Notes under the pieces: model-generated
The model's database searches: none
Seen by the model: only the letters and a program-made list of their open reading frames with translations
What the model was told of the DNA's origin: nothing
Part shown: piece by piece, positions 1 to 50,569 of the stretch
How the letters are laid out: each line of letters starts with the position of its first letter
Position numbering within the stretch: position 1 is the first letter of the stretch
Source: an uncultured Pelagibacteraceae bacterium
GTDB taxonomy: Bacteria; Pseudomonadota; Alphaproteobacteria; Pelagibacterales; Pelagibacteraceae
Length of the DNA stretch: 50,569 nucleotides
NCBI GenBank assembly: GCA_902514665.1
Contig: CABXRS010000006.1
Span: 1 to 50,569 of the forward strand
Direction: 5' to 3'
Translations under genes and position numbers: made by a program

Positions 1-139
1 GTACATATGTTTTTGAAATTTTGATAGGTGCTTTAGCTGAAGCTTTCTTTGGTTTGCTTATAACTTTAGTTTTTGGTTTGCTTACAACTTTAGTTTTTGT
101 TTTAGTGACTTTTTTCTTAGCTTTGGTACTCTTTGGCAT
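1..139 (-). CDS. Partial gene with lysine/alanine-rich N-terminus, unidentified
   Basis: The open frame reads leftward from an ATG at 137-139 and runs off the window edge, so only 46 N-terminal residues are visible. They are almost entirely Lys, Ala, Pro, Ser, Thr and Val, with an eight-residue repeat of the type SKPKTKV(V/I). This resembles the disordered basic tails on some nucleic-acid-binding proteins, but also basic extensions on unrelated enzymes, so no function is assigned. The last visible residues (around KISKTYV) may be the start of a folded domain. The gene diverges from the glycosyltransferase starting at 217. Confidence 0.6.
   Translation of the reverse strand, partial: MPKSTKAKKKVTKTKTKVVSKPKTKVISKPKKASAKAPIKISKTYV
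51..98. repeat. Two tandem 24-bp units inside the lysine-rich N-terminus
   Basis: Positions 51-74 and 75-98 are two 24-bp units that differ at one base (T at 61 versus C at 85). The unit length is a multiple of three, so the repeat adds exactly eight residues to the encoded basic tail. Confidence 0.8.
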
Positions 140-216
140 AGGTCAATTTTGAGCCACGGAGTATATTCAGCAAATTATGGGTGTCAAGCAACCTGATTTG
201 ATATAAATATTTATAA

Positions 217-1539
217 ATGAGCATTAATAGCAAAAATATAAATAATATTTTTTATATTTTTGTTATAGCTCACCTAATTTTCTGGACTTTAATTCCATCG
301 CTTACTAATCATAATTTACCTCTAGACACCATTGAAGCTTTAGCTTGGGGAAGCAATTTAGATTGGGGATTTAATAAACACCCACCCATGAGTGCTTTTT
401 TTTCAGAAGTCTTTTATCAAATTTTTGGCTCACAAGATTGGTCTTATTATTTGCTTAGTCAAATTTTTGTAGTTATTTCATTCTATTATGTTTTTAAACT
501 CTCAAAAGAGTTCTTAAATAACAACTTATTAGGTTTAATCTCAGTTTTACTAATTGAGACTATTTATTTTTATAATTTTACTTCTCCAGAATTTAACGTA
601 AACGTTTGCCAACTCCCATTTTGGTCACTGACTGCTTATTATTCATGGAGAATATTTAGTGGAAAGAACATTAAATTTTCCGATTGTTTTTTAGTTGGTC
701 TGTTTGCAGCTTTTGGTTTTTTATCGAAATACTTGTTTCTTTATCTTTTAGTTTCTATTGATCTTTTGTTTATTTATCTAATCTTTATCAAGAAAGATCG
801 AAAGTTTGATTTTAAATATTTGATAACGGCCGAAGTATTTTTAGTTATTTTGGTACCCCACTTTATTTGGCTTTACAACAATGAGTTTATTACTATTACT
901 TATGGTCTTGCTAGAACAGGTTTAGAACAATCAAGCTCAATAAATCATATTCAATTTCCTTTAATTTTTATAGGGAAACAAATTGGGATATTAATTCCAT
1001 TTTTGATTTTAACCTGGCTGTTAGTTCAAAAAATAAAATTTAAAATAAATTTAAAGGATAAAAAATTGCTTTTTTTGTTATCTATTAATCTTTTACCAAT
1101 CTTTTTAATGTTTTTAACTTCAGTTATAACTGGATCAAAAATTAGAACGATGTGGATGACACCATTTTATTTATTTTTTGGGACATTGTTTGTTTATGTG
1201 CTTCAAACTCAAATCAATATAAAAAAATTAAAACCATTTGTAATTGGATTTGTGTTCTTTTTCTTCTTATCACCAGTACTGTATGCATATGTATCAATTT
1301 CAAAAGATGATAAAAGGACAGACTATCTAGGAAAAGAAATTGCTATCAAAACACAATATGCTTGGGATCAACAATTTAATTCAAAAATTAATGTAGTTTT
1401 AGGAAATGAATGGAATGCTGGTAATTTATCTTATCATCTAAAATCAAGACCAGTTTGGGAAGGTGTTGTGCAAAGAGATAAACTTGATCAATTGAAAGAT
1501 TATATGTGCCTTGATAACGTATGCATGGGCTCAAGATAG
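217..1539 (+). CDS. ArnT/PMT-like (GT39-type) membrane glycosyltransferase
   Basis: A 440-residue polytopic membrane protein. The first hydrophobic segment (about 11-29) is followed by a loop with Asp37 and Glu40 and then WGFNKHPP. Acidic residues in this first extracytoplasmic loop are the usual catalytic site of the dolichyl-phosphate-mannose/ArnT superfamily. About nine more hydrophobic helices follow, then a soluble C-terminal part. The expected role is transfer of a sugar from a polyprenyl-phosphate carrier onto a lipid or protein on the periplasmic face; donor and acceptor cannot be read from the sequence. The next gene, a DPM1-like GT2 enzyme starting 3 nt downstream, could make the lipid-linked donor. 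Confidence 0.8.
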   Translation: MSINSKNINNIFYIFVIAHLIFWTLIPSLTNHNLPLDTIEALAWGSNLDWGFNKHPPMSAFFSEVFYQIFGSQDWSYYLLSQIFVVISFYYVFKLSKEFLNNNLLGLISVLLIETIYFYNFTSPEFNVNVCQLPFWSLTAYYSWRIFSGKNIKFSDCFLVGLFAAFGFLSKYLFLYLLVSIDLLFIYLIFIKKDRKFDFKYLITAEVFLVILVPHFIWLYNNEFITITYGLARTGLEQSSSINHIQFPLIFIGKQIGILIPFLILTWLLVQKIKFKINLKDKKLLFLLSINLLPIFLMFLTSVITGSKIRTMWMTPFYLFFGTLFVYVLQTQINIKKLKPFVIGFVFFFFLSPVLYAYVSISKDDKRTDYLGKEIAIKTQYAWDQQFNSKINVVLGNEWNAGNLSYHLKSRPVWEGVVQRDKLDQLKDYMCLDNVCMGSR

Positions 1540-1542
1540 TTT

Positions 1543-2415
1543 ATGAAAAAGTTTACAATTTTAATTCCTATTTATAACGATAGAGAGTCATTAACAAAAT
1601 TAATTGAAAATATTAATGGAGAGCTAGATAGCGTAAATGCTGAAGTATCAATTTTAGTAATAAATGATGCATCATCACAACAAGTTGTAGATACTTACCC
1701 AAATCTAGAAAATATCCACTCTTTTGAAATCATTAACATGAAACAAAACAGAGGACACACAAGGTGTATTGCCTCTGGTTTAAAATATATTTATGAAAAA
1801 AAAGAATTTGATTATGTAATTCCAATGGATGGAGATGGAGAAGATAGACCTGAAGAAATTAAAAATTTTATTGAACTTTCTGACCAATTAGGAGAACAAT
1901 CAATCATAGGCGAAAGGGTTAAGAGGTCAGAGGGATTATTTTTTCAAATATGCTACGAATTTCACAAATTTTTAACATTAGCATTTACAGGTCAGTCAAT
2001 TAAATTTGGAAACTTTACTTGTCTATCAAAATCAACAATTGAAAAAATGTTAAAAGAAAAAGCTACTTGGAGTAGTTTTTCTGGATCTTTAAGAAAAGTA
2101 GAAAAAGATTTAGTGTCTTCACCGTCAATTAGAGGAACTAGATATTTTGGACCCTCCCAAATGAGTTTTTTAAATTTATTAAAACACTCTCTATCAATTA
2201 TTAGTGTTTATAGAAAAACAGTTCTAATCCGTTCTGCTTTGTTTATTGTTTTTTATATTTTGTTGATAAAAAGCAATGCGTCAGTGATAACTTCTTTACC
2301 TTTAGTTTTATTGCTAATCATGATTTATGCAATTTCTAGTTTAGCTCTAAGAGAAAATATTGATGAATTTAAAAATTGTTTATCAAATATTCATGACATT
2401 GATAAAATAAAATAA
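1543..2415 (+). CDS. GT2 glycosyltransferase, polyprenyl-phosphate sugar synthase-like
   Basis: A 290-residue GT-A family 2 glycosyltransferase. The N-terminus reads TILIPIYNDRESL, typical of the nucleotide-sugar-binding strand. The metal-binding D-x-D motif is Asp96-Gly-Asp98 inside MDGDGEDRP. Two hydrophobic helices near the C-terminus (about 229-266) would anchor it to the inner membrane, as in DPM1/ArnC-like enzymes that charge a polyprenyl phosphate. It starts 3 nt after the GT39-type gene and is probably cotranscribed with it. It ends 4 nt from the convergent umuC stop. Confidence 0.82.
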   Translation: MKKFTILIPIYNDRESLTKLIENINGELDSVNAEVSILVINDASSQQVVDTYPNLENIHSFEIINMKQNRGHTRCIASGLKYIYEKKEFDYVIPMDGDGEDRPEEIKNFIELSDQLGEQSIIGERVKRSEGLFFQICYEFHKFLTLAFTGQSIKFGNFTCLSKSTIEKMLKEKATWSSFSGSLRKVEKDLVSSPSIRGTRYFGPSQMSFLNLLKHSLSIISVYRKTVLIRSALFIVFYILLIKSNASVITSLPLVLLLIMIYAISSLALRENIDEFKNCLSNIHDIDKIK

Positions 2416-2419
2416 TTTT

Positions 2420-3697
2420 TTAAGCTTTGATCATTGGTAGAGAATAAAAATCTGCTGTATCAATTTTCGAAGAATATTGTCTTCTCATATTCCACTTTTT
2501 GTGAACCCCAGCACTGGCAACACTTAAAGTAGATCTTCCATATCGATGATTGGTATTATCAATTGATCTCATTAAACTATTTATTTTTTCGTCTTTTTCA
2601 GATGTGAATAGATTTGTTTTATCACTTGCATTAGATAATCCTGTTAGCATCACACCTGCTTTTTGATAACGGTATCCGTTTTTAAAAATCTTTTCTAATA
2701 TTGAAATTGCTGTTTTAACTGTTTCAATGCTATTATTTGTTGCAATTGGAAAGTCAACAGTCTTTGCATTTGAATAATAACCAAAATTTCTTTGAAAAGG
2801 ACTGGTTCTAACAAATACAGTAATTGCTTTTGCAACTAATGATTCTGATCTAATTTTTTCAGACGCGTTTAAACAATAATTTGCAACTGCTTCTTGTAAC
2901 TCTTGGAACATTTCAATTCTTTTTCCAAACGATCTGGATACAACACAACTCTTTCTTTTAGTGGTAGTGGTTTCTAAGCCTATACAAGGAATTCCCCTAA
3001 GTTCCATTGCCGTTCTTGAGCTTAGAACATTAGAAGATTTTTTGATCCATGTGTTAGATTTATTCTTTAATTGTTTAGCATTATAAATCCCATGCTTTTG
3101 ATAAAACTTAGTTAATTGTCTTCCAACACCCCAGACATCATTGATTTCTACTTTTTCTAAAATAGGATCTAAGTTTTCTATTCCAATTAAACTGGTAACA
3201 CCTGATTGTTTTTTTTTTGCAATATGGTTTGCAATTTTACTTAAAGTTTTTGTTTTAGCAATTCCGATACTAGTTGGAATACCTGTCCATTGTAAAACAG
3301 TTTCTCTAATTTCTTTACCAATTTTTTCTACATCTTCATCAGGAAAATTTGATAAATCTAAAAATGCTTCATCAATTGAATAGACTTCTATTTCTGAATT
3401 AAATCTTTTAAGAGTTCGCATCACTCTTCTAGATAAATCTCCATATAAAGAATAATTTGAGGAAAAAACTTCAACTTTATTTTTAATAATAATATCTTTC
3501 CCTTTAAAGTAGGGCTCACCCATTTTAATTCCTAAAGCTTTTGCCTCATTAGACCTTGAAATGATACAACCATCATTATTAGATAAAACAACAACAGGCT
3601 TTCGTCTTATTTTAGGATTGAACAATCTTTCACAAGAAACATAAAAAGAATTACAATCGACTAATGCTATTTTTTTAGTACGTAGAATGGATGACAT
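2420..3697 (-). CDS. umuC: DNA polymerase V catalytic subunit UmuC
   Basis: A 425-residue Y-family translesion polymerase. The N-terminal LVDCNSFYVSCERLF carries the first catalytic Asp (Asp14). YSIDEAFLDLS at 106-116 carries the second metal-binding pair (Asp109, Glu110). Helix-hairpin-helix and little-finger regions follow (IGIAKTKTLSKIANH near 142-156). Length matches Escherichia coli UmuC. With processed UmuD it would copy past lesions during SOS. It overlaps umuD by 23 nt, so the two are translationally coupled and should share the SOS-type promoter upstream of umuD. Confidence 0.95.
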   Translation of the reverse strand: MSSILRTKKIALVDCNSFYVSCERLFNPKIRRKPVVVLSNNDGCIISRSNEAKALGIKMGEPYFKGKDIIIKNKVEVFSSNYSLYGDLSRRVMRTLKRFNSEIEVYSIDEAFLDLSNFPDEDVEKIGKEIRETVLQWTGIPTSIGIAKTKTLSKIANHIAKKKQSGVTSLIGIENLDPILEKVEINDVWGVGRQLTKFYQKHGIYNAKQLKNKSNTWIKKSSNVLSSRTAMELRGIPCIGLETTTTKRKSCVVSRSFGKRIEMFQELQEAVANYCLNASEKIRSESLVAKAITVFVRTSPFQRNFGYYSNAKTVDFPIATNNSIETVKTAISILEKIFKNGYRYQKAGVMLTGLSNASDKTNLFTSEKDEKINSLMRSIDNTNHRYGRSTLSVASAGVHKKWNMRRQYSSKIDTADFYSLPMIKA

Positions 3698-4070
3698 AAG
3701 TAACTACTCCCCAAATAAAAATATCTTGTTCTTCATTAATTAAAATTCTGTCAGCAAATTCTTTAGATCCTGAGGTTAAAAATTTTTTATCTCGCTCTTG
3801 AACTAAAGTTTTTACCACTAACTCATCATGAACGTTTGCAATCACTGTTGAAAAGTTTTTTGGTTTTAAACTTTTATCAACTACCAATAAATCTCCATCA
3901 TTAATCCCAACATCCACCATGGATTTACCCTGAACTCTGATGATGAAAGTAGCTGGAACATTTCTTATTAAATGCATGTTCAGATCAATATCTTCTTCGA
4001 TATAATCAGTGGCAGGGGAAGGAAAACCAGCGCCTGCTTTATGTAGATAATAAGGGATTGTTAGTTTCAT
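3675..4070 (-). CDS. umuD: UmuD, self-cleaving LexA-type protease subunit of Pol V
   Basis: An S24-family protein. With the start at 4070 it has 131 residues, the cleavage site at Ala14-Gly15 (followed by FPSPATDY), nucleophile Ser50 (GKSM) and general-base Lys87 (VVKTL). The Ser-Lys spacing of 37 equals that of E. coli UmuD. The frame stays open to an ATG at 4100, giving 141 residues, but that codon lies between the -35 and -10 of the best promoter and the extra residues would run across the SOS-box candidate. The 4070 start is therefore preferred by inference. RecA-stimulated cleavage is expected to yield the active UmuD' form. Confidence 0.92.
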   Translation of the reverse strand: MKLTIPYYLHKAGAGFPSPATDYIEEDIDLNMHLIRNVPATFIIRVQGKSMVDVGINDGDLLVVDKSLKPKNFSTVIANVHDELVVKTLVQERDKKFLTSGSKEFADRILINEEQDIFIWGVVTYVIHSTY

Positions 4071-4085
4071 GTTCTTGTTTTGTTC
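4071..4085 (-). promoter_or_regulatory. SOS (LexA) box candidate in front of umuDC
   Basis: On the minus strand this reads GAACAAAACAAGAAC, exactly GAAC-N7-GAAC. The direct repeat GAAC-N7-GAAC (equivalently GTTC-N7-GTTC) is the described alphaproteobacterial LexA operator. It starts 3 nt downstream of a good -10 element and covers the predicted transcription start, where a repressor would block initiation. The chosen umuD start codon follows immediately. Confidence 0.72.
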
Positions 4086-4088
4086 TAA

Positions 4089-4117
4089 TTTATAGACCAT
4101 TTATACAATACACTCAA
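4089..4117 (-). promoter_or_regulatory. Sigma-70-type promoter of umuDC
   Basis: Minus strand: -35 TTGAGT (4117-4112), 17-nt spacer, -10 TATAAA (4094-4089). Predicted start is near 4082, inside the SOS-box candidate, giving a leader of only about 12 nt before the ATG at 4070. Confidence 0.6.
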
Positions 4118-4141
4118 GAGGTTGTATTTTGAGTCTGTAAC

Positions 4142-4163
4142 TGAATCAAAAGTGAATCAAAAG
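4142..4163. repeat. Perfect tandem pair of 11-bp repeats
   Basis: TGAATCAAAAG occurs twice without a gap (4142-4152 and 4153-4163) in the divergent region between umuD and the SOUL gene. The spacing is one helical turn, which suits two protomers of a regulator on one DNA face. It may also be chance in AT-rich DNA. Confidence 0.5.
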
Positions 4164-4191
4164 GTGAACATCCAAACTACATTTTGTATGG

Positions 4192-4220
4192 TTGTGGATA
4201 ACTTCAACCAGAGATAGTTT
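4192..4220 (+). promoter_or_regulatory. Weak promoter of the SOUL gene, overlapping a DnaA-box match
   Basis: A possible -35 TTGTGG (4192-4197), 17-nt spacer and -10 TAGTTT (4215-4220) would start transcription near 4227, a few bases before the ATG at 4233. TGTGGATAA at 4193-4201 is the exact complement of the DnaA box TTATCCACA and overlaps the -35. No second box was seen nearby, so a replication origin is not supported. Confidence 0.3.
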
Positions 4221-4232
4221 AAATAATTAAAA

Positions 4233-4790
4233 ATGAAAAAAATTTTACTAATTTTAATTTCAATATTAACCTTAAGTTCTCAAACCATGGCATACGAAGA
4301 AGCAAACTACGAGATAATAAATGAAAATAATAACTACGAAATAAGAAAATATTTTGATCGTTTGGTGATAGAAACAAACACAACACAGGGTAATGGTTTT
4401 AGAAAGTTATTTAATTATATTTCAGGAAATAATGAGCAAAAAAAAGAAATTAAAATGACTGTTCCTGTAACCCAAGAAATTAAGAATGGAAATATGACAA
4501 TGCAGTTTTATTTGCCATCAAAATTCAGCAAAGATAATGCGCCCAAGCCATCTAATTCAGATATAAAAATTTTAACTATAGAAGGTGGATATTTTGCAGT
4601 GATTAAATATTCTGGAAGATCATCAGATACAAATTTTTTAAAAAATAAAGATATTTTAGAAAATCAACTTAAAAAAGATAAAATTGTAATTCTGAGCCCA
4701 CCTATAAGGGCATCTTATAACTCACCATTTACTCTGCCAATGTTAAAAAGAAATGAAATAATGTTTAGAGTAGATATAAACAAAGGATAA
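4233..4790 (+). CDS. Exported SOUL-family heme-binding protein
   Basis: A 185-residue protein with an N-terminal signal peptide (hydrophobic stretch about 3-17, likely cut after TMA, residue 20). The mature part starts with ANYEIINENNNYEIRKY and continues with KMTVPVTQEI and PPIRASYNSPFT, the pattern of SOUL/HBP heme-binding proteins. Family members bind heme or other tetrapyrroles; here the site would be periplasmic. It is the first gene of a plus-strand run to tolC and diverges from umuDC. No axial ligand can be assigned with confidence. Confidence 0.85.
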   Translation: MKKILLILISILTLSSQTMAYEEANYEIINENNNYEIRKYFDRLVIETNTTQGNGFRKLFNYISGNNEQKKEIKMTVPVTQEIKNGNMTMQFYLPSKFSKDNAPKPSNSDIKILTIEGGYFAVIKYSGRSSDTNFLKNKDILENQLKKDKIVILSPPIRASYNSPFTLPMLKRNEIMFRVDINKG

Positions 4791-4796
4791 ATAAAT

Positions 4797-5162
4797 ATGA
4801 AAATACTAAAATGTCATTGTGGAAGTGTAGAGGCAGAGATTAATGTAGATGGAGATTTAGCCAAAGTAATAAAATGTAATTGTTCTATTTGTAAAAGAAA
4901 AGGTGCAATTATGTCGATGGTAAAAAATGAGGATTTCAAAATTATTAAAGGTGAAGATAAATTAAAACTTTATCAATTCCACTCTAAAGTTGCTAAACAT
5001 TACTTTTGCTCTGATTGTGGAATCTATACGCATCACAATCCAAGAATAAATCCAGCAATGACAGGTTTTAATGTTGGATGTATAGATGAAATTGATACAC
5101 TTGCACTAGAAAATGTTCCGGTTAATGATGGACAAAATCATCCTTTAGACCAAAAAAAATAA
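4797..5162 (+). CDS. GFA/CENP-V family zinc protein
   Basis: A 121-residue protein with the cysteine pattern of the glutathione-dependent formaldehyde-activating (GFA) fold: Cys6-x-Cys8, Cys27-x-Cys29-x2-Cys32 and Cys71-x2-Cys74, binding one or two zincs. The founding member was proposed to speed S-hydroxymethylglutathione formation, but most members have no proven activity. It starts 6 nt after the SOUL gene and ends 5 nt before the kinase. The presence of gshAB in this window is compatible with a glutathione link but does not prove one. Confidence 0.85.
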   Translation: MKILKCHCGSVEAEINVDGDLAKVIKCNCSICKRKGAIMSMVKNEDFKIIKGEDKLKLYQFHSKVAKHYFCSDCGIYTHHNPRINPAMTGFNVGCIDEIDTLALENVPVNDGQNHPLDQKK

Positions 5163-5167
5163 TCTTC

Positions 5168-6097
5168 ATGCAATCGGCAAGTCTTTGTTTTAGTAAGGTA
5201 AAAAATGACTGTGTAAAGTTTATTACATCTCAAGAAACTTCTACTGATAAATTTAAAAATAAAGAAAAGATGATAAAGTCTTTTTTGATCCCAATATGTT
5301 TTTGGATTGCAAAAAAAGCAAACAAAAAAAAACCTTATTTTATTGGTTTAGCTGGTGGACAAGGAACTGGTAAAACTACAATTAGCTCGATTATAAAAAT
5401 TATATTAGAGAAATATTTTAAAAAGAAAGTATTTAAAATTTCTATCGATGATTTTTATAAAACGAGAAAAGAAAGGATAAATTTATCAAAAAAAATCCAC
5501 CCAATGTTAATGACGAGGGGAGTACCAGGTACTCATGACATTAAGATGATGTTAGACTTTTTTAAAAAAGCAAAAAACAAAAAATTTAAAAAATTGAAAT
5601 TACCAAATTTTAATAAAGCTATTGATGATAGATTTCCAAAGAAAAACTGGAATAATATTAACGAACAACCAGATATTATTATATTTGAAGGTTGGTGTGT
5701 GGGTGCTAGAGCAGAGATAAATAAAACTTTAAAAAAACCAATCAATTCTCTTGAGAAAACCAATGATAAAAATCTAATTTGGAGACAACATGTAAATCAG
5801 CAATTAAAAACAAAATATAAAAAGCTATACTCACAGCTCAATTGTATGATTTATTTAAAAGCAAAAAATTTCAGTTTGTTACAAAAATGGCGATTAAAGC
5901 AAGAGAAAAAACTATGGCTTAAAACCGAGAAGAAAAGTAAACATAAAATTATGAGTAAAGGCGATGTAATTAATTTTATGCAAACTTATCAAAGAATTAC
6001 TCAAAATATGTTTAAGAATATGCCTAAATATGCCTCAATAATTTTAAATTTAAATGATAACCATCAAATAAAATCTACTCTATATAAAACCAAATGA
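5168..6097 (+). CDS. P-loop kinase of the D-glycerate 3-kinase (GLYK) type
   Basis: A 309-residue kinase. The Walker A motif is GGQGTGKTT at 63-71. It is followed by KISIDDFYKTRKER and HPMLMTRGVPGTHD, the acceptor-site pattern of plant and fungal glycerate 3-kinase and the related uridine kinase fold, then IIIFEGWCVGAR (Walker B region). Expected reaction: D-glycerate + ATP to 3-phosphoglycerate, the last step of glycolate/glyoxylate salvage. The family contains uncharacterised members, so the substrate is inferred. The stop codon overlaps the tolC start by 4 nt. Confidence 0.78.
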   Translation: MQSASLCFSKVKNDCVKFITSQETSTDKFKNKEKMIKSFLIPICFWIAKKANKKKPYFIGLAGGQGTGKTTISSIIKIILEKYFKKKVFKISIDDFYKTRKERINLSKKIHPMLMTRGVPGTHDIKMMLDFFKKAKNKKFKKLKLPNFNKAIDDRFPKKNWNNINEQPDIIIFEGWCVGARAEINKTLKKPINSLEKTNDKNLIWRQHVNQQLKTKYKKLYSQLNCMIYLKAKNFSLLQKWRLKQEKKLWLKTEKKSKHKIMSKGDVINFMQTYQRITQNMFKNMPKYASIILNLNDNHQIKSTLYKTK

Positions 6098-7386
6098 AAA
6101 AAATATTAGTTCTAATTAGTTTATCATTGTTTTATTTTAGTAATGCTTTTTCAGTTACTTTATATGATGCATTAAACCAAACTTACCAAAATAATATTCA
6201 ACTAAATGCTGAAAGAGAAAACATTAAAGCTTCAGAGGAAGATGTAAATATTTCAAAGGCCGATTATAAACCCTCATTAACATTAAGTGGATCCAAAAGT
6301 ATTGAGGATACCAATAAAAAAACCAATCAAAGTGGAGGAAATGCAACAATCAGTGATGTTGATCCATTTACAACTTCAATTAAATTAGAGCAAACAATAT
6401 TAGATTTTAGAAGAAACAAAACACTACAGAAAAGTATTACAGCATTAGATTTAGCAAAAGCTAAATTAGTAAAAAAAGAGCAGGACATCCTTCACAGTGC
6501 AATTTATGCTTTCACAAATTTAATATACACAAGAGAAACGCTCGAAATTAATGAACAAAATTTAAATCTTTTGATTAGACAGGTAGAAAATGATAAGATT
6601 AGAAGAGATAGAGGTCAAATTACAAATACGGACTTAGCACAATCAGAATCCTCTCTTGCAGGTGCTCAAGCTCAATTTGCAAAGTCAAAAAGTGATTTAT
6701 TAATAAGTAAATTAAATTACGAAAATATAATTGGAAAAATTAGTGATCCAAAACAATTGCAAAAAAATTCTAATGCAATTGTTGGTATACCAAGTACTCT
6801 TAATGAAGCCATTAATCTTTCCAAACAAAATAATCCAGATATTTTAATTGCGAAACTTGATCTTGAAAAGTCTGAAAAAGATTTAGCAATTTCTGAGTCT
6901 GACTTAAAACCTACAGCATCTTTATCTTTAGAGAGATCTTATACAGATGATCTTAGTGCAACTGTAGATGAGAGGGAAAAAGATACATTAAAAGCAACTT
7001 TAAGTTGGCCTTTTTATTCTGGTGGAAAAAAAAGGTCGACTATTAATAAAAACTCAAATTTAACCACACGAAAAAGATTATTGTTAGATGATGCCATTAG
7101 AACTAATGAAACTAATATCGCTAGCGCATGGTCAAGTTTAAAATCTTCGGAAAGTTTCCTGAGTTCAGTAAAAATTCAGGTCAGATCATCCCAAATAGCT
7201 TTTGAGGGAATTTCAGCAGAGTATGAAAGAGGATCAAGAAATACTCTAGATGTAATTCAATCAAATGCATTATTACTCTCTGCTCAAATATCTTTGGCAA
7301 ATTCTGAGAAAAACTACCTTATGGCCCAATATAATCTCCTAAAAGCAGTAGGGCTTCTTAACAGTCAGTATCTAAATCTTAAGTAA
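6094..7386 (+). CDS. tolC: TolC-family outer-membrane channel protein
   Basis: A 430-residue outer-membrane efflux protein. A signal peptide (about 1-20, ending NAFS) precedes TLYDALNQTYQNNIQLNAERENI, the typical start of the TolC repeat. Two long coiled-coil halves follow, each with the family's helical pattern, and the second half has SWPFYSGGKK and RGSRNTLDVIQ. It would serve as the outer-membrane exit duct for tripartite efflux or type I secretion; no inner-membrane pump gene lies next to it. It overlaps the upstream kinase by 4 nt. A 108-nt gap separates it from recA. Confidence 0.9.
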   Translation: MKKILVLISLSLFYFSNAFSVTLYDALNQTYQNNIQLNAERENIKASEEDVNISKADYKPSLTLSGSKSIEDTNKKTNQSGGNATISDVDPFTTSIKLEQTILDFRRNKTLQKSITALDLAKAKLVKKEQDILHSAIYAFTNLIYTRETLEINEQNLNLLIRQVENDKIRRDRGQITNTDLAQSESSLAGAQAQFAKSKSDLLISKLNYENIIGKISDPKQLQKNSNAIVGIPSTLNEAINLSKQNNPDILIAKLDLEKSEKDLAISESDLKPTASLSLERSYTDDLSATVDEREKDTLKATLSWPFYSGGKKRSTINKNSNLTTRKRLLLDDAIRTNETNIASAWSSLKSSESFLSSVKIQVRSSQIAFEGISAEYERGSRNTLDVIQSNALLLSAQISLANSEKNYLMAQYNLLKAVGLLNSQYLNLK

Positions 7387-7390
7387 TTAT

Positions 7391-7419
7391 TTGACTTTTT
7401 GAGGTGCAAAATAAATATA
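7391..7419 (+). promoter_or_regulatory. Possible recA promoter
   Basis: -35 TTGACT (7391-7396), 17-nt spacer, -10 AATATA (7414-7419); TATATT at 7416-7421 with a 19-nt spacer is an alternative. The predicted start lies just upstream of the SOS-box candidate at 7430. Confidence 0.4.
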
Positions 7420-7429
7420 TTGCCAATGA

Positions 7430-7444
7430 GAACAAAATGTGTAC
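7430..7444 (+). promoter_or_regulatory. SOS (LexA) box candidate in front of recA
   Basis: Reads GAACAAAATGTGTAC, one mismatch from GAAC-N7-GAAC. It shares 11 of 15 positions with the umuDC box in the sense direction of its gene, including the first eight bases GAACAAAA. Its place just after the predicted start fits repression of recA. Confidence 0.55.
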
Positions 7445-7494
7445 ATTTAATATCATGATTCGAGTGTTAAAAAATTTAATAAAAGAGGCAAAAT

Positions 7495-8649
7495 ATGACT
7501 AAAAATAACCTAAAAGTAGTTAAATCTACTAAAGATCAAGAGGCAGACAACAAAGAGAAAAATAAGGCATTAGATGCTGCGATAGCTCAGATTACAGATA
7601 ATTTTGGAAAAGGCTCTGTAATGAAGCTAGGTGAAAAAAGAGCTATGGATATTGAGTCAATATCTACAGGATCTTTAAGTTTAGATTTAGCATTAGGAAT
7701 AGGTGGATTACCTAAAGGAAGAATTGTTGAAGTTTACGGACCAGAGTCATCTGGAAAAACAACATTAGCTTTACAAGTTGTTGCTGAAGCACAAAAGGCT
7801 GGAGGAATTTGTGCATTTGTTGATGCAGAGCATGCTTTAGATCCAGTTTATGCAAAAAAATTAGGTGTTAATACTGAAGAACTTTTAATTTCACAACCAG
7901 ATGCTGGTGAGCAAGCTTTAGAAATTGCTGATACACTAGTAAAATCAGGCTCCATTTCAGTAATTGTTATCGACTCTGTTGCAGCTCTAACACCTAAAGC
8001 TGAAATCGAAGGAGAGATGGGAGATCATCATGTTGGTCTTCAGTCAAGATTAATGAGTCAGGCTTTAAGAAAATTAACTGGTTCGATTTCTAACACAAAC
8101 ACAATGATGATTTTCATTAACCAAATCAGAATGAAAATTGGAGTTATGTTTGGAAGTCCTGAAACAACATCAGGTGGAAATGCGCTTAAATTTTATTCAT
8201 CAGTCAGAATGGACATTAGAAGAATAGGTGCCATTAAGGATAAAGATGAAATTATTGGTAACTCAACAAGAGTTAAAGTTGTTAAAAACAAAGTTGCTCC
8301 GCCATTTAAAGTTGTAGAATTTGACTTAATGTATGGAAGAGGAATTAGTAAGATGGGTGAACTTGTCGATCTCGGTTCCAAAGCAGATATAATTGAAAAA
8401 TCAGGAGCATGGTATGCCTACAAAGGAGAGAAAATTGGTCAAGGTAGAGAAAATGCTAAGACTTATTTAGCTCAAAATCCTCAAGTTGCTGCAGAAATTG
8501 AAATGGCTATTAGAGAGAAAGCAGGAGTAATTTCTAAGAAAATAGAGGGAAATCCGCTTGATCCTGATAAAATTGAGAAAGAAAAAAAAGTAGCTGAAAA
8601 GGAAGAAGCTGAAAAGGCAGAAGCTACTCCTCCATCTAAAAAGAATTAA
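7495..8649 (+). CDS. recA: Recombinase RecA
   Basis: A 384-residue RecA with Walker [10 protein letters not shown] at 82-90, [11 protein letters not shown] (the conserved region before loop L1), [12 protein letters not shown] and the L2 region [15 protein letters not shown]. The C-terminal tail is highly charged (runs of Lys and Glu), longer than in E. coli but common in alphaproteobacteria. It forms filaments on single-stranded DNA for homologous recombination and for self-cleavage of LexA and UmuD. A ribosome-binding sequence AGAGG lies 8 nt before the ATG. Expression is probably SOS-controlled, and the gene ends at a strong hairpin terminator. Confidence 0.98.
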
Positions 8650-8671
8650 TAAGTCATCTTTATTAATAAAA

Positions 8672-8696
8672 GGCGCTTAATTTAAGCGCCTTTTTT
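8672..8696 (+). terminator. Rho-independent terminator of recA
   Basis: GGCGCTT (8672-8678) pairs with AAGCGCC (8684-8690) around an AT-rich loop and is followed by six T (8691-8696). It separates recA from alaS. Confidence 0.88.
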
Positions 8697-8744
8697 CCCT
8701 ATCGATATCTAGACATAGAATAAAAAAGCTGTATTTTAAAAAAT

Positions 8745-11411
8745 ATGGCTGACAAAACCTTAAATGAAATAAGAAGTACGTTCTTAAAGTATTTTGAAAA
8801 GAACGAGCACAAAATCGTTGAGTCTAGTAATTTAGTTCCCAATAACGATCCAACTTTAATGTTTGCTAATTCTGGGATGGTTCAATTTAAAAATGTATTT
8901 ACGGGTTTAGAAAAAAGAGATTATGTAAGAGCTACTACTTCTCAAAAATGTGTTAGAGCAGGTGGAAAACATAATGATCTTGAAAATGTTGGATACACAC
9001 CTCGCCACCACACTTTCTTTGAAATGCTTGGAAACTTTTCTTTTGGAGATTATTTTAAAGAACAAGCAATTCATTATGCATGGGATTTGATCACCAAAGA
9101 TTTTGGTATTGATAAAGACCGTCTATATGTAACGGTATTTAACGAAGATGATGAAGCCTTCAATTTTTGGAAGAAAATAGCGGGTTTTAGCGATGATCGA
9201 ATTATTAGAATAGCTACATCTGATAATTTTTGGTCAATGGGTGAAACTGGTCCTTGTGGACCATGTTCTGAAATCTTTTTTGATCATGGAGATCATTTAG
9301 ATGGGGGATTGCCAGGTTCTAAAGACGAAGATGGGGATAGATTTATTGAAATTTGGAATTTAGTCTTTATGCAATATGAGCAAGTTTCAAAAGATAAAAG
9401 AATAAATCTTCCAAAACCATCAGTCGATACTGGGATGGGTTTAGAAAGGATTGCAGCTTTACTCCAGGGTACTCATGATAATTATGAAACAGATCACTTT
9501 AAAAAATTAATTAGTTCAATTTCAGAATTTACCAAAGTAAAGCAGGACAAAAATAACTTATCAAGCTTTAGAGTAATTGCTGATCACTTAAGAGCTAGTT
9601 CCTTTCTTTTAGCAGAAGGAGTTCTTCCATCTAATGAGGGAAGAGGATATGTGCTTAGAAGAATTATGAGGAGAGGAATGAGACACTCTCATTTACTTGG
9701 ATCTAAGGAACCTGTCTTTAATAAAATTTTTGACTCTTTAAAAGATGAAATGAAAGGAAACTATCCAGAATTAAAAAGATCTGAAGTTTTGATAAAAGAA
9801 ACTTTAAAAATGGAAGAAGAAAAATTTTTAGTTTTACTTGATAGGGGAATAAAAATTTTAAATGAAGAGATTTCTAAAATTAAAAAAGTATTGCCAGGCG
9901 AAGTTGCTTTCAAGCTTTATGATACGTATGGATTTCCCTTAGATTTAACAGAGGACATTTTAAAAAATAAATCTTTAACAGTTGATCAAAAAAAGTTTGA
10001 TGAACTAATGAAAAAAAGTAAAGAGCTTGCTAAAAAGAACTGGAAAGGTTCCGGTGATATTTCAGAAGATCAAATTTGGTTTGGAATAAAAGATAAAACA
10101 GGACCAACAGAATTCCTAGGTTATGAATTTAACCAATCAGAGGGCGTAGTTCTATCAATTATAAAAGACAATAAAGAAACAGACAACTTATCTGCAAATG
10201 AAACAGGCATGGTAATTACTAATCAAACACCTTTCTATGGAGAATCCGGAGGTCAGCTAGGAGACACCGGAACCATTTCAGTTGGTGAATTTATTTTTGA
10301 GGTAAAAGATACCCAAAAACAACTTGGAGATCTATTTACTCATTATGGAACAATGAAAAATGGTAAAATTAAACTTAATGATATTGTTGAAATGAAAATT
10401 GATACAGAAAGAAGAAATAATTTAAAAGCTTATCATTCTGCAACTCATTTATTACATGAGTCTTTAAGAAGAACTTTAGGTAAACATGTAATGCAAAAAG
10501 GATCTCTTGTTGCACCTGACAGATTGAGATTTGATTTTAGTCATATGAAACCTATTTCAAACGATGAATTAATAAAAATAGACAAAATAGTTAATGATTA
10601 TGTTAGCAATAGTAGTGAAGTAACAACAAGAATAATGACACCAAAAGCTGCAATTGAAAGAGGAGCATTAGCCTTTTTTGGCGAAAAATATGGAGATGAA
10701 GTCAGAGTCGTTTCTATGGGAAAAGATAAGGATACTTACTTTTCAACAGAGCTTTGTGGAGGTACTCACGTAAAAAATACAGGAGATATTGGAAAATTTA
10801 GAACTATTAGCCAATCTTCTATAGCTGCAGGAGTTAGAAGAGTTGAAGCTTTAAGAGACAAACAATTAGATGAATATTTAACAAATAAAGAAAAACTTAG
10901 ATCATTATCTACCCAAAAAGATGAGGAAGCAGTAAAAGAAATTTCATCTAAAATTATTGAATTAGGTGGTAAACCAAATTTAGAAAATAAAGACTTAAAG
11001 AGTGCAATCAAAGATTTATCAAGACAGTTTGAACAACTGAGCGTTAAAAATGTTCTTCAGGACAAAACTAAAAATATTATTAAAGATGAAATTATCAATA
11101 GTATAAATATTAGATTTCAAAAAGTTGAAGATTTACCTCCAAAAGATTTGAGAAAGCTAGTGGATAAAGGAAAAAAAGATTTAACAGAGGGCATAGTAAT
11201 AGTTTTTGCAAACAAAGATAATAAAGTTGGATTAGCAGTTGGTGTAACTGATACTTTAACTACTAAATATGATGCTGTTGAATTTGTTAAAGTTGGATCA
11301 GAGCTTATTGGTGGTAAAGGTGGTGGCGGAAGAAAAGATTTTGCTCAAGCTGGTGGCCAAGATCAAGCAAAAATTGAAGATGCTTTTGAAAAACTTAAGT
11401 CTTTAATTTAA
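8745..11411 (+). CDS. alaS: Alanyl-tRNA synthetase
   Basis: An 888-residue full-length AlaRS. The N-terminal class II domain contains the family opening [14 protein letters not shown] and the [12 protein letters not shown] segment. The editing domain has the zinc-site HSATH beginning at His564 and CGGTH at Cys671. The C-terminal DHHA1 domain has the glycine-rich [16 protein letters not shown]. It charges tRNA-Ala and clears mischarged Ser and Gly. It follows recA, as is common in bacteria, but a terminator lies between them. Its 3' end overlaps the convergent icd gene by 9 nt. Confidence 0.97.
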
Positions 11412-12617
11412 TTTTGCTTTTAGACTTCCATCAATTTCATCTAAAAATTGATTTGTTGTTAAATATTTACTTGATGGACCGATTAATATTGCTAAATCTT
11501 TTGTCATAGCTCCGTTTTCAACACATTCAATACAAACTTTTTCGATCGTTTGTGCAAAATTGATTAATTCATGATTTTCATCTAATTTTCCTCTATGAGC
11601 TAATCCTCTAGTCCATGCAAAGATAGATGCAATAGGATTTGTCGAAGTCTCTTTACCTTGTTGATGCATTCTATAATGTCTTGTTACTGTTCCATGAGCA
11701 GCTTCTGCTTCCATAATTTTTCCATCTGGTGTTAGGAGGGTGCTAGTCATTAATCCTAATGAACCATAGCCTTGTGCCATAGTATCGGACTGAACATCAC
11801 CATCATAATTTTTACAAGCCCAAATATATTTACCACTCCATTTCATTGCACATGCAACCATATCATCAATTAATCTATGTTCATAAGTTAAATTATTCTT
11901 ATCAAATTCTTCTTTATATTCGTTCTCAAATACTTCTTGGAAGATATCTTTAAATCTACCATCATATTGTTTAAGAATTGTATTCTTAGTTGACATATAA
12001 ACAGGCCATTTTTTAATTAGTCCATAACTAAAACAGGATCTAGCAAAATCTTGAATTGATTTATCTAAATTATACATTGAGAGTGCTACCCCTGGACCAG
12101 TAAAATTAAATACCTCATATTTTATCTCATCTTTCCCGTCTTCTGATGTCCACTTAACTTCCATTTTTCCTTTACCAGGAACTTTAAAATCTGTTGCTCT
12201 GTACTGGTCTCCAAAAGCATGTCTTCCTATAATTACTGGGTCTGTCCAAGAAGGAACTAGCTTTGGAATATTTTTACAAATGATGGGTTCTCTAAAAACT
12301 GTACCACCAATAATATTCCTAATAGTTCCGTTTGGCGATCTCCACATTTTTTTTAGATCAAATTCTTCCACCCTCGCTTCATCAGGTGTAATAGTTGCAC
12401 ATTTTATGCCAACACCGATTTTTTTGATAGCATTTGCCGAGTCTACTGTGATTTGATCATCTGTATTGTCGCGGCTTTTCATACCAAGATCGTAATATTC
12501 TATGCCCAAATCAAGATATGGTAGGATTAGTTTATTCTTAATGAACTCCCATATAATTCGAGTCATTTCATCACCGTCTAACTCTACAACTGGGTTTTTA
12601 ACCTTGATTTTACTCAT
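11403..12617 (-). CDS. icd: NADP-dependent isocitrate dehydrogenase, eukaryote-like type
   Basis: A 404-residue enzyme of the homodimeric type found in eukaryotes and many alphaproteobacteria, rather than the E. coli type. Diagnostic stretches are [20 protein letters not shown] (substrate phosphate loop), [15 protein letters not shown] and [12 protein letters not shown]. It oxidatively decarboxylates isocitrate to 2-oxoglutarate and makes NADPH, which would support glutathione and methionine sulfoxide repair. It is a single gene, divergent from psd across 78 nt and convergent with alaS. Confidence 0.96.
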
Positions 12618-12695
12618 TAAAATAAAAAATTATCTTATTAATTGAATTTGAGTGGTTTATATACATATTAATCAAAAATTAGCAAATAGAAGAAT

Positions 12696-13343
12696 ATGTT
12701 TACCAAAATATTTCCAAAAATTCATACTGAAGGATACAAGTTTTTAGTTATTGCTGCCTTCTTAACTATCATTTTATTAATCATTAATAACTTTTTAGGT
12801 CTAATTGGTTTTTTGTTGACGATATGGGTTTATTATTTTTTTAGAGACCCTGATAGAACTATTATAGGTGATGATAATTATCTTGTAAGTCCTGCAGATG
12901 GGGAAATTATAAAAGTTGAAGAAGTAGATGGACCCAAAGAAGTTGGTCTTGAAAATAAAAAATTTAAAAAAATTAGTATTTTTATGAATGTATTTGATTG
13001 TCACGTAAATAGAACACCATGTTCAGGAACTGTTGAGGATATCTTATACAAACCAGGAAAATTTTTCAATGCATCATTAGATAAAGCTAGTGAAGAAAAT
13101 GAAAGAAACTATTACAAGATAAAAGATAAGAACAGTAATGATATTATAGTTGTACAAATTGCAGGTTTAGTAGCAAGAAGAATTGTTTGTGAAACTGATA
13201 AGAACCAAGAACTAAATCAAGGTGACAGAATTGGAATGATAAGGTTTGGAAGTCGTGCAGATATTTATTATGAAAATTATGAGCCTCTTGTAAAAGTTGG
13301 TCAAACAGCAATCTCTGGTGAGACCTTATTGGCTAAAAAATAA
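12696..13343 (+). CDS. psd: Phosphatidylserine decarboxylase proenzyme, short type
   Basis: A 215-residue pyruvoyl-dependent decarboxylase of the short form common in alphaproteobacteria. Two hydrophobic stretches occupy about 15-48. VSPADGE (64-70) and DCHVNR (101-106) are conserved. RFGSRADIY holds the self-cleavage site Gly185-Ser186, which creates the pyruvoyl cofactor. It converts phosphatidylserine to phosphatidylethanolamine at the inner membrane. It starts from the divergent region with icd and is followed after 2 nt by pssA, which makes its substrate. Confidence 0.95.
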   Translation: MFTKIFPKIHTEGYKFLVIAAFLTIILLIINNFLGLIGFLLTIWVYYFFRDPDRTIIGDDNYLVSPADGEIIKVEEVDGPKEVGLENKKFKKISIFMNVFDCHVNRTPCSGTVEDILYKPGKFFNASLDKASEENERNYYKIKDKNSNDIIVVQIAGLVARRIVCETDKNQELNQGDRIGMIRFGSRADIYYENYEPLVKVGQTAISGETLLAKK

Positions 13344-13345
13344 TT

Positions 13346-14152
13346 ATGTTAAAACCAAAAAATAATTTTAAAGTTGTTACTGACAAAAAAACAGCAAGAG
13401 TAATTTTACCCAACATGCTCACATTAATTGGAGTTTGTATTGGATTAACTTCAATTAGATTTGCCTTAGATGGAAGATTTGAGTTTGCAATTGTTGCCAT
13501 AATCTTAGCAGCAGTAATAGATGGATTAGACGGAAGAATCGCAAGATTAATTAAAGGGACTTCAAAAGTTGGAAAAGAACTAGACTCTTTAACTGATATG
13601 ATCAGCTTCGGTGTTGCCCCAGCCTTTATTATGTATTTTTGGAAACTAAATTCCCTAGGAAGATTTGGTTGGTTAGTTTGTCTTATATATGTAATTTGTG
13701 TCGCTCTAAGATTAGCACGGTTTAATGTTAATTCTAGTCAAGAACCTTCATGGAGAGATAATTTCTTTGAAGGTGTACCATCTCCAGCTGGTGGGATTTT
13801 AGTTTTGACACCATTGATATTCAGCATGACTAATTTCGAATTTACTCCAATTAATTATGACATAGTTGTTCCAATTTTCTTTATTGCAACCTCATTTCTT
13901 TTAATAAGTAAGTTCCCCAGTTACTCTTTTAAGAAAATCGTTATTCAAAGAAAAATAACAATTTTCCTTTTATTTGGGATAGTTTTATTTTTTGGTTTAC
14001 TTTTAATCTATCCATTTAATGTAATTGCTATAAGCGCAATTGTTTACTTATTAATACTCCCTATAAGTTTTTTCCATTATAAAAAATTAAAAAAACAAAA
14101 TGAAGACCAAAATTTCATAGATGAGGATGATGATCTTGAAGATGTGTTGTAA
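13346..14152 (+). CDS. pssA: CDP-diacylglycerol-serine O-phosphatidyltransferase
   Basis: A 268-residue membrane enzyme with the full CDP-alcohol phosphatidyltransferase signature: Asp59, Asp62-Gly63, Ala66-Arg67, Gly76, Asp80 and Asp84. About seven hydrophobic helices follow, then a charged acidic tail. It makes phosphatidylserine from CDP-diacylglycerol and serine and so supplies the Psd enzyme encoded 2 nt upstream. The last base of its stop codon is the first base of the next gene's ATG. Confidence 0.95.
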   Translation: MLKPKNNFKVVTDKKTARVILPNMLTLIGVCIGLTSIRFALDGRFEFAIVAIILAAVIDGLDGRIARLIKGTSKVGKELDSLTDMISFGVAPAFIMYFWKLNSLGRFGWLVCLIYVICVALRLARFNVNSSQEPSWRDNFFEGVPSPAGGILVLTPLIFSMTNFEFTPINYDIVVPIFFIATSFLLISKFPSYSFKKIVIQRKITIFLLFGIVLFFGLLLIYPFNVIAISAIVYLLILPISFFHYKKLKKQNEDQNFIDEDDDLEDVL

Positions 14153-15063
14153 TGAAAAAAAATGTAATTGTTTCACTAGCTGATGCCAACTATTATCCTT
14201 TAATAAGTGAATTAATAAATTCTATTAAAAGGTTTGAAAAAAGTAGAGATGTTGCAATATGCATTTTAGATGCTGGACTTTCTGATCAGCAAAAAGATGA
14301 ATTGGCATCAAAAGTGGATGAAATTAAATCTGCAGAATGGGATATACAAGTTCCATATAAAAAAATCAAAGGTCGTGAATGGTTAAAGAGCCAAGTTTCT
14401 AGAGCTTTTCTGCCAAAATATTTCCCTAGTTATGAAAAATATCTATGGATTGATTGCGACGCATGGGTAAATGATTGGCAAACTATAGAATTATATTTTA
14501 AAGCATGCGAAAATGAGAAATTAGGAATTACACAAACCATAGGCCCTGGTTACAAAATTACCTCTAGAGTTAATTGGGTTTTCGGAAAGCTTGCAATAAT
14601 AAAATCACAAAATTTTAAACATGCTATTAAATCTAAAATAAGTAATGAAAAAGCAAGAAAGTTAGCATTCGCACCACACATTAATATTGGAGTTTTTTCA
14701 TTAGAAAAGAAATCTACCACTTGGGAAAAATGGCAAGAGAATTTAAAACAAACTCTTAAAGGAGGAGATATATTTGGATCTGAACAACTTGCTATGAACA
14801 TGTCTGTTTATATTGATAATGTAGAAACAGAATTTTTACCTTTAAATTGTAATTGGATAACTAGTAATCTTTTACCAAAATTTGATGAGGTTAATAATAC
14901 TTTTGTAGAACCATACTTGCCAAATTATAAGATAGGCATTATGCATCTTGCTGCAGGTGTCTGGAAGGACAATAAAGATATGAGATTAAATAAAGAAATA
15001 AAAATAGATATCAAAACACTTCAAGGCAAAATTTTAAACAAAAGTTTAAGATTTATAAATTAA
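14152..15063 (+). CDS. GT8-like glycosyltransferase, acceptor unknown
   Basis: A 303-residue soluble protein with a nucleotide-sugar transferase pattern. It opens with NVIVSLADANYYPLISELINSI. The D-x-D motif is Asp101-Cys-Asp103 in YLWIDCDAWVND, preceded by KSQVSRAFLPKYF as in GT8 enzymes. A late HLAAGVWKDN matches the C-terminal metal/phosphate region of that fold. Donor and acceptor cannot be inferred. It is tightly packed between pssA and rlmE, so an envelope role is only a guess from context. Confidence 0.7.
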   Translation: MKKNVIVSLADANYYPLISELINSIKRFEKSRDVAICILDAGLSDQQKDELASKVDEIKSAEWDIQVPYKKIKGREWLKSQVSRAFLPKYFPSYEKYLWIDCDAWVNDWQTIELYFKACENEKLGITQTIGPGYKITSRVNWVFGKLAIIKSQNFKHAIKSKISNEKARKLAFAPHINIGVFSLEKKSTTWEKWQENLKQTLKGGDIFGSEQLAMNMSVYIDNVETEFLPLNCNWITSNLLPKFDEVNNTFVEPYLPNYKIGIMHLAAGVWKDNKDMRLNKEIKIDIKTLQGKILNKSLRFIN

Positions 15064-15675
15064 TTGAAAAAAAATAAAATTTCAAAGAATTGGATTAATA
15101 AGCAAAGAAGAGATATCTACGTAAGACTATCTAAAGTGGATGGATACAGGGCAAGATCAGCCTATAAACTAATTGAAATAGATGAAAAATTTAAAATATT
15201 TAAAAGAGGATTATCAGTAATTGATATAGGAGCAGCTCCTGGTAGCTGGTCACAATATTCATCAAAAGTTATTAAAAATGGAAAGCTCATTTCAATCGAT
15301 CTTAAAAAAATGGAACCAATAGGAAACAGTGTTCAAATACAGGGCAATTTTACAGAAGATAAAATACAGGATGAAATTAAAAATAGTTTAAATACAAAAG
15401 TAGACGTAGTTTTGTCAGATATGGCTGTAAATACTACAGGAATAAAGAATATTGACTCCATTCAAACTGGTGAGTTGTGTAAAGAGGCGATGCTATTTGC
15501 TAAAGAAATGATTAAAGAAAATGGTTACTTCATATCTAAAATTTTCATGGGTGGGACATTTAACGAAATCGTCGCAGAAGGTAAAAAGTTTTTTAAAGAA
15601 GTAAAGGTTTTTAAACCTAAATCAAGTCGCAAAGATTCAAAAGAAAGTTTTATAATTTGTAGAAAAATTAGATAG
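15064..15675 (+). CDS. rlmE: 23S rRNA 2'-O-methyltransferase RlmE (RrmJ/FtsJ)
   Basis: A 203-residue SAM methyltransferase. The catalytic K-D-K-E set is visible: Lys35 in SAYKLIEID, Asp in VVLSDMAVN, Lys in FISKIFMGG and Glu in SKESFIICR. The SAM loop is GAAPGSW (56-62). It methylates U2552 of 23S rRNA late in 50S assembly. The start must be the TTG at 15064, directly after the upstream TAA: family-conserved residues begin within the first ten codons and no earlier in-frame ATG or GTG exists. This abutting arrangement suggests translational coupling. Confidence 0.93.
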   Translation: MKKNKISKNWINKQRRDIYVRLSKVDGYRARSAYKLIEIDEKFKIFKRGLSVIDIGAAPGSWSQYSSKVIKNGKLISIDLKKMEPIGNSVQIQGNFTEDKIQDEIKNSLNTKVDVVLSDMAVNTTGIKNIDSIQTGELCKEAMLFAKEMIKENGYFISKIFMGGTFNEIVAEGKKFFKEVKVFKPKSSRKDSKESFIICRKIR

Positions 15676-15712
15676 AGACTTTAAATTTGAGAGGAATCAT
15701 ATATAAAAGATC

Positions 15713-16789
15713 ATGGTTCCTATAAAAGAAGCACTTACCTTTGACGACGTAACATTAGCGCCGAATTACTCAGAAATACTACCGTCAGAGACTGATACTG
15801 CTGTTTCATTAACCAATAATCTAAACCTTAAAATACCACTTTTGTCCTCTGCAATGGACACAGTTACAGAAAGCAAAATGGCTATTGCTATTGCAAAAGC
15901 AGGTGGAATAGGTGTTATTCATAGAAATTTAGATATCAAAACACAAGTTTCAGAAATTAAAAAAGTTAAAAAACATTCCTTAAAAGTTGGAGCAGCTGTA
16001 GGGGCGTCAGACAAAGAATTTAATAGAGCAAAAGAAATTATTAGAGAAGGTGTGGACTTAATTGTGGTGGATACAGCACATGGACACACAAGAAAGGTCG
16101 GAGAAATTATTAAATATATAAAAAAAATTAAAAACAATAAAATTGCGTTATGTGCAGGAAATATTGCAACACCAGATGCGGCAAATTTTTTAATCAAATT
16201 AGGAGTAGACATAATTAAAGTTGGAATTGGTCCAGGCTCTATTTGTACTACTAGATTAGTCGCGGGCATTGGGGTTCCGCAGCTAAGTGCAATTTTGACA
16301 GTTAGAAATGGAGTTAAAAATAAAAAGGTTAAAATAATTTCTGATGGAGGAATAAAATATTCTGGTGATTTGGCAAAAGCTTTTGCTGCAGGTGCAGATG
16401 CTGTAATGATAGGTTCATTATTTGCTGGAACAGATGAGACCCCTGGAAAATTAATAAAAAAAAAGGGTAAGATTTTTAAAAGCTTTCGTGGAATGGGCTC
16501 TGTGGGCGCCATGAACCAAGGTTCAGCAGATAGATACTTTCAAAATAAACAAAAAGATATGTCTAAATATGTACCAGAGGGTGTTGAAGGTTTTGTAAAG
16601 TACAAAGGAGACGTTGAAAGCATTATTTATAAATTGGTTGGAGGTTTAAAATCTTCCATGGGATATTTAGGTTCAAAAAATATTATTGGACTAAGAAATA
16701 AACCTCACTTTGTTAAAATTACAAAAGCGGGCTTTTATGAAAGTATGGTTCATAACGTTGATGTAATAAAAAGTGATAGTAAATACTAA
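15713..16789 (+). CDS. guaB: IMP dehydrogenase lacking the CBS (Bateman) domain
   Basis: A 358-residue enzyme, whereas most bacterial GuaB proteins have about 490. The catalytic barrel is complete: SSAMDTVTES, VVDTAHGHT, the catalytic Cys178 loop GIGPGSICTT, ISDGGIKYSG, and the flap FRGMGSVGAMNQGSADRYF. Where other GuaB proteins insert two CBS modules, KVKKH (85-89) runs almost directly into KVGAAVGA (91-98). IMPDH oxidises IMP to XMP with NAD+, the committed step to GMP. Loss of the CBS pair removes the usual site for allosteric control by purine nucleotides. It is followed by a TPR gene overlapping by 1 nt, then guaA. Confidence 0.95.
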   Translation: MVPIKEALTFDDVTLAPNYSEILPSETDTAVSLTNNLNLKIPLLSSAMDTVTESKMAIAIAKAGGIGVIHRNLDIKTQVSEIKKVKKHSLKVGAAVGASDKEFNRAKEIIREGVDLIVVDTAHGHTRKVGEIIKYIKKIKNNKIALCAGNIATPDAANFLIKLGVDIIKVGIGPGSICTTRLVAGIGVPQLSAILTVRNGVKNKKVKIISDGGIKYSGDLAKAFAAGADAVMIGSLFAGTDETPGKLIKKKGKIFKSFRGMGSVGAMNQGSADRYFQNKQKDMSKYVPEGVEGFVKYKGDVESIIYKLVGGLKSSMGYLGSKNIIGLRNKPHFVKITKAGFYESMVHNVDVIKSDSKY

Positions 16790-17226
16790 TGAGTAAAATT
16801 TTTAAATTAATATTTATAATTGTATTATTTTTTTCATTTAATACTCAAACATTTAGTAAAGAAAATTTTTTTAAAAAAGCTTTAAAATTGTATGAAAAAG
16901 AAAAATATGAAGATGCTCGTTTCCTATTTGAAAGAAATATAGTTTTTAACCCGAAAGATGCTACTTCATATTTATACCTTGCCAAAATTTATAATCACGA
17001 AGAAAATCAGCGTAAAGAGGAGTTTAATTTAGAAACTGCTCTTTTAATAGAACCAGATAATGAAGAAGCTATATTAATGATGATGAAAATAGCAATTGAA
17101 AAATCAAATTATGCCGAAGTTAAAAATCTGTCTGATACATTTTCAAAAGTTTGTAAAAATTTATGTGATGAAAATCAGGAAATTAAAGAGTCATTAAAAA
17201 ATATAGACCCAAAAAATGAGTCTTGA
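16789..17226 (+). CDS. Small exported TPR-repeat protein between guaB and guaA
   Basis: A 145-residue protein with a signal-type hydrophobic N-terminus (about 3-22, ending TFSKEN) and at least two tetratricopeptide-like units ([20 protein letters not shown] and [17 protein letters not shown]). It is probably periplasmic and a protein-interaction module of unknown partner. It overlaps guaB by 1 nt and guaA by 11 nt, so it is cotranslated with purine genes although its predicted location differs from theirs. It has no link to purine metabolism that can be read from its residues. Confidence 0.75.
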
Positions 17227-18778
17227 TCAAAATCTGGATAAAGTTGTAATCATAGATTTTGGTTCACAGTTCACGCAATTAATTGCAAGAAGAATTAGAG
17301 AATTAGGTGTTTTTTCTGAAATTGTAAGTCATAAAAAAATTAGAACTATCGATATCAACCAAAGTGTAAGAGGAATTATTTTATCTGGAGGTCCTTTAAA
17401 TGTTTACCAAATCAATAAATATTCATTTGATAGAAAAATATTGGAATTGAATATTCCAATTTTAGGAATTTGTTTTGGTCATCAAATTTTATCGAAGTTA
17501 AATGGGGGTAGAGTAAAACAATCAAAACATCGTGAATTTGGATTTGCTAACATTTTTAAAAAAAAAGATAGCCTATTAACTAAAAACTTCTATGGTTCCA
17601 AAAAAACTAAAGAAGTTTGGATGAGCCATGCAGATCAGGTGTCCAAATTACCAAAAAATTTCAAGGTTATTGCTTCAAGTACAAATTCTAAATATGCCAT
17701 AGTTGAAAATAAATTAAAAAAATTTTATGGTGTACAATTTCATCCTGAGGTTACTCATACTGAAAATGGAAAAAAATTAATTAGTAACTTTGTATTTTTA
17801 ATATGTAAGATCAAAAAAAATTGGTCTTCAAAAGATCAAAAAATAAAATTAATCACTGAAGTAAGAGATCAAGTAGGTACCCATAAAGTTATTTGCGCTT
17901 TATCTGGAGGAGTAGATAGCAGTGTAGTTGCTCAATTATTAAATAAAGCAATTGGCAAAAAATTATATTGTATTTTTGTTAATACAGGCCTTTTAAGAAA
18001 AAATGAAGAAACTCAAGTAGTTCGAACTTTTAAGAAGAAATTAAAAATGAACCTTATTTATGTAAATGCAGAAAAGGAATTTTTAGGAAAATTAAAAAAT
18101 GTTTCTGATCCAGAAAAAAAAAGAAAAATAATTGGAAATTTATTTATTAAAATTTTTGAACGATATGCCAAAAAAATTAAAAATGTTAAATTTTTGGCCC
18201 AAGGGACGCTTTATCCTGATTTGATTGAAAGTAAATCTGTAACAGGCAGTCAAACCTCTAAGATAAAATCTCATCATAATGTTGGTGGTTTACCAAAAAA
18301 AATGAACTTAAATCTTGTAGAGCCATTAAAGTTTTTATTTAAAGATGAAGTTAGAAAATTAGGTTTAGAATTAAAATTAAGTAAAGAGATTATATCGAGA
18401 CACCCTTTCCCTGGCCCTGGCCTAGCAATTAGAATGCCAGGAATTATTACCAATGAAAAAATTAAAATTTTAAAGGAAGCAGATTATTATTTTATACAAG
18501 CATTGAGGGAACATGGACTTTATCATAAAATTTGGCAAGCATATGCAGCTTTGCTTCCTGTCAAGACTGTTGGTGTAATGGGTGATAATCGTACTTATGA
18601 GTATTTATGTCTTTTAAGAGCAATTACATCTGAAGATGGAATGACAGCAGATTTTTTTGAATTTAGAAAGTCCTTTATGCAAACTATTTCAAATAAAATA
18701 GTCAACAGCATAAGAGGTATAAATAGGGTTGTTTATGATGTTACCTCAAAACCCCCAAGCACTATTGAATTAGAGTAG
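17216..18778 (+). CDS. guaA: GMP synthase (glutamine-hydrolysing)
   Basis: A 520-residue two-domain enzyme. The N-terminal class I glutamine amidotransferase has nucleophile Cys86 in LGICFGHQ and the His-x-Glu site in [11 protein letters not shown]. The ATP-pyrophosphatase domain starts with [10 protein letters not shown] near 229, and the C-terminal dimer region ends with PPSTIELE. It converts XMP, the GuaB product, to GMP. The start at 17216 overlaps the upstream TPR gene by 11 nt, consistent with an operon. Confidence 0.97.
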
Positions 18779-18800
18779 TTTTAAACTATAAATTACATAT

Positions 18801-19220
18801 ATGAAATATTTACACACAATGATTAGAATTAAAGATGTAGATGAGTCTTTAAAATTTTTTTGTGATGGACTTGGTCTTAAAGAAACAAGAAGAATGGAAA
18901 ATGAAAAAGGAAGATATACACTTATTTTTCTAGCTGCTCCTAATGATGATAAAGCAGAAATTGAATTAACTTATAATTGGGATGGAGACGAATTGGGAGA
19001 AGGCTCAAGAAATTTTGGTCATCTCGCTTACCGTGTAGATAATATTTATAAAACTTGTGAAAGATTAATGGATATGGGTTATACTATAAATAGACCACCA
19101 AGAGATGGTCACATGGCATTTGTTAGATCTCCTGATAAGATTTCTATTGAAATTCTACAAGAAGGAAACCTAGAGCCTAAAGAACCTTGGGTTTCTATGG
19201 AGAATTCTGGCTCTTGGTAA
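18801..19220 (+). CDS. gloA: Glyoxalase I (lactoylglutathione lyase)
   Basis: A 139-residue vicinal-oxygen-chelate protein. Metal ligands fit the GloA pattern: His5 (MKYLHTMIRI), Glu55 (IELTYNW), His74 (FGHLAY) and Glu117 (IEILQEG). It isomerises the methylglyoxal-glutathione hemithioacetal to S-lactoylglutathione, so it depends on the glutathione made by gshAB in this window. It lies 22 nt after guaA and 4 nt before panB. No glyoxalase II gene is in the window. Confidence 0.93.
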   Translation: MKYLHTMIRIKDVDESLKFFCDGLGLKETRRMENEKGRYTLIFLAAPNDDKAEIELTYNWDGDELGEGSRNFGHLAYRVDNIYKTCERLMDMGYTINRPPRDGHMAFVRSPDKISIEILQEGNLEPKEPWVSMENSGSW

Positions 19221-19224
19221 GCCA

Positions 19225-19998
19225 ATGAATAAAAAAATATTATCTATAATTAGAAAAAAAAATAAAACTAAAATAGTAAGTTTATCTGCTTATTCCAAAA
19301 ATGTAGTAGAAATAATCGATAACCACTGTGATATAGTTCTTGTTGGAGACTCGCTTGGATCTGTTTTATATAATTACAAATCAACACGACAAGTTTCATT
19401 AGATACAATGATCGAACATTCTAAAAGTGTGAGACTGGGTGTTAAAAAAAGTTTGATGGTTGTTGATATGCCTTATAACACTTATCGAAATTCTATGGAG
19501 GCACTTAAGAATGCAAAAAAAATAATGTCAAAAACTAAATGTGATGCTTTAAAATTAGAAGGTGGAAAAAAAATTTATAAAATCATTAAAAAATTAGTAA
19601 AGAATAATATTCCTGTTATGGGCCATTTGGGACTTCTTCCACAATCAGCTAAGAATTTTAAGTTTAAGGGTAAAAAAAATTATGAAAGAGAAAAAATTTT
19701 AAAAGAAGCAAAATTACTAGAAACTGCGGGTGTTTTTTCAATGGTATTAGAATGCATAGAAAGCTCACTAGCAAAGGCTATTACAAAACAAATCAAAATC
19801 CCAACCATTGGTATAGGAGCTTCAAATAATTGTGATGGACAAATTTTAGTTTTTGATGACTTAATTGGTTTAAATCCAATTAATGTTAGATTTATAAAAA
19901 AATACACGAATATTAGAAAAGAGATTTCTAAAGCTGTATCAAATTATGCAAGAGAAGTGAGAAGTAAGAAATTTCCTTTAAAAAAACACTCTTATTAA
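19225..19998 (+). CDS. panB: 3-methyl-2-oxobutanoate hydroxymethyltransferase
   Basis: A 257-residue PanB with VGDSLGSVLYNY (metal-binding Asp), VVDMPYNTYRNS, ALKLEGG, VMGHLGLLPQS and the late ECI and TIGIGASNNCDGQ segments. It transfers the methylene group of 5,10-methylene-THF to 2-oxoisovalerate, making ketopantoate for pantothenate and CoA. panC is not in the window. As a user of methylene-THF it draws on the C1 pool filled by the glycine cleavage system. It ends one base before the convergent terC-like gene. Confidence 0.93.
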   Translation: MNKKILSIIRKKNKTKIVSLSAYSKNVVEIIDNHCDIVLVGDSLGSVLYNYKSTRQVSLDTMIEHSKSVRLGVKKSLMVVDMPYNTYRNSMEALKNAKKIMSKTKCDALKLEGGKKIYKIIKKLVKNNIPVMGHLGLLPQSAKNFKFKGKKNYEREKILKEAKLLETAGVFSMVLECIESSLAKAITKQIKIPTIGIGASNNCDGQILVFDDLIGLNPINVRFIKKYTNIRKEISKAVSNYAREVRSKKFPLKKHSY

Positions 19999-20610
19999 TT
20001 AAAAGTATTTTTTAAACTCTTCGTTAATATTTAAAATTTCTAAATCTACTAACCCACCAATTACCAGCTGTAGTCCAACTAATAAAATAAATACTAAACC
20101 AACATAAGCAATCCACATGTGTTTTTGAATATAGTTTGCCATATATGTAGCTAAAGCACCGGTAAGAACAACAGATAACATTAGCCCAAATATCATATAT
20201 CCAAAATATCCTTTTGCAGCCGCCACAACACCTATAACATTATCAAAACTAATCATGATATCTGCAAATAAAACTTTTCCAATACTGCTTATATATGAAG
20301 GTTCCTTACCTTTTTTTGTAGTAGGCTTTATTTTTTTAATATCTAATAAATCTTTTCTTAGATCATTAACTATCCAAATTAGTAACAAACCACCTAAAAT
20401 TTTTATAAAATAAAATTCAAATAAAAAAGTTGCGAACACTGCAAAAAAAATTTTAAAAACAAAGGCTCCTATTACGCCCCACATAATTATTTGTTTTCTA
20501 TTTTTTGGAACAAAATTTGATGCGATTGAACCAACTATTACAGCATTATCTGCAGTTAATATTATGGTTATAAATATAATATTTGTTAAAATTAAGAGTT
20601 CTTCAATCAA
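19999..20610 (-). CDS. TerC/YjbE-family integral membrane protein
   Basis: A 203-residue protein with about six or seven hydrophobic helices. Intramembrane acidic residues typical of the TerC family occur in IILTADNAVIVG and ISFDNVIGVVAA. Family members include tellurite-resistance TerC and manganese exporters such as MntP-like and Alx/YoaE proteins; the ion handled here cannot be decided. It is preceded by a hairpin after the upstream TPR gene, so it may have its own promoter. It is convergent with panB without a gap. Confidence 0.8.
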   Translation of the reverse strand: MIEELLILTNIIFITIILTADNAVIVGSIASNFVPKNRKQIIMWGVIGAFVFKIFFAVFATFLFEFYFIKILGGLLLIWIVNDLRKDLLDIKKIKPTTKKGKEPSYISSIGKVLFADIMISFDNVIGVVAAAKGYFGYMIFGLMLSVVLTGALATYMANYIQKHMWIAYVGLVFILLVGLQLVIGGLVDLEILNINEEFKKYF

Positions 20611-20661
20611 TATTATTTAATAATATTTTAATTTTTGAATTTTTCAATAAATACTATTTCA

Positions 20662-20684
20662 AACCGGTAAGTTCACTACCGGCT
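20662..20684 (-). terminator. Hairpin after the minus-strand TPR gene
   Basis: CCGGTA (20664-20669) pairs with TACCGG (20677-20682) around a 7-nt loop in the gap between the TPR gene and the terC-like gene. The following T-run on the minus strand is short, so it may be a weak terminator or an RNA-stability hairpin. Confidence 0.45.
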
Positions 20685-20709
20685 TAATTTTATGCTTCGA
20701 GTGTAAAAA

Positions 20710-21195
20710 TTAGTACTTTGATTTTTTAGTGCCTTCAATAACGTCTTTTAGTTGATTATACTCTTTACAGTTACAGCTTTCCAGTATCTTTAACCTTTCA
20801 TTTGCCAAATTTAATCTGTTTGTTGCAACATATAATTCACCCAGGTATTCATTTATACCTATATGACTTGGTTCAATTTCTAAACCTTGTAAATAATATT
20901 TTTCACCATTTTCATAGTCCCCTAGCTTTCTAGTCGTGAATCCTAGATAATTTAAAGTATCAGGTTTGTTAGGTTTTTCTGAGTTTGATTTTAATAGTAA
21001 CTTTTGAGCCTTAGCATATCTTTTTTTTGCCTTTTCAATTTTTCCCTTTGCTTCATATTTTTTTGCAAACTTAATTGACTCAACTGCTTTATCATAATTT
21101 GATTTTACTTTTGATGAAGTAGAATCTGATCCTGCTGAAAAAGAATTTGTTGTAAGTAATGCTAAAAATAAGATTAATGATATTTTTTTAATCAT
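20710..21195 (-). CDS. Exported TPR-repeat protein
   Basis: A 161-residue protein with a signal peptide (about 1-20, ending TNSFS) and three TPR-like helical pairs, including NYDKAVESIKFAKKYEAKG and LNYLGFTTRKLGDYENGEKYY. A Cys-x-Cys pair (SCNCKEY) lies near the end. It is probably periplasmic and its function is unknown. It overlaps the 3' end of pxpA by 8 nt and is likely cotranscribed with it. Its repeats differ from those of the TPR gene at 16789, so a recent duplication is not indicated. Confidence 0.75.
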   Translation of the reverse strand: MIKKISLILFLALLTTNSFSAGSDSTSSKVKSNYDKAVESIKFAKKYEAKGKIEKAKKRYAKAQKLLLKSNSEKPNKPDTLNYLGFTTRKLGDYENGEKYYLQGLEIEPSHIGINEYLGELYVATNRLNLANERLKILESCNCKEYNQLKDVIEGTKKSKY

Positions 21196-21967
21196 TTTTA
21201 AATTTCTCCATTATATTTAAAGGTTTTAAAAACAATCCACTCTCTATCAGATTATCTCTTATTGATTTGGCCATAGATAATGAATTAATATTATCTCCAT
21301 GTATACATACAGAGTCTATTTCACAAGCTATCTGCTTTCCACTGTGACAATTAAGCGACTGATTTTTAATCATTGATAAAACATGTTTTTTTGCTTGTTC
21401 TGGGTCAGTTATCAAAGCATGAGGTTTTTTTCTTGATACCAAGTTTCCATCATCCTCATAATTTCTATCAGCAAATATCTCACATGCTATGCGCATATTT
21501 AGTTTTTTGCCTGCTTCCTCCATTTTAGATCCAGTTGGAACTAAATAAATCAGATCTTTGTTAATTTCATTTATTACTTTTGCAATGGTTGATGCTAATT
21601 CAAAATCTTCACAAGCCATATTATTTAAAGCACCGTGTGGTTTTATGTGTGTAACATTTTCTCCATGATCTTGAGCAATTTTTTGAAGAATTTCATATTG
21701 ATCAATGATTAATTGCCTGACTTCCTTTGGTGCGAGATCCATTCTTTGTCTTCCAAAATTTTCTGGATCATTAAATGATGGATGAGCACCAATACTAACT
21801 CCATTTTTTTTTGATATTTGGACTACTTCATTCATGGACTGACTATCTCCAGCGTGATATCCACAAGCTATGTTAGCAGAATTTACTATTTCAAGTAAAT
21901 CTGGATCATATTTATTTGAATGGTGTTTTGATTTTTCACCTAAATCACAATTTATATTAATTTCCAT
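21188..21967 (-). CDS. pxpA: 5-oxoprolinase subunit A (LamB/YcsF family)
   Basis: A 259-residue protein beginning MEININCDLGEKS, the invariant N-terminus of PxpA. It continues with NIACGYHAGDSQSM, GAHPSFNDPENFGR, HIKPHGALNN and CIHGDN. With PxpB and PxpC it forms an ATP-dependent enzyme that opens 5-oxoproline (pyroglutamate) to glutamate. The frame is open upstream to 22243, but that extension only mirrors the divergent pxpB coding sequence, so the start is placed at 21967. The other two subunit genes are on the opposite strand, starting 28 nt away. Confidence 0.93.
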   Translation of the reverse strand: MEININCDLGEKSKHHSNKYDPDLLEIVNSANIACGYHAGDSQSMNEVVQISKKNGVSIGAHPSFNDPENFGRQRMDLAPKEVRQLIIDQYEILQKIAQDHGENVTHIKPHGALNNMACEDFELASTIAKVINEINKDLIYLVPTGSKMEEAGKKLNMRIACEIFADRNYEDDGNLVSRKKPHALITDPEQAKKHVLSMIKNQSLNCHSGKQIACEIDSVCIHGDNINSLSMAKSIRDNLIESGLFLKPLNIMEKFKND

Positions 21968-21995
21968 ACCCTTAATTGTTGAAGTATAACATGGC
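21968..21995. promoter_or_regulatory. 28-nt divergent start region of pxpA and pxpB
   Basis: Only 28 nt separate the two start codons. AGTATAAC (21983-21990) contains a -10-like TATAAC on the plus strand (21985-21990) and TATACT on the minus strand (21988-21983). If both are used, the two promoters share one -10 site and the leaders are nearly absent. The -35 regions would fall in coding sequence and match poorly. Confidence 0.35.
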
Positions 21996-22673
21996 ATGTT
22001 AAAAAATATATCAAATCTTGGTGACGCAGCTTTATATTGTGACTTTGGTATACAGGTAAATAAAGAAACGAATTTAGAAGTAATAAAATATTTCAATACT
22101 ATTAGAGAAAAAAAAATTAAAGGAATAAACAACCTTACTCCATCATATAATAAATTAATTATTTCATTTGATCTTCGAGTTACCAATTTTAGTGAAATTA
22201 AAAATAAAATTGAAAACTTAGATACAACTATCGAACAGAACAAAAATAATAAAAAAATTGTAGTACCTGTTTGTTGTGAGGAAAATTTCGCTTTAGATAA
22301 AAGTAGATTAGAAAAAAAATTAAATTTAAGTTATCAGGAAATTTTGACAAAGTTTTTTGATAAAGAGTATTTTTGTTATATGACAGGTTTTATTGCTGGA
22401 ATGCCTTTCTTGGGAGATATAGATGAAAATTTAAGAACTCAACGTTTAGAAACTCCTAGAGTAAAAGTACCCCAGGGATCAGTCGGTATAACTGAACAAT
22501 TTGCAAATATTTATACTTTTGATAGCCCAGGCGGTTGGAATATAATTGGAAACACTCCTTTAAAAGTATTTGATGATAGTAAAGAGAGAGATCCAAATTT
22601 AATTAATCCTGGAGATACAATCGTTTTTAAAAAAATTTCACGACATGAATATGAGAGTAGCAATGACAAGTAA
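21996..22673 (+). CDS. pxpB: 5-oxoprolinase subunit B (KipI-like)
   Basis: A 225-residue protein of the allophanate hydrolase subunit 1/KipI family. It starts with ISNLGDAALYCDFG, has FCYMTGFIAGMPFLGD in the middle and ends with GSVGITEQFANIYTFDSPGGWNIIG and LINPGDTIVFK, as in PxpB. In Bacillus the homologous protein was named KipI for kinase inhibition, but with pxpA and pxpC present the metabolic role is the better reading. It overlaps pxpC and diverges from pxpA. Confidence 0.93.
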   Translation: MLKNISNLGDAALYCDFGIQVNKETNLEVIKYFNTIREKKIKGINNLTPSYNKLIISFDLRVTNFSEIKNKIENLDTTIEQNKNNKKIVVPVCCEENFALDKSRLEKKLNLSYQEILTKFFDKEYFCYMTGFIAGMPFLGDIDENLRTQRLETPRVKVPQGSVGITEQFANIYTFDSPGGWNIIGNTPLKVFDDSKERDPNLINPGDTIVFKKISRHEYESSNDK

Positions 22674-23607
22674 TTATTTTGAAATATTAAGGGGTGGCAT
22701 TAATACAACCTTCCAAGATAAAGGAAGAGAAAATTTATATCATATTGGTATTCCTTTTAGTGGTGTAATGGATAACCGAAATTTCCTTTTAGCAAACAAA
22801 TTAGTTGGTAATGATTTGACTGCTCCTGTTATTGAATTTGCTTATCAGGGCCCACATTTGAGATATACAGGTGATCAATTAAATTTTGTAATTACTGGAG
22901 ATGTAATTTTTAAAATCAAAAAAAAAGATTATGAAATTGACGGAGATTGTTATCATAGCTACCATTTAGAAAATGGCGATGAAATTAATATAATTTCTAC
23001 GAACAAATCTGTTTATGGTTACTTTGCAATAGGGTCTGAAATTGATCTTAAATTGCAGTGGAAAAGTTGTTCAATAAATACTAAAGCAAATATTGGTTCA
23101 AATAATGGAAAGAAACTAGATAGTGGACAAAAGATAAATCTATTAAAAATCAATTCTGACAAAACACTTAAAAAAGTAAATTATATAAACAGTAAAATTG
23201 AAAATTTAAGAGTTATTAAAGGAACAAATTTTGACTATTTTTCAGATGAGGGAAAAAAAATATTTTTTGAAAAAGAATTTATTGTTTCAAAGTTATCTGA
23301 CAGAATGGGGATGAGACTTGAAGGGCCAAAAATTGAAAATATTGTAAATACCAATATTAAGTCTGAGGGTTTGGTCAAAGGTGTCATCCAGGTTCCAGCT
23401 GATGGTAATCCAATAATTATGCTATCAGATCATGGCACAGTAGGCGGTTATCCAAAAATAGGTGTTGTAGTGAGCGTTGATTATGATCGCTTAGTGCAGT
23501 TAGCACCAGGTTCGAAAGTGAAGTTTCAAGAAATAGAATTATCAGATGCAGAAACTTTATTTAAACTGTATGAAATGGAGACAAAAAATTTACTTAATCA
23601 AATTTGA
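22663..23607 (+). CDS. pxpC: 5-oxoprolinase subunit C (biotin-dependent carboxylase-like domain)
   Basis: About 314 residues of the allophanate hydrolase subunit 2/KipA family. Diagnostic stretches are GGINTTFQDKGRENLYHIGIP, DNRNFLLANKLVGND, SDRMGMRLEGP and SDHGTVGGYPKIGVV. It completes the PxpABC enzyme for pyroglutamate use. The ATG at 22663 (11-nt overlap with pxpB) is preferred because homologues begin close to FEILRGG; ATGs at 22645 and 22651 are possible. The stop codon overlaps the EamA gene. Confidence 0.92.
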   Translation: MTSNYFEILRGGINTTFQDKGRENLYHIGIPFSGVMDNRNFLLANKLVGNDLTAPVIEFAYQGPHLRYTGDQLNFVITGDVIFKIKKKDYEIDGDCYHSYHLENGDEINIISTNKSVYGYFAIGSEIDLKLQWKSCSINTKANIGSNNGKKLDSGQKINLLKINSDKTLKKVNYINSKIENLRVIKGTNFDYFSDEGKKIFFEKEFIVSKLSDRMGMRLEGPKIENIVNTNIKSEGLVKGVIQVPADGNPIIMLSDHGTVGGYPKIGVVVSVDYDRLVQLAPGSKVKFQEIELSDAETLFKLYEMETKNLLNQI

Positions 23608-24479
23608 TGAATATAATCAAAAAATTACCAGGACCTTTATTAGTATTTCTGGGCGCATTTAGTTTAAGCTTTGGTGGATTAATAGTAAAATCTTTTGAGG
23701 GAGCAACTCTTTGGCAAATTTTATTTTGGAGAACTGTTTTTTTTCTAATTATAATTAGTCTTTATTTAATCATAACTTACAAAAAAAAAGTATTTCGTTC
23801 ATTCTATAACTTAGGATTTCCAGGATTTATTGGAGGTTTTGTTTTATCGTTTGGTTTTTGCGGTTACGTTTTTGCGATGTATAACACGACTGTTGCAAAT
23901 GCTAATTTCATTATTCAAACTCAAACAATCTTTTTAGCAATTTTTGGATATTTTTTTTTAAAGGAAAAAATTTCAGTCATCACACTCACTTCTATAATAT
24001 TAGCAATTTCTGGTATCCTGTTGATGGTAGGAAGCTCTTTATCTCCTGGTCAAATGACAGGTAATATTGCTGCATTTATAATGCCAATTTCATTTGCAGT
24101 TTTAATATTAGTTGTAAGAAAATATCCTAATGTAGATATGGTGCCTGCACAATTTATTGCTGGAGTTTTTGCTCTAACTATTGGGTTTTTAATGTCTGGA
24201 AAAATTTTAATTTCTGTTCATGATATTTTTTTAGGTTTCTTGGCAGGTTTTATGCAATTAGGATTTGGATTTATTTTAATTACAATTGGTGCTCAAAGAA
24301 CACCATCTGCTATGGTTGGAATCATAATGTTGACAGAGGCAGTTTTAGGGCCGCTTTGGGCATGGATATTTATTAACGAACAGCCACCATTTATAGTGAT
24401 TATTGGAGGGGCAATTGTAATTTTTGCAGTATTACTTCAATTTTACAATCTTTATTCCTTAGAAAAAAAGACTGCTTAA
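23607..24479 (+). CDS. EamA/DMT-family permease linked to pxpBC
   Basis: About 290 residues with ten hydrophobic helices in two EamA repeats (first near FLGAFSLSFGGLIVKSF, second after GQMTGNIAAFIMPISFAVLILVV, with the family FINEQPP near the end). Such transporters move amino acids, nucleobases or other metabolites, usually outward. The ATG at 23607 shares one base with the pxpC stop; a TTG one codon earlier is a less likely start. Coupling to pxpBC suggests a substrate related to pyroglutamate or glutamate, but this is inference. Confidence 0.85.
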   Translation: MNIIKKLPGPLLVFLGAFSLSFGGLIVKSFEGATLWQILFWRTVFFLIIISLYLIITYKKKVFRSFYNLGFPGFIGGFVLSFGFCGYVFAMYNTTVANANFIIQTQTIFLAIFGYFFLKEKISVITLTSIILAISGILLMVGSSLSPGQMTGNIAAFIMPISFAVLILVVRKYPNVDMVPAQFIAGVFALTIGFLMSGKILISVHDIFLGFLAGFMQLGFGFILITIGAQRTPSAMVGIIMLTEAVLGPLWAWIFINEQPPFIVIIGGAIVIFAVLLQFYNLYSLEKKTA

Positions 24480-24483
24480 AATA

Positions 24484-24512
24484 TTGACATTAATCAATAT
24501 ATGTTAGATTAT
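24484..24512 (+). promoter_or_regulatory. Promoter of the gcvTHP riboswitch transcript
   Basis: -35 TTGACA (24484-24489), 17-nt spacer, -10 GATTAT (24507-24512). The predicted start near 24519 coincides with the 5' edge of the glycine aptamer. Confidence 0.6.
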
Positions 24513-24520
24513 TTCTTTAC

Positions 24521-24675
24521 GGGAGAGATCACAATTTTATTGTGACACCGAAGGAGCAACCACCCAGGAAACTCTCAGGTAAAAGGACCGTAACATATTA
24601 ACTCTGGAAAGAGATTAGATTCTCGCCGAAGGAGTAAAACTCTCAGGCAAATATACAGATGGGTACGAAGAGTTA
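24521..24675 (+). ncRNA. Tandem glycine riboswitch upstream of gcvT
   Basis: Two aptamers are visible. The first (about 24521-24595) has GGGAGAG, ACACCGAAGGAGCAA and ACTCTCAGGTAAAAGGAC. The second (about 24599-24675) has TCGCCGAAGGAGTAAAAC and CTCTCAGGCAAAT. The outer stem of the second is a perfect 7-bp pairing, TAACTCT (24599-24605) with AGAGTTA (24669-24675). These are the conserved elements of the glycine (gcvT) RNA. Its 3' strand ends 2 nt before the gcvT start codon, so control at translation initiation is likely. Glycine riboswitches are established in SAR11. Confidence 0.96.
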
Positions 24676-24677
24676 GT

Positions 24678-25781
24678 ATGGAAATTAAAAAAACATCTTT
24701 AAATAAGTTACATCAAGATTGTCAGGCAAAGTTTGTTGAATTTGCTGGTTATGAGATGCCAATTCAATATAGCAAAGGTGTCATAGAAGAGCATAAATTT
24801 ACAAGATCACATGCTGGTATCTTTGATGTTTCACATATGGGTCAATTATTTATTTATGGAAATGAAAATCTAACATCCGATCTTGAAAAAATTTTTCCCT
24901 TAGATCTAAAAAATCTTCAACAAAATTACTCTAAGTACAGTTTTCTTATGAACGAAGAGGCAGGTATTTATGATGATCTTATAATTACCAAACTGGAAGA
25001 TGGATACTTAATTATTTTAAATGCTGCATGCAAAGAAAAAGATTTTGAAATTTTAAACAATATATTGTCTAAAAAATATAAAATGGAATTAAGTAATGAT
25101 AGAGCTCTAGTTGCAATACAAGGTCCAAAAGCAGTAGAAATTTTAAATAAAACTATAAATGGGGTTAAAAACCTAACTTTTATGAGTGGTGACTGGTTTG
25201 ATTATAATGGTCAAAAGTTATTTGTTACTAGATCAGGATATACAGGAGAGGATGGTTTTGAAATATCCATTCTAAATGATTTAGCTGAAGAATTCACAAA
25301 AAGCTTAATTAAGAAGGGTGCAGAATTAATTGGTCTTGGAGCAAGAGATACTTTGAGATTAGAGGCTGGATTATGTTTATATGGCCATGAGTTAGACCTA
25401 AATAAAACTCCAGTTGAGGCAAACCTTAAATGGGCAATATCAAAGGAAAGATTATCGAATGGAGGTTTTGTTGGTTCTAATAAAATAATTAATCAAATTA
25501 AGGATGGTGCAAAACAAATAAGAGTTGGAATTAAACCTGAAGGCAGATTAATCGCTAGAGAAAAGACAAAGATTTTTAATGAAAGTGAATTACCAATTGG
25601 AGAAATAACAAGCGGTACATTTGGTCCAAGTATTAATGGTCCAATAGCAATGGGATATGTTGATAAAGAATTTTCTAAAATCGATACTAAAATTTTATTA
25701 GAGGTAAGAGGTAAAAAACATCCAGCAAATATTTGTAAGTTACCGTTCTACAAAAAAAGTTACGTGAAAGGAGTGAATTAA
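24678..25781 (+). CDS. gcvT: Glycine cleavage system T protein (aminomethyltransferase)
   Basis: A 367-residue T-protein, close to the usual length. It shows [43 protein letters not shown] and the C-terminal GCV_T region with [20 protein letters not shown]. It moves the C1 unit from aminomethyl-lipoyl H-protein to tetrahydrofolate, releasing ammonia and 5,10-methylene-THF. It is first in gcvT-gcvH-gcvP, under the glycine riboswitch. Its stop overlaps the gcvH start by 1 nt. Confidence 0.97.
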
Positions 25782-26161
25782 TGAGTGAAGTTAAATTTTC
25801 AAAAGAACATGAGTGGATTACTTTAGCAGGAGATGTAGCCACAATTGGTATAACTCAACATGCAACTGAAATGCTAGGTGATATAGTATTTGCAGAATTA
25901 CCTGAGAAGGGCTCAAATGTTGAAAAAGATGGAACTGCTGGAGTAGTTGAATCTACTAAAGCCGCAAGTGACGTTTATACACCTGTAAGTGGGGAAGTAG
26001 TTGATATAAACAAAGTTATTGTTGATGATCCAGCAAAAATAAATGAGGATCCCGAGGGTGCAGGTTGGTTTTTTAAATTAAAAATTAAAGATATTTCTGA
26101 GTTAGATAGTTTAATGAATAAAGAGGAATACGATAAGTTTGCAAAGGAGAGCTCTAGTTAA
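25781..26161 (+). CDS. gcvH: Glycine cleavage system H protein
   Basis: A 126-residue lipoyl carrier. Lys60 in [14 protein letters not shown] is the lipoylation site. It begins with [11 protein letters not shown] and ends with a short helix, as in other H-proteins. It shuttles the aminomethyl group from GcvP to GcvT. One-base overlaps with gcvT and with gcvP indicate translational coupling. The lipoamide dehydrogenase (L-protein) gene is not in the window. Confidence 0.97.
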
Positions 26162-29031
26162 TGTTACATAATTCACAAAAAGATTTTTTGAGAAGACATA
26201 TCGGTCCGTCTGAGGAAGATCAAAAAAAAATGCTCAGTGAACTTAAATATAGTTCTTTGGATGAACTTATAAAAAATACTGTTCCAGAAAAAATACAGTT
26301 TAAAGGTGAACTAAATATTGGCGATTCTAATTCAGAATATGAAGCGCTAAGAAAATTAAAAGTGATTTCAAAAAAAAATCAGATTTACTCTAATTTTATT
26401 GGTATGGGTTATTATGGAACTTACACACCCTATGTAATTTTAAGAAATATATTAGAAAATCCTGGTTGGTATACTTCATACACACCTTATCAGCCTGAAG
26501 TAGCTCAAGGTAGGTTAGAAATGTTACTGAACTTCCAACAGATGATTGTTGATTTTACTGGTATGGACATTGCTAATGCATCTTTACTTGATGAAAGTAC
26601 AGCTGCTGCTGAAGCTGTGGGTTTGAGTTACAGATTAAATAAAAGTGATTGCAAACTAGTATTTGTATCAGAAAACTGTCATCCACAAACAATTGATCTC
26701 ATAAAAACTAGGTCAGAACCTATGGGGCTCAAAGTTCTTGTCGGAAATGAAGATAAAGTTTTAGAGAATTTAAAAGAAGATGTTGTATGTGGAATTTTAC
26801 AATATCCTGGAACCTTAGGTGACATTAAAGATCCAAGTGAATCAATAAGTAAAATCCATAAAAAGAATGGTAAAGCGATACTTGCATGCGATTTACTTTC
26901 ACTTGCTAAATTGAAAACACCAAGAGAACTAGGTGCTGATATAGCCGTGGGTAGTTCTCAACGGTTTGGAATTCCGATGGGTTATGGTGGTCCTCACGCA
27001 GCATTTTTTGCAACTAAAGATGAATATAAAAGATCTTTACCAGGTAGATTAGTGGGAGTTTCAGTGGATAGACACGGAAATAAAGCTTATAGATTATCAT
27101 TACAAACTAGAGAGCAGCACATAAGAAGAGATAAAGCTACAAGCAACATTTGTACAGCTCAAGCCTTGTTAGCAATTGTGTCAGCAGCATATGCTATTTA
27201 TCACGGTCCAGAGGGAATTAAAAATATTTCTGAAAGAGTATCTCAATTAGCAAAAAATTTTGCTGATAAAATAAAACAATCTGGATATGAATTATATTCA
27301 GATTATTTTTTTGATACTGTAACTATTATCACTAAAGATAAGACTGATCAGATTTTCGAAAATGCTTTAAATCAAAAAGTTAATATTAGAAAAGTAAATT
27401 CGGAAATGTTGTCTGTATCTTTCGATGAAAGAAAAAATGTTTATAGAGTAAACCAACTACTAAAAATTTTTAATGCAGCAGAATCAATTAAAAAAGAAGA
27501 TCCTGTAGCAAATTTAGTAAATTTACCAAAAAATTTAATTAGATCTTCTAAATATTTAGAACACCCTGTTTTTAATTCATACCATTCAGAGACAGAAATG
27601 CTTAGATATCTTAAAAAGTTAGAAGATAAAGATATAGCTCTTAACAGAACCATGATTGCACTAGGCTCATGTACTATGAAATTAAATGCAACTGCAGAAA
27701 TGATACCTATTTCATGGAGAGAATTAGCTGAGCCTCATCCGTTTGTCCCTGTTGAACAGATGGAGGGTTATAGAGAATTGTTCACTGATCTTAAAAATTG
27801 GCTAAGATCAATCACTGGTTTTTCTGGAGTTTCGCTTCAGCCGAATGCAGGTGCTCAAGGTGAATATGCGGGATTAATGGTAATACGAAAATATCACTTA
27901 GACAGAGGTGATGAAAATAGAAATATATGTTTAATACCAAGCTCAGCACATGGAACAAATCCAGCAAGTGCACAAATGGTTGGAATGAAAGTTGTAGTAG
28001 TTGATTGTGATAAAGAAGGGAATGTAGATTTTGAAGATTTAAAGAAAAAAGCAGAAACACATTCAGAAAATCTTGGAGCTTTGATGGTTACATATCCATC
28101 TACACATGGTGTTTTTGAAGAAAAAATATCTGATATCTGTGATTTAGTTCATAAACATGGTGGTCAAGTTTATATGGATGGTGCAAACCTAAATGCGCTA
28201 GTAGGCATTGCAAAACCTGGAAATTTTGGTCCAGATGTTTGTCATATAAACTTACACAAAACTTTCTGTATTCCACATGGTGGTGGAGGGCCGGGTATGG
28301 GTCCAATTGCTTGCAAAAGACATTTACAAGTTTATTTGCCCAATCATCCAGTGGTTAAAGATTGTGGTCCTGCTACAGGTATAGGCGCAGTATCTGCAGC
28401 ACCTTGGGGTAGTTCAAGTATTTTATCAATTTCATGGATGTATATAAAAATGATGGGATCTCAAGGTTTAAAATTAGCTACAGAAGTTGCTATTTTAAAC
28501 GCCAATTACATAGCTCATAGATTAAAAAACCATTTTCCAATTTTATACAAAGGTACTAATGGGCTTGTTGCTCATGAATGTATAATCGATATTAGATCAA
28601 TTAAAAGTGAAACGGGTGTTAGTGAGGAAGACATTGCAAAAAGATTAATAGACTATGGTTTCCATGCACCAACAATGTCGTGGCCAGTTGCTGGTACAAT
28701 GATGATTGAACCAACTGAGAGTGAAAGCTTACCGGAAATAGATAGATTTTGTGATACTTTAGTAAACATTAAAACAGAAATAGAAATGATTAAATCTGGT
28801 AAATTTGATAAAGTAGATAATCCAATTAAAAATGCACCTCATACTGATATTGAACTTTCATCAGATGAATGGGAACACAAATATTCCAGACAGCAAGCAG
28901 CGTATCCTGCAAAATTCTTGAAAACAAATAAATTTTGGCCTCCAGTCGCAAGAGTAGACAATGTTTATGGAGATAAAAATATTTTTTGTACTTGTCCTAG
29001 TATGGATGAGTTTAAAGAAGATGCAGCATAA
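26161..29031 (+). CDS. gcvP: Glycine dehydrogenase (decarboxylating), single-chain P protein
   Basis: A 956-residue fused P-protein (the gcvPA and gcvPB halves in one chain). The N-terminal half opens with FLRRHIGPSEEDQKKML and has LLDESTAAAEA. The C-terminal half carries the pyridoxal-phosphate lysine Lys700 in HINLHKTFCIPHGGGGPG. It decarboxylates glycine and loads the aminomethyl group onto GcvH. The next gene starts 6 nt downstream on the same strand, so read-through into the lipid-related set is possible. Confidence 0.97.
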   Translation: MLHNSQKDFLRRHIGPSEEDQKKMLSELKYSSLDELIKNTVPEKIQFKGELNIGDSNSEYEALRKLKVISKKNQIYSNFIGMGYYGTYTPYVILRNILENPGWYTSYTPYQPEVAQGRLEMLLNFQQMIVDFTGMDIANASLLDESTAAAEAVGLSYRLNKSDCKLVFVSENCHPQTIDLIKTRSEPMGLKVLVGNEDKVLENLKEDVVCGILQYPGTLGDIKDPSESISKIHKKNGKAILACDLLSLAKLKTPRELGADIAVGSSQRFGIPMGYGGPHAAFFATKDEYKRSLPGRLVGVSVDRHGNKAYRLSLQTREQHIRRDKATSNICTAQALLAIVSAAYAIYHGPEGIKNISERVSQLAKNFADKIKQSGYELYSDYFFDTVTIITKDKTDQIFENALNQKVNIRKVNSEMLSVSFDERKNVYRVNQLLKIFNAAESIKKEDPVANLVNLPKNLIRSSKYLEHPVFNSYHSETEMLRYLKKLEDKDIALNRTMIALGSCTMKLNATAEMIPISWRELAEPHPFVPVEQMEGYRELFTDLKNWLRSITGFSGVSLQPNAGAQGEYAGLMVIRKYHLDRGDENRNICLIPSSAHGTNPASAQMVGMKVVVVDCDKEGNVDFEDLKKKAETHSENLGALMVTYPSTHGVFEEKISDICDLVHKHGGQVYMDGANLNALVGIAKPGNFGPDVCHINLHKTFCIPHGGGGPGMGPIACKRHLQVYLPNHPVVKDCGPATGIGAVSAAPWGSSSILSISWMYIKMMGSQGLKLATEVAILNANYIAHRLKNHFPILYKGTNGLVAHECIIDIRSIKSETGVSEEDIAKRLIDYGFHAPTMSWPVAGTMMIEPTESESLPEIDRFCDTLVNIKTEIEMIKSGKFDKVDNPIKNAPHTDIELSSDEWEHKYSRQQAAYPAKFLKTNKFWPPVARVDNVYGDKNIFCTCPSMDEFKEDAA

Positions 29032-29037
29032 AAATAA

Positions 29038-30276
29038 ATGAAAATTGCTGTTGTTGGCTCAGGTATTTCTGGTTTAAGTGCAGCATACTATTTATCTAAA
29101 AAACATCATGTAGATCTTTTTGAAAAAGAAGACCGTTTTGGGGGCCACTCACATACCATTGATCTTACTTTTGGAGAAAAAAAAGTCTCAGTTGATATAG
29201 GTTTTATTGTATTTAACTTTCAAACATACCCAAATTTAATAAAATTTTTTAAAGAAAATAATATTGAAATTGAAAAAAGTGACATGTCTTTTTCAGTTTC
29301 AGTTGATAATACCAATTTTGAATATTGTGGAAAAGGGATAAGTGGTATTTTCTCTAATAGATTAAATTTGTTTAATATAAAATTTTTAAAAATGTTCTTT
29401 GACATAATTAAATTTTATAAAAAAAGTGATCAGGAAAGTATCTCAGAAGAAAAATTAACTTTAGGTGAATATCTTGAAAAAAATAAATTATCAAAACCAT
29501 TTATAGATTACCATATAATTCCCATGGTTTCAGCTATTTGGTCAATGCCTCCATTAGAGGCAAGTAAAATGCCAATAAGTTTTTTTTTAAAATTTTTTCA
29601 AAATCATGGTTTGTTTAAATTAAAAAATAGACCTCAATGGTATACTGTATCGAATAGAAGCAGAACTTATGTAAATCAAATCATATCAAAAATTAGTGGC
29701 GAGCATTATAAAAATTATAAAGTTAAAAAATTAAAAAGAAAGACATCAGGGATTGATTTATACTATGGAGGGCAAAGTGAGTTTTTTGATTATGATAAAG
29801 TAGTCATAGCAACTCATGCAGACGAAGCTTTGGAATTAATTGATAATCCATCAGAGGACGAGAAAAAAATTCTATCTAACTTTAGCTATAAAGAAAATAT
29901 CGCGTATATTCATACTGATGTTAGAGCTATGCCTGAGAACAAAAAAGCCTGGAGTTCTTGGAATTCATCTATCGACGATAAAAATGTTGAAAAGAACTCA
30001 ATTAGTTATTGGTTAAATTTGTTACAAAATTTAAAGTGTGAACAAGATATTTTTTTGACCTTAAATCCATATTTTGAGATTGATAAGTCAAAAATACTTA
30101 AAAAAGTTAGATTTACTCATCCGTATTACGATCAAAAAGCATTGGATACGCAACACGAGCTGTCTAAATTACAAAATCAAAAAGATCTACTTTTTTGTGG
30201 GAGTTATTTTGGTTACGGATTTCACGAAGATGGAATAAAATCATCTATTGAAATGCTGAATAACCTTAATGATTAA
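29038..30276 (+). CDS. FAD-dependent amine-oxidase-like oxidoreductase of the DUF1365-Cfa set
   Basis: A 412-residue flavoprotein with the dinucleotide fold VVGSGISGLSAAYYLS at the N-terminus (GxGxxG at 7-12), then FEKEDRFGGHSHT and SVDIGFIVFN. The end has LLFCGSYFGYGFHEDGIKSS. This subfamily is found next to DUF1365 and cyclopropane-fatty-acid-synthase-like genes in alpha- and gammaproteobacteria, where it is implicated in modifying membrane fatty acids, for example desaturating methylated acyl chains. It overlaps the DUF1365 gene by 8 nt. Confidence 0.82.
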   Translation: MKIAVVGSGISGLSAAYYLSKKHHVDLFEKEDRFGGHSHTIDLTFGEKKVSVDIGFIVFNFQTYPNLIKFFKENNIEIEKSDMSFSVSVDNTNFEYCGKGISGIFSNRLNLFNIKFLKMFFDIIKFYKKSDQESISEEKLTLGEYLEKNKLSKPFIDYHIIPMVSAIWSMPPLEASKMPISFFLKFFQNHGLFKLKNRPQWYTVSNRSRTYVNQIISKISGEHYKNYKVKKLKRKTSGIDLYYGGQSEFFDYDKVVIATHADEALELIDNPSEDEKKILSNFSYKENIAYIHTDVRAMPENKKAWSSWNSSIDDKNVEKNSISYWLNLLQNLKCEQDIFLTLNPYFEIDKSKILKKVRFTHPYYDQKALDTQHELSKLQNQKDLLFCGSYFGYGFHEDGIKSSIEMLNNLND

Positions 30277-31033
30277 CTCTTGTATATATACTGGAACAGT
30301 AATCCATAAACGATTTAAACCTAAAGAGCATTTCTTTAAATATAAAGTTTTCTCGTTGTTTATAGATTTATCTGAACTTGAGTTATTAAATGATAAAATA
30401 AGATTTTTTTCACTTAATCGTTTTAATTTGATCAGTTTCCAAGAAAAAGATCATGGAGAACGAGATGGTTCATCACTTACCAAATGGGTAAAAAAAAACC
30501 TGAAACAAAATAATATTAATTCAGAAAATATTAAAATTAAACTTTTGTGTTACCCAAGAATATTGGGATATGTATTTAATCCTCTTAGTATTTTTTTTGT
30601 TTACGATAATCAAGAACAGTTGGTATCAATCTTATATGAAGTAAAAAATACTTTTGGAGAACAACATACTTATGTATTTAGAGTAGATGATAAAAATAAT
30701 ATAATAAAGAATAATTGTTTAAAGAAATTTCATGTATCTCCGTTTATTGAAATGGACTGTCAGTATTTTTTTAAAATATTAAAACCAGAGGATAAATTGT
30801 CTGTAATTATTGATCAATATGATAAAGATGGAAAGATTTTGTTTGCTTCTCAAGATGGTAAAAGAAATGACCTAAATAGCTCACAATTAATTAAATCTTA
30901 TCTAAAACATCCCTTAATGACTTTAAAAATTATTTCTGCGATACATTTTGAAGCGTTCAAATTATGGTTAAAAGGAATAAAATTAGTCAAAAAAAAATTT
31001 AATATTAAAAATAATTTAACAGTTGAGAATTAA
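30269..31033 (+). CDS. DUF1365-family protein
   Basis: A 254-residue protein with the family opening SCIYTGTVIHKRFKPKEHFFKYKVF and the central LLCYPRILGYVFNPLSIFFVYD. The biochemical activity of DUF1365 proteins is not firmly established, but they co-occur with the FAD oxidoreductase upstream and the Cfa-like enzyme downstream. Both neighbours overlap it (8 nt and 1 nt), so the three proteins are made together and probably act in one lipid-modification path. No membrane helix is obvious. Confidence 0.85.
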   Translation: MINSCIYTGTVIHKRFKPKEHFFKYKVFSLFIDLSELELLNDKIRFFSLNRFNLISFQEKDHGERDGSSLTKWVKKNLKQNNINSENIKIKLLCYPRILGYVFNPLSIFFVYDNQEQLVSILYEVKNTFGEQHTYVFRVDDKNNIIKNNCLKKFHVSPFIEMDCQYFFKILKPEDKLSVIIDQYDKDGKILFASQDGKRNDLNSSQLIKSYLKHPLMTLKIISAIHFEAFKLWLKGIKLVKKKFNIKNNLTVEN

Positions 31034-32211
31034 TGTTTTTAAACAAAATATCAGACAAATTAGTTTTTAATTTTTTGAGTAAGATTGATTATGGATATCT
31101 TGAGATTAAAACTTTTAATGGACAACTTCTCAACTTTGGAAATCAAGAAGAACCACTTAGTGCTAATATAATTATTAAAAAACCAAATTTTAATTATAAT
31201 TTAATACGTGGCGGAAGTATTGGTTTTGCTGAGTGTTATATGAGAGGTGAATTTGAAACAGACAATCTCTCAAATTTGATTGAGCTTACTGCAAGAAATA
31301 TTAAAATTATTCATAGGTTTTCGGGTTTACTTGATATTCCTTTAATTAATTATATCAAAAATAAAATTATAAAAAACACCAAAAGTAGGAGTAAGGAGAA
31401 TATCGCTAAGCACTACGACTTAGGGAATGAATTTTTTTCAATATGGCTTGATGATACTTTAACTTATTCGGGTGCTATATTTAGTAAACATTCTAAAAAT
31501 TTATCTGAAGCACAAAATAATAAATATCAAAAATTAATTGATCTAATAAAACCAAATAGTGGTGATAGAGTTTTAGAAATTGGTTGTGGCTGGGGAGGTT
31601 TTGCTGAGTATTTAGGTAAAAAATATGACGTAAAACTTGATTGTATTACTATTTCAAAAAAACAATTTGAATACGCAAAAGAGAGAATTCACAAATGTGG
31701 TTTAAATGAAAAAGTTAATATTGAGATTAAAGATTACAGAGATTTGCAGGGTAAATATAATTCAATTGCTTCAATAGAGATGATTGAAGCGGTTGGGCAA
31801 AACTATCTTGATGGATATTTTAAAACGATCAAAGATAATTTATCTGGTGGAGGTAAGGCAGCTATTCAAGCAATAACAATTGATGACAATTTATTTGATC
31901 GATATAAGAATAAACAAGATTTTATTCAAAAATACATATTTCCTGGAGGATTTCTTCCAAACAAAAACAGCATAAATAGATATGTTTCAGATAACGGGTT
32001 AACAATTAACTCATATATTTCTTACGCTGATCACTATGCTAATACTTTAGAAATTTGGAGAAATGAATTTGTCAAGAAATGGGATTTAATTAAAAATCAA
32101 GGTTTTGATTTAAAATTTAAGAGAATGTGGGAATTTTATTTATCGTACTGCGAAGCAGGATTTAAATCAAAGAATATAGATCTAATTCAATTTTCACTTC
32201 AAAACAAATAA
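31033..32211 (+). CDS. cfa: Cyclopropane-fatty-acid-synthase-like SAM methyltransferase
   Basis: A 392-residue member of the Cfa/mycolic acid methyltransferase family. The N-terminal lipid-binding part holds GGSIGFAECYMRGEF. The catalytic part has IAKHYDLGNEFFSIWLDDTLTYSGA, the SAM loop VLEIGCGWGGFAEY and SIEMIEAVGQNYLDGYF. Such enzymes transfer a methyl or methylene group to cis double bonds of phospholipid acyl chains. The linked FAD oxidoreductase and DUF1365 make a modified product, such as a methylated or furan-type fatty acid, at least as likely as a plain cyclopropane. Confidence 0.88.
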   Translation: MFLNKISDKLVFNFLSKIDYGYLEIKTFNGQLLNFGNQEEPLSANIIIKKPNFNYNLIRGGSIGFAECYMRGEFETDNLSNLIELTARNIKIIHRFSGLLDIPLINYIKNKIIKNTKSRSKENIAKHYDLGNEFFSIWLDDTLTYSGAIFSKHSKNLSEAQNNKYQKLIDLIKPNSGDRVLEIGCGWGGFAEYLGKKYDVKLDCITISKKQFEYAKERIHKCGLNEKVNIEIKDYRDLQGKYNSIASIEMIEAVGQNYLDGYFKTIKDNLSGGGKAAIQAITIDDNLFDRYKNKQDFIQKYIFPGGFLPNKNSINRYVSDNGLTINSYISYADHYANTLEIWRNEFVKKWDLIKNQGFDLKFKRMWEFYLSYCEAGFKSKNIDLIQFSLQNK

Positions 32212-32230
32212 CTGATAAAAAAGGACATAT

Positions 32231-32779
32231 ATGCAAAATATTAAATTAATTAAATCTATTTCATTGATAATTTGTGCTTTCTTAATTACAAGTTGTTCCA
32301 ATAATAGCGCTATGAAACCAGAAGATTTTAAAAATAAAGAACCTAGATTGATAATTGAAGAATATCTAAGTGGAAATGTTAAAGCATGGGGTGTCTTACA
32401 AGATAGATCGGGCAAAGTTACGAGACAGTTTAATGCTGATTTAAATGGAACATGGGATGGCAAACAGTTAGTTTTAAAAGAAAAATTTAATTGGGATGAT
32501 GGAGAAGTCCAAGATAGAGAATGGACAATAAATAAAATTGACGAGCATAATTATGAGGGAACCGCAGGAGACGTAGTAGGTAAAGCTAAAGGTTATTCAT
32601 ATGGTCCAGCCTTTAAATTTGAATATGTTTTACTAGTTCCAGTAAAAGGAAAAGAATTAAAAATCACATTTGATGATTGGATCTTTAAACAAGATGATCG
32701 AGTTGCAATCAATAGAGCTACAATGACAAAGTTTGGATTTAAGGTGGCTGAATTAACAGTCGTTTTTGTAAAAGACTAA
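32231..32779 (+). CDS. DUF3833-family lipoprotein
   Basis: A 182-residue protein with a lipoprotein signal: hydrophobic stretch LIICAFLITSC with the lipobox cysteine at 22. The mature part has EEYLSGNVKAWGVLQDRSG, FNADLNGTW and FKFEYVLLVPV, the pattern of DUF3833. The family has no proven activity. It sits 19 nt after the Cfa-like gene and its 3' end overlaps the convergent SDR gene by 4 nt. DUF3833 commonly accompanies the FAD/DUF1365/Cfa group, so an envelope role in the same lipid process is inferred. Confidence 0.8.
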   Translation: MQNIKLIKSISLIICAFLITSCSNNSAMKPEDFKNKEPRLIIEEYLSGNVKAWGVLQDRSGKVTRQFNADLNGTWDGKQLVLKEKFNWDDGEVQDREWTINKIDEHNYEGTAGDVVGKAKGYSYGPAFKFEYVLLVPVKGKELKITFDDWIFKQDDRVAINRATMTKFGFKVAELTVVFVKD

Positions 32780-33522
32780 CGATTCACTGATTTGGAAATT
32801 AAATAATTATATAATTTGTTTGGAAGAATTTGTATTAATTTATAAATAATTTTAATTGGCAAAGGAAAAATTATTTCAAAACTATTTTTTTTGATTAATC
32901 CATTATAAATCTCTTCTGCTGCATATTCTGTACTTTTTAAAAAAGGCATCTTAAATTCATTTTTATCTGTTAAAGCAGTTTTGATAAATCCTGGAGTTAT
33001 TAGGGAAACCTTGACATTAAATTTTTTAAAATCAAAATAAATACCTTGAGTAAAATTGTTTAAAGCAGCTTTAGAGGGAGTATAACCAGAAGATTTGGGC
33101 AAACCTCTATATCCAACTGGTGATGAAACTATAGCAATATGGCCATTATTTTTATCTTTATAATATTTTTCAACAGCACTAACACAATTTATTACCCCGA
33201 GGAAATTAACCTCGATCACATGTCTTATATTTTGTACATCTAATTCTTTTTCAGATTTTCTCTCGTAAGTTCCTGAACTAAATATGCAAAGATCGACCTG
33301 TCCATGATCTTCTATAATTTTTTTGAACACTTCTTTAGCTTTAACACTATCAGTTACATCTAAAGGATAAGAAAATATGTTTTCATCTGTTGAAAGTTTT
33401 TCTAAAAGCTCAACTCTTCTTGCAGAGATGATCACTTTCCATCCTTCTTTAGCAAATTTTCTTGCTGATGCTTCACCAATGCCACTACTTGCACCAGTTA
33501 TCCATATTGTTTTTTTATTCAT
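32776..33522 (-). CDS. Short-chain dehydrogenase/reductase
   Basis: A 248-residue classical SDR. The cofactor motif is TGASSGIG (9-16), the structural motif is near FSSGTYERK (replacing NNAG), and the catalytic Tyr-x3-Lys is SSGYTPSKAALN. The substrate is not known. A hydrophobic C-terminal region (ILPNKLYNYLISKS) may contact membrane. It is the only minus-strand gene in this set, between the DUF3833 lipoprotein and tspO. Similar SDR genes accompany the same family set elsewhere. Confidence 0.88.
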   Translation of the reverse strand: MNKKTIWITGASSGIGEASARKFAKEGWKVIISARRVELLEKLSTDENIFSYPLDVTDSVKAKEVFKKIIEDHGQVDLCIFSSGTYERKSEKELDVQNIRHVIEVNFLGVINCVSAVEKYYKDKNNGHIAIVSSPVGYRGLPKSSGYTPSKAALNNFTQGIYFDFKKFNVKVSLITPGFIKTALTDKNEFKMPFLKSTEYAAEEIYNGLIKKNSFEIIFPLPIKIIYKLIQILPNKLYNYLISKSVNR

Positions 33523-33545
33523 AGTTAATCGTATATATTACTAAC

Positions 33546-34013
33546 ATGTTTAAAAATAAACTTTTAACTTTTATGTACTTTCTTCTGGTTACTTTTGGGG
33601 CGTCAGCTGTTGGAAGCTTATCTACAATTAATTACAAAGAGCCATGGTATTCATTATTGAATAAACCAGCTTTCAATCCTCCAGATTGGGTTTTTGGACC
33701 TGTCTGGACAACTTTATATTTGATGATGACTATTGCAATATGGTTATTTTGGCACTCAAATAATAGGGATAAAAATACAGTTTATATCTATTTAATTCAT
33801 TTGGTGTTTAATACAACTTGGAGTGTAGTGTTCTTTGTTTTACACAATATGCTCTTGGCTTTATTTGTATTAATTTTATTGATTGGACTCATAATTAATC
33901 TCATTTTAAGATTTAAACGTGTCAATGTAGTTAGTTCCTATTTAATGATTCCTTATTTACTTTGGTGTAGCTTTGCACTATTTCTCAATATTAATCTTAT
34001 AATTATAAATTAA
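33546..34013 (+). CDS. tspO: TspO/MBR tryptophan-rich sensory protein
   Basis: A 155-residue protein with five hydrophobic helices and the family pattern YKEPWYSLLNKPAFNPPDWVFGPVWTTLY, followed by NTTWSVVFF. TspO binds tetrapyrroles and in Rhodobacter adjusts expression of photosynthesis genes to oxygen; it is also tied to oxidative stress. It starts 23 nt from the divergent SDR gene. Its presence beside the lipid-modification set fits a light- or oxygen-stress theme. Confidence 0.9.
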   Translation: MFKNKLLTFMYFLLVTFGASAVGSLSTINYKEPWYSLLNKPAFNPPDWVFGPVWTTLYLMMTIAIWLFWHSNNRDKNTVYIYLIHLVFNTTWSVVFFVLHNMLLALFVLILLIGLIINLILRFKRVNVVSSYLMIPYLLWCSFALFLNINLIIIN

Positions 34014-34014
34014 T

Positions 34015-35118
34015 ATGGATGATGTTGTAGTAATAGGTGGTGGAATTATTGGAGCAGCGACAGCCTATTTTTTATCCAAAGAAGGCAGAAAAGTAAAAGT
34101 AATTGAAAGAGATCCAACATATAAAACTGCGTCATTTCCACTTTCATTAGGTGGATTTAGAAGACAGTTTTTTCAAAAAGAAAATATTTTATTAGGAAAA
34201 TTTGCTAGAGAATTTATTAATCAAATACCACAATTATTAAAAACTGAAAAAAATCCTAACCCTACAGCGAGCATGGTAACAAATGGTTATCTATTAATGT
34301 TTGGACCAGAACATGCTGAAGAACAATACCGAGCATTAGAAAATCATAAAAAGTGTGAAGCAGGAACAAAAAATATTAAAGGATCAGAATTATCTGATAT
34401 ATTTCCCTATATAAATAATGAGGGAATAGAAACAGCGACGTATACTGACAATCAAACTGAAGGTTGGATTGACCCTTTTCTTTTTCATACCGCTTTGAAA
34501 AGTAAAGCAATTGAGCTTGGAGCTGAATTCATTAAAGGAGAAATTAAAAACATTTCTGAAGTTAAGGCTAAAACTATTGTCTCTGCTGCAGGGTGTTGGA
34601 CAAAAAAATTACTCGAAGATATTCCTGTAGTTCCTCAGAAGCACACGGTATTTAGGGTTAAATGTCCAAAATATATCAAAGAAATGCCTCTAACAGGAGA
34701 TCTAACAACAGGTGTCTATTGGAGACCAGAGGGTGGTGAATACCTTGCTGGATCACCTATTTCTGTGTTTGACGCTGATGATTTAGAACCAGCGTGGAAT
34801 GATTTTGAAGAATTAGTTTGGCCAGCATTAGCAAAAAGAATCCCAGCTTTTGAAGAACTAAAATTAACTGGTGGATGGGCTGGATATTACGATTGTAACA
34901 AACTAGATAACAATGCAGTAGTTGGCAAACATCCAAAATATGAAAATGTTTATATGGCATCTGGTTTCACTGGACGGGGATTAATGCAAGCACCTGGTAT
35001 AGGAAGAGCATTAACAGAATTAATTACAACAGGATCTTACCAAACAATTGATATTAGTGATTTTTCTGTTGAAAGAGTGCTAGGTAATAGTGCAAGGCCA
35101 GAACCATACGTATTGTAA
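34015..35118 (+). CDS. DAO-family FAD-dependent oxidoreductase
   Basis: A 367-residue flavoprotein with VVVIGGGIIGAATAYFLSKEG (FAD-binding GxGxxG near 8-13), then LGGFRRQFF and a C-terminal YMASGFTGRGLMQAPGIGRAL. It belongs to the D-amino-acid oxidase/sarcosine-dimethylglycine dehydrogenase group, closest in look to FOXRED1-like members. The likely role is oxidation of a secondary or N-methylated amine or amino acid, which would feed glycine to GcvTHP, but the substrate is not visible. It starts 1 nt after tspO and is convergent with selO after 2 nt. Confidence 0.82.
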   Translation: MDDVVVIGGGIIGAATAYFLSKEGRKVKVIERDPTYKTASFPLSLGGFRRQFFQKENILLGKFAREFINQIPQLLKTEKNPNPTASMVTNGYLLMFGPEHAEEQYRALENHKKCEAGTKNIKGSELSDIFPYINNEGIETATYTDNQTEGWIDPFLFHTALKSKAIELGAEFIKGEIKNISEVKAKTIVSAAGCWTKKLLEDIPVVPQKHTVFRVKCPKYIKEMPLTGDLTTGVYWRPEGGEYLAGSPISVFDADDLEPAWNDFEELVWPALAKRIPAFEELKLTGGWAGYYDCNKLDNNAVVGKHPKYENVYMASGFTGRGLMQAPGIGRALTELITTGSYQTIDISDFSVERVLGNSARPEPYVL

Positions 35119-35120
35119 TT

Positions 35121-36593
35121 TTAAGTCCCACAAAAAGTTTGATACTTCTCTTTTGATGCTGGAGCGGGTGTTTGAAATTTTGAAATATCAACTTTAGCTT
35201 CATAAGGGCTTTGAGTCACTGACAATAATATGTTAAGGGTCTTATAATTATTTTTCTCTGCATCAGATAAAGCCTCTTCTACTTTATGATTTCTAGGAAT
35301 AATGATTGGATTGACTTTTTTCATTAGTTCAAGCTGTTTTTCTTTTTCAGAATTATGTAAACTTGATCTATTTTTCCAAGCTTCTAGCCATTTTTTGAAA
35401 CTTTTATTTTTATAAATTTCATCGCCATCATAAATTCCCATTAAAAAACAAAATGTATTTGTGTAATCTGCTTTATTTTTTTCCATCCAATTAAGTAAAG
35501 AATTAATAAGTTTTAAGTCATCTTTATTATCACCAATCAAACCAAGTTTAGATTTCATCATATTCAACCATTTTTGTTCGTAAATATTTTGAAAATTATC
35601 AATCATTTTAGTTGCAGTTTTAATAGCCTGTTCTTCATCTTCATCAATTAGAGGGATCAAACATTCAGCAAATCGAGCTAAATTCCATTTTGCAATTGCT
35701 GGCTGATTAGAAAATGCATATCTTCCAAACTTATCGATTGAACTAAAAACAGTTTTAGGATCATAGTAATCCATAAAAGCACAGGGTCCATAATCTATAG
35801 TTTCCCCTGAAATTGCCATGTTATCAGTATTCATTACTCCATGAATAAACCCAACTCGCATCCAATTAACTATTAGCTGACATTGTTTTTCAATAAATAA
35901 ATTTAACAAATCTACAGCTTTTGTTTTGGAAGATTTAATTTCTGGATAATGTCTATCAACTGTATAATCAAGTAACACTTTCAATTCATCAATATTTTGT
36001 TTTGCAGCGATGTATTGAAATGTTCCAACTCGAATATGACTAGAAGCAACTCTAGTTAATATTGCACCCTCTAATAAATTTTCCCTTACAACCTTTTCTC
36101 CAGTTTTAGTCACAGCAAGACTTCTAGTTGTAGGAATATTTAATGAGTTTATGGCCTCACTAATAATATATTCTCTTAGCATTGGGCCCAAAGCTGCACG
36201 ACCATCACCGCCTCTTGAAAATGAAGTCCTACCAGATCCTTTGAATTGAATATCGTATCTTTTTTTTTGATTAGTTACATGCTCACCGATTAAAACTGCT
36301 CTTCCATCACCTAACATTGTAAAATGTCCAAATTGATGTCCTGCATAAGCTTGTGCTATTGAGCTAGTTCCTTCAGGCAGAATATTTCCTGCAAATAGAG
36401 CAGATAACTCGTTTTTTTCGATTTTAGAAAAATCAAGCCCTAATTCCTTTGCCAAATTTTCGTTTAAGATAACCAATTCAGGTTTCAAAACTGAAACAGG
36501 TTTAATAATTTCCTTAAAAACTTTGGGTAATTTTGAGTAAGTGTTATCAAAATTCCAATTAATATAGTTTTTCACAAATTTTATAAGTTCCAA
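35121..36593 (-). CDS. selO: SelO/YdiU protein adenylyltransferase (pseudokinase fold)
   Basis: A 490-residue SelO. Conserved stretches are AQAYAGHQFGHFTMLGDGRA, FKGSGRTSFSRGGDGRAALGPMLREY, HGVMNTDNMAISG and ETIDYGPCAFMDYYDP. The chain ends YQTFCGT, with a cysteine where eukaryotic SelO has selenocysteine. SelO transfers AMP to protein hydroxyls and is linked to redox stress. It overlaps msrA by 13 nt, joining two oxidative-stress functions. Confidence 0.94.
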   Translation of the reverse strand: MELIKFVKNYINWNFDNTYSKLPKVFKEIIKPVSVLKPELVILNENLAKELGLDFSKIEKNELSALFAGNILPEGTSSIAQAYAGHQFGHFTMLGDGRAVLIGEHVTNQKKRYDIQFKGSGRTSFSRGGDGRAALGPMLREYIISEAINSLNIPTTRSLAVTKTGEKVVRENLLEGAILTRVASSHIRVGTFQYIAAKQNIDELKVLLDYTVDRHYPEIKSSKTKAVDLLNLFIEKQCQLIVNWMRVGFIHGVMNTDNMAISGETIDYGPCAFMDYYDPKTVFSSIDKFGRYAFSNQPAIAKWNLARFAECLIPLIDEDEEQAIKTATKMIDNFQNIYEQKWLNMMKSKLGLIGDNKDDLKLINSLLNWMEKNKADYTNTFCFLMGIYDGDEIYKNKSFKKWLEAWKNRSSLHNSEKEKQLELMKKVNPIIIPRNHKVEEALSDAEKNNYKTLNILLSVTQSPYEAKVDISKFQTPAPASKEKYQTFCGT

Positions 36594-37156
36594 ATATTAT
36601 TTAAAATTTCTTCTCTTCTGCAAGCTTTTTTATACTCAATGTACCTTTGAAATTTTTTTACATAAAAATCTTGATGATAAACTTCAGCTTGATAAAATTT
36701 ATCAAAACTTCTTACGTAAGTGACAATTTCTTTATTAAATTTTTTTTCTAATTCATTAACACTATTTTCTATAAGTTTTTTTTCTTGATCGCTTTGATAA
36801 AAAGCAACTGATCTATAGCTATATCCTTTATCACAAAATTGCCCATAAGGATCGAATGGATCTATATTTTTCCAAAAAATATTTAACAATTCTTTAAAAG
36901 AAATAATTTCTTTGTCATAGATAATTTCCACAACCTCAAAATGGCCAGTCTTACCATAAACTACTTCTTTATAGGTTGGGTTTTCTGTAGTGCCCCCAGA
37001 GTAACCCGATATTACCTTTTCAACTCCTCTTAATTTTTCAAAGGATTCTTCCATGCACCAGAAACATCCACCAGCAAAATATGCCTTACTTTTTTGGTTT
37101 GCTTCTGCGACTGTAATAAAGGAGATTATAAAAGTTATGATTGTTAAAAATTTCAT
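36581..37156 (-). CDS. msrA: Exported peptide methionine-(S)-S-oxide reductase
   Basis: A 191-residue MsrA with an N-terminal signal peptide (about 1-19, ending VAEA), so it is probably periplasmic. The active site is GGCFWCMEES with catalytic Cys31. SGYSGGTTENPTYKEV, GHFEVVEI and YHQDFY are family signatures. It reduces methionine sulfoxide in proteins. A resolving cysteine is likely in YKKACRREE near the C-terminus. It overlaps selO downstream. No msrB lies adjacent. An 11-bp inverted repeat abuts the start codon. Confidence 0.94.
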   Translation of the reverse strand: MKFLTIITFIISFITVAEANQKSKAYFAGGCFWCMEESFEKLRGVEKVISGYSGGTTENPTYKEVVYGKTGHFEVVEIIYDKEIISFKELLNIFWKNIDPFDPYGQFCDKGYSYRSVAFYQSDQEKKLIENSVNELEKKFNKEIVTYVRSFDKFYQAEVYHQDFYVKKFQRYIEYKKACRREEILNNIWNL

Positions 37157-37200
37157 TTAATATCATAAACAAAAAAAAAGAATTTAGTCTATGATATTAA
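37157..37200 (-). promoter_or_regulatory. 11-bp inverted repeat abutting the msrA start
   Basis: TTAATATCATA (37157-37167) is the exact reverse complement of TATGATATTAA (37190-37200), with a 22-nt spacer holding nine consecutive A on the plus strand. If transcribed it would form a hairpin ending at the ATG; as DNA it could be an operator. Confidence 0.5.
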
Positions 37201-37227
37201 AGGTAGCTACTTTTAGTAAACTACCTT
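37200..37227 (-). terminator. Hairpin terminator after formate dehydrogenase
   Basis: AAGGTAG (37200-37206) pairs with CTACCTT (37221-37227), and an inner TACT/AGTA pairing lies within the loop. It is 20 nt after the fdh stop on the minus strand and is followed by a short T-rich tail. Confidence 0.6.
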
Positions 37228-37246
37228 CAATAACTATTAGAATAAT

Positions 37247-38446
37247 TTATTTTTTCTTATATTTAGCTGCTTCTTCTGATCCACCTGTTGCTGATCCTTT
37301 ACTGTAGGAGTGTGCTCCCATCCCAGCTAACTGGCCATCTTTAACAATAAGATATTGATTTCTAATTTCACTACCTTCAAAGAAGCATTCTAAAATTTCT
37401 CTTACTCCATCAGCATACCTTGCTTGAGCAGATAATGAAGTTCCAGAGGTGTGTGGTGTCATTCCATGATTTGGCATAGTTCTCCAGACATGATCATTTG
37501 GAGCTGGTTGTGGAAACCAAACGTCTCCCGCATAACCACTTAGTTGTCCACTTTTTAGAGCTTTTGCAACAGCCTCACGGTTACAAATTTTACCTCTAGC
37601 AGTATTAACAATGTATGCACCTTTTTTCATTTTACTTATCATTGCATCATCAAATAGGTTTTCAGTTTCTGGATGTAGAGGACAATTTATTGTCACCACA
37701 TCACAGACTTTAACCATAGATTCTACAGACTCATGAAAAGTTAAATTTAATTCCTTTTCAACACTGTCTGGTAACTTATGTCTATCAAAGTAATGTAAAT
37801 GTACATCAAAAGGTTTCATCTTTCTAAGCGCATCTAATCCAATACGGCCTGCAGCAACTGTTCCGATATGCATACCTTCAACGTCATAAGATCTTTGCAC
37901 AGCGTCTGCTATATTCCAACCACCTTCATTAACGATCCTATGTTGATTGTGATAATCTCTGACCATTGAAACAATCATCATAACTATATGTTCTGCAACT
38001 GATCTTGAATTACAAAATGTAACTTCCACTACATCAATTTTGTTATCCATTGCTGCTTGTAAATCAACATGGTCTGAACCAATTCCAGCAGTGATAGCCA
38101 TTTTTAAATTTTTTGCTTTAGCTATTCTTTCTTTTGTTAAATAGTAAGGAAAAAATGGTTGAGATATAACTATATCTGCATCAACGATATGTTTGTCAGC
38201 TTCACATCCATCTCCATCTTTGCTATTTGTAACGATAAATTCATGACCATTAGTTTCTAAATATTTTCTTAATCCTAAGCCCCCTGAAACACATCCTAAT
38301 AATTCACCTGGTGTGAAGTCTCTACCTTTTGGACTTGGTAAAGTCATTCCATCTGGATATTTTTCTAATTTAGGAAGATCACTAAGCGGATATGATTTTG
38401 GCATTCCACCTTTAGGATCATCGTATAACACGCACAATATCTTCAT
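37247..38446 (-). CDS. fdh: NAD-dependent formate dehydrogenase (D-2-hydroxyacid dehydrogenase family)
   Basis: A 399-residue enzyme matching the metal-free Pseudomonas/Moraxella-type FDH in length and pattern. Visible signatures are GRDFTPGELLGCVSGGLGLR, QPFFPYYLT, the active-site region ITAGIGSDHVDL, VVEVTFCNSRSVAEH, the cofactor loop GTVAAGRIG, ARGKICNREAV and the catalytic His in MTPHTSGT. It oxidises formate to CO2 with NAD+, closing C1 oxidation fed by GcvTHP. A clear AGGAG lies about 5 nt before the ATG on the minus strand. Confidence 0.95.
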   Translation of the reverse strand: MKILCVLYDDPKGGMPKSYPLSDLPKLEKYPDGMTLPSPKGRDFTPGELLGCVSGGLGLRKYLETNGHEFIVTNSKDGDGCEADKHIVDADIVISQPFFPYYLTKERIAKAKNLKMAITAGIGSDHVDLQAAMDNKIDVVEVTFCNSRSVAEHIVMMIVSMVRDYHNQHRIVNEGGWNIADAVQRSYDVEGMHIGTVAAGRIGLDALRKMKPFDVHLHYFDRHKLPDSVEKELNLTFHESVESMVKVCDVVTINCPLHPETENLFDDAMISKMKKGAYIVNTARGKICNREAVAKALKSGQLSGYAGDVWFPQPAPNDHVWRTMPNHGMTPHTSGTSLSAQARYADGVREILECFFEGSEIRNQYLIVKDGQLAGMGAHSYSKGSATGGSEEAAKYKKK

Positions 38447-38522
38447 TTAATCTCCTGTATGTAATAAATATTAATTTATTTTTTGGCCATCTAACCTTAT
38501 TTTCAAAGGGCTAGCAAACAAA

Positions 38523-38987
38523 TTATTTCTTAGAGGGATAATTTTTTTTTAAGATAAATTTATTAATAATAATTGCAAAAAAAAGAATAATTATTGAACC
38601 AGAAATCACAGGGGTCAATAAGTAGTCCACCGACACACTACCCATTATGACTATAATGGGATTACCACCAGCTGGCGGATGAGTTACATTAAACAATATC
38701 ATAAAACCCACACCAAAACCTACAGCTAAAGGGATATTTAAATATAAAGGTAAAGGTATAAAGTATAAAAAAATCATTCCTACTATTGCAGTAAGAACGT
38801 GACCAAAGAAAACATTTTTTGGTTGGGCGAAAGGACTTTCAGGATATCCATAGAGTAGAACCATTGAAGATCCGAAGGAAGCAATCAAAAATACTCCATA
38901 CTCAGTTTTGTAAGTTAAAAGAGTAAGAATTCCTATTGTAATAATCGAAAAGAGTCCTGCTAAAAATGATTGCTTAAAATTTACCAT
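38523..38987 (-). CDS. HPP-family membrane protein
   Basis: A 154-residue protein with four to five hydrophobic helices and the family motif NVTHPPAGGNP (HPP) between helices three and four, plus SSMVLLYGYPESPFAQP. Some HPP proteins are nitrite transporters in chloroplasts and cyanobacteria; most bacterial members are uncharacterised. It starts 3 nt from the NifU-like stop and is probably cotranscribed with that gene. Confidence 0.85.
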   Translation of the reverse strand: MVNFKQSFLAGLFSIITIGILTLLTYKTEYGVFLIASFGSSMVLLYGYPESPFAQPKNVFFGHVLTAIVGMIFLYFIPLPLYLNIPLAVGFGVGFMILFNVTHPPAGGNPIIVIMGSVSVDYLLTPVISGSIIILFFAIIINKFILKKNYPSKK

Positions 38988-38990
38988 AAT

Positions 38991-39389
38991 TTAATTTGAT
39001 ATAATTTTTTTTAATGCGTTGAAAGGAAGAAGAATACATTCTTTTCTTGATATATTTTTTTGATCAAACAATCTACTTAAAAAAGACCATTTTTTTTCTA
39101 TACTTTTTTGTTCTTTATTAAAAAAAGATTTTGCATAATCACACAGCTCTTTAATTTTATTTTTTTTGGAGTTAATCAAATTTTTTGACAACACACTTGC
39201 AGTAGCCTGACAATAAACACATGATTTTCCCTGGTAGCCAAAATCAACAAGTTTTTCATTTTTTATGATTAACTTAATTTGAATCTCATCACCACATAAA
39301 GGATTTTTAGATTTTGCAACATGAGTGTAGTTTTTGATATTTTTGTTATTTTTAGTATCCGAAGCAATCTCTAAAATTTTTAAATCCAT
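38991..39389 (-). CDS. NifU/IscU-like Fe-S scaffold domain protein
   Basis: A 132-residue single-domain protein with the three scaffold cysteines: Cys32 (NPLCGDEI, with Asp34), Cys57 (GKSCVYCQATAS) and Cys118 (RKECILLPFNAL). These match cluster-assembly cysteines of IscU/SufU/NifU-N, though the surrounding sequence is divergent and an additional Cys60 is present. It may build or carry Fe-S clusters. No cysteine desulfurase or other isc/suf gene is adjacent, which is unusual for such a scaffold. Confidence 0.8.
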   Translation of the reverse strand: MDLKILEIASDTKNNKNIKNYTHVAKSKNPLCGDEIQIKLIIKNEKLVDFGYQGKSCVYCQATASVLSKNLINSKKNKIKELCDYAKSFFNKEQKSIEKKWSFLSRLFDQKNISRKECILLPFNALKKIISN

Positions 39390-39462
39390 GTAAACTTTTA
39401 ATTTTATTTCATATATATCACTGATTTTATATTTAGTTTTAAAATATATTTTTGTTGTAGAA

Positions 39463-39478
39463 AATTCTATTTAGAATT
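39463..39478. promoter_or_regulatory. Perfect 16-bp palindrome upstream of the EamA-amidinotransferase pair
   Basis: AATTCTATTTAGAATT is two 7-bp arms around TT, ending 12 nt before the ATG at 39491. It is operator-like, but the regulator is unknown, and AT-rich palindromes do arise by chance. Confidence 0.45.
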
Positions 39479-39490
39479 AGATTTCGGCAT

Positions 39491-40396
39491 ATGATTGAGC
39501 TTAGAAGTCCCAAAATTGCTATTCCAGTTGTTTTATTTGCAGGCTTACTGTGGTCATTTGGCCCGTTAGTTGTGAGATACATGGATAATCCACAATTAGT
39601 CCCATGGCAGTACATTTTTGGAAGAGGTTTGACTATTTTTATTTTATTAAATCTTTATTTATTTTTCGAAGAAGGAAAAAATTTTTATAAAAATTATTTC
39701 AAAATAGGGTTATCAGGTATGATAGGCGGCTCCGGTTTAGGTGTCGCAATGATCACCTTTATTTATTCAATAACTAACACTAGTGCTGCCGTAACATTAC
39801 TATGTTTGGCTGCAATGCCATTTTTTACTGCATTATTAGCATTTTTGTTTTTAAAAGAAAAAATTTCATTAAATGTTTGGATTTCAATTGTCATAGCAAC
39901 CGCAGGTATTTTAATTATGGCACTTGGTAATACCAGTGAAAAATCTTTAATTGGATTTGTATTTGGTCTTACAGCTTCAATTGGTTTTTCAGTTTTTTCA
40001 GTGACATTGAGGTGGAGACCAGAAACTCCTAAATTTACAACAGTTGCTTTTGCAGGATTTTTTTGTATTGTTTTTTCATCTATAGCAATCGTTACAAATG
40101 ATTTAGTATTTTTTTCATCAAGCTATAATGGAACTTTGTTTTCTTTACATGGAACATTAGTTTGCTTTGGTTTAATTTTATATTCAATAGGCTCAAAAGC
40201 TATTCCAGCAGCAGAACTTACATTGCTATCTTTAACTGAAGTAGTGGGTGGAATATTTTGGGTATGGCTACCATTATTTGGTATCAATGAGGTCCCTACA
40301 ACAAACACAATCATTGGTGGTTTTTTTCTTTTTGTTTCAATAATTTATTACAGTTTGATCATGAGATGGAATAAAAGATACATCGCTCTAAATTAA
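39491..40396 (+). CDS. EamA/DMT-family permease paired with the amidinotransferase
   Basis: A 301-residue protein with ten hydrophobic helices in two EamA repeats (first begins VVLFAGLLWSFGPLVVRYM, second begins SLIGFVFGLTASIGFSVFSV; LTEVVGGIFWVWLPLFGINE is the late family motif). The stop is 3 nt before the amidinotransferase start, indicating a two-gene operon. Transport of arginine, ornithine, glycine or a guanidino product is a reasonable but untested idea. Confidence 0.85.
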   Translation: MIELRSPKIAIPVVLFAGLLWSFGPLVVRYMDNPQLVPWQYIFGRGLTIFILLNLYLFFEEGKNFYKNYFKIGLSGMIGGSGLGVAMITFIYSITNTSAAVTLLCLAAMPFFTALLAFLFLKEKISLNVWISIVIATAGILIMALGNTSEKSLIGFVFGLTASIGFSVFSVTLRWRPETPKFTTVAFAGFFCIVFSSIAIVTNDLVFFSSSYNGTLFSLHGTLVCFGLILYSIGSKAIPAAELTLLSLTEVVGGIFWVWLPLFGINEVPTTNTIIGGFFLFVSIIYYSLIMRWNKRYIALN

Positions 40397-40399
40397 TCT

Positions 40400-41515
40400 A
40401 TGAGTAAAAATAACATTATTGTGAATAGTTGGAATGAATGGGATCCACTGAAACATGTAATTGTTGGAAGAGCAGATGGCACTTGTATTCCGGCCCCTGA
40501 GCCAGCACTTGATGCTAAAGTTCCTGAAGATAGTGATATGCGAGGCCAGTTTGGACCAAGAACTAAAGATACAGTTGATAAAGCCAATCAACTTTTAGAT
40601 GATTTTTCAAATATACTTAAGAAAAGAGGAATTAAAGTTGATCGACCAACACCTTTAGATTTTAATCAAAAAACATCTACTCCTGATTGGGAAGCAGAGA
40701 CCATGTTTGGCTGTATGCCACCAAGAGATGTTTTGTTGACTGTTGGTAATGAAATTTTAGAAGCGACAATGAGCTATCGTTGTCGTTGGTTTGAATATTT
40801 ATGTTACAGACCACTTCTACAAGATTATTACAATCAAGATCCAAATATGAGACATGAGTCTGCACCAAAACCTAGATTGACAGACCTTGACTATAGAAAA
40901 GATTACTTATCAGATAAAATTGGAGTTCAGAAAAGATTAGAATGGACAGAAAAAAAACATTTTGTAACAACAGAGGAAGAACCATTATTTGATGCAGCTG
41001 ATGTATTGAGATTTGGAAAAGATTTAGTAGTGCAACATGGTTTTACTACAAATCTAAAAGGTATTGATTGGTTAAAACGACATTATAAAAATCACAGAGT
41101 TCATGCAGTGAACTTTCCTGGTGATCCATACCCAATCCACATTGATGCAACCTTCACACCAATAAAAGAAGGTTTAATAATAAATAATCCTCAAAGAAGA
41201 CTACCAAAAGAACAAAGAAAATTATTTGAAAATAATGGATGGGAAATAATTGATAGCGCACAACCAGCACACAACGAGCCGCCACCATTATGCTATTCAT
41301 CAACTTGGTTATCTATGAATGTGTTAGTTTTAGATTCTAAAACTGTATGTGTTGAAAAAAGTGAGACTTATCAAGCAGAACAGTTAGATAAACTTGGAAT
41401 GGAAGTTGTACCAGTAGAGCTACGAGATGCTTATGCATTTGGAGGAGGACTTCATTGTTGTACTGCAGATGTATACCGAGAAGGTGAATTAAAGGATTAT
41501 TTTCCTAAACAATAA
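40400..41515 (+). CDS. Glycine (arginine:glycine) amidinotransferase
   Basis: A 371-residue enzyme of the GATM/AGAT family. The catalytic triad is visible: Asp in FDAADVLRFGKDLVVQ, His in YPIHIDATF and Cys353 in GGGLHCCTADV. The N-terminal NSWNEWDPLKHVIVGRADG is typical. It should move the amidino group of arginine to an amine acceptor, in the best-known case glycine, giving guanidinoacetate and ornithine. Bacterial relatives use other acceptors, so the product is not certain. It is cotranscribed with the EamA permease upstream. Confidence 0.88.
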   Translation: MSKNNIIVNSWNEWDPLKHVIVGRADGTCIPAPEPALDAKVPEDSDMRGQFGPRTKDTVDKANQLLDDFSNILKKRGIKVDRPTPLDFNQKTSTPDWEAETMFGCMPPRDVLLTVGNEILEATMSYRCRWFEYLCYRPLLQDYYNQDPNMRHESAPKPRLTDLDYRKDYLSDKIGVQKRLEWTEKKHFVTTEEEPLFDAADVLRFGKDLVVQHGFTTNLKGIDWLKRHYKNHRVHAVNFPGDPYPIHIDATFTPIKEGLIINNPQRRLPKEQRKLFENNGWEIIDSAQPAHNEPPPLCYSSTWLSMNVLVLDSKTVCVEKSETYQAEQLDKLGMEVVPVELRDAYAFGGGLHCCTADVYREGELKDYFPKQ

Positions 41516-41519
41516 GTCT

Positions 41520-41747
41520 CTAATTTGGATTTTGTTTTAAAAATTCTATATATTTTATAACTTCATCAAACTTTTTATCAGGGATATCTTTATAACTTGC
41601 ATTAAATTTAGATTTTACGCAAATTGCTATATGTGCATAAGCATTCCTACCTTTTGGATGATTAGGATGGTCAGGTAATTGTCCATGTAAATAATCGCCA
41701 GCTTCCTGAATAATTTTCCATAATTTAGTAGCATTAATTTTGTTCAT
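41520..41747 (-). CDS. Small conserved-looking protein, function unknown
   Basis: A 75-residue soluble protein starting MNKINATKLWKIIQEAGDYLHG. A middle part reads PDHPNHPKGRNAYAHIA and the end has SYKDIPDKKFDEVIKYI. The last motif looks like the C-terminal part of some phage antirepressor-like (ORF6C-type) proteins, but the match is short. The ATG at 41747 is chosen; the frame could extend to a TTG at 41756. It is convergent with the amidinotransferase (4-nt gap) and divergent from dddK, whose -35 region overlaps its start. Confidence 0.65.
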   Translation of the reverse strand: MNKINATKLWKIIQEAGDYLHGQLPDHPNHPKGRNAYAHIAICVKSKFNASYKDIPDKKFDEVIKYIEFLKQNPN

Positions 41748-41768
41748 AAAAATCAAAATTTATATAAT
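41740..41768 (+). promoter_or_regulatory. Promoter of dddK
   Basis: -35 TTGTTC (41740-41745), 17-nt spacer, perfect -10 TATAAT (41763-41768). The predicted start near 41775 leaves about 5 nt before the ATG at 41780, so the mRNA may be almost leaderless. Confidence 0.5.
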
Positions 41769-41779
41769 CTCAATCTAAT

Positions 41780-42160
41780 ATGATATTTGTAAAAAATTTT
41801 AATTCAATCTCCAATCAGGAATGGAAAACAAGTGAAAAATATCCAGGAGTGAGATGGAAGTTTTTAGTTGATGCAGATTTAGATGGAAGCAAAGGAATTT
41901 CTTGTGGTTTTGCAGAAGTTTTACCGGGTGGAAAATTAACTTTACATCATCATGCGCCAGACGAAATTTATGTTGTAACTAATGGTTCTGCAACTTTAAA
42001 TAAAGATGGTGAACTTGAAGAGATTAAAAAAGGGGATGTAGTTTATATTTCTAATAATGCCAAACATGCACTTAAAAATAATAGTGATGAAACATTTGGA
42101 TTTTATTGGGTTTTCCCTACAGCTCGATTTAAAGAAGTTGAATATTTTTCTGATGAGTAA
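41780..42160 (+). CDS. dddK: Cupin DMSP lyase DddK
   Basis: A 126-residue single-cupin protein. Residues match those described for Pelagibacter DddK at the same positions: metal ligands His56, His58, Glu62 and His96, the catalytic-site Tyr64, and Tyr122. The N-terminus MIFVKNFNSISNQEWKTSEK and the VRWKFLVDADLDGS segment are also DddK-like. It cleaves dimethylsulfoniopropionate to dimethyl sulfide and acrylate. It stands alone between a small unknown gene and the convergent egtD; no acrylate-detoxification gene is adjacent. The identification rests on recalled family residues, not a search. Confidence 0.88.
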   Translation: MIFVKNFNSISNQEWKTSEKYPGVRWKFLVDADLDGSKGISCGFAEVLPGGKLTLHHHAPDEIYVVTNGSATLNKDGELEEIKKGDVVYISNNAKHALKNNSDETFGFYWVFPTARFKEVEYFSDE

Positions 42161-42166
42161 AATTTT

Positions 42167-43081
42167 TTAATTTAGAAAATGAACACTAAAAAGTTTTTTG
42201 TCATCAACCCAAGTTTTATCTAGTTTCCATCCAGCTTTATTAGCTAAGTTTTTGAAGGATTTAATCGTATATTTGTGAGAATTCTCTGTGTGTATCTCTT
42301 CATTTTTTTTAATTAAATAATTTGAACCATTAATCCTAATACGATTTTTTTTTTTTGATTTTAGTCTCATCTCAATTCTTTTTTTTTGTTTATTATAAAC
42401 TGCTAAATGTTTAAAGGAATTCAGATTTATATCTGCACCTAATTCAGTATTGATTCTTAGTAAAATATTTTTATTAAATTTTGCAGTTACCCCTTTTTTG
42501 TCATCATAAGCTGTAATTAGAGTTGGGATGTCTTTTACTAAATCAGCTCCAATGATAATTTTTTTTGCTTTAAATTTTGATTTTAACATTTTTAAAAATT
42601 TAACGGCATCCTTCTCTTCGAAATTACCAATAGTTGATCCTGGAAAAAATATAATTATATTTTCAGTTGAATTGATTTTAAAAGGTAGTTTATTATTATT
42701 TGAAAAGTCATATCCTTTAGGAGTAATAGCTATTTTTGGAAATTTTTTTTTAAAATCTTGAGATATTTTCTTTATATAATCTTCAGAAATATCTAAAGGT
42801 ATATATTTTTTTGGCTTATCTAAACTGTTTAGAAAAATAGATATTTTTTTGAAGTCCCCAGCGCCTGGTTCAATTAAAACTGCTCTCTTTCCTATTTTAT
42901 TAGCTATTTCTATTTTATTATCTTTTAAAATTTTTTTTTCAGTTCTTGTTGGGTAATATGTTTTTAACTTGGTAATTTGTTCAAAAATTTTTGATCCACG
43001 AAAATCATAAAACCATTTAGAACTCAACTCTTTATTTTTTTTACTTAAGCCGAGACTTACTTCTTGTAAAAATGATTTCAT
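42167..43081 (-). CDS. egtD: L-histidine N-alpha-methyltransferase EgtD
   Basis: A 304-residue SAM methyltransferase of the EgtD family. Signatures: YDFRGSKIFEQITKLKTYYPTRTE (YPTRTE at 43-48), SAM loop EPGAGD (71-76), FFPGSTIGNF (145-154), AYDDKKGVTAKFN (Asn that holds histidine), and HTENSHKY with the Glu-x-Ser substrate pair. It trimethylates histidine to hercynine, the precursor of ergothioneine. It overlaps the upstream methyltransferase by 4 nt. Base composition is very AT-rich (two sampled 60-nt lines have 9 and 10 G+C), unlike the two genes upstream. Confidence 0.93.
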   Translation of the reverse strand: MKSFLQEVSLGLSKKNKELSSKWFYDFRGSKIFEQITKLKTYYPTRTEKKILKDNKIEIANKIGKRAVLIEPGAGDFKKISIFLNSLDKPKKYIPLDISEDYIKKISQDFKKKFPKIAITPKGYDFSNNNKLPFKINSTENIIIFFPGSTIGNFEEKDAVKFLKMLKSKFKAKKIIIGADLVKDIPTLITAYDDKKGVTAKFNKNILLRINTELGADINLNSFKHLAVYNKQKKRIEMRLKSKKKNRIRINGSNYLIKKNEEIHTENSHKYTIKSFKNLANKAGWKLDKTWVDDKKLFSVHFLN

Positions 43082-43998
43082 TTTATATTTCGCGTAACTA
43101 AAAGACGACTAATCGGCATTGCAAATCGTCCTTGTTTTTCATTATCTGCGCTCACTTTGGATATTGCGAGCATGTTAGATAGATCTTTAATCATTAATTT
43201 TCTTTTCTCTGGTTTTAAGATAAATGCAGCATAAAAAAATCCTGCAGCAATTTTAGCTACTTTAGTAACTGGTCCTTCCATAGATACAACATTCGTTTCA
43301 ATAGTTACATTTGCTTCTGGAAAAGCATTATGTGCAAGATTACGTAAGCTCTCGGATTCTCGTATCCTTGGATCACCTAAATCAATCTCTCCATAACTAG
43401 GTATTTCTTCTTGTACATAATTATAAATTAAATCGTGTACCTCTTCATAACCAGGTGCTGTATTCATTGGTCCATCAACTAATGCTGCAAACTGACCCCT
43501 AGAAGTTAAAACGCGTTTGACTTCATCTAAAACAGGAGCTATCGGGTCCATTAATGTTAAAGCCCAATGACATAAAACAATATCTATAGAGTTATCATTA
43601 ATTGCTTTCAAATTTTGTGCTTTTGACTCAATAAGATTAACTCCACTATTTTTAAGACGAGTCTTAGCTAATACTAATTCTTCAGGACACATGTCTATAC
43701 CTTTTAAATTTAAATTTTTATTACGATCAAATAAAATTTTTAATAAAGGACCTGACCCACAGGCAAGATCTAATACACTCAAACTTAGGTCATCAGGCAC
43801 AACTTCTCCTAACCATTCATAACTATTACGTCCATTTTTATCACGACAAGAACTTGCACATGCTTCAGTAAATCCAGTATTTTCTTGATGGATTGTTCTT
43901 AAATGATCAACTAAAGCATTACCATTAGGATGATGATTACGAACAAGACTTTGAGTCCAGATCGAATTTAATCCATTTTGATTATTTATGTTTTTCAT
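43078..43998 (-). CDS. Class I SAM methyltransferase inside the ergothioneine gene set
   Basis: A 306-residue methyltransferase with SAM motif LDLACGSG (76-83), an acidic strand-2 end in LKGIDMCPEELVLAK, and IDIVLCHWALTLMDP followed by VLDEVKRVLTSRGQF. A cysteine-bearing segment CASSCRDKNGRNSYEWL lies before the Rossmann core. The substrate is unknown and it does not resemble EgtD. It overlaps both the dioxygenase gene and egtD by 4 nt, so the three are made together. Sampled G+C is about 36%, above the local background. Confidence 0.82.
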   Translation of the reverse strand: MKNINNQNGLNSIWTQSLVRNHHPNGNALVDHLRTIHQENTGFTEACASSCRDKNGRNSYEWLGEVVPDDLSLSVLDLACGSGPLLKILFDRNKNLNLKGIDMCPEELVLAKTRLKNSGVNLIESKAQNLKAINDNSIDIVLCHWALTLMDPIAPVLDEVKRVLTSRGQFAALVDGPMNTAPGYEEVHDLIYNYVQEEIPSYGEIDLGDPRIRESESLRNLAHNAFPEANVTIETNVVSMEGPVTKVAKIAAGFFYAAFILKPEKRKLMIKDLSNMLAISKVSADNEKQGRFAMPISRLLVTRNIK

Positions 43999-44993
43999 GA
44001 TTTATCTTTTACTGGCCAACAAATTGGATTCAGTGGACTAGCAGCTAAGTCTCCTGGTTTGACATTAGGTACAAATTTCTTCCAGTCACCAGAAACCATT
44101 GTAGGTGAATTAATTATTCTCGCTCCATCACGATAATAAGTATTAGCTAGAGCCACGCGACTACGATTTGTACGGTTGCGTGAAGCGGTATGAAAGTTTA
44201 AATTATGATGAAAGCTAACTTCGCCCAGTTCAAAAGCAGTTTCATTTACGCTTACATTATTTTTTGAAAAAACATCTGAGACCCCACGGTCATATCCAGT
44301 TCCAGTCTTTTCAAATGTAACTGAATTAACTAATTTGTGGACATCGAGTGGATAGGCAAAAGAGAGCGGTCCCATCTCAAGAGGAATTGGCTGTGCTGGC
44401 GCCCAAGCAGTAACTACGTCATTGGTATCCAGAGGAAAATGATGATCGTCGAAGTGCCATGGGGTACGACCACAACCAGCTTGTTTAGCTAGTACATTGT
44501 CATGATAAAGTCTAACAGCTGGTACCCCAAGAAGATTCGCTGAAATTTGTCCTAGACGAGGCGATAATACGTAAGCACGAAGAAGTGCGTTATCAGGCCA
44601 AATCATTTCAAGACTAAGGAAACGAGCATGTGCTCCTTTATCTGGATCGACCTTAAATTCTTCTTTTAATAAACTAATTAACTCAGCTCGAAGTTTTAGA
44701 ACAGCTCCAGGTGAAAAAACTTTTTTAAGTTTAATGAAACCATTTTTTTTAAAAAATTCAATTTGATCATTAGTCAAATGATAGGGCTTTGCTAATTCTA
44801 AGACAACTTCATCATCACTGGGTATTGCAATATCTGGTAAAGGATCAGCATTAATAATTTCATTTTTTTTATCATCATTATCTGCAAGACTAACATACCA
44901 GTCCCACCACGCCTGATTATCCTTATCCCATGGTTTACTAATATCTGCAGCATCAGTTAGTTTAGAATTTAAATTGTTATTTGAGTTAGACAT
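43995..44993 (-). CDS. PhyH-like Fe(II)/2-oxoglutarate dioxygenase inside the ergothioneine gene set
   Basis: A 332-residue phytanoyl-CoA-dioxygenase-family protein. The iron triad is His180-Phe-Asp182 (TPWHFDDHHFP) and distal His268, with Arg278 positioned to bind 2-oxoglutarate in FHTASRNRTNRSRVAL. An unusually long N-terminal part (about 70 residues) precedes the catalytic fold. It should hydroxylate, or otherwise oxidise, a small molecule. Coupling to a methyltransferase and egtD suggests a hercynine- or ergothioneine-related substrate. G+C in 44281-44520 is 109/240, far above neighbouring genes, which suggests horizontal transfer. Confidence 0.85.
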   Translation of the reverse strand: MSNSNNNLNSKLTDAADISKPWDKDNQAWWDWYVSLADNDDKKNEIINADPLPDIAIPSDDEVVLELAKPYHLTNDQIEFFKKNGFIKLKKVFSPGAVLKLRAELISLLKEEFKVDPDKGAHARFLSLEMIWPDNALLRAYVLSPRLGQISANLLGVPAVRLYHDNVLAKQAGCGRTPWHFDDHHFPLDTNDVVTAWAPAQPIPLEMGPLSFAYPLDVHKLVNSVTFEKTGTGYDRGVSDVFSKNNVSVNETAFELGEVSFHHNLNFHTASRNRTNRSRVALANTYYRDGARIINSPTMVSGDWKKFVPNVKPGDLAASPLNPICWPVKDKS

Positions 44994-45059
44994 TTATGTT
45001 GTTCTTATAGTTTTATTTTTTTTTAGTAACAGCGCGTTTTGACATGTTATGATTGATTT

Positions 45060-45078
45060 AACTAAAAAAAGTTTAGTT
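45060..45078. other. AT-rich hairpin in the gap between egtB and the dioxygenase gene
   Basis: AACTAAA (45060-45066) pairs with TTTAGTT (45072-45078) around a 5-nt loop. It has a T-run only on the plus strand, where no gene would need it; on the minus strand, in the egtB direction, it could be a weak terminator. The rest of 44994-45105 shows no clear element. Confidence 0.35.
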
Positions 45079-45105
45079 TTTTGTTCTACTCATACAAAAA
45101 TTCTC

Positions 45106-46329
45106 TCATTTAGCAAGTCTTAGTCCAGACATTTGCCATCTTTGATAAGGATAAAAGAAATTACGATATGATTTTCTCATTTGGTTTTTAGGTGTAAGGC
45201 AAGACCCTCCTTTTAATACCATCTGGTTCACCATAAACTTACCATTGTATTCACTGATATCATCATTGTGATATTTAAATCCTGGATAAGGAGAAAAATT
45301 AGAAGAAGTCCACTCCCATACGTGCCCCCAATGTTGATTTAAATCTACACCATTTTTTTTTGAATATGGCTGATATATTTTATTTTCTAAAAAATTCCCA
45401 TGAATATGATCATTAGAAGCAACTTCCCACTCAAATTCTGTTGGAAGTCGTTTATTACTCCATCTTGCAAAAGCGTCACCTTCAAAATAGCTAATATTAC
45501 TTACAGGCGCATTAAGATCTATTTCTTTAATTCCATTTAAAGTGAAGTGATACCATTTACCTTCTTCTTTTTTCCAGTAAAGAGGGAACTGCCAATTTTC
45601 CTGCTGGCATTTTGAAAATCCATCGGACAACCAATATTCACTTTTATTATAACCATCATGATCAATAAACTCGATCCATTCACCATTTGTAACTAACTTG
45701 TTTGATATTTCAAAAGGTAGGATTAAAACCTCATGTTTAGGTCGCTCACAATCGAAAGAGAAATTCTCATCATCTGTACCTACACTTTTAATAGCTTTTT
45801 CAAAACCAACCCACTCTTGTTTAATATCTTCATTTTCAATATCTTTTTTACTTGGATCGTACATGGGACCAGTAGGATTGAAACTTAAACCATGTTGAAG
45901 ATCTGTTAACATTAATTCCTGATGTTGCATTTCATGGTGACAACCCACTTCAACCATATCTAAATTTGAGTTACTCGATTGACATAACTCTTCAATCCTG
46001 TGGTTTATAATTTGCCTATATTCTAGAACCTCATCAATTCCAGGGCGTGAAATTATATTTCGAAGTGATCTTGTATATCTTGGGCCAGCTTTGACGTAAT
46101 AGGAATTAAATAAATAATTATAATCCTCATTGAAATATTTATAATTAGACTTTACTTTGCTTAAAACAAATTTTTCAAAAAACCAAGTAGTATGCGCTAG
46201 ATGCCATTTAATAGGGGAAGCATCTTCCATTGATTGAATATTCATATCCTCTGAACTTAAATTCTCAATAATTTTAATTGATTGATTTCGTGTTTTTTCA
46301 AAAAGACGCTGAATGTCGTTATTATTCAT
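45106..46329 (-). CDS. egtB: Ergothioneine sulfoxide synthase EgtB
   Basis: A 407-residue EgtB. The N-terminal DinB-like domain has IKWHLAHTTWFFEKFV, and the iron motif His-x3-His-x-Glu is at His132-His136-Glu138 (HEMQHQE). The C-terminal FGE-sulfatase-like domain has LPTEFEWEVA, HWGHVWEWTSS, VLKGGSCLTP and WQMSGLRLA. It joins hercynine to a thiol donor (gamma-glutamylcysteine or cysteine) with O2. The ATG at 46329 is preferred; a start at 46365 would add a hydrophobic 12-residue leader not expected here. gshA lies upstream on the same strand and can make gamma-glutamylcysteine. No egtC or egtE is visible. Confidence 0.92.
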   Translation of the reverse strand: MNNNDIQRLFEKTRNQSIKIIENLSSEDMNIQSMEDASPIKWHLAHTTWFFEKFVLSKVKSNYKYFNEDYNYLFNSYYVKAGPRYTRSLRNIISRPGIDEVLEYRQIINHRIEELCQSSNSNLDMVEVGCHHEMQHQELMLTDLQHGLSFNPTGPMYDPSKKDIENEDIKQEWVGFEKAIKSVGTDDENFSFDCERPKHEVLILPFEISNKLVTNGEWIEFIDHDGYNKSEYWLSDGFSKCQQENWQFPLYWKKEEGKWYHFTLNGIKEIDLNAPVSNISYFEGDAFARWSNKRLPTEFEWEVASNDHIHGNFLENKIYQPYSKKNGVDLNQHWGHVWEWTSSNFSPYPGFKYHNDDISEYNGKFMVNQMVLKGGSCLTPKNQMRKSYRNFFYPYQRWQMSGLRLAK

Positions 46330-46402
46330 AAAATTATCTATCCAAATTAACAATAAAGCTAACATACTTCACTTTACAAAACGACGCTGATAATTAAATT
46401 TA

Positions 46403-47725
46403 TTAAGATTGTTGATCAGTTGTTTTTATGTCTTCCACAAAAGTATCTGAACCTGTATTTGTTGGCTCATCAATTGGCTCTGTAGTGGGGTTTAATTCAA
46501 TACCTGCGGGTGTAATTGACTGAGGCATTGCAATGAATTGAGAATCTGGATTTTCAACTGCTGGTCTAACTCTAGATCTGTAGAGACCATAAATTCCAAT
46601 TAAAATATGAAAAAACATTAGAAAAACAAAAAAGCCATTTAGACCTACTATATTCATAAAAATTGAGCATAAAAATGGACCACCAATTGCTCCTAAGCCA
46701 AAAATAAACTGTAAACTTGCACCAGCTGCAACAAATTTTTCCTTAGGAATAAAATCATTTGTATGAGCAAGGATTAATGAGAACATTGGTAAACTACAAA
46801 AAGAAAATAAAATTAAAAAAAAATAAAACCAAAATTTACTTGTTCCCAAACCTTCAGGTAAATACATTTGTGCAGATGAAAAAATTGCACATAATGCAAA
46901 AAAAGCAGCAGCAAAACTCACAAAAATAATTACTTTTCTTCTATCATAAATGTCAGACAATTTTCCTATTGGCCACTGAGAAATTGCACCAGAAATAGCT
47001 AATAAAAACGTAACTAATGAAATATGAAAAATAGAAAAATTCATTCCTGCAGCATACACAGCTAATAATGTGAATAATGCAGATTGTATTGTTCCATAAA
47101 GAAATGAACTCACCATTCCAAAAGGAGATGAAATATAAACCTCTTGAATCGACATAGTTTCAATTTTTTTAAATGTTGGAGGTTTTCTTTTAGTAAGTAA
47201 AATTGGAATTAATGCACCTGATGTTATTATTGATACTAATATAAAAGGTTCAAAATTTATTGGATTACTAAAGTTTAAAAAAAACATTCCAATCCCCATC
47301 GAACCATACAAAATCACCATGTAGATTGATAAGACACTTCCTCTATTTTTATTACTTGCTCTATCGTTTAACCAACTCTCAGCAACTGTATACATAGAGA
47401 CCATGCTGATACCCGTAAGTACTCTTAAAACAAACCAAACAAATGGACTAACGAACACGGCATGAACTAAAATTACTAAAGATGCGATTGACGCAAAAGC
47501 TGCAAAAATTCTAATATGACCAACTCTTGATATTAATTTAGGAATAGTAATTGCACCTATAAAATATCCAACAAAATAACCAGACATCATAAATCCGGTT
47601 GCGGTTAGACTAAACTCTTCTTTTACAGCTCTAACTCCTAGAAGTGACCCTTGAAAGCCGTAAGCAAGCATAATTGCTCCCATACCTAAAAATAAAGCCC
47701 ACGAATTTTTTAATACCTTGTTCAT
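46403..47725 (-). CDS. MFS transporter in the thiol gene region
   Basis: A 440-residue protein with twelve hydrophobic helices. The first half has GYFVGYFIGAITIPKLISRVGHIRIF (the loop 2-3 motif), the second half SQWPIGKLSDIYDRRKV. The C-terminal tail from about 395 is polar, with many Thr, Pro and Asp, and is predicted cytoplasmic. The pattern resembles YcaD-type MFS members, whose substrates are unknown. It lies 73 nt upstream of egtB and 54 nt after the EamA permease, same strand. It could import or export thiols or their precursors, but this is context only. Confidence 0.85.
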   Translation of the reverse strand: MNKVLKNSWALFLGMGAIMLAYGFQGSLLGVRAVKEEFSLTATGFMMSGYFVGYFIGAITIPKLISRVGHIRIFAAFASIASLVILVHAVFVSPFVWFVLRVLTGISMVSMYTVAESWLNDRASNKNRGSVLSIYMVILYGSMGIGMFFLNFSNPINFEPFILVSIITSGALIPILLTKRKPPTFKKIETMSIQEVYISSPFGMVSSFLYGTIQSALFTLLAVYAAGMNFSIFHISLVTFLLAISGAISQWPIGKLSDIYDRRKVIIFVSFAAAFFALCAIFSSAQMYLPEGLGTSKFWFYFFLILFSFCSLPMFSLILAHTNDFIPKEKFVAAGASLQFIFGLGAIGGPFLCSIFMNIVGLNGFFVFLMFFHILIGIYGLYRSRVRPAVENPDSQFIAMPQSITPAGIELNPTTEPIDEPTNTGSDTFVEDIKTTDQQS

Positions 47726-47779
47726 ATGAACCGCTATCTATTTCTGATTTGTGGCCAAATCAAGTTAATTGTAATAGGA

Positions 47780-48640
47780 CTATGTTTTTTTTAGTTTAAG
47801 AAAAGAGTGAATAGCTATTGTCAAAATGATGACAATACCCCCTTGAATTGTTTCAAGACTTGGCTGTTCTTTAATGACCATCCAAACCCAAATTGGCCCG
47901 ATGATTGTCTCTAGCAAAAAGAATAAGTTAACCTCTTCAGCAGGTATAAATCTTGGAGCAATAGTCACCAAAACAAAAGGTATAGCAACACACATTATAC
48001 ACATTAGAGGAACAATTATCAGGTCTTTTCCAACTAAGGCGTAAGTTTCAATAAAGAAAATGGCAAATACTGCAACTAACAGCTTACCAACGACAGCAGC
48101 AGGGACTAGGTTTTTTGTTTTAGCGGATCTAATCGTAACGGCTCCAACTGCTAATCCTAAGGCACAAATAAGTCCCAATAAATCTCCAAAAATATTACCT
48201 AATTGTAAGGAGTCGTAAAATATATATATTGCAGCCATAAAGGTCACTCCAATTGCTGTCCAAGTTTTGCTGTCCGGCATCTCTCTTAAAAATATTGCAC
48301 CTAAAATTGCTGAAAGCATAGGAGCCATAGCAATCATCACCAATGTATTAGCTACATTAGTATTTTGAATAGAAACAACAAAGGCAATATTAGTTATAGT
48401 AAATGTTATTATATAAATTATTCCATGTTGACCACTAGTGAATAGCATTTTAAAAAAATTTGCTTTATAAATAAGTAGCATCCCAACTAACACAGTAAAA
48501 AAAGGAATTATTCCCCTATAAAAAACTAAACTCCAGGTATCAACACTAGCCAATCTTATAAACAAACTGTCAGGAGTGATAAACATCACAGCAACAAAAG
48601 CTAATAAAGAACCTTTTTGCTGGTCATTTAAAGTTCTCAC
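47780..48640 (-). CDS. EamA/DMT-family permease coupled to gshB
   Basis: A 286-residue protein with ten hydrophobic helices in two EamA repeats (opening GSLLAFVAVMFITPDSLFIRL, later ICALGLAVGAVTI and LLETIIGPIWVWMVIKEQPS). It overlaps the gshB stop by 4 nt and is thus part of the gshA-gshB transcript. EamA proteins include exporters of cysteine-pathway metabolites, so movement of glutathione precursors is plausible. It is distinct in sequence from the other two EamA genes in the window. Confidence 0.85.
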   Translation of the reverse strand: MRTLNDQQKGSLLAFVAVMFITPDSLFIRLASVDTWSLVFYRGIIPFFTVLVGMLLIYKANFFKMLFTSGQHGIIYIITFTITNIAFVVSIQNTNVANTLVMIAMAPMLSAILGAIFLREMPDSKTWTAIGVTFMAAIYIFYDSLQLGNIFGDLLGLICALGLAVGAVTIRSAKTKNLVPAAVVGKLLVAVFAIFFIETYALVGKDLIIVPLMCIMCVAIPFVLVTIAPRFIPAEEVNLFFLLETIIGPIWVWMVIKEQPSLETIQGGIVIILTIAIHSFLKLKKT

Positions 48641-49563
48641 GCTCTAAGTTCTTTCCAAAAAATTTTAGCAAGATTTGTACCTGATAAATCGAAATGAGTT
48701 TTTAGTCCTGTTGGAGATGTGACATTAATATCTCCATTAAGTTTTTGATCAATAAAATCTATTCCTGCGAAAAAAATATTTTCTTTTTTTAAATCTTTAG
48801 CAATTAATTTTGATATCTTATTTTCTTTTCTACTAAGTTTGATATTTATAGGTATTGCACCTTTACTCATGTTACTCAAAATTGAACCTTTTTTTGGAAT
48901 TCTAGAGATTGCCCCACAAACTTTACCATTTATTATAAAAACTCTTTTGTCACCTTTGCTAATATTAGGTAAAAATTTTTGTAACATAACATAATCATGT
49001 TTTTTAATAAAATTATTGATAACTTTTGCATCAAATTTCTTCAATAAATGTATGTCGTTTCCACTGTAACTGTGGATGGGTTTTAAAATAACACTACTGT
49101 TTTTTTCGAAAAATTTTTTTATTTCATCGATATTTTTAGTAAAAATAGTGCTTGGCATATATTTTTGATACTTAGCTGAGTATAACTTTTCAGAGACATT
49201 TCTAATAGATGAAGGGTTATTTAATATTTTTACCTTGTGTTTAATAGTATCTAAAATGTACGTAGTTGAAATATATTCAAGATTAAAAGGGGGATCTTGG
49301 CGTATAAGTATAAATTTACATTTAGTGAGTTCTAAACTACATTTTTTTAATATCTTAAAAAATTTTTTTTGAGTATAATCAAATTTAATAAAAAAACCTT
49401 TTGCAATTACTCTTGAATTGATAATTGATAGATTTTTTGGTTCATAATAGAAAATTTTATAATTCTTATTTTGAATTTCATTGCCTAAAAATATACTTGT
49501 GTCCGAAACAGGATTTAATTTTGAAGGATGATTACCTTGAATAGCAGCAATTTTATTTGTCAT
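48637..49563 (-). CDS. gshB: Glutathione synthetase
   Basis: A 308-residue ATP-grasp enzyme close to the E. coli GshB length. Signatures: IRQDPPFNLEYISTTYIL, NNPSSIRNVSEKLY, LKPIHSYSGNDIHLL, DKRVFIINGKVCGAISRIP and INVTSPTGL. It adds glycine to gamma-glutamylcysteine. The ATG at 49563 (11-nt overlap with gshA) is preferred to the one at 49572. Its glycine demand fits the glycine-sensing theme upstream, and its product serves GloA and possibly the GFA protein. Confidence 0.93.
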   Translation of the reverse strand: MTNKIAAIQGNHPSKLNPVSDTSIFLGNEIQNKNYKIFYYEPKNLSIINSRVIAKGFFIKFDYTQKKFFKILKKCSLELTKCKFILIRQDPPFNLEYISTTYILDTIKHKVKILNNPSSIRNVSEKLYSAKYQKYMPSTIFTKNIDEIKKFFEKNSSVILKPIHSYSGNDIHLLKKFDAKVINNFIKKHDYVMLQKFLPNISKGDKRVFIINGKVCGAISRIPKKGSILSNMSKGAIPINIKLSRKENKISKLIAKDLKKENIFFAGIDFIDQKLNGDINVTSPTGLKTHFDLSGTNLAKIFWKELRA

Positions 49564-50569
49564 ATAATTCATCTAAATTTTCATTTTCTGAAAATTTACT
49601 AATCATATGATCTGCGTTTGTTGTCTTGTTATCAATTACTTTTTGCAAGTGATTTAAAAAAATTGTTTCGTTATTTCCTTTTCTGCTTAAAATATCCCTA
49701 TTTTCTAATCCTTTTTTTGATAAATTTAATAGTGTGGATGACCAGTAAAGAAGATCTCTACCCATTAATTGAGTATTAAATCCTTTTTGAGGTGCTTCTA
49801 AGTAGGCATTTATAATCTTATCAGTTTCCCACTTAGAAATAACATCATAAACCTCATCAAGATTACCATATAGCATTCCAATATTAAATGCAGGTCCAGC
49901 ACACAAGCAATCCCAACCACAAGTATCCATAGACCTAAGCTCAATATATTTTTTTAACCTATTCTCGGTAAAGATTGTACTTAAATGTGTTGTAAGATCA
50001 CTCTCTGTAGGTAATCGGTTATTAATTTCTGAAATTTTACCCTCCATAAAATCTCTAAAAATATATTTTCTCCCAGAAATATATTCATCTTTTGCTTGAA
50101 TAAATAAAATAGGAAAATCCATTGTAAATTCTGCATATTTTTCAAAATTTAAATTTTCAAAAAACAATTTTGGAAGTCCTCCTCTAGAGGTATTCTGCCA
50201 AACTTTTGATCGGTACGATAAATAATTACTATTTTTCTTTTCAACTATTGAAGAATTAGCAAATAAAGCAATAGAAATGGGTACAATTGAATTTATAATT
50301 TTAAATTTTTTAACAAAATCTCCCTCTGAACTATAATCTATATTTATTTGTGTCCCACAGGTTCGATACATCATATCTAAACTTAACTCACCACCGAAAG
50401 GCATATCTTGAGTCATTAGTTTATATCTTTGCTTAGGGTTATTTGGGATCTCTTCTAATTTCGAAATAGGATCAAAACCAGCACTGACAATTTCAATATC
50501 TAATTTTTTTGTAACTTGCTTTAGTTCAAATAAATAATCTTGAGACTCCGAACAAGCCTCATGTATATG
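49553..50569 (-). CDS. gshA: Glutamate-cysteine ligase, plant/alphaproteobacterial type (partial)
   Basis: The C-terminal 338 residues of a GCS2-type ligase; the 5' end lies beyond the right edge of the window. Visible are SAGFDPISKLEEIPNNPKQR, YKLMTQDMPFGGELSLDMMY and RTCGTQINIDYSSEGDF (the substrate-site region of this type), then RDFMEG and IELRSMDTCGWD. It forms gamma-glutamylcysteine, the first step to glutathione and also a possible sulfur donor for EgtB. It overlaps gshB by 11 nt. Frame is open without a break from 50569 to the stop at 49553. Confidence 0.92.
   Translation of the reverse strand, partial: HIHEACSESQDYLFELKQVTKKLDIEIVSAGFDPISKLEEIPNNPKQRYKLMTQDMPFGGELSLDMMYRTCGTQINIDYSSEGDFVKKFKIINSIVPISIALFANSSIVEKKNSNYLSYRSKVWQNTSRGGLPKLFFENLNFEKYAEFTMDFPILFIQAKDEYISGRKYIFRDFMEGKISEINNRLPTESDLTTHLSTIFTENRLKKYIELRSMDTCGWDCLCAGPAFNIGMLYGNLDEVYDVISKWETDKIINAYLEAPQKGFNTQLMGRDLLYWSSTLLNLSKKGLENRDILSRKGNNETIFLNHLQKVIDNKTTNADHMISKFSENENLDELYDK

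Follow-up and report, generated by a model that had tools for sequence, protein, structure and literature searches.

Two genes of ergothioneine biosynthesis, egtB and egtD, are separated in an uncultured Pelagibacteraceae bacterium by a PhyH-family dioxygenase gene (phyH) and a class I methyltransferase gene (MT), which raises the question of what this pair of enzymes modifies. We analysed the locus in the window, the whole 50,569-nt stretch of DNA studied here, and in related genomes; the host genome assembly comprises 970,700 bases and is rated 81% complete. At a probability of about one half, phyH, MT and egtD would form a compact cassette that spreads horizontally and makes a hercynine-derived betaine, oxidised and carrying extra methylation. 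The basis for this reading is the intact domains and residues of the enzymes, the adjacency of their genes, an association with EgtD and not with EgtB, the diversity of the EgtDs involved, the occurrence at several sites and a private upstream element. The substrate, the position modified and the order of the steps are what we infer from these observations.

Gene content of the locus

On the minus strand, egtB is followed by a 112-nt gap and then by phyH, MT and egtD; phyH overlaps MT by 4 nt, and MT overlaps egtD by the same length. Family profiles and the coordinates of the window genes confirmed that this order, reported in the preliminary description, is real (Table 1). Among the best 80 of 140 related loci, MT lay beside phyH in all 80, and the overlaps recurred in the 47 with the order phyH-MT-egtD (phyH/MT in 37, MT/egtD in 43), so the arrangement is more than chance.

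Table 1 Features of the locus in the window
Feature	Coordinates	Strand	Evidence
egtD, histidine N-alpha-trimethyltransferase, 304 aa	42167..43081	-	TIGR03438 353.5 bits, cut-off 290.9
MT, class I SAM-dependent methyltransferase, 306 aa	43078..43998	-	PF08241 58 bits
phyH, PhyH-family Fe(II)/2-oxoglutarate dioxygenase, 332 aa	43995..44993	-	PF05721 50 bits, cut-off 22
14-nt element ATGTCAAAACGCGC	45032..45045	-	38 bp before phyH start; alignment A6
egtB, sulfoxide synthase of ergothioneine biosynthesis	45106..46329	-	TIGR03440 520 bits, cut-off 360
MFS transporter	46403..47725	-	PF07690 146 bits; upstream of egtB

The dioxygenase belongs to the PhyH superfamily, scoring above the Pfam cut-off and carrying both the HXD...H motif and the 2-oxoglutarate arginine. 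Residues H180, D182, H268 and R279, which we take to be the iron and 2-oxoglutarate ligands, were invariant across 24 homologous sequences, and the SAM motif of MT (L76, D77, A79, C80, G81, S82 and G83) was invariant in 22; the catalytic residues checked in both enzymes are intact, as first described. The N-terminus of PhyH is tryptophan-rich (QAWWDWY), with W29, W30, D31, W32 and Y33 invariant, and could hold a trimethylammonium group. A profile search placed SnoK, SnoN, PhyH and MysH as the nearest solved dioxygenases, all of which act on other molecules; the substrates of the nogalamycin dioxygenases SnoK and SnoN are polyketides. The match to SnoK, the closest of them (4.6e-16), begins at residue 71, so the tryptophan-rich stretch has no counterpart there.

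The AlphaFold model of MT had a pLDDT of 88.9, and its fold matches, judged by title, included S-, N- and C-methyltransferases; no NCBIfam model came near its cut-off to indicate a functional subfamily. The PhyH model reached a pLDDT of 50 and was dropped from the pocket analysis. With an MT fold of a general kind and a PhyH model of poor quality, the chemistry of the pair is unconstrained, which weighs against the cassette reading. MT2, a second methyltransferase that joins in the order phyH-MT2-MT in seven genomes outside SAR11, shows a distant likeness to MT (27-28% over 117-119 aa). A guess from sequence that MT2 resembles histamine N-methyltransferase and methylates imidazole was rejected, as searches of Pfam, NCBIfam and PDB sequences linked it to no enzyme of that type. 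Among fold matches, a histamine methyltransferase ranked no higher than 44th, and these matches belong to MT rather than MT2.

EgtD passed the curated cut-off of its family and matched Mycobacterium smegmatis EgtD (4pim) at 9e-47. In the alignment it keeps all eight positions of what we take to be the histidine pocket of that enzyme (Y39, F47, Y56, G161, N166, M252, E282 and S284). These positions were unchanged in 26/26 SAR11 pair-linked EgtD rows and were kept in every pair-linked group, except for Met-to-Leu in three Burkholderiales-type rows. Family and residues point to histidine as the substrate and hercynine as the predicted product.

EgtB likewise qualified for its family and has the iron motif HX3HXE (HEMQHQE). 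Its open frame begins at 46365 and position 46329 is the second Met; the start at 46329 given previously agrees with the 407-aa length of EgtB in two other genomes (G140 and G143). The protein fell short of the selenoneine enzyme SenA (314 bits, cut-off 420) and of the ovothiol enzyme OvoA (N-terminal domain 109.6 bits, cut-off 400). The MFS transporter is a candidate member of the system, as a possible exporter or importer. It also adjoins phyH-MT-egtD without egtB at locus L136 and is near an egtD at L111; at the remaining SAR11 sites read, no such transporter adjoins phyH-MT-egtD.

Association of the pair with EgtD and EgtB

The pair was present in 26 of 197 SAR11-family genomes, weak matches (20-35% identity) not being counted. 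EgtD accompanied it in 24/26 pair-bearing genomes, versus 18/171 pair-free genomes (Fisher p = 2e-17, without correction for kinship), and genus g2 supplied 18 of these 24 co-occurrences. The corresponding figures for EgtB were 3/26 and 10/171 (Fisher p = 0.24). In a second sample, EgtD was found in 43/46 pair-bearing genomes and EgtB in 17/46; these 46 genomes were picked from the 80 loci, the other 34 being 17 loci of the g2 type, 5 trio loci free of EgtB and 12 of the window type, all of which have egtB in the locus, so this EgtB count lies below a full count. The locus count is free of this selection: among the best 80 of 140 relatives, egtD was near the pair in 53 and egtB in 19, directly upstream in 18 and downstream in one (L190). 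The order phyH-MT-egtD occurred in 47 of these 80, 29 of them without egtB.

The pair therefore tracks egtD and not egtB, which favours hercynine over ergothioneine as the general precursor. Of the proposal that the pair modifies hercynine, ergothioneine or the sulfoxide intermediate, the hercynine part is the better supported, and derivation from ergothioneine as a general rule is not borne out. Occurrence mostly without egt genes, which had been named as grounds for abandoning the proposal, was not seen for egtD; the expectation that the pair goes with egtB failed. EgtB is an optional neighbour, outside the proposed cassette.

Several observations count against the cassette reading. Among the best 80 of 140 loci, 27 had no EgtD within 4.5 kb, and in 3 of the 46 genomes of the second sample no EgtD was found. 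The EgtD of genus g2 is a different one, 41-43% identical, encoded on another contig and with Gly at the pocket Met position, and 7 pair-free g2 genomes carry this type as well. Most carriers are incomplete genomes, and those without EgtB are, with few exceptions, incomplete SAGs or MAGs. In favour of the reading, a single-contig genome rated 100% complete (G040) has phyH-MT-egtD, and EgtB was not found in it. A split EgtB there was rejected, as the sole FGE-domain protein (264 aa) lacks DinB and a glutaredoxin-DinB protein beside egtD lacks HX3HXE. Across all carriers, a sulfur-inserting enzyme was not a constant companion of EgtD, the genome-wide search having covered EgtB; no rhodanese or molybdopterin enzyme was found among 18 flanking proteins from six EgtB-free trio loci.

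Predicted chemistry and alternative readings

In the proposed pathway, inferred from families and residues, EgtD would trimethylate histidine to hercynine, which PhyH would oxidise, most likely by hydroxylation of a carbon, perhaps the beta carbon next to the imidazole. MT would then add one methyl group, most likely on the new hydroxyl and otherwise on the imidazole. A further methyl might be added by MT2 in Rhodobacterales-like and some other carriers, and EgtB in the window lineage would tap the same hercynine for ergothioneine.

The pair might instead act on a substrate unrelated to histidine (polyketide-like, a sugar or another betaine), with the adjacency of egtD reflecting genome packing or joint transfer. 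The loci without a nearby EgtD, the absence of EgtD even at E 0.01 from 3/46 genomes (the Rhodosalinus draft G240 and the SAR11 drafts G209 and G214) and the other molecules used by the closest solved dioxygenases are in agreement with this idea. We consider it unlikely, as EgtDs from different lineages adjoin the pair in different orders, EgtD accompanies it in nearly all genomes of the second sample and the MT/egtD overlap is so frequent.

Tailoring by the pair of ergothioneine, or of the sulfoxide intermediate made by EgtB, appears improbable. The loci with egtB directly upstream, or in one case downstream, fit this idea, and EanB or the metallopterin enzyme MES could stand in for EgtB. Against it stand the few pair-bearing genomes with EgtB and the single-contig genome in which it was not found; PMC9516567 describes EanB and MES as mostly or only in anaerobes. 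Membership of the pair in the ergothioneine pathway proper is rejected as a general rule by the genome and locus counts of EgtB, and in the window lineage, which has EgtB, the pair may act on ergothioneine. A reversed order, in which histidine is modified by PhyH and MT before its trimethylation by EgtD, to give the same kind of betaine, is suggested by the operon order and by the Gly at the pocket Met position of g2 EgtDs, which would accommodate a bulkier ring or side chain; it seems no less improbable, since this change occurs in g2 genomes both with and without the pair and the 26 SAR11 pair-linked EgtDs have an unchanged pocket.

Known systems, proposed mobility and upstream element

With hercynine as the precursor, the cassette would share its first enzyme, EgtD, with ergothioneine biosynthesis (EgtD with EgtB, EanB or MES), and EgtB too in the window lineage; unlike that pathway, most examined carriers have no EgtB, and the cassette has a dioxygenase and a methyltransferase instead. 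EctD and MysH, PhyH-family enzymes oxidising small zwitterionic metabolites, offer a functional comparison. The profile matches of PhyH to them are weak and partial (MysH 2e-4; EctD 0.005, over residues 71-158 only) and the gene context differs, so PhyH is placed in neither family on such evidence. Extra-methylated hercynine exists in the sea as 6-methylhercynine of the sponge Characella pachastrelloides; according to PMC8779493, its methyl is on C-2 of the imidazole, radical SAM methylation is discussed and no genes are known for it. No description of phyH-MT-egtD was found in the literature searched. PMC9516567 reports about 80 genomes in which a histidine methyltransferase occurs without any known sulfur-inserting enzyme, 55 of them explained by MES.

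We suggest tentatively, at slightly less than even odds, that a second pathway branches off at hercynine, in which a mobile cassette produces a hitherto undescribed hercynine, hydroxylated or methoxylated, that belongs to the ocean's pool of dissolved metabolites; the cassette would account for some of the EgtDs lacking a sulfur-inserting partner. If the cassette reading is right, ergothioneine would not be the only fate of hercynine, a function would be assigned to part of the EgtDs that occur without EgtB, and defined exact masses could be searched in existing marine metabolomes. The calculated [M+H]+ values are 198.1237 for hercynine, 214.1186 for hydroxy-hercynine, 228.1343 for methoxy-hercynine and 212.1394 for methyl-hercynine. 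The host genome is small and relatives carry the gene set at several sites; the compound is therefore presumably worth its cost.

Within SAR11, the trio was found at five or more chromosomal sites. Gene orders vary (phyH-MT-egtD, egtD-phyH-MT, or egtD divergent from phyH), and the EgtDs adjoining the pair fall outside any single clade (AU p = 3.5e-5, with the grouping of SAR11 and Rhodobacteraceae in this analysis picked after the tree was seen). The tree held 57 rows, thinned from 83 distinct sequences at 96% identity, with pieces below 230 aa dropped. A mobile cassette common to SAR11, a Burkholderiales-titled SAG, Rhodobacterales-like and Oleiphilaceae-like bacteria is possible, a proposal that we hold with some reserve and jointly with that of a new metabolite. 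Distant PhyH relatives occurred in 26 plasmid records, none above 60% identity; in the three neighbourhoods read (Streptomyces 44%, Emticicia 34% and Priestia 31%), the incomplete gene table listed no methyltransferase or EgtD.

Upstream of phyH, an RNA element was discarded, as the one Rfam match in 38000-50569 was sub-threshold and lay elsewhere. That the 14-nt element serves a regulon was likewise rejected, its 13-nt core occurring nowhere else in the 197 genomes and the reversed control pattern once. The core was present in 3/197 genomes, always upstream of phyH, and the complete element was exact in 40 of the 47 SAR11 phyH-MT-egtD loci from the best 80 of 140 relatives, with or without egtB. 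It is probably a promoter or operator of phyH-MT-egtD.

Gene order and conserved residues at the window locus

Family searches confirmed the gene order given in the preliminary description: egtB, phyH (dioxygenase), MT (class I methyltransferase) and egtD lie on the minus strand, with clear EgtB, EgtD and PhyH scores. The 4-nt overlaps described for phyH/MT and MT/egtD were found at both junctions, and the gap between egtB and phyH is 112 nt. The catalytic residues, described as intact, proved invariant: H180, D182, H268 and R279 of PhyH did not vary among 24 homologues, nor did the SAM motif of MT among 22 sequences. The window EgtB contains HX3HXE and the window EgtD retains the histidine pocket. 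The structure model of MT was good (pLDDT 88.9) and its fold matches were general small-molecule methyltransferases; the PhyH model was poor.

Coordinates of the genes at the window locus and of selected genes at other loci
Feature	Coordinates	Strand	Remark
MFS transporter	47725-46403	minus	first of the window gene row in reading order
egtB	46329-45106	minus	EgtB family score 520 bits
phyH	44993-43995	minus	PF05721, 50 bits
MT	43998-43078	minus	general models matched, nothing more specific
egtD	43081-42167	minus	EgtD family score 353.5 bits
Cupin	41780-42160	plus	adjoins egtD, convergent; identified from its sequence as a DMSP lyase, DddK (5tfz, E 6e-60)
Small frame	41523-41756	minus	75-78 aa, no Pfam match
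Amidinotransferase	40400-41515	plus	arginine:glycine amidinotransferase family member (1jdx, E 2e-87)
EamA-type transporter	39491-40396		beside the amidinotransferase gene
MT2	L195:9040-9879		second methyltransferase between phyH and MT
MT2	L196:8953-9792		as above
MT2	L197:8944-9783		as above
Locus L078	G048 C24:5321-7430		SAR11-family genome
EgtD-like gene	L106:7195-8094		flanked by genes for an OpuAC-type betaine transporter and a second ABC transporter

The DddK-like cupin gene occupies the same position in most loci of the window type. The small frame recurs by egt or phyH-MT genes in loci L111 and L151, and the amidinotransferase and EamA genes are also found together in L145 and L151.

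The element ATGTCAAAACGCGC sits 37-39 bp upstream of phyH and is followed by a conserved AT-rich block that contains TATAAG in the window. It was exact in 40 of 47 SAR11 phyH-MT-egtD loci (17/18 with egtB upstream, 23/29 without). The exact form was absent from all 24 SAR11 loci with phyH-MT only, some of which carry a variant. Its 13-nt core was found in 3 of the 197 family genomes, always upstream of phyH. Since the element precedes phyH with or without egtB, the three genes phyH-MT-egtD resemble a single transcription unit that has a signal to itself, including at loci with egtB upstream; the promoter function we infer.

Association of the phyH-MT pair with EgtD rather than EgtB

Close homologues of phyH (at least 81% identity) were present in 25 of 197 genomes from the window's family; MT was found in all of these and also in G185, a genome whose locus is cut by a contig end. 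EgtD was detected in 42 genomes (37 above cut-off) and EgtB in 13. Without correction for kinship, EgtD was associated with the pair (24/26 pair genomes vs 18/171 others; Fisher p = 2e-17) and EgtB was not (3/26 vs 10/171; p = 0.24, likewise uncorrected). One genus, g2, accounts for 18 of the 24 genomes with both pair and EgtD. Its EgtD is a different protein, 41-43% identical to the window EgtD in aligned rows and encoded on a separate contig from the pair; it also occurs in 7 g2 genomes devoid of the pair. Without g2, egtD directly adjoins the pair in 6/6 pair genomes (G000, G140, G143, G040, G060 and G185).

A scan of one genome per species (84,980 species) returned 140 relatives. Gene patterns were scored within 4.5 kb of phyH in the best 80, some loci being cut by contig ends: phyH-MT-egtD (29 loci), phyH-MT alone (24), egtB-phyH-MT-egtD (18), divergent egtD with phyH-MT2-MT (3), phyH-MT2-MT alone (3), egtD-phyH-MT (2) and egtD-phyH-MT-egtB (1). 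MT was thus present in 80/80, egtD in 53/80 and egtB in 19/80 of these loci. The genomes of 46 of the 80 loci were searched; EgtD was found in 43 (41 above cut-off) and EgtB in 17 (15 above cut-off), and 27 had EgtD with no EgtB found. Three genomes gave no EgtD match even at E 0.01: G209, G214 (which carries part of an EgtB where a contig ends) and G240, a Rhodosalinus draft. PhyH is rare and patchy in the order of G240 (3 of 292 sampled genomes, two already among the scan relatives). Two loci far from SAR11 by title, L194 (a MAG titled Thioalkalivibrio) and L190 (a SAG titled Burkholderiales), encode PhyH proteins 76% and 78% identical to SAR11 PhyH; they may reflect wrong titles or transferred genes.

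EgtB was not found by genome search in G040, a single-contig genome (completeness rated at 100%, contamination at 2%) that carries phyH-MT-egtD. Its one FGE-domain protein (264 aa) was rejected as EgtB for lack of a DinB domain, and the DinB protein adjoining egtD for lack of HX3HXE. Locus L136 has the MFS neighbour and phyH-MT-egtD; egtB was found neither at this locus nor in its small, probably incomplete genome (G203). Most other EgtB-free carriers are single-cell or metagenome drafts, so single absences are weak and their number carries the argument. These data indicated that egtB is optional to phyH-MT-egtD.

Collectively, the proposal that the pair tailors hercynine or ergothioneine holds in part: the pair accompanies EgtD, and its connection is probably to hercynine rather than to ergothioneine itself.

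Possible product of the pathway

Histidine trimethylation by EgtD-type enzymes is described as step 1 of every known ergothioneine route in PMC9516567. EgtB is missing from most carriers examined, which leaves the dioxygenase and methyltransferase beside EgtD. EgtD would trimethylate histidine as in those routes, with the two enzymes acting alongside it; the simplest product would be hydroxy- or methoxy-hercynine, with any choice of carbon, or of O- over N-methylation, being conjectural. Such a compound may serve as a compatible solute, antioxidant or signal. Among the largely open-access papers searched, none combined EgtD with phytanoyl-CoA dioxygenase or ergothioneine with SAR11. Pelagibacter and ergothioneine came up together in a soil study, and hydroxy- or methyl-hercynine in a conference volume and in PMC8779493, which describes 6-methylhercynine from a deep-sea sponge. 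Other published work describes hercynine in 9/10 cyanobacterial strains (PMC3826126). PMC9516567 counts about 80 genomes that encode a histidine methyltransferase but none of the known sulfur-inserting enzymes; MES accounts for 55 of these.

EgtD lineages, insertion sites and a longer gene set

PhyH proteins were 70-94% identical to the window PhyH (24 rows). The pair-linked EgtDs fell into separate lineages: a SAR11 clade, a Burkholderiales-titled SAG with two proteobacterial MAGs, a Rhodobacteraceae type and an Oleiphilaceae type. Against a quick tree of 57 rows with some long branches, a topology uniting all pair-linked EgtDs was rejected (p = 3.5e-5), as was one joining SAR11 and Rhodobacteraceae EgtDs (p = 8e-4), a grouping picked after the tree was seen. 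In the same tree, the EgtD of locus L078 groups with Burkholderiales-type EgtDs, which may reflect horizontal transfer or a foreign contig.

In SAR11, the neighbours of phyH-MT-egtD differ: an MFS gene on one side (window and L136), a dihydrolipoamide-dehydrogenase-like gene and priA (L139), TauE with ribonucleotide reductase two genes on (L157), citrate synthase (L162), an acetyltransferase and ftsK with one gene in between (L159), or a DEAD helicase and a glutaredoxin-DinB gene (G040). The three genes therefore occupy at least five chromosomal sites. Judged from sequence, EgtDs appear to have been recruited to the pair from separate lineages, and the cassette to have moved between sites.

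MT2 (278-280 aa) was found between phyH and MT in seven non-SAR11 genomes, and nowhere in the 15 SAR11 genomes tested; EgtD was present in the genome of 6/7 carriers of phyH-MT2-MT. No close named family was found for MT2. A 48% identical relative lies elsewhere in G227, G228 and G235, and its neighbourhood in G235, the one read, gave no hint.

EgtD-like proteins with no adjoining pair (genera g2 and g3) have Gly (14/15) or Asn (1/15) at a histidine-pocket position that is Met or Leu in other EgtDs, and possibly use a different substrate. One EgtD-like gene, in locus L106, is flanked by transporter genes (see table).
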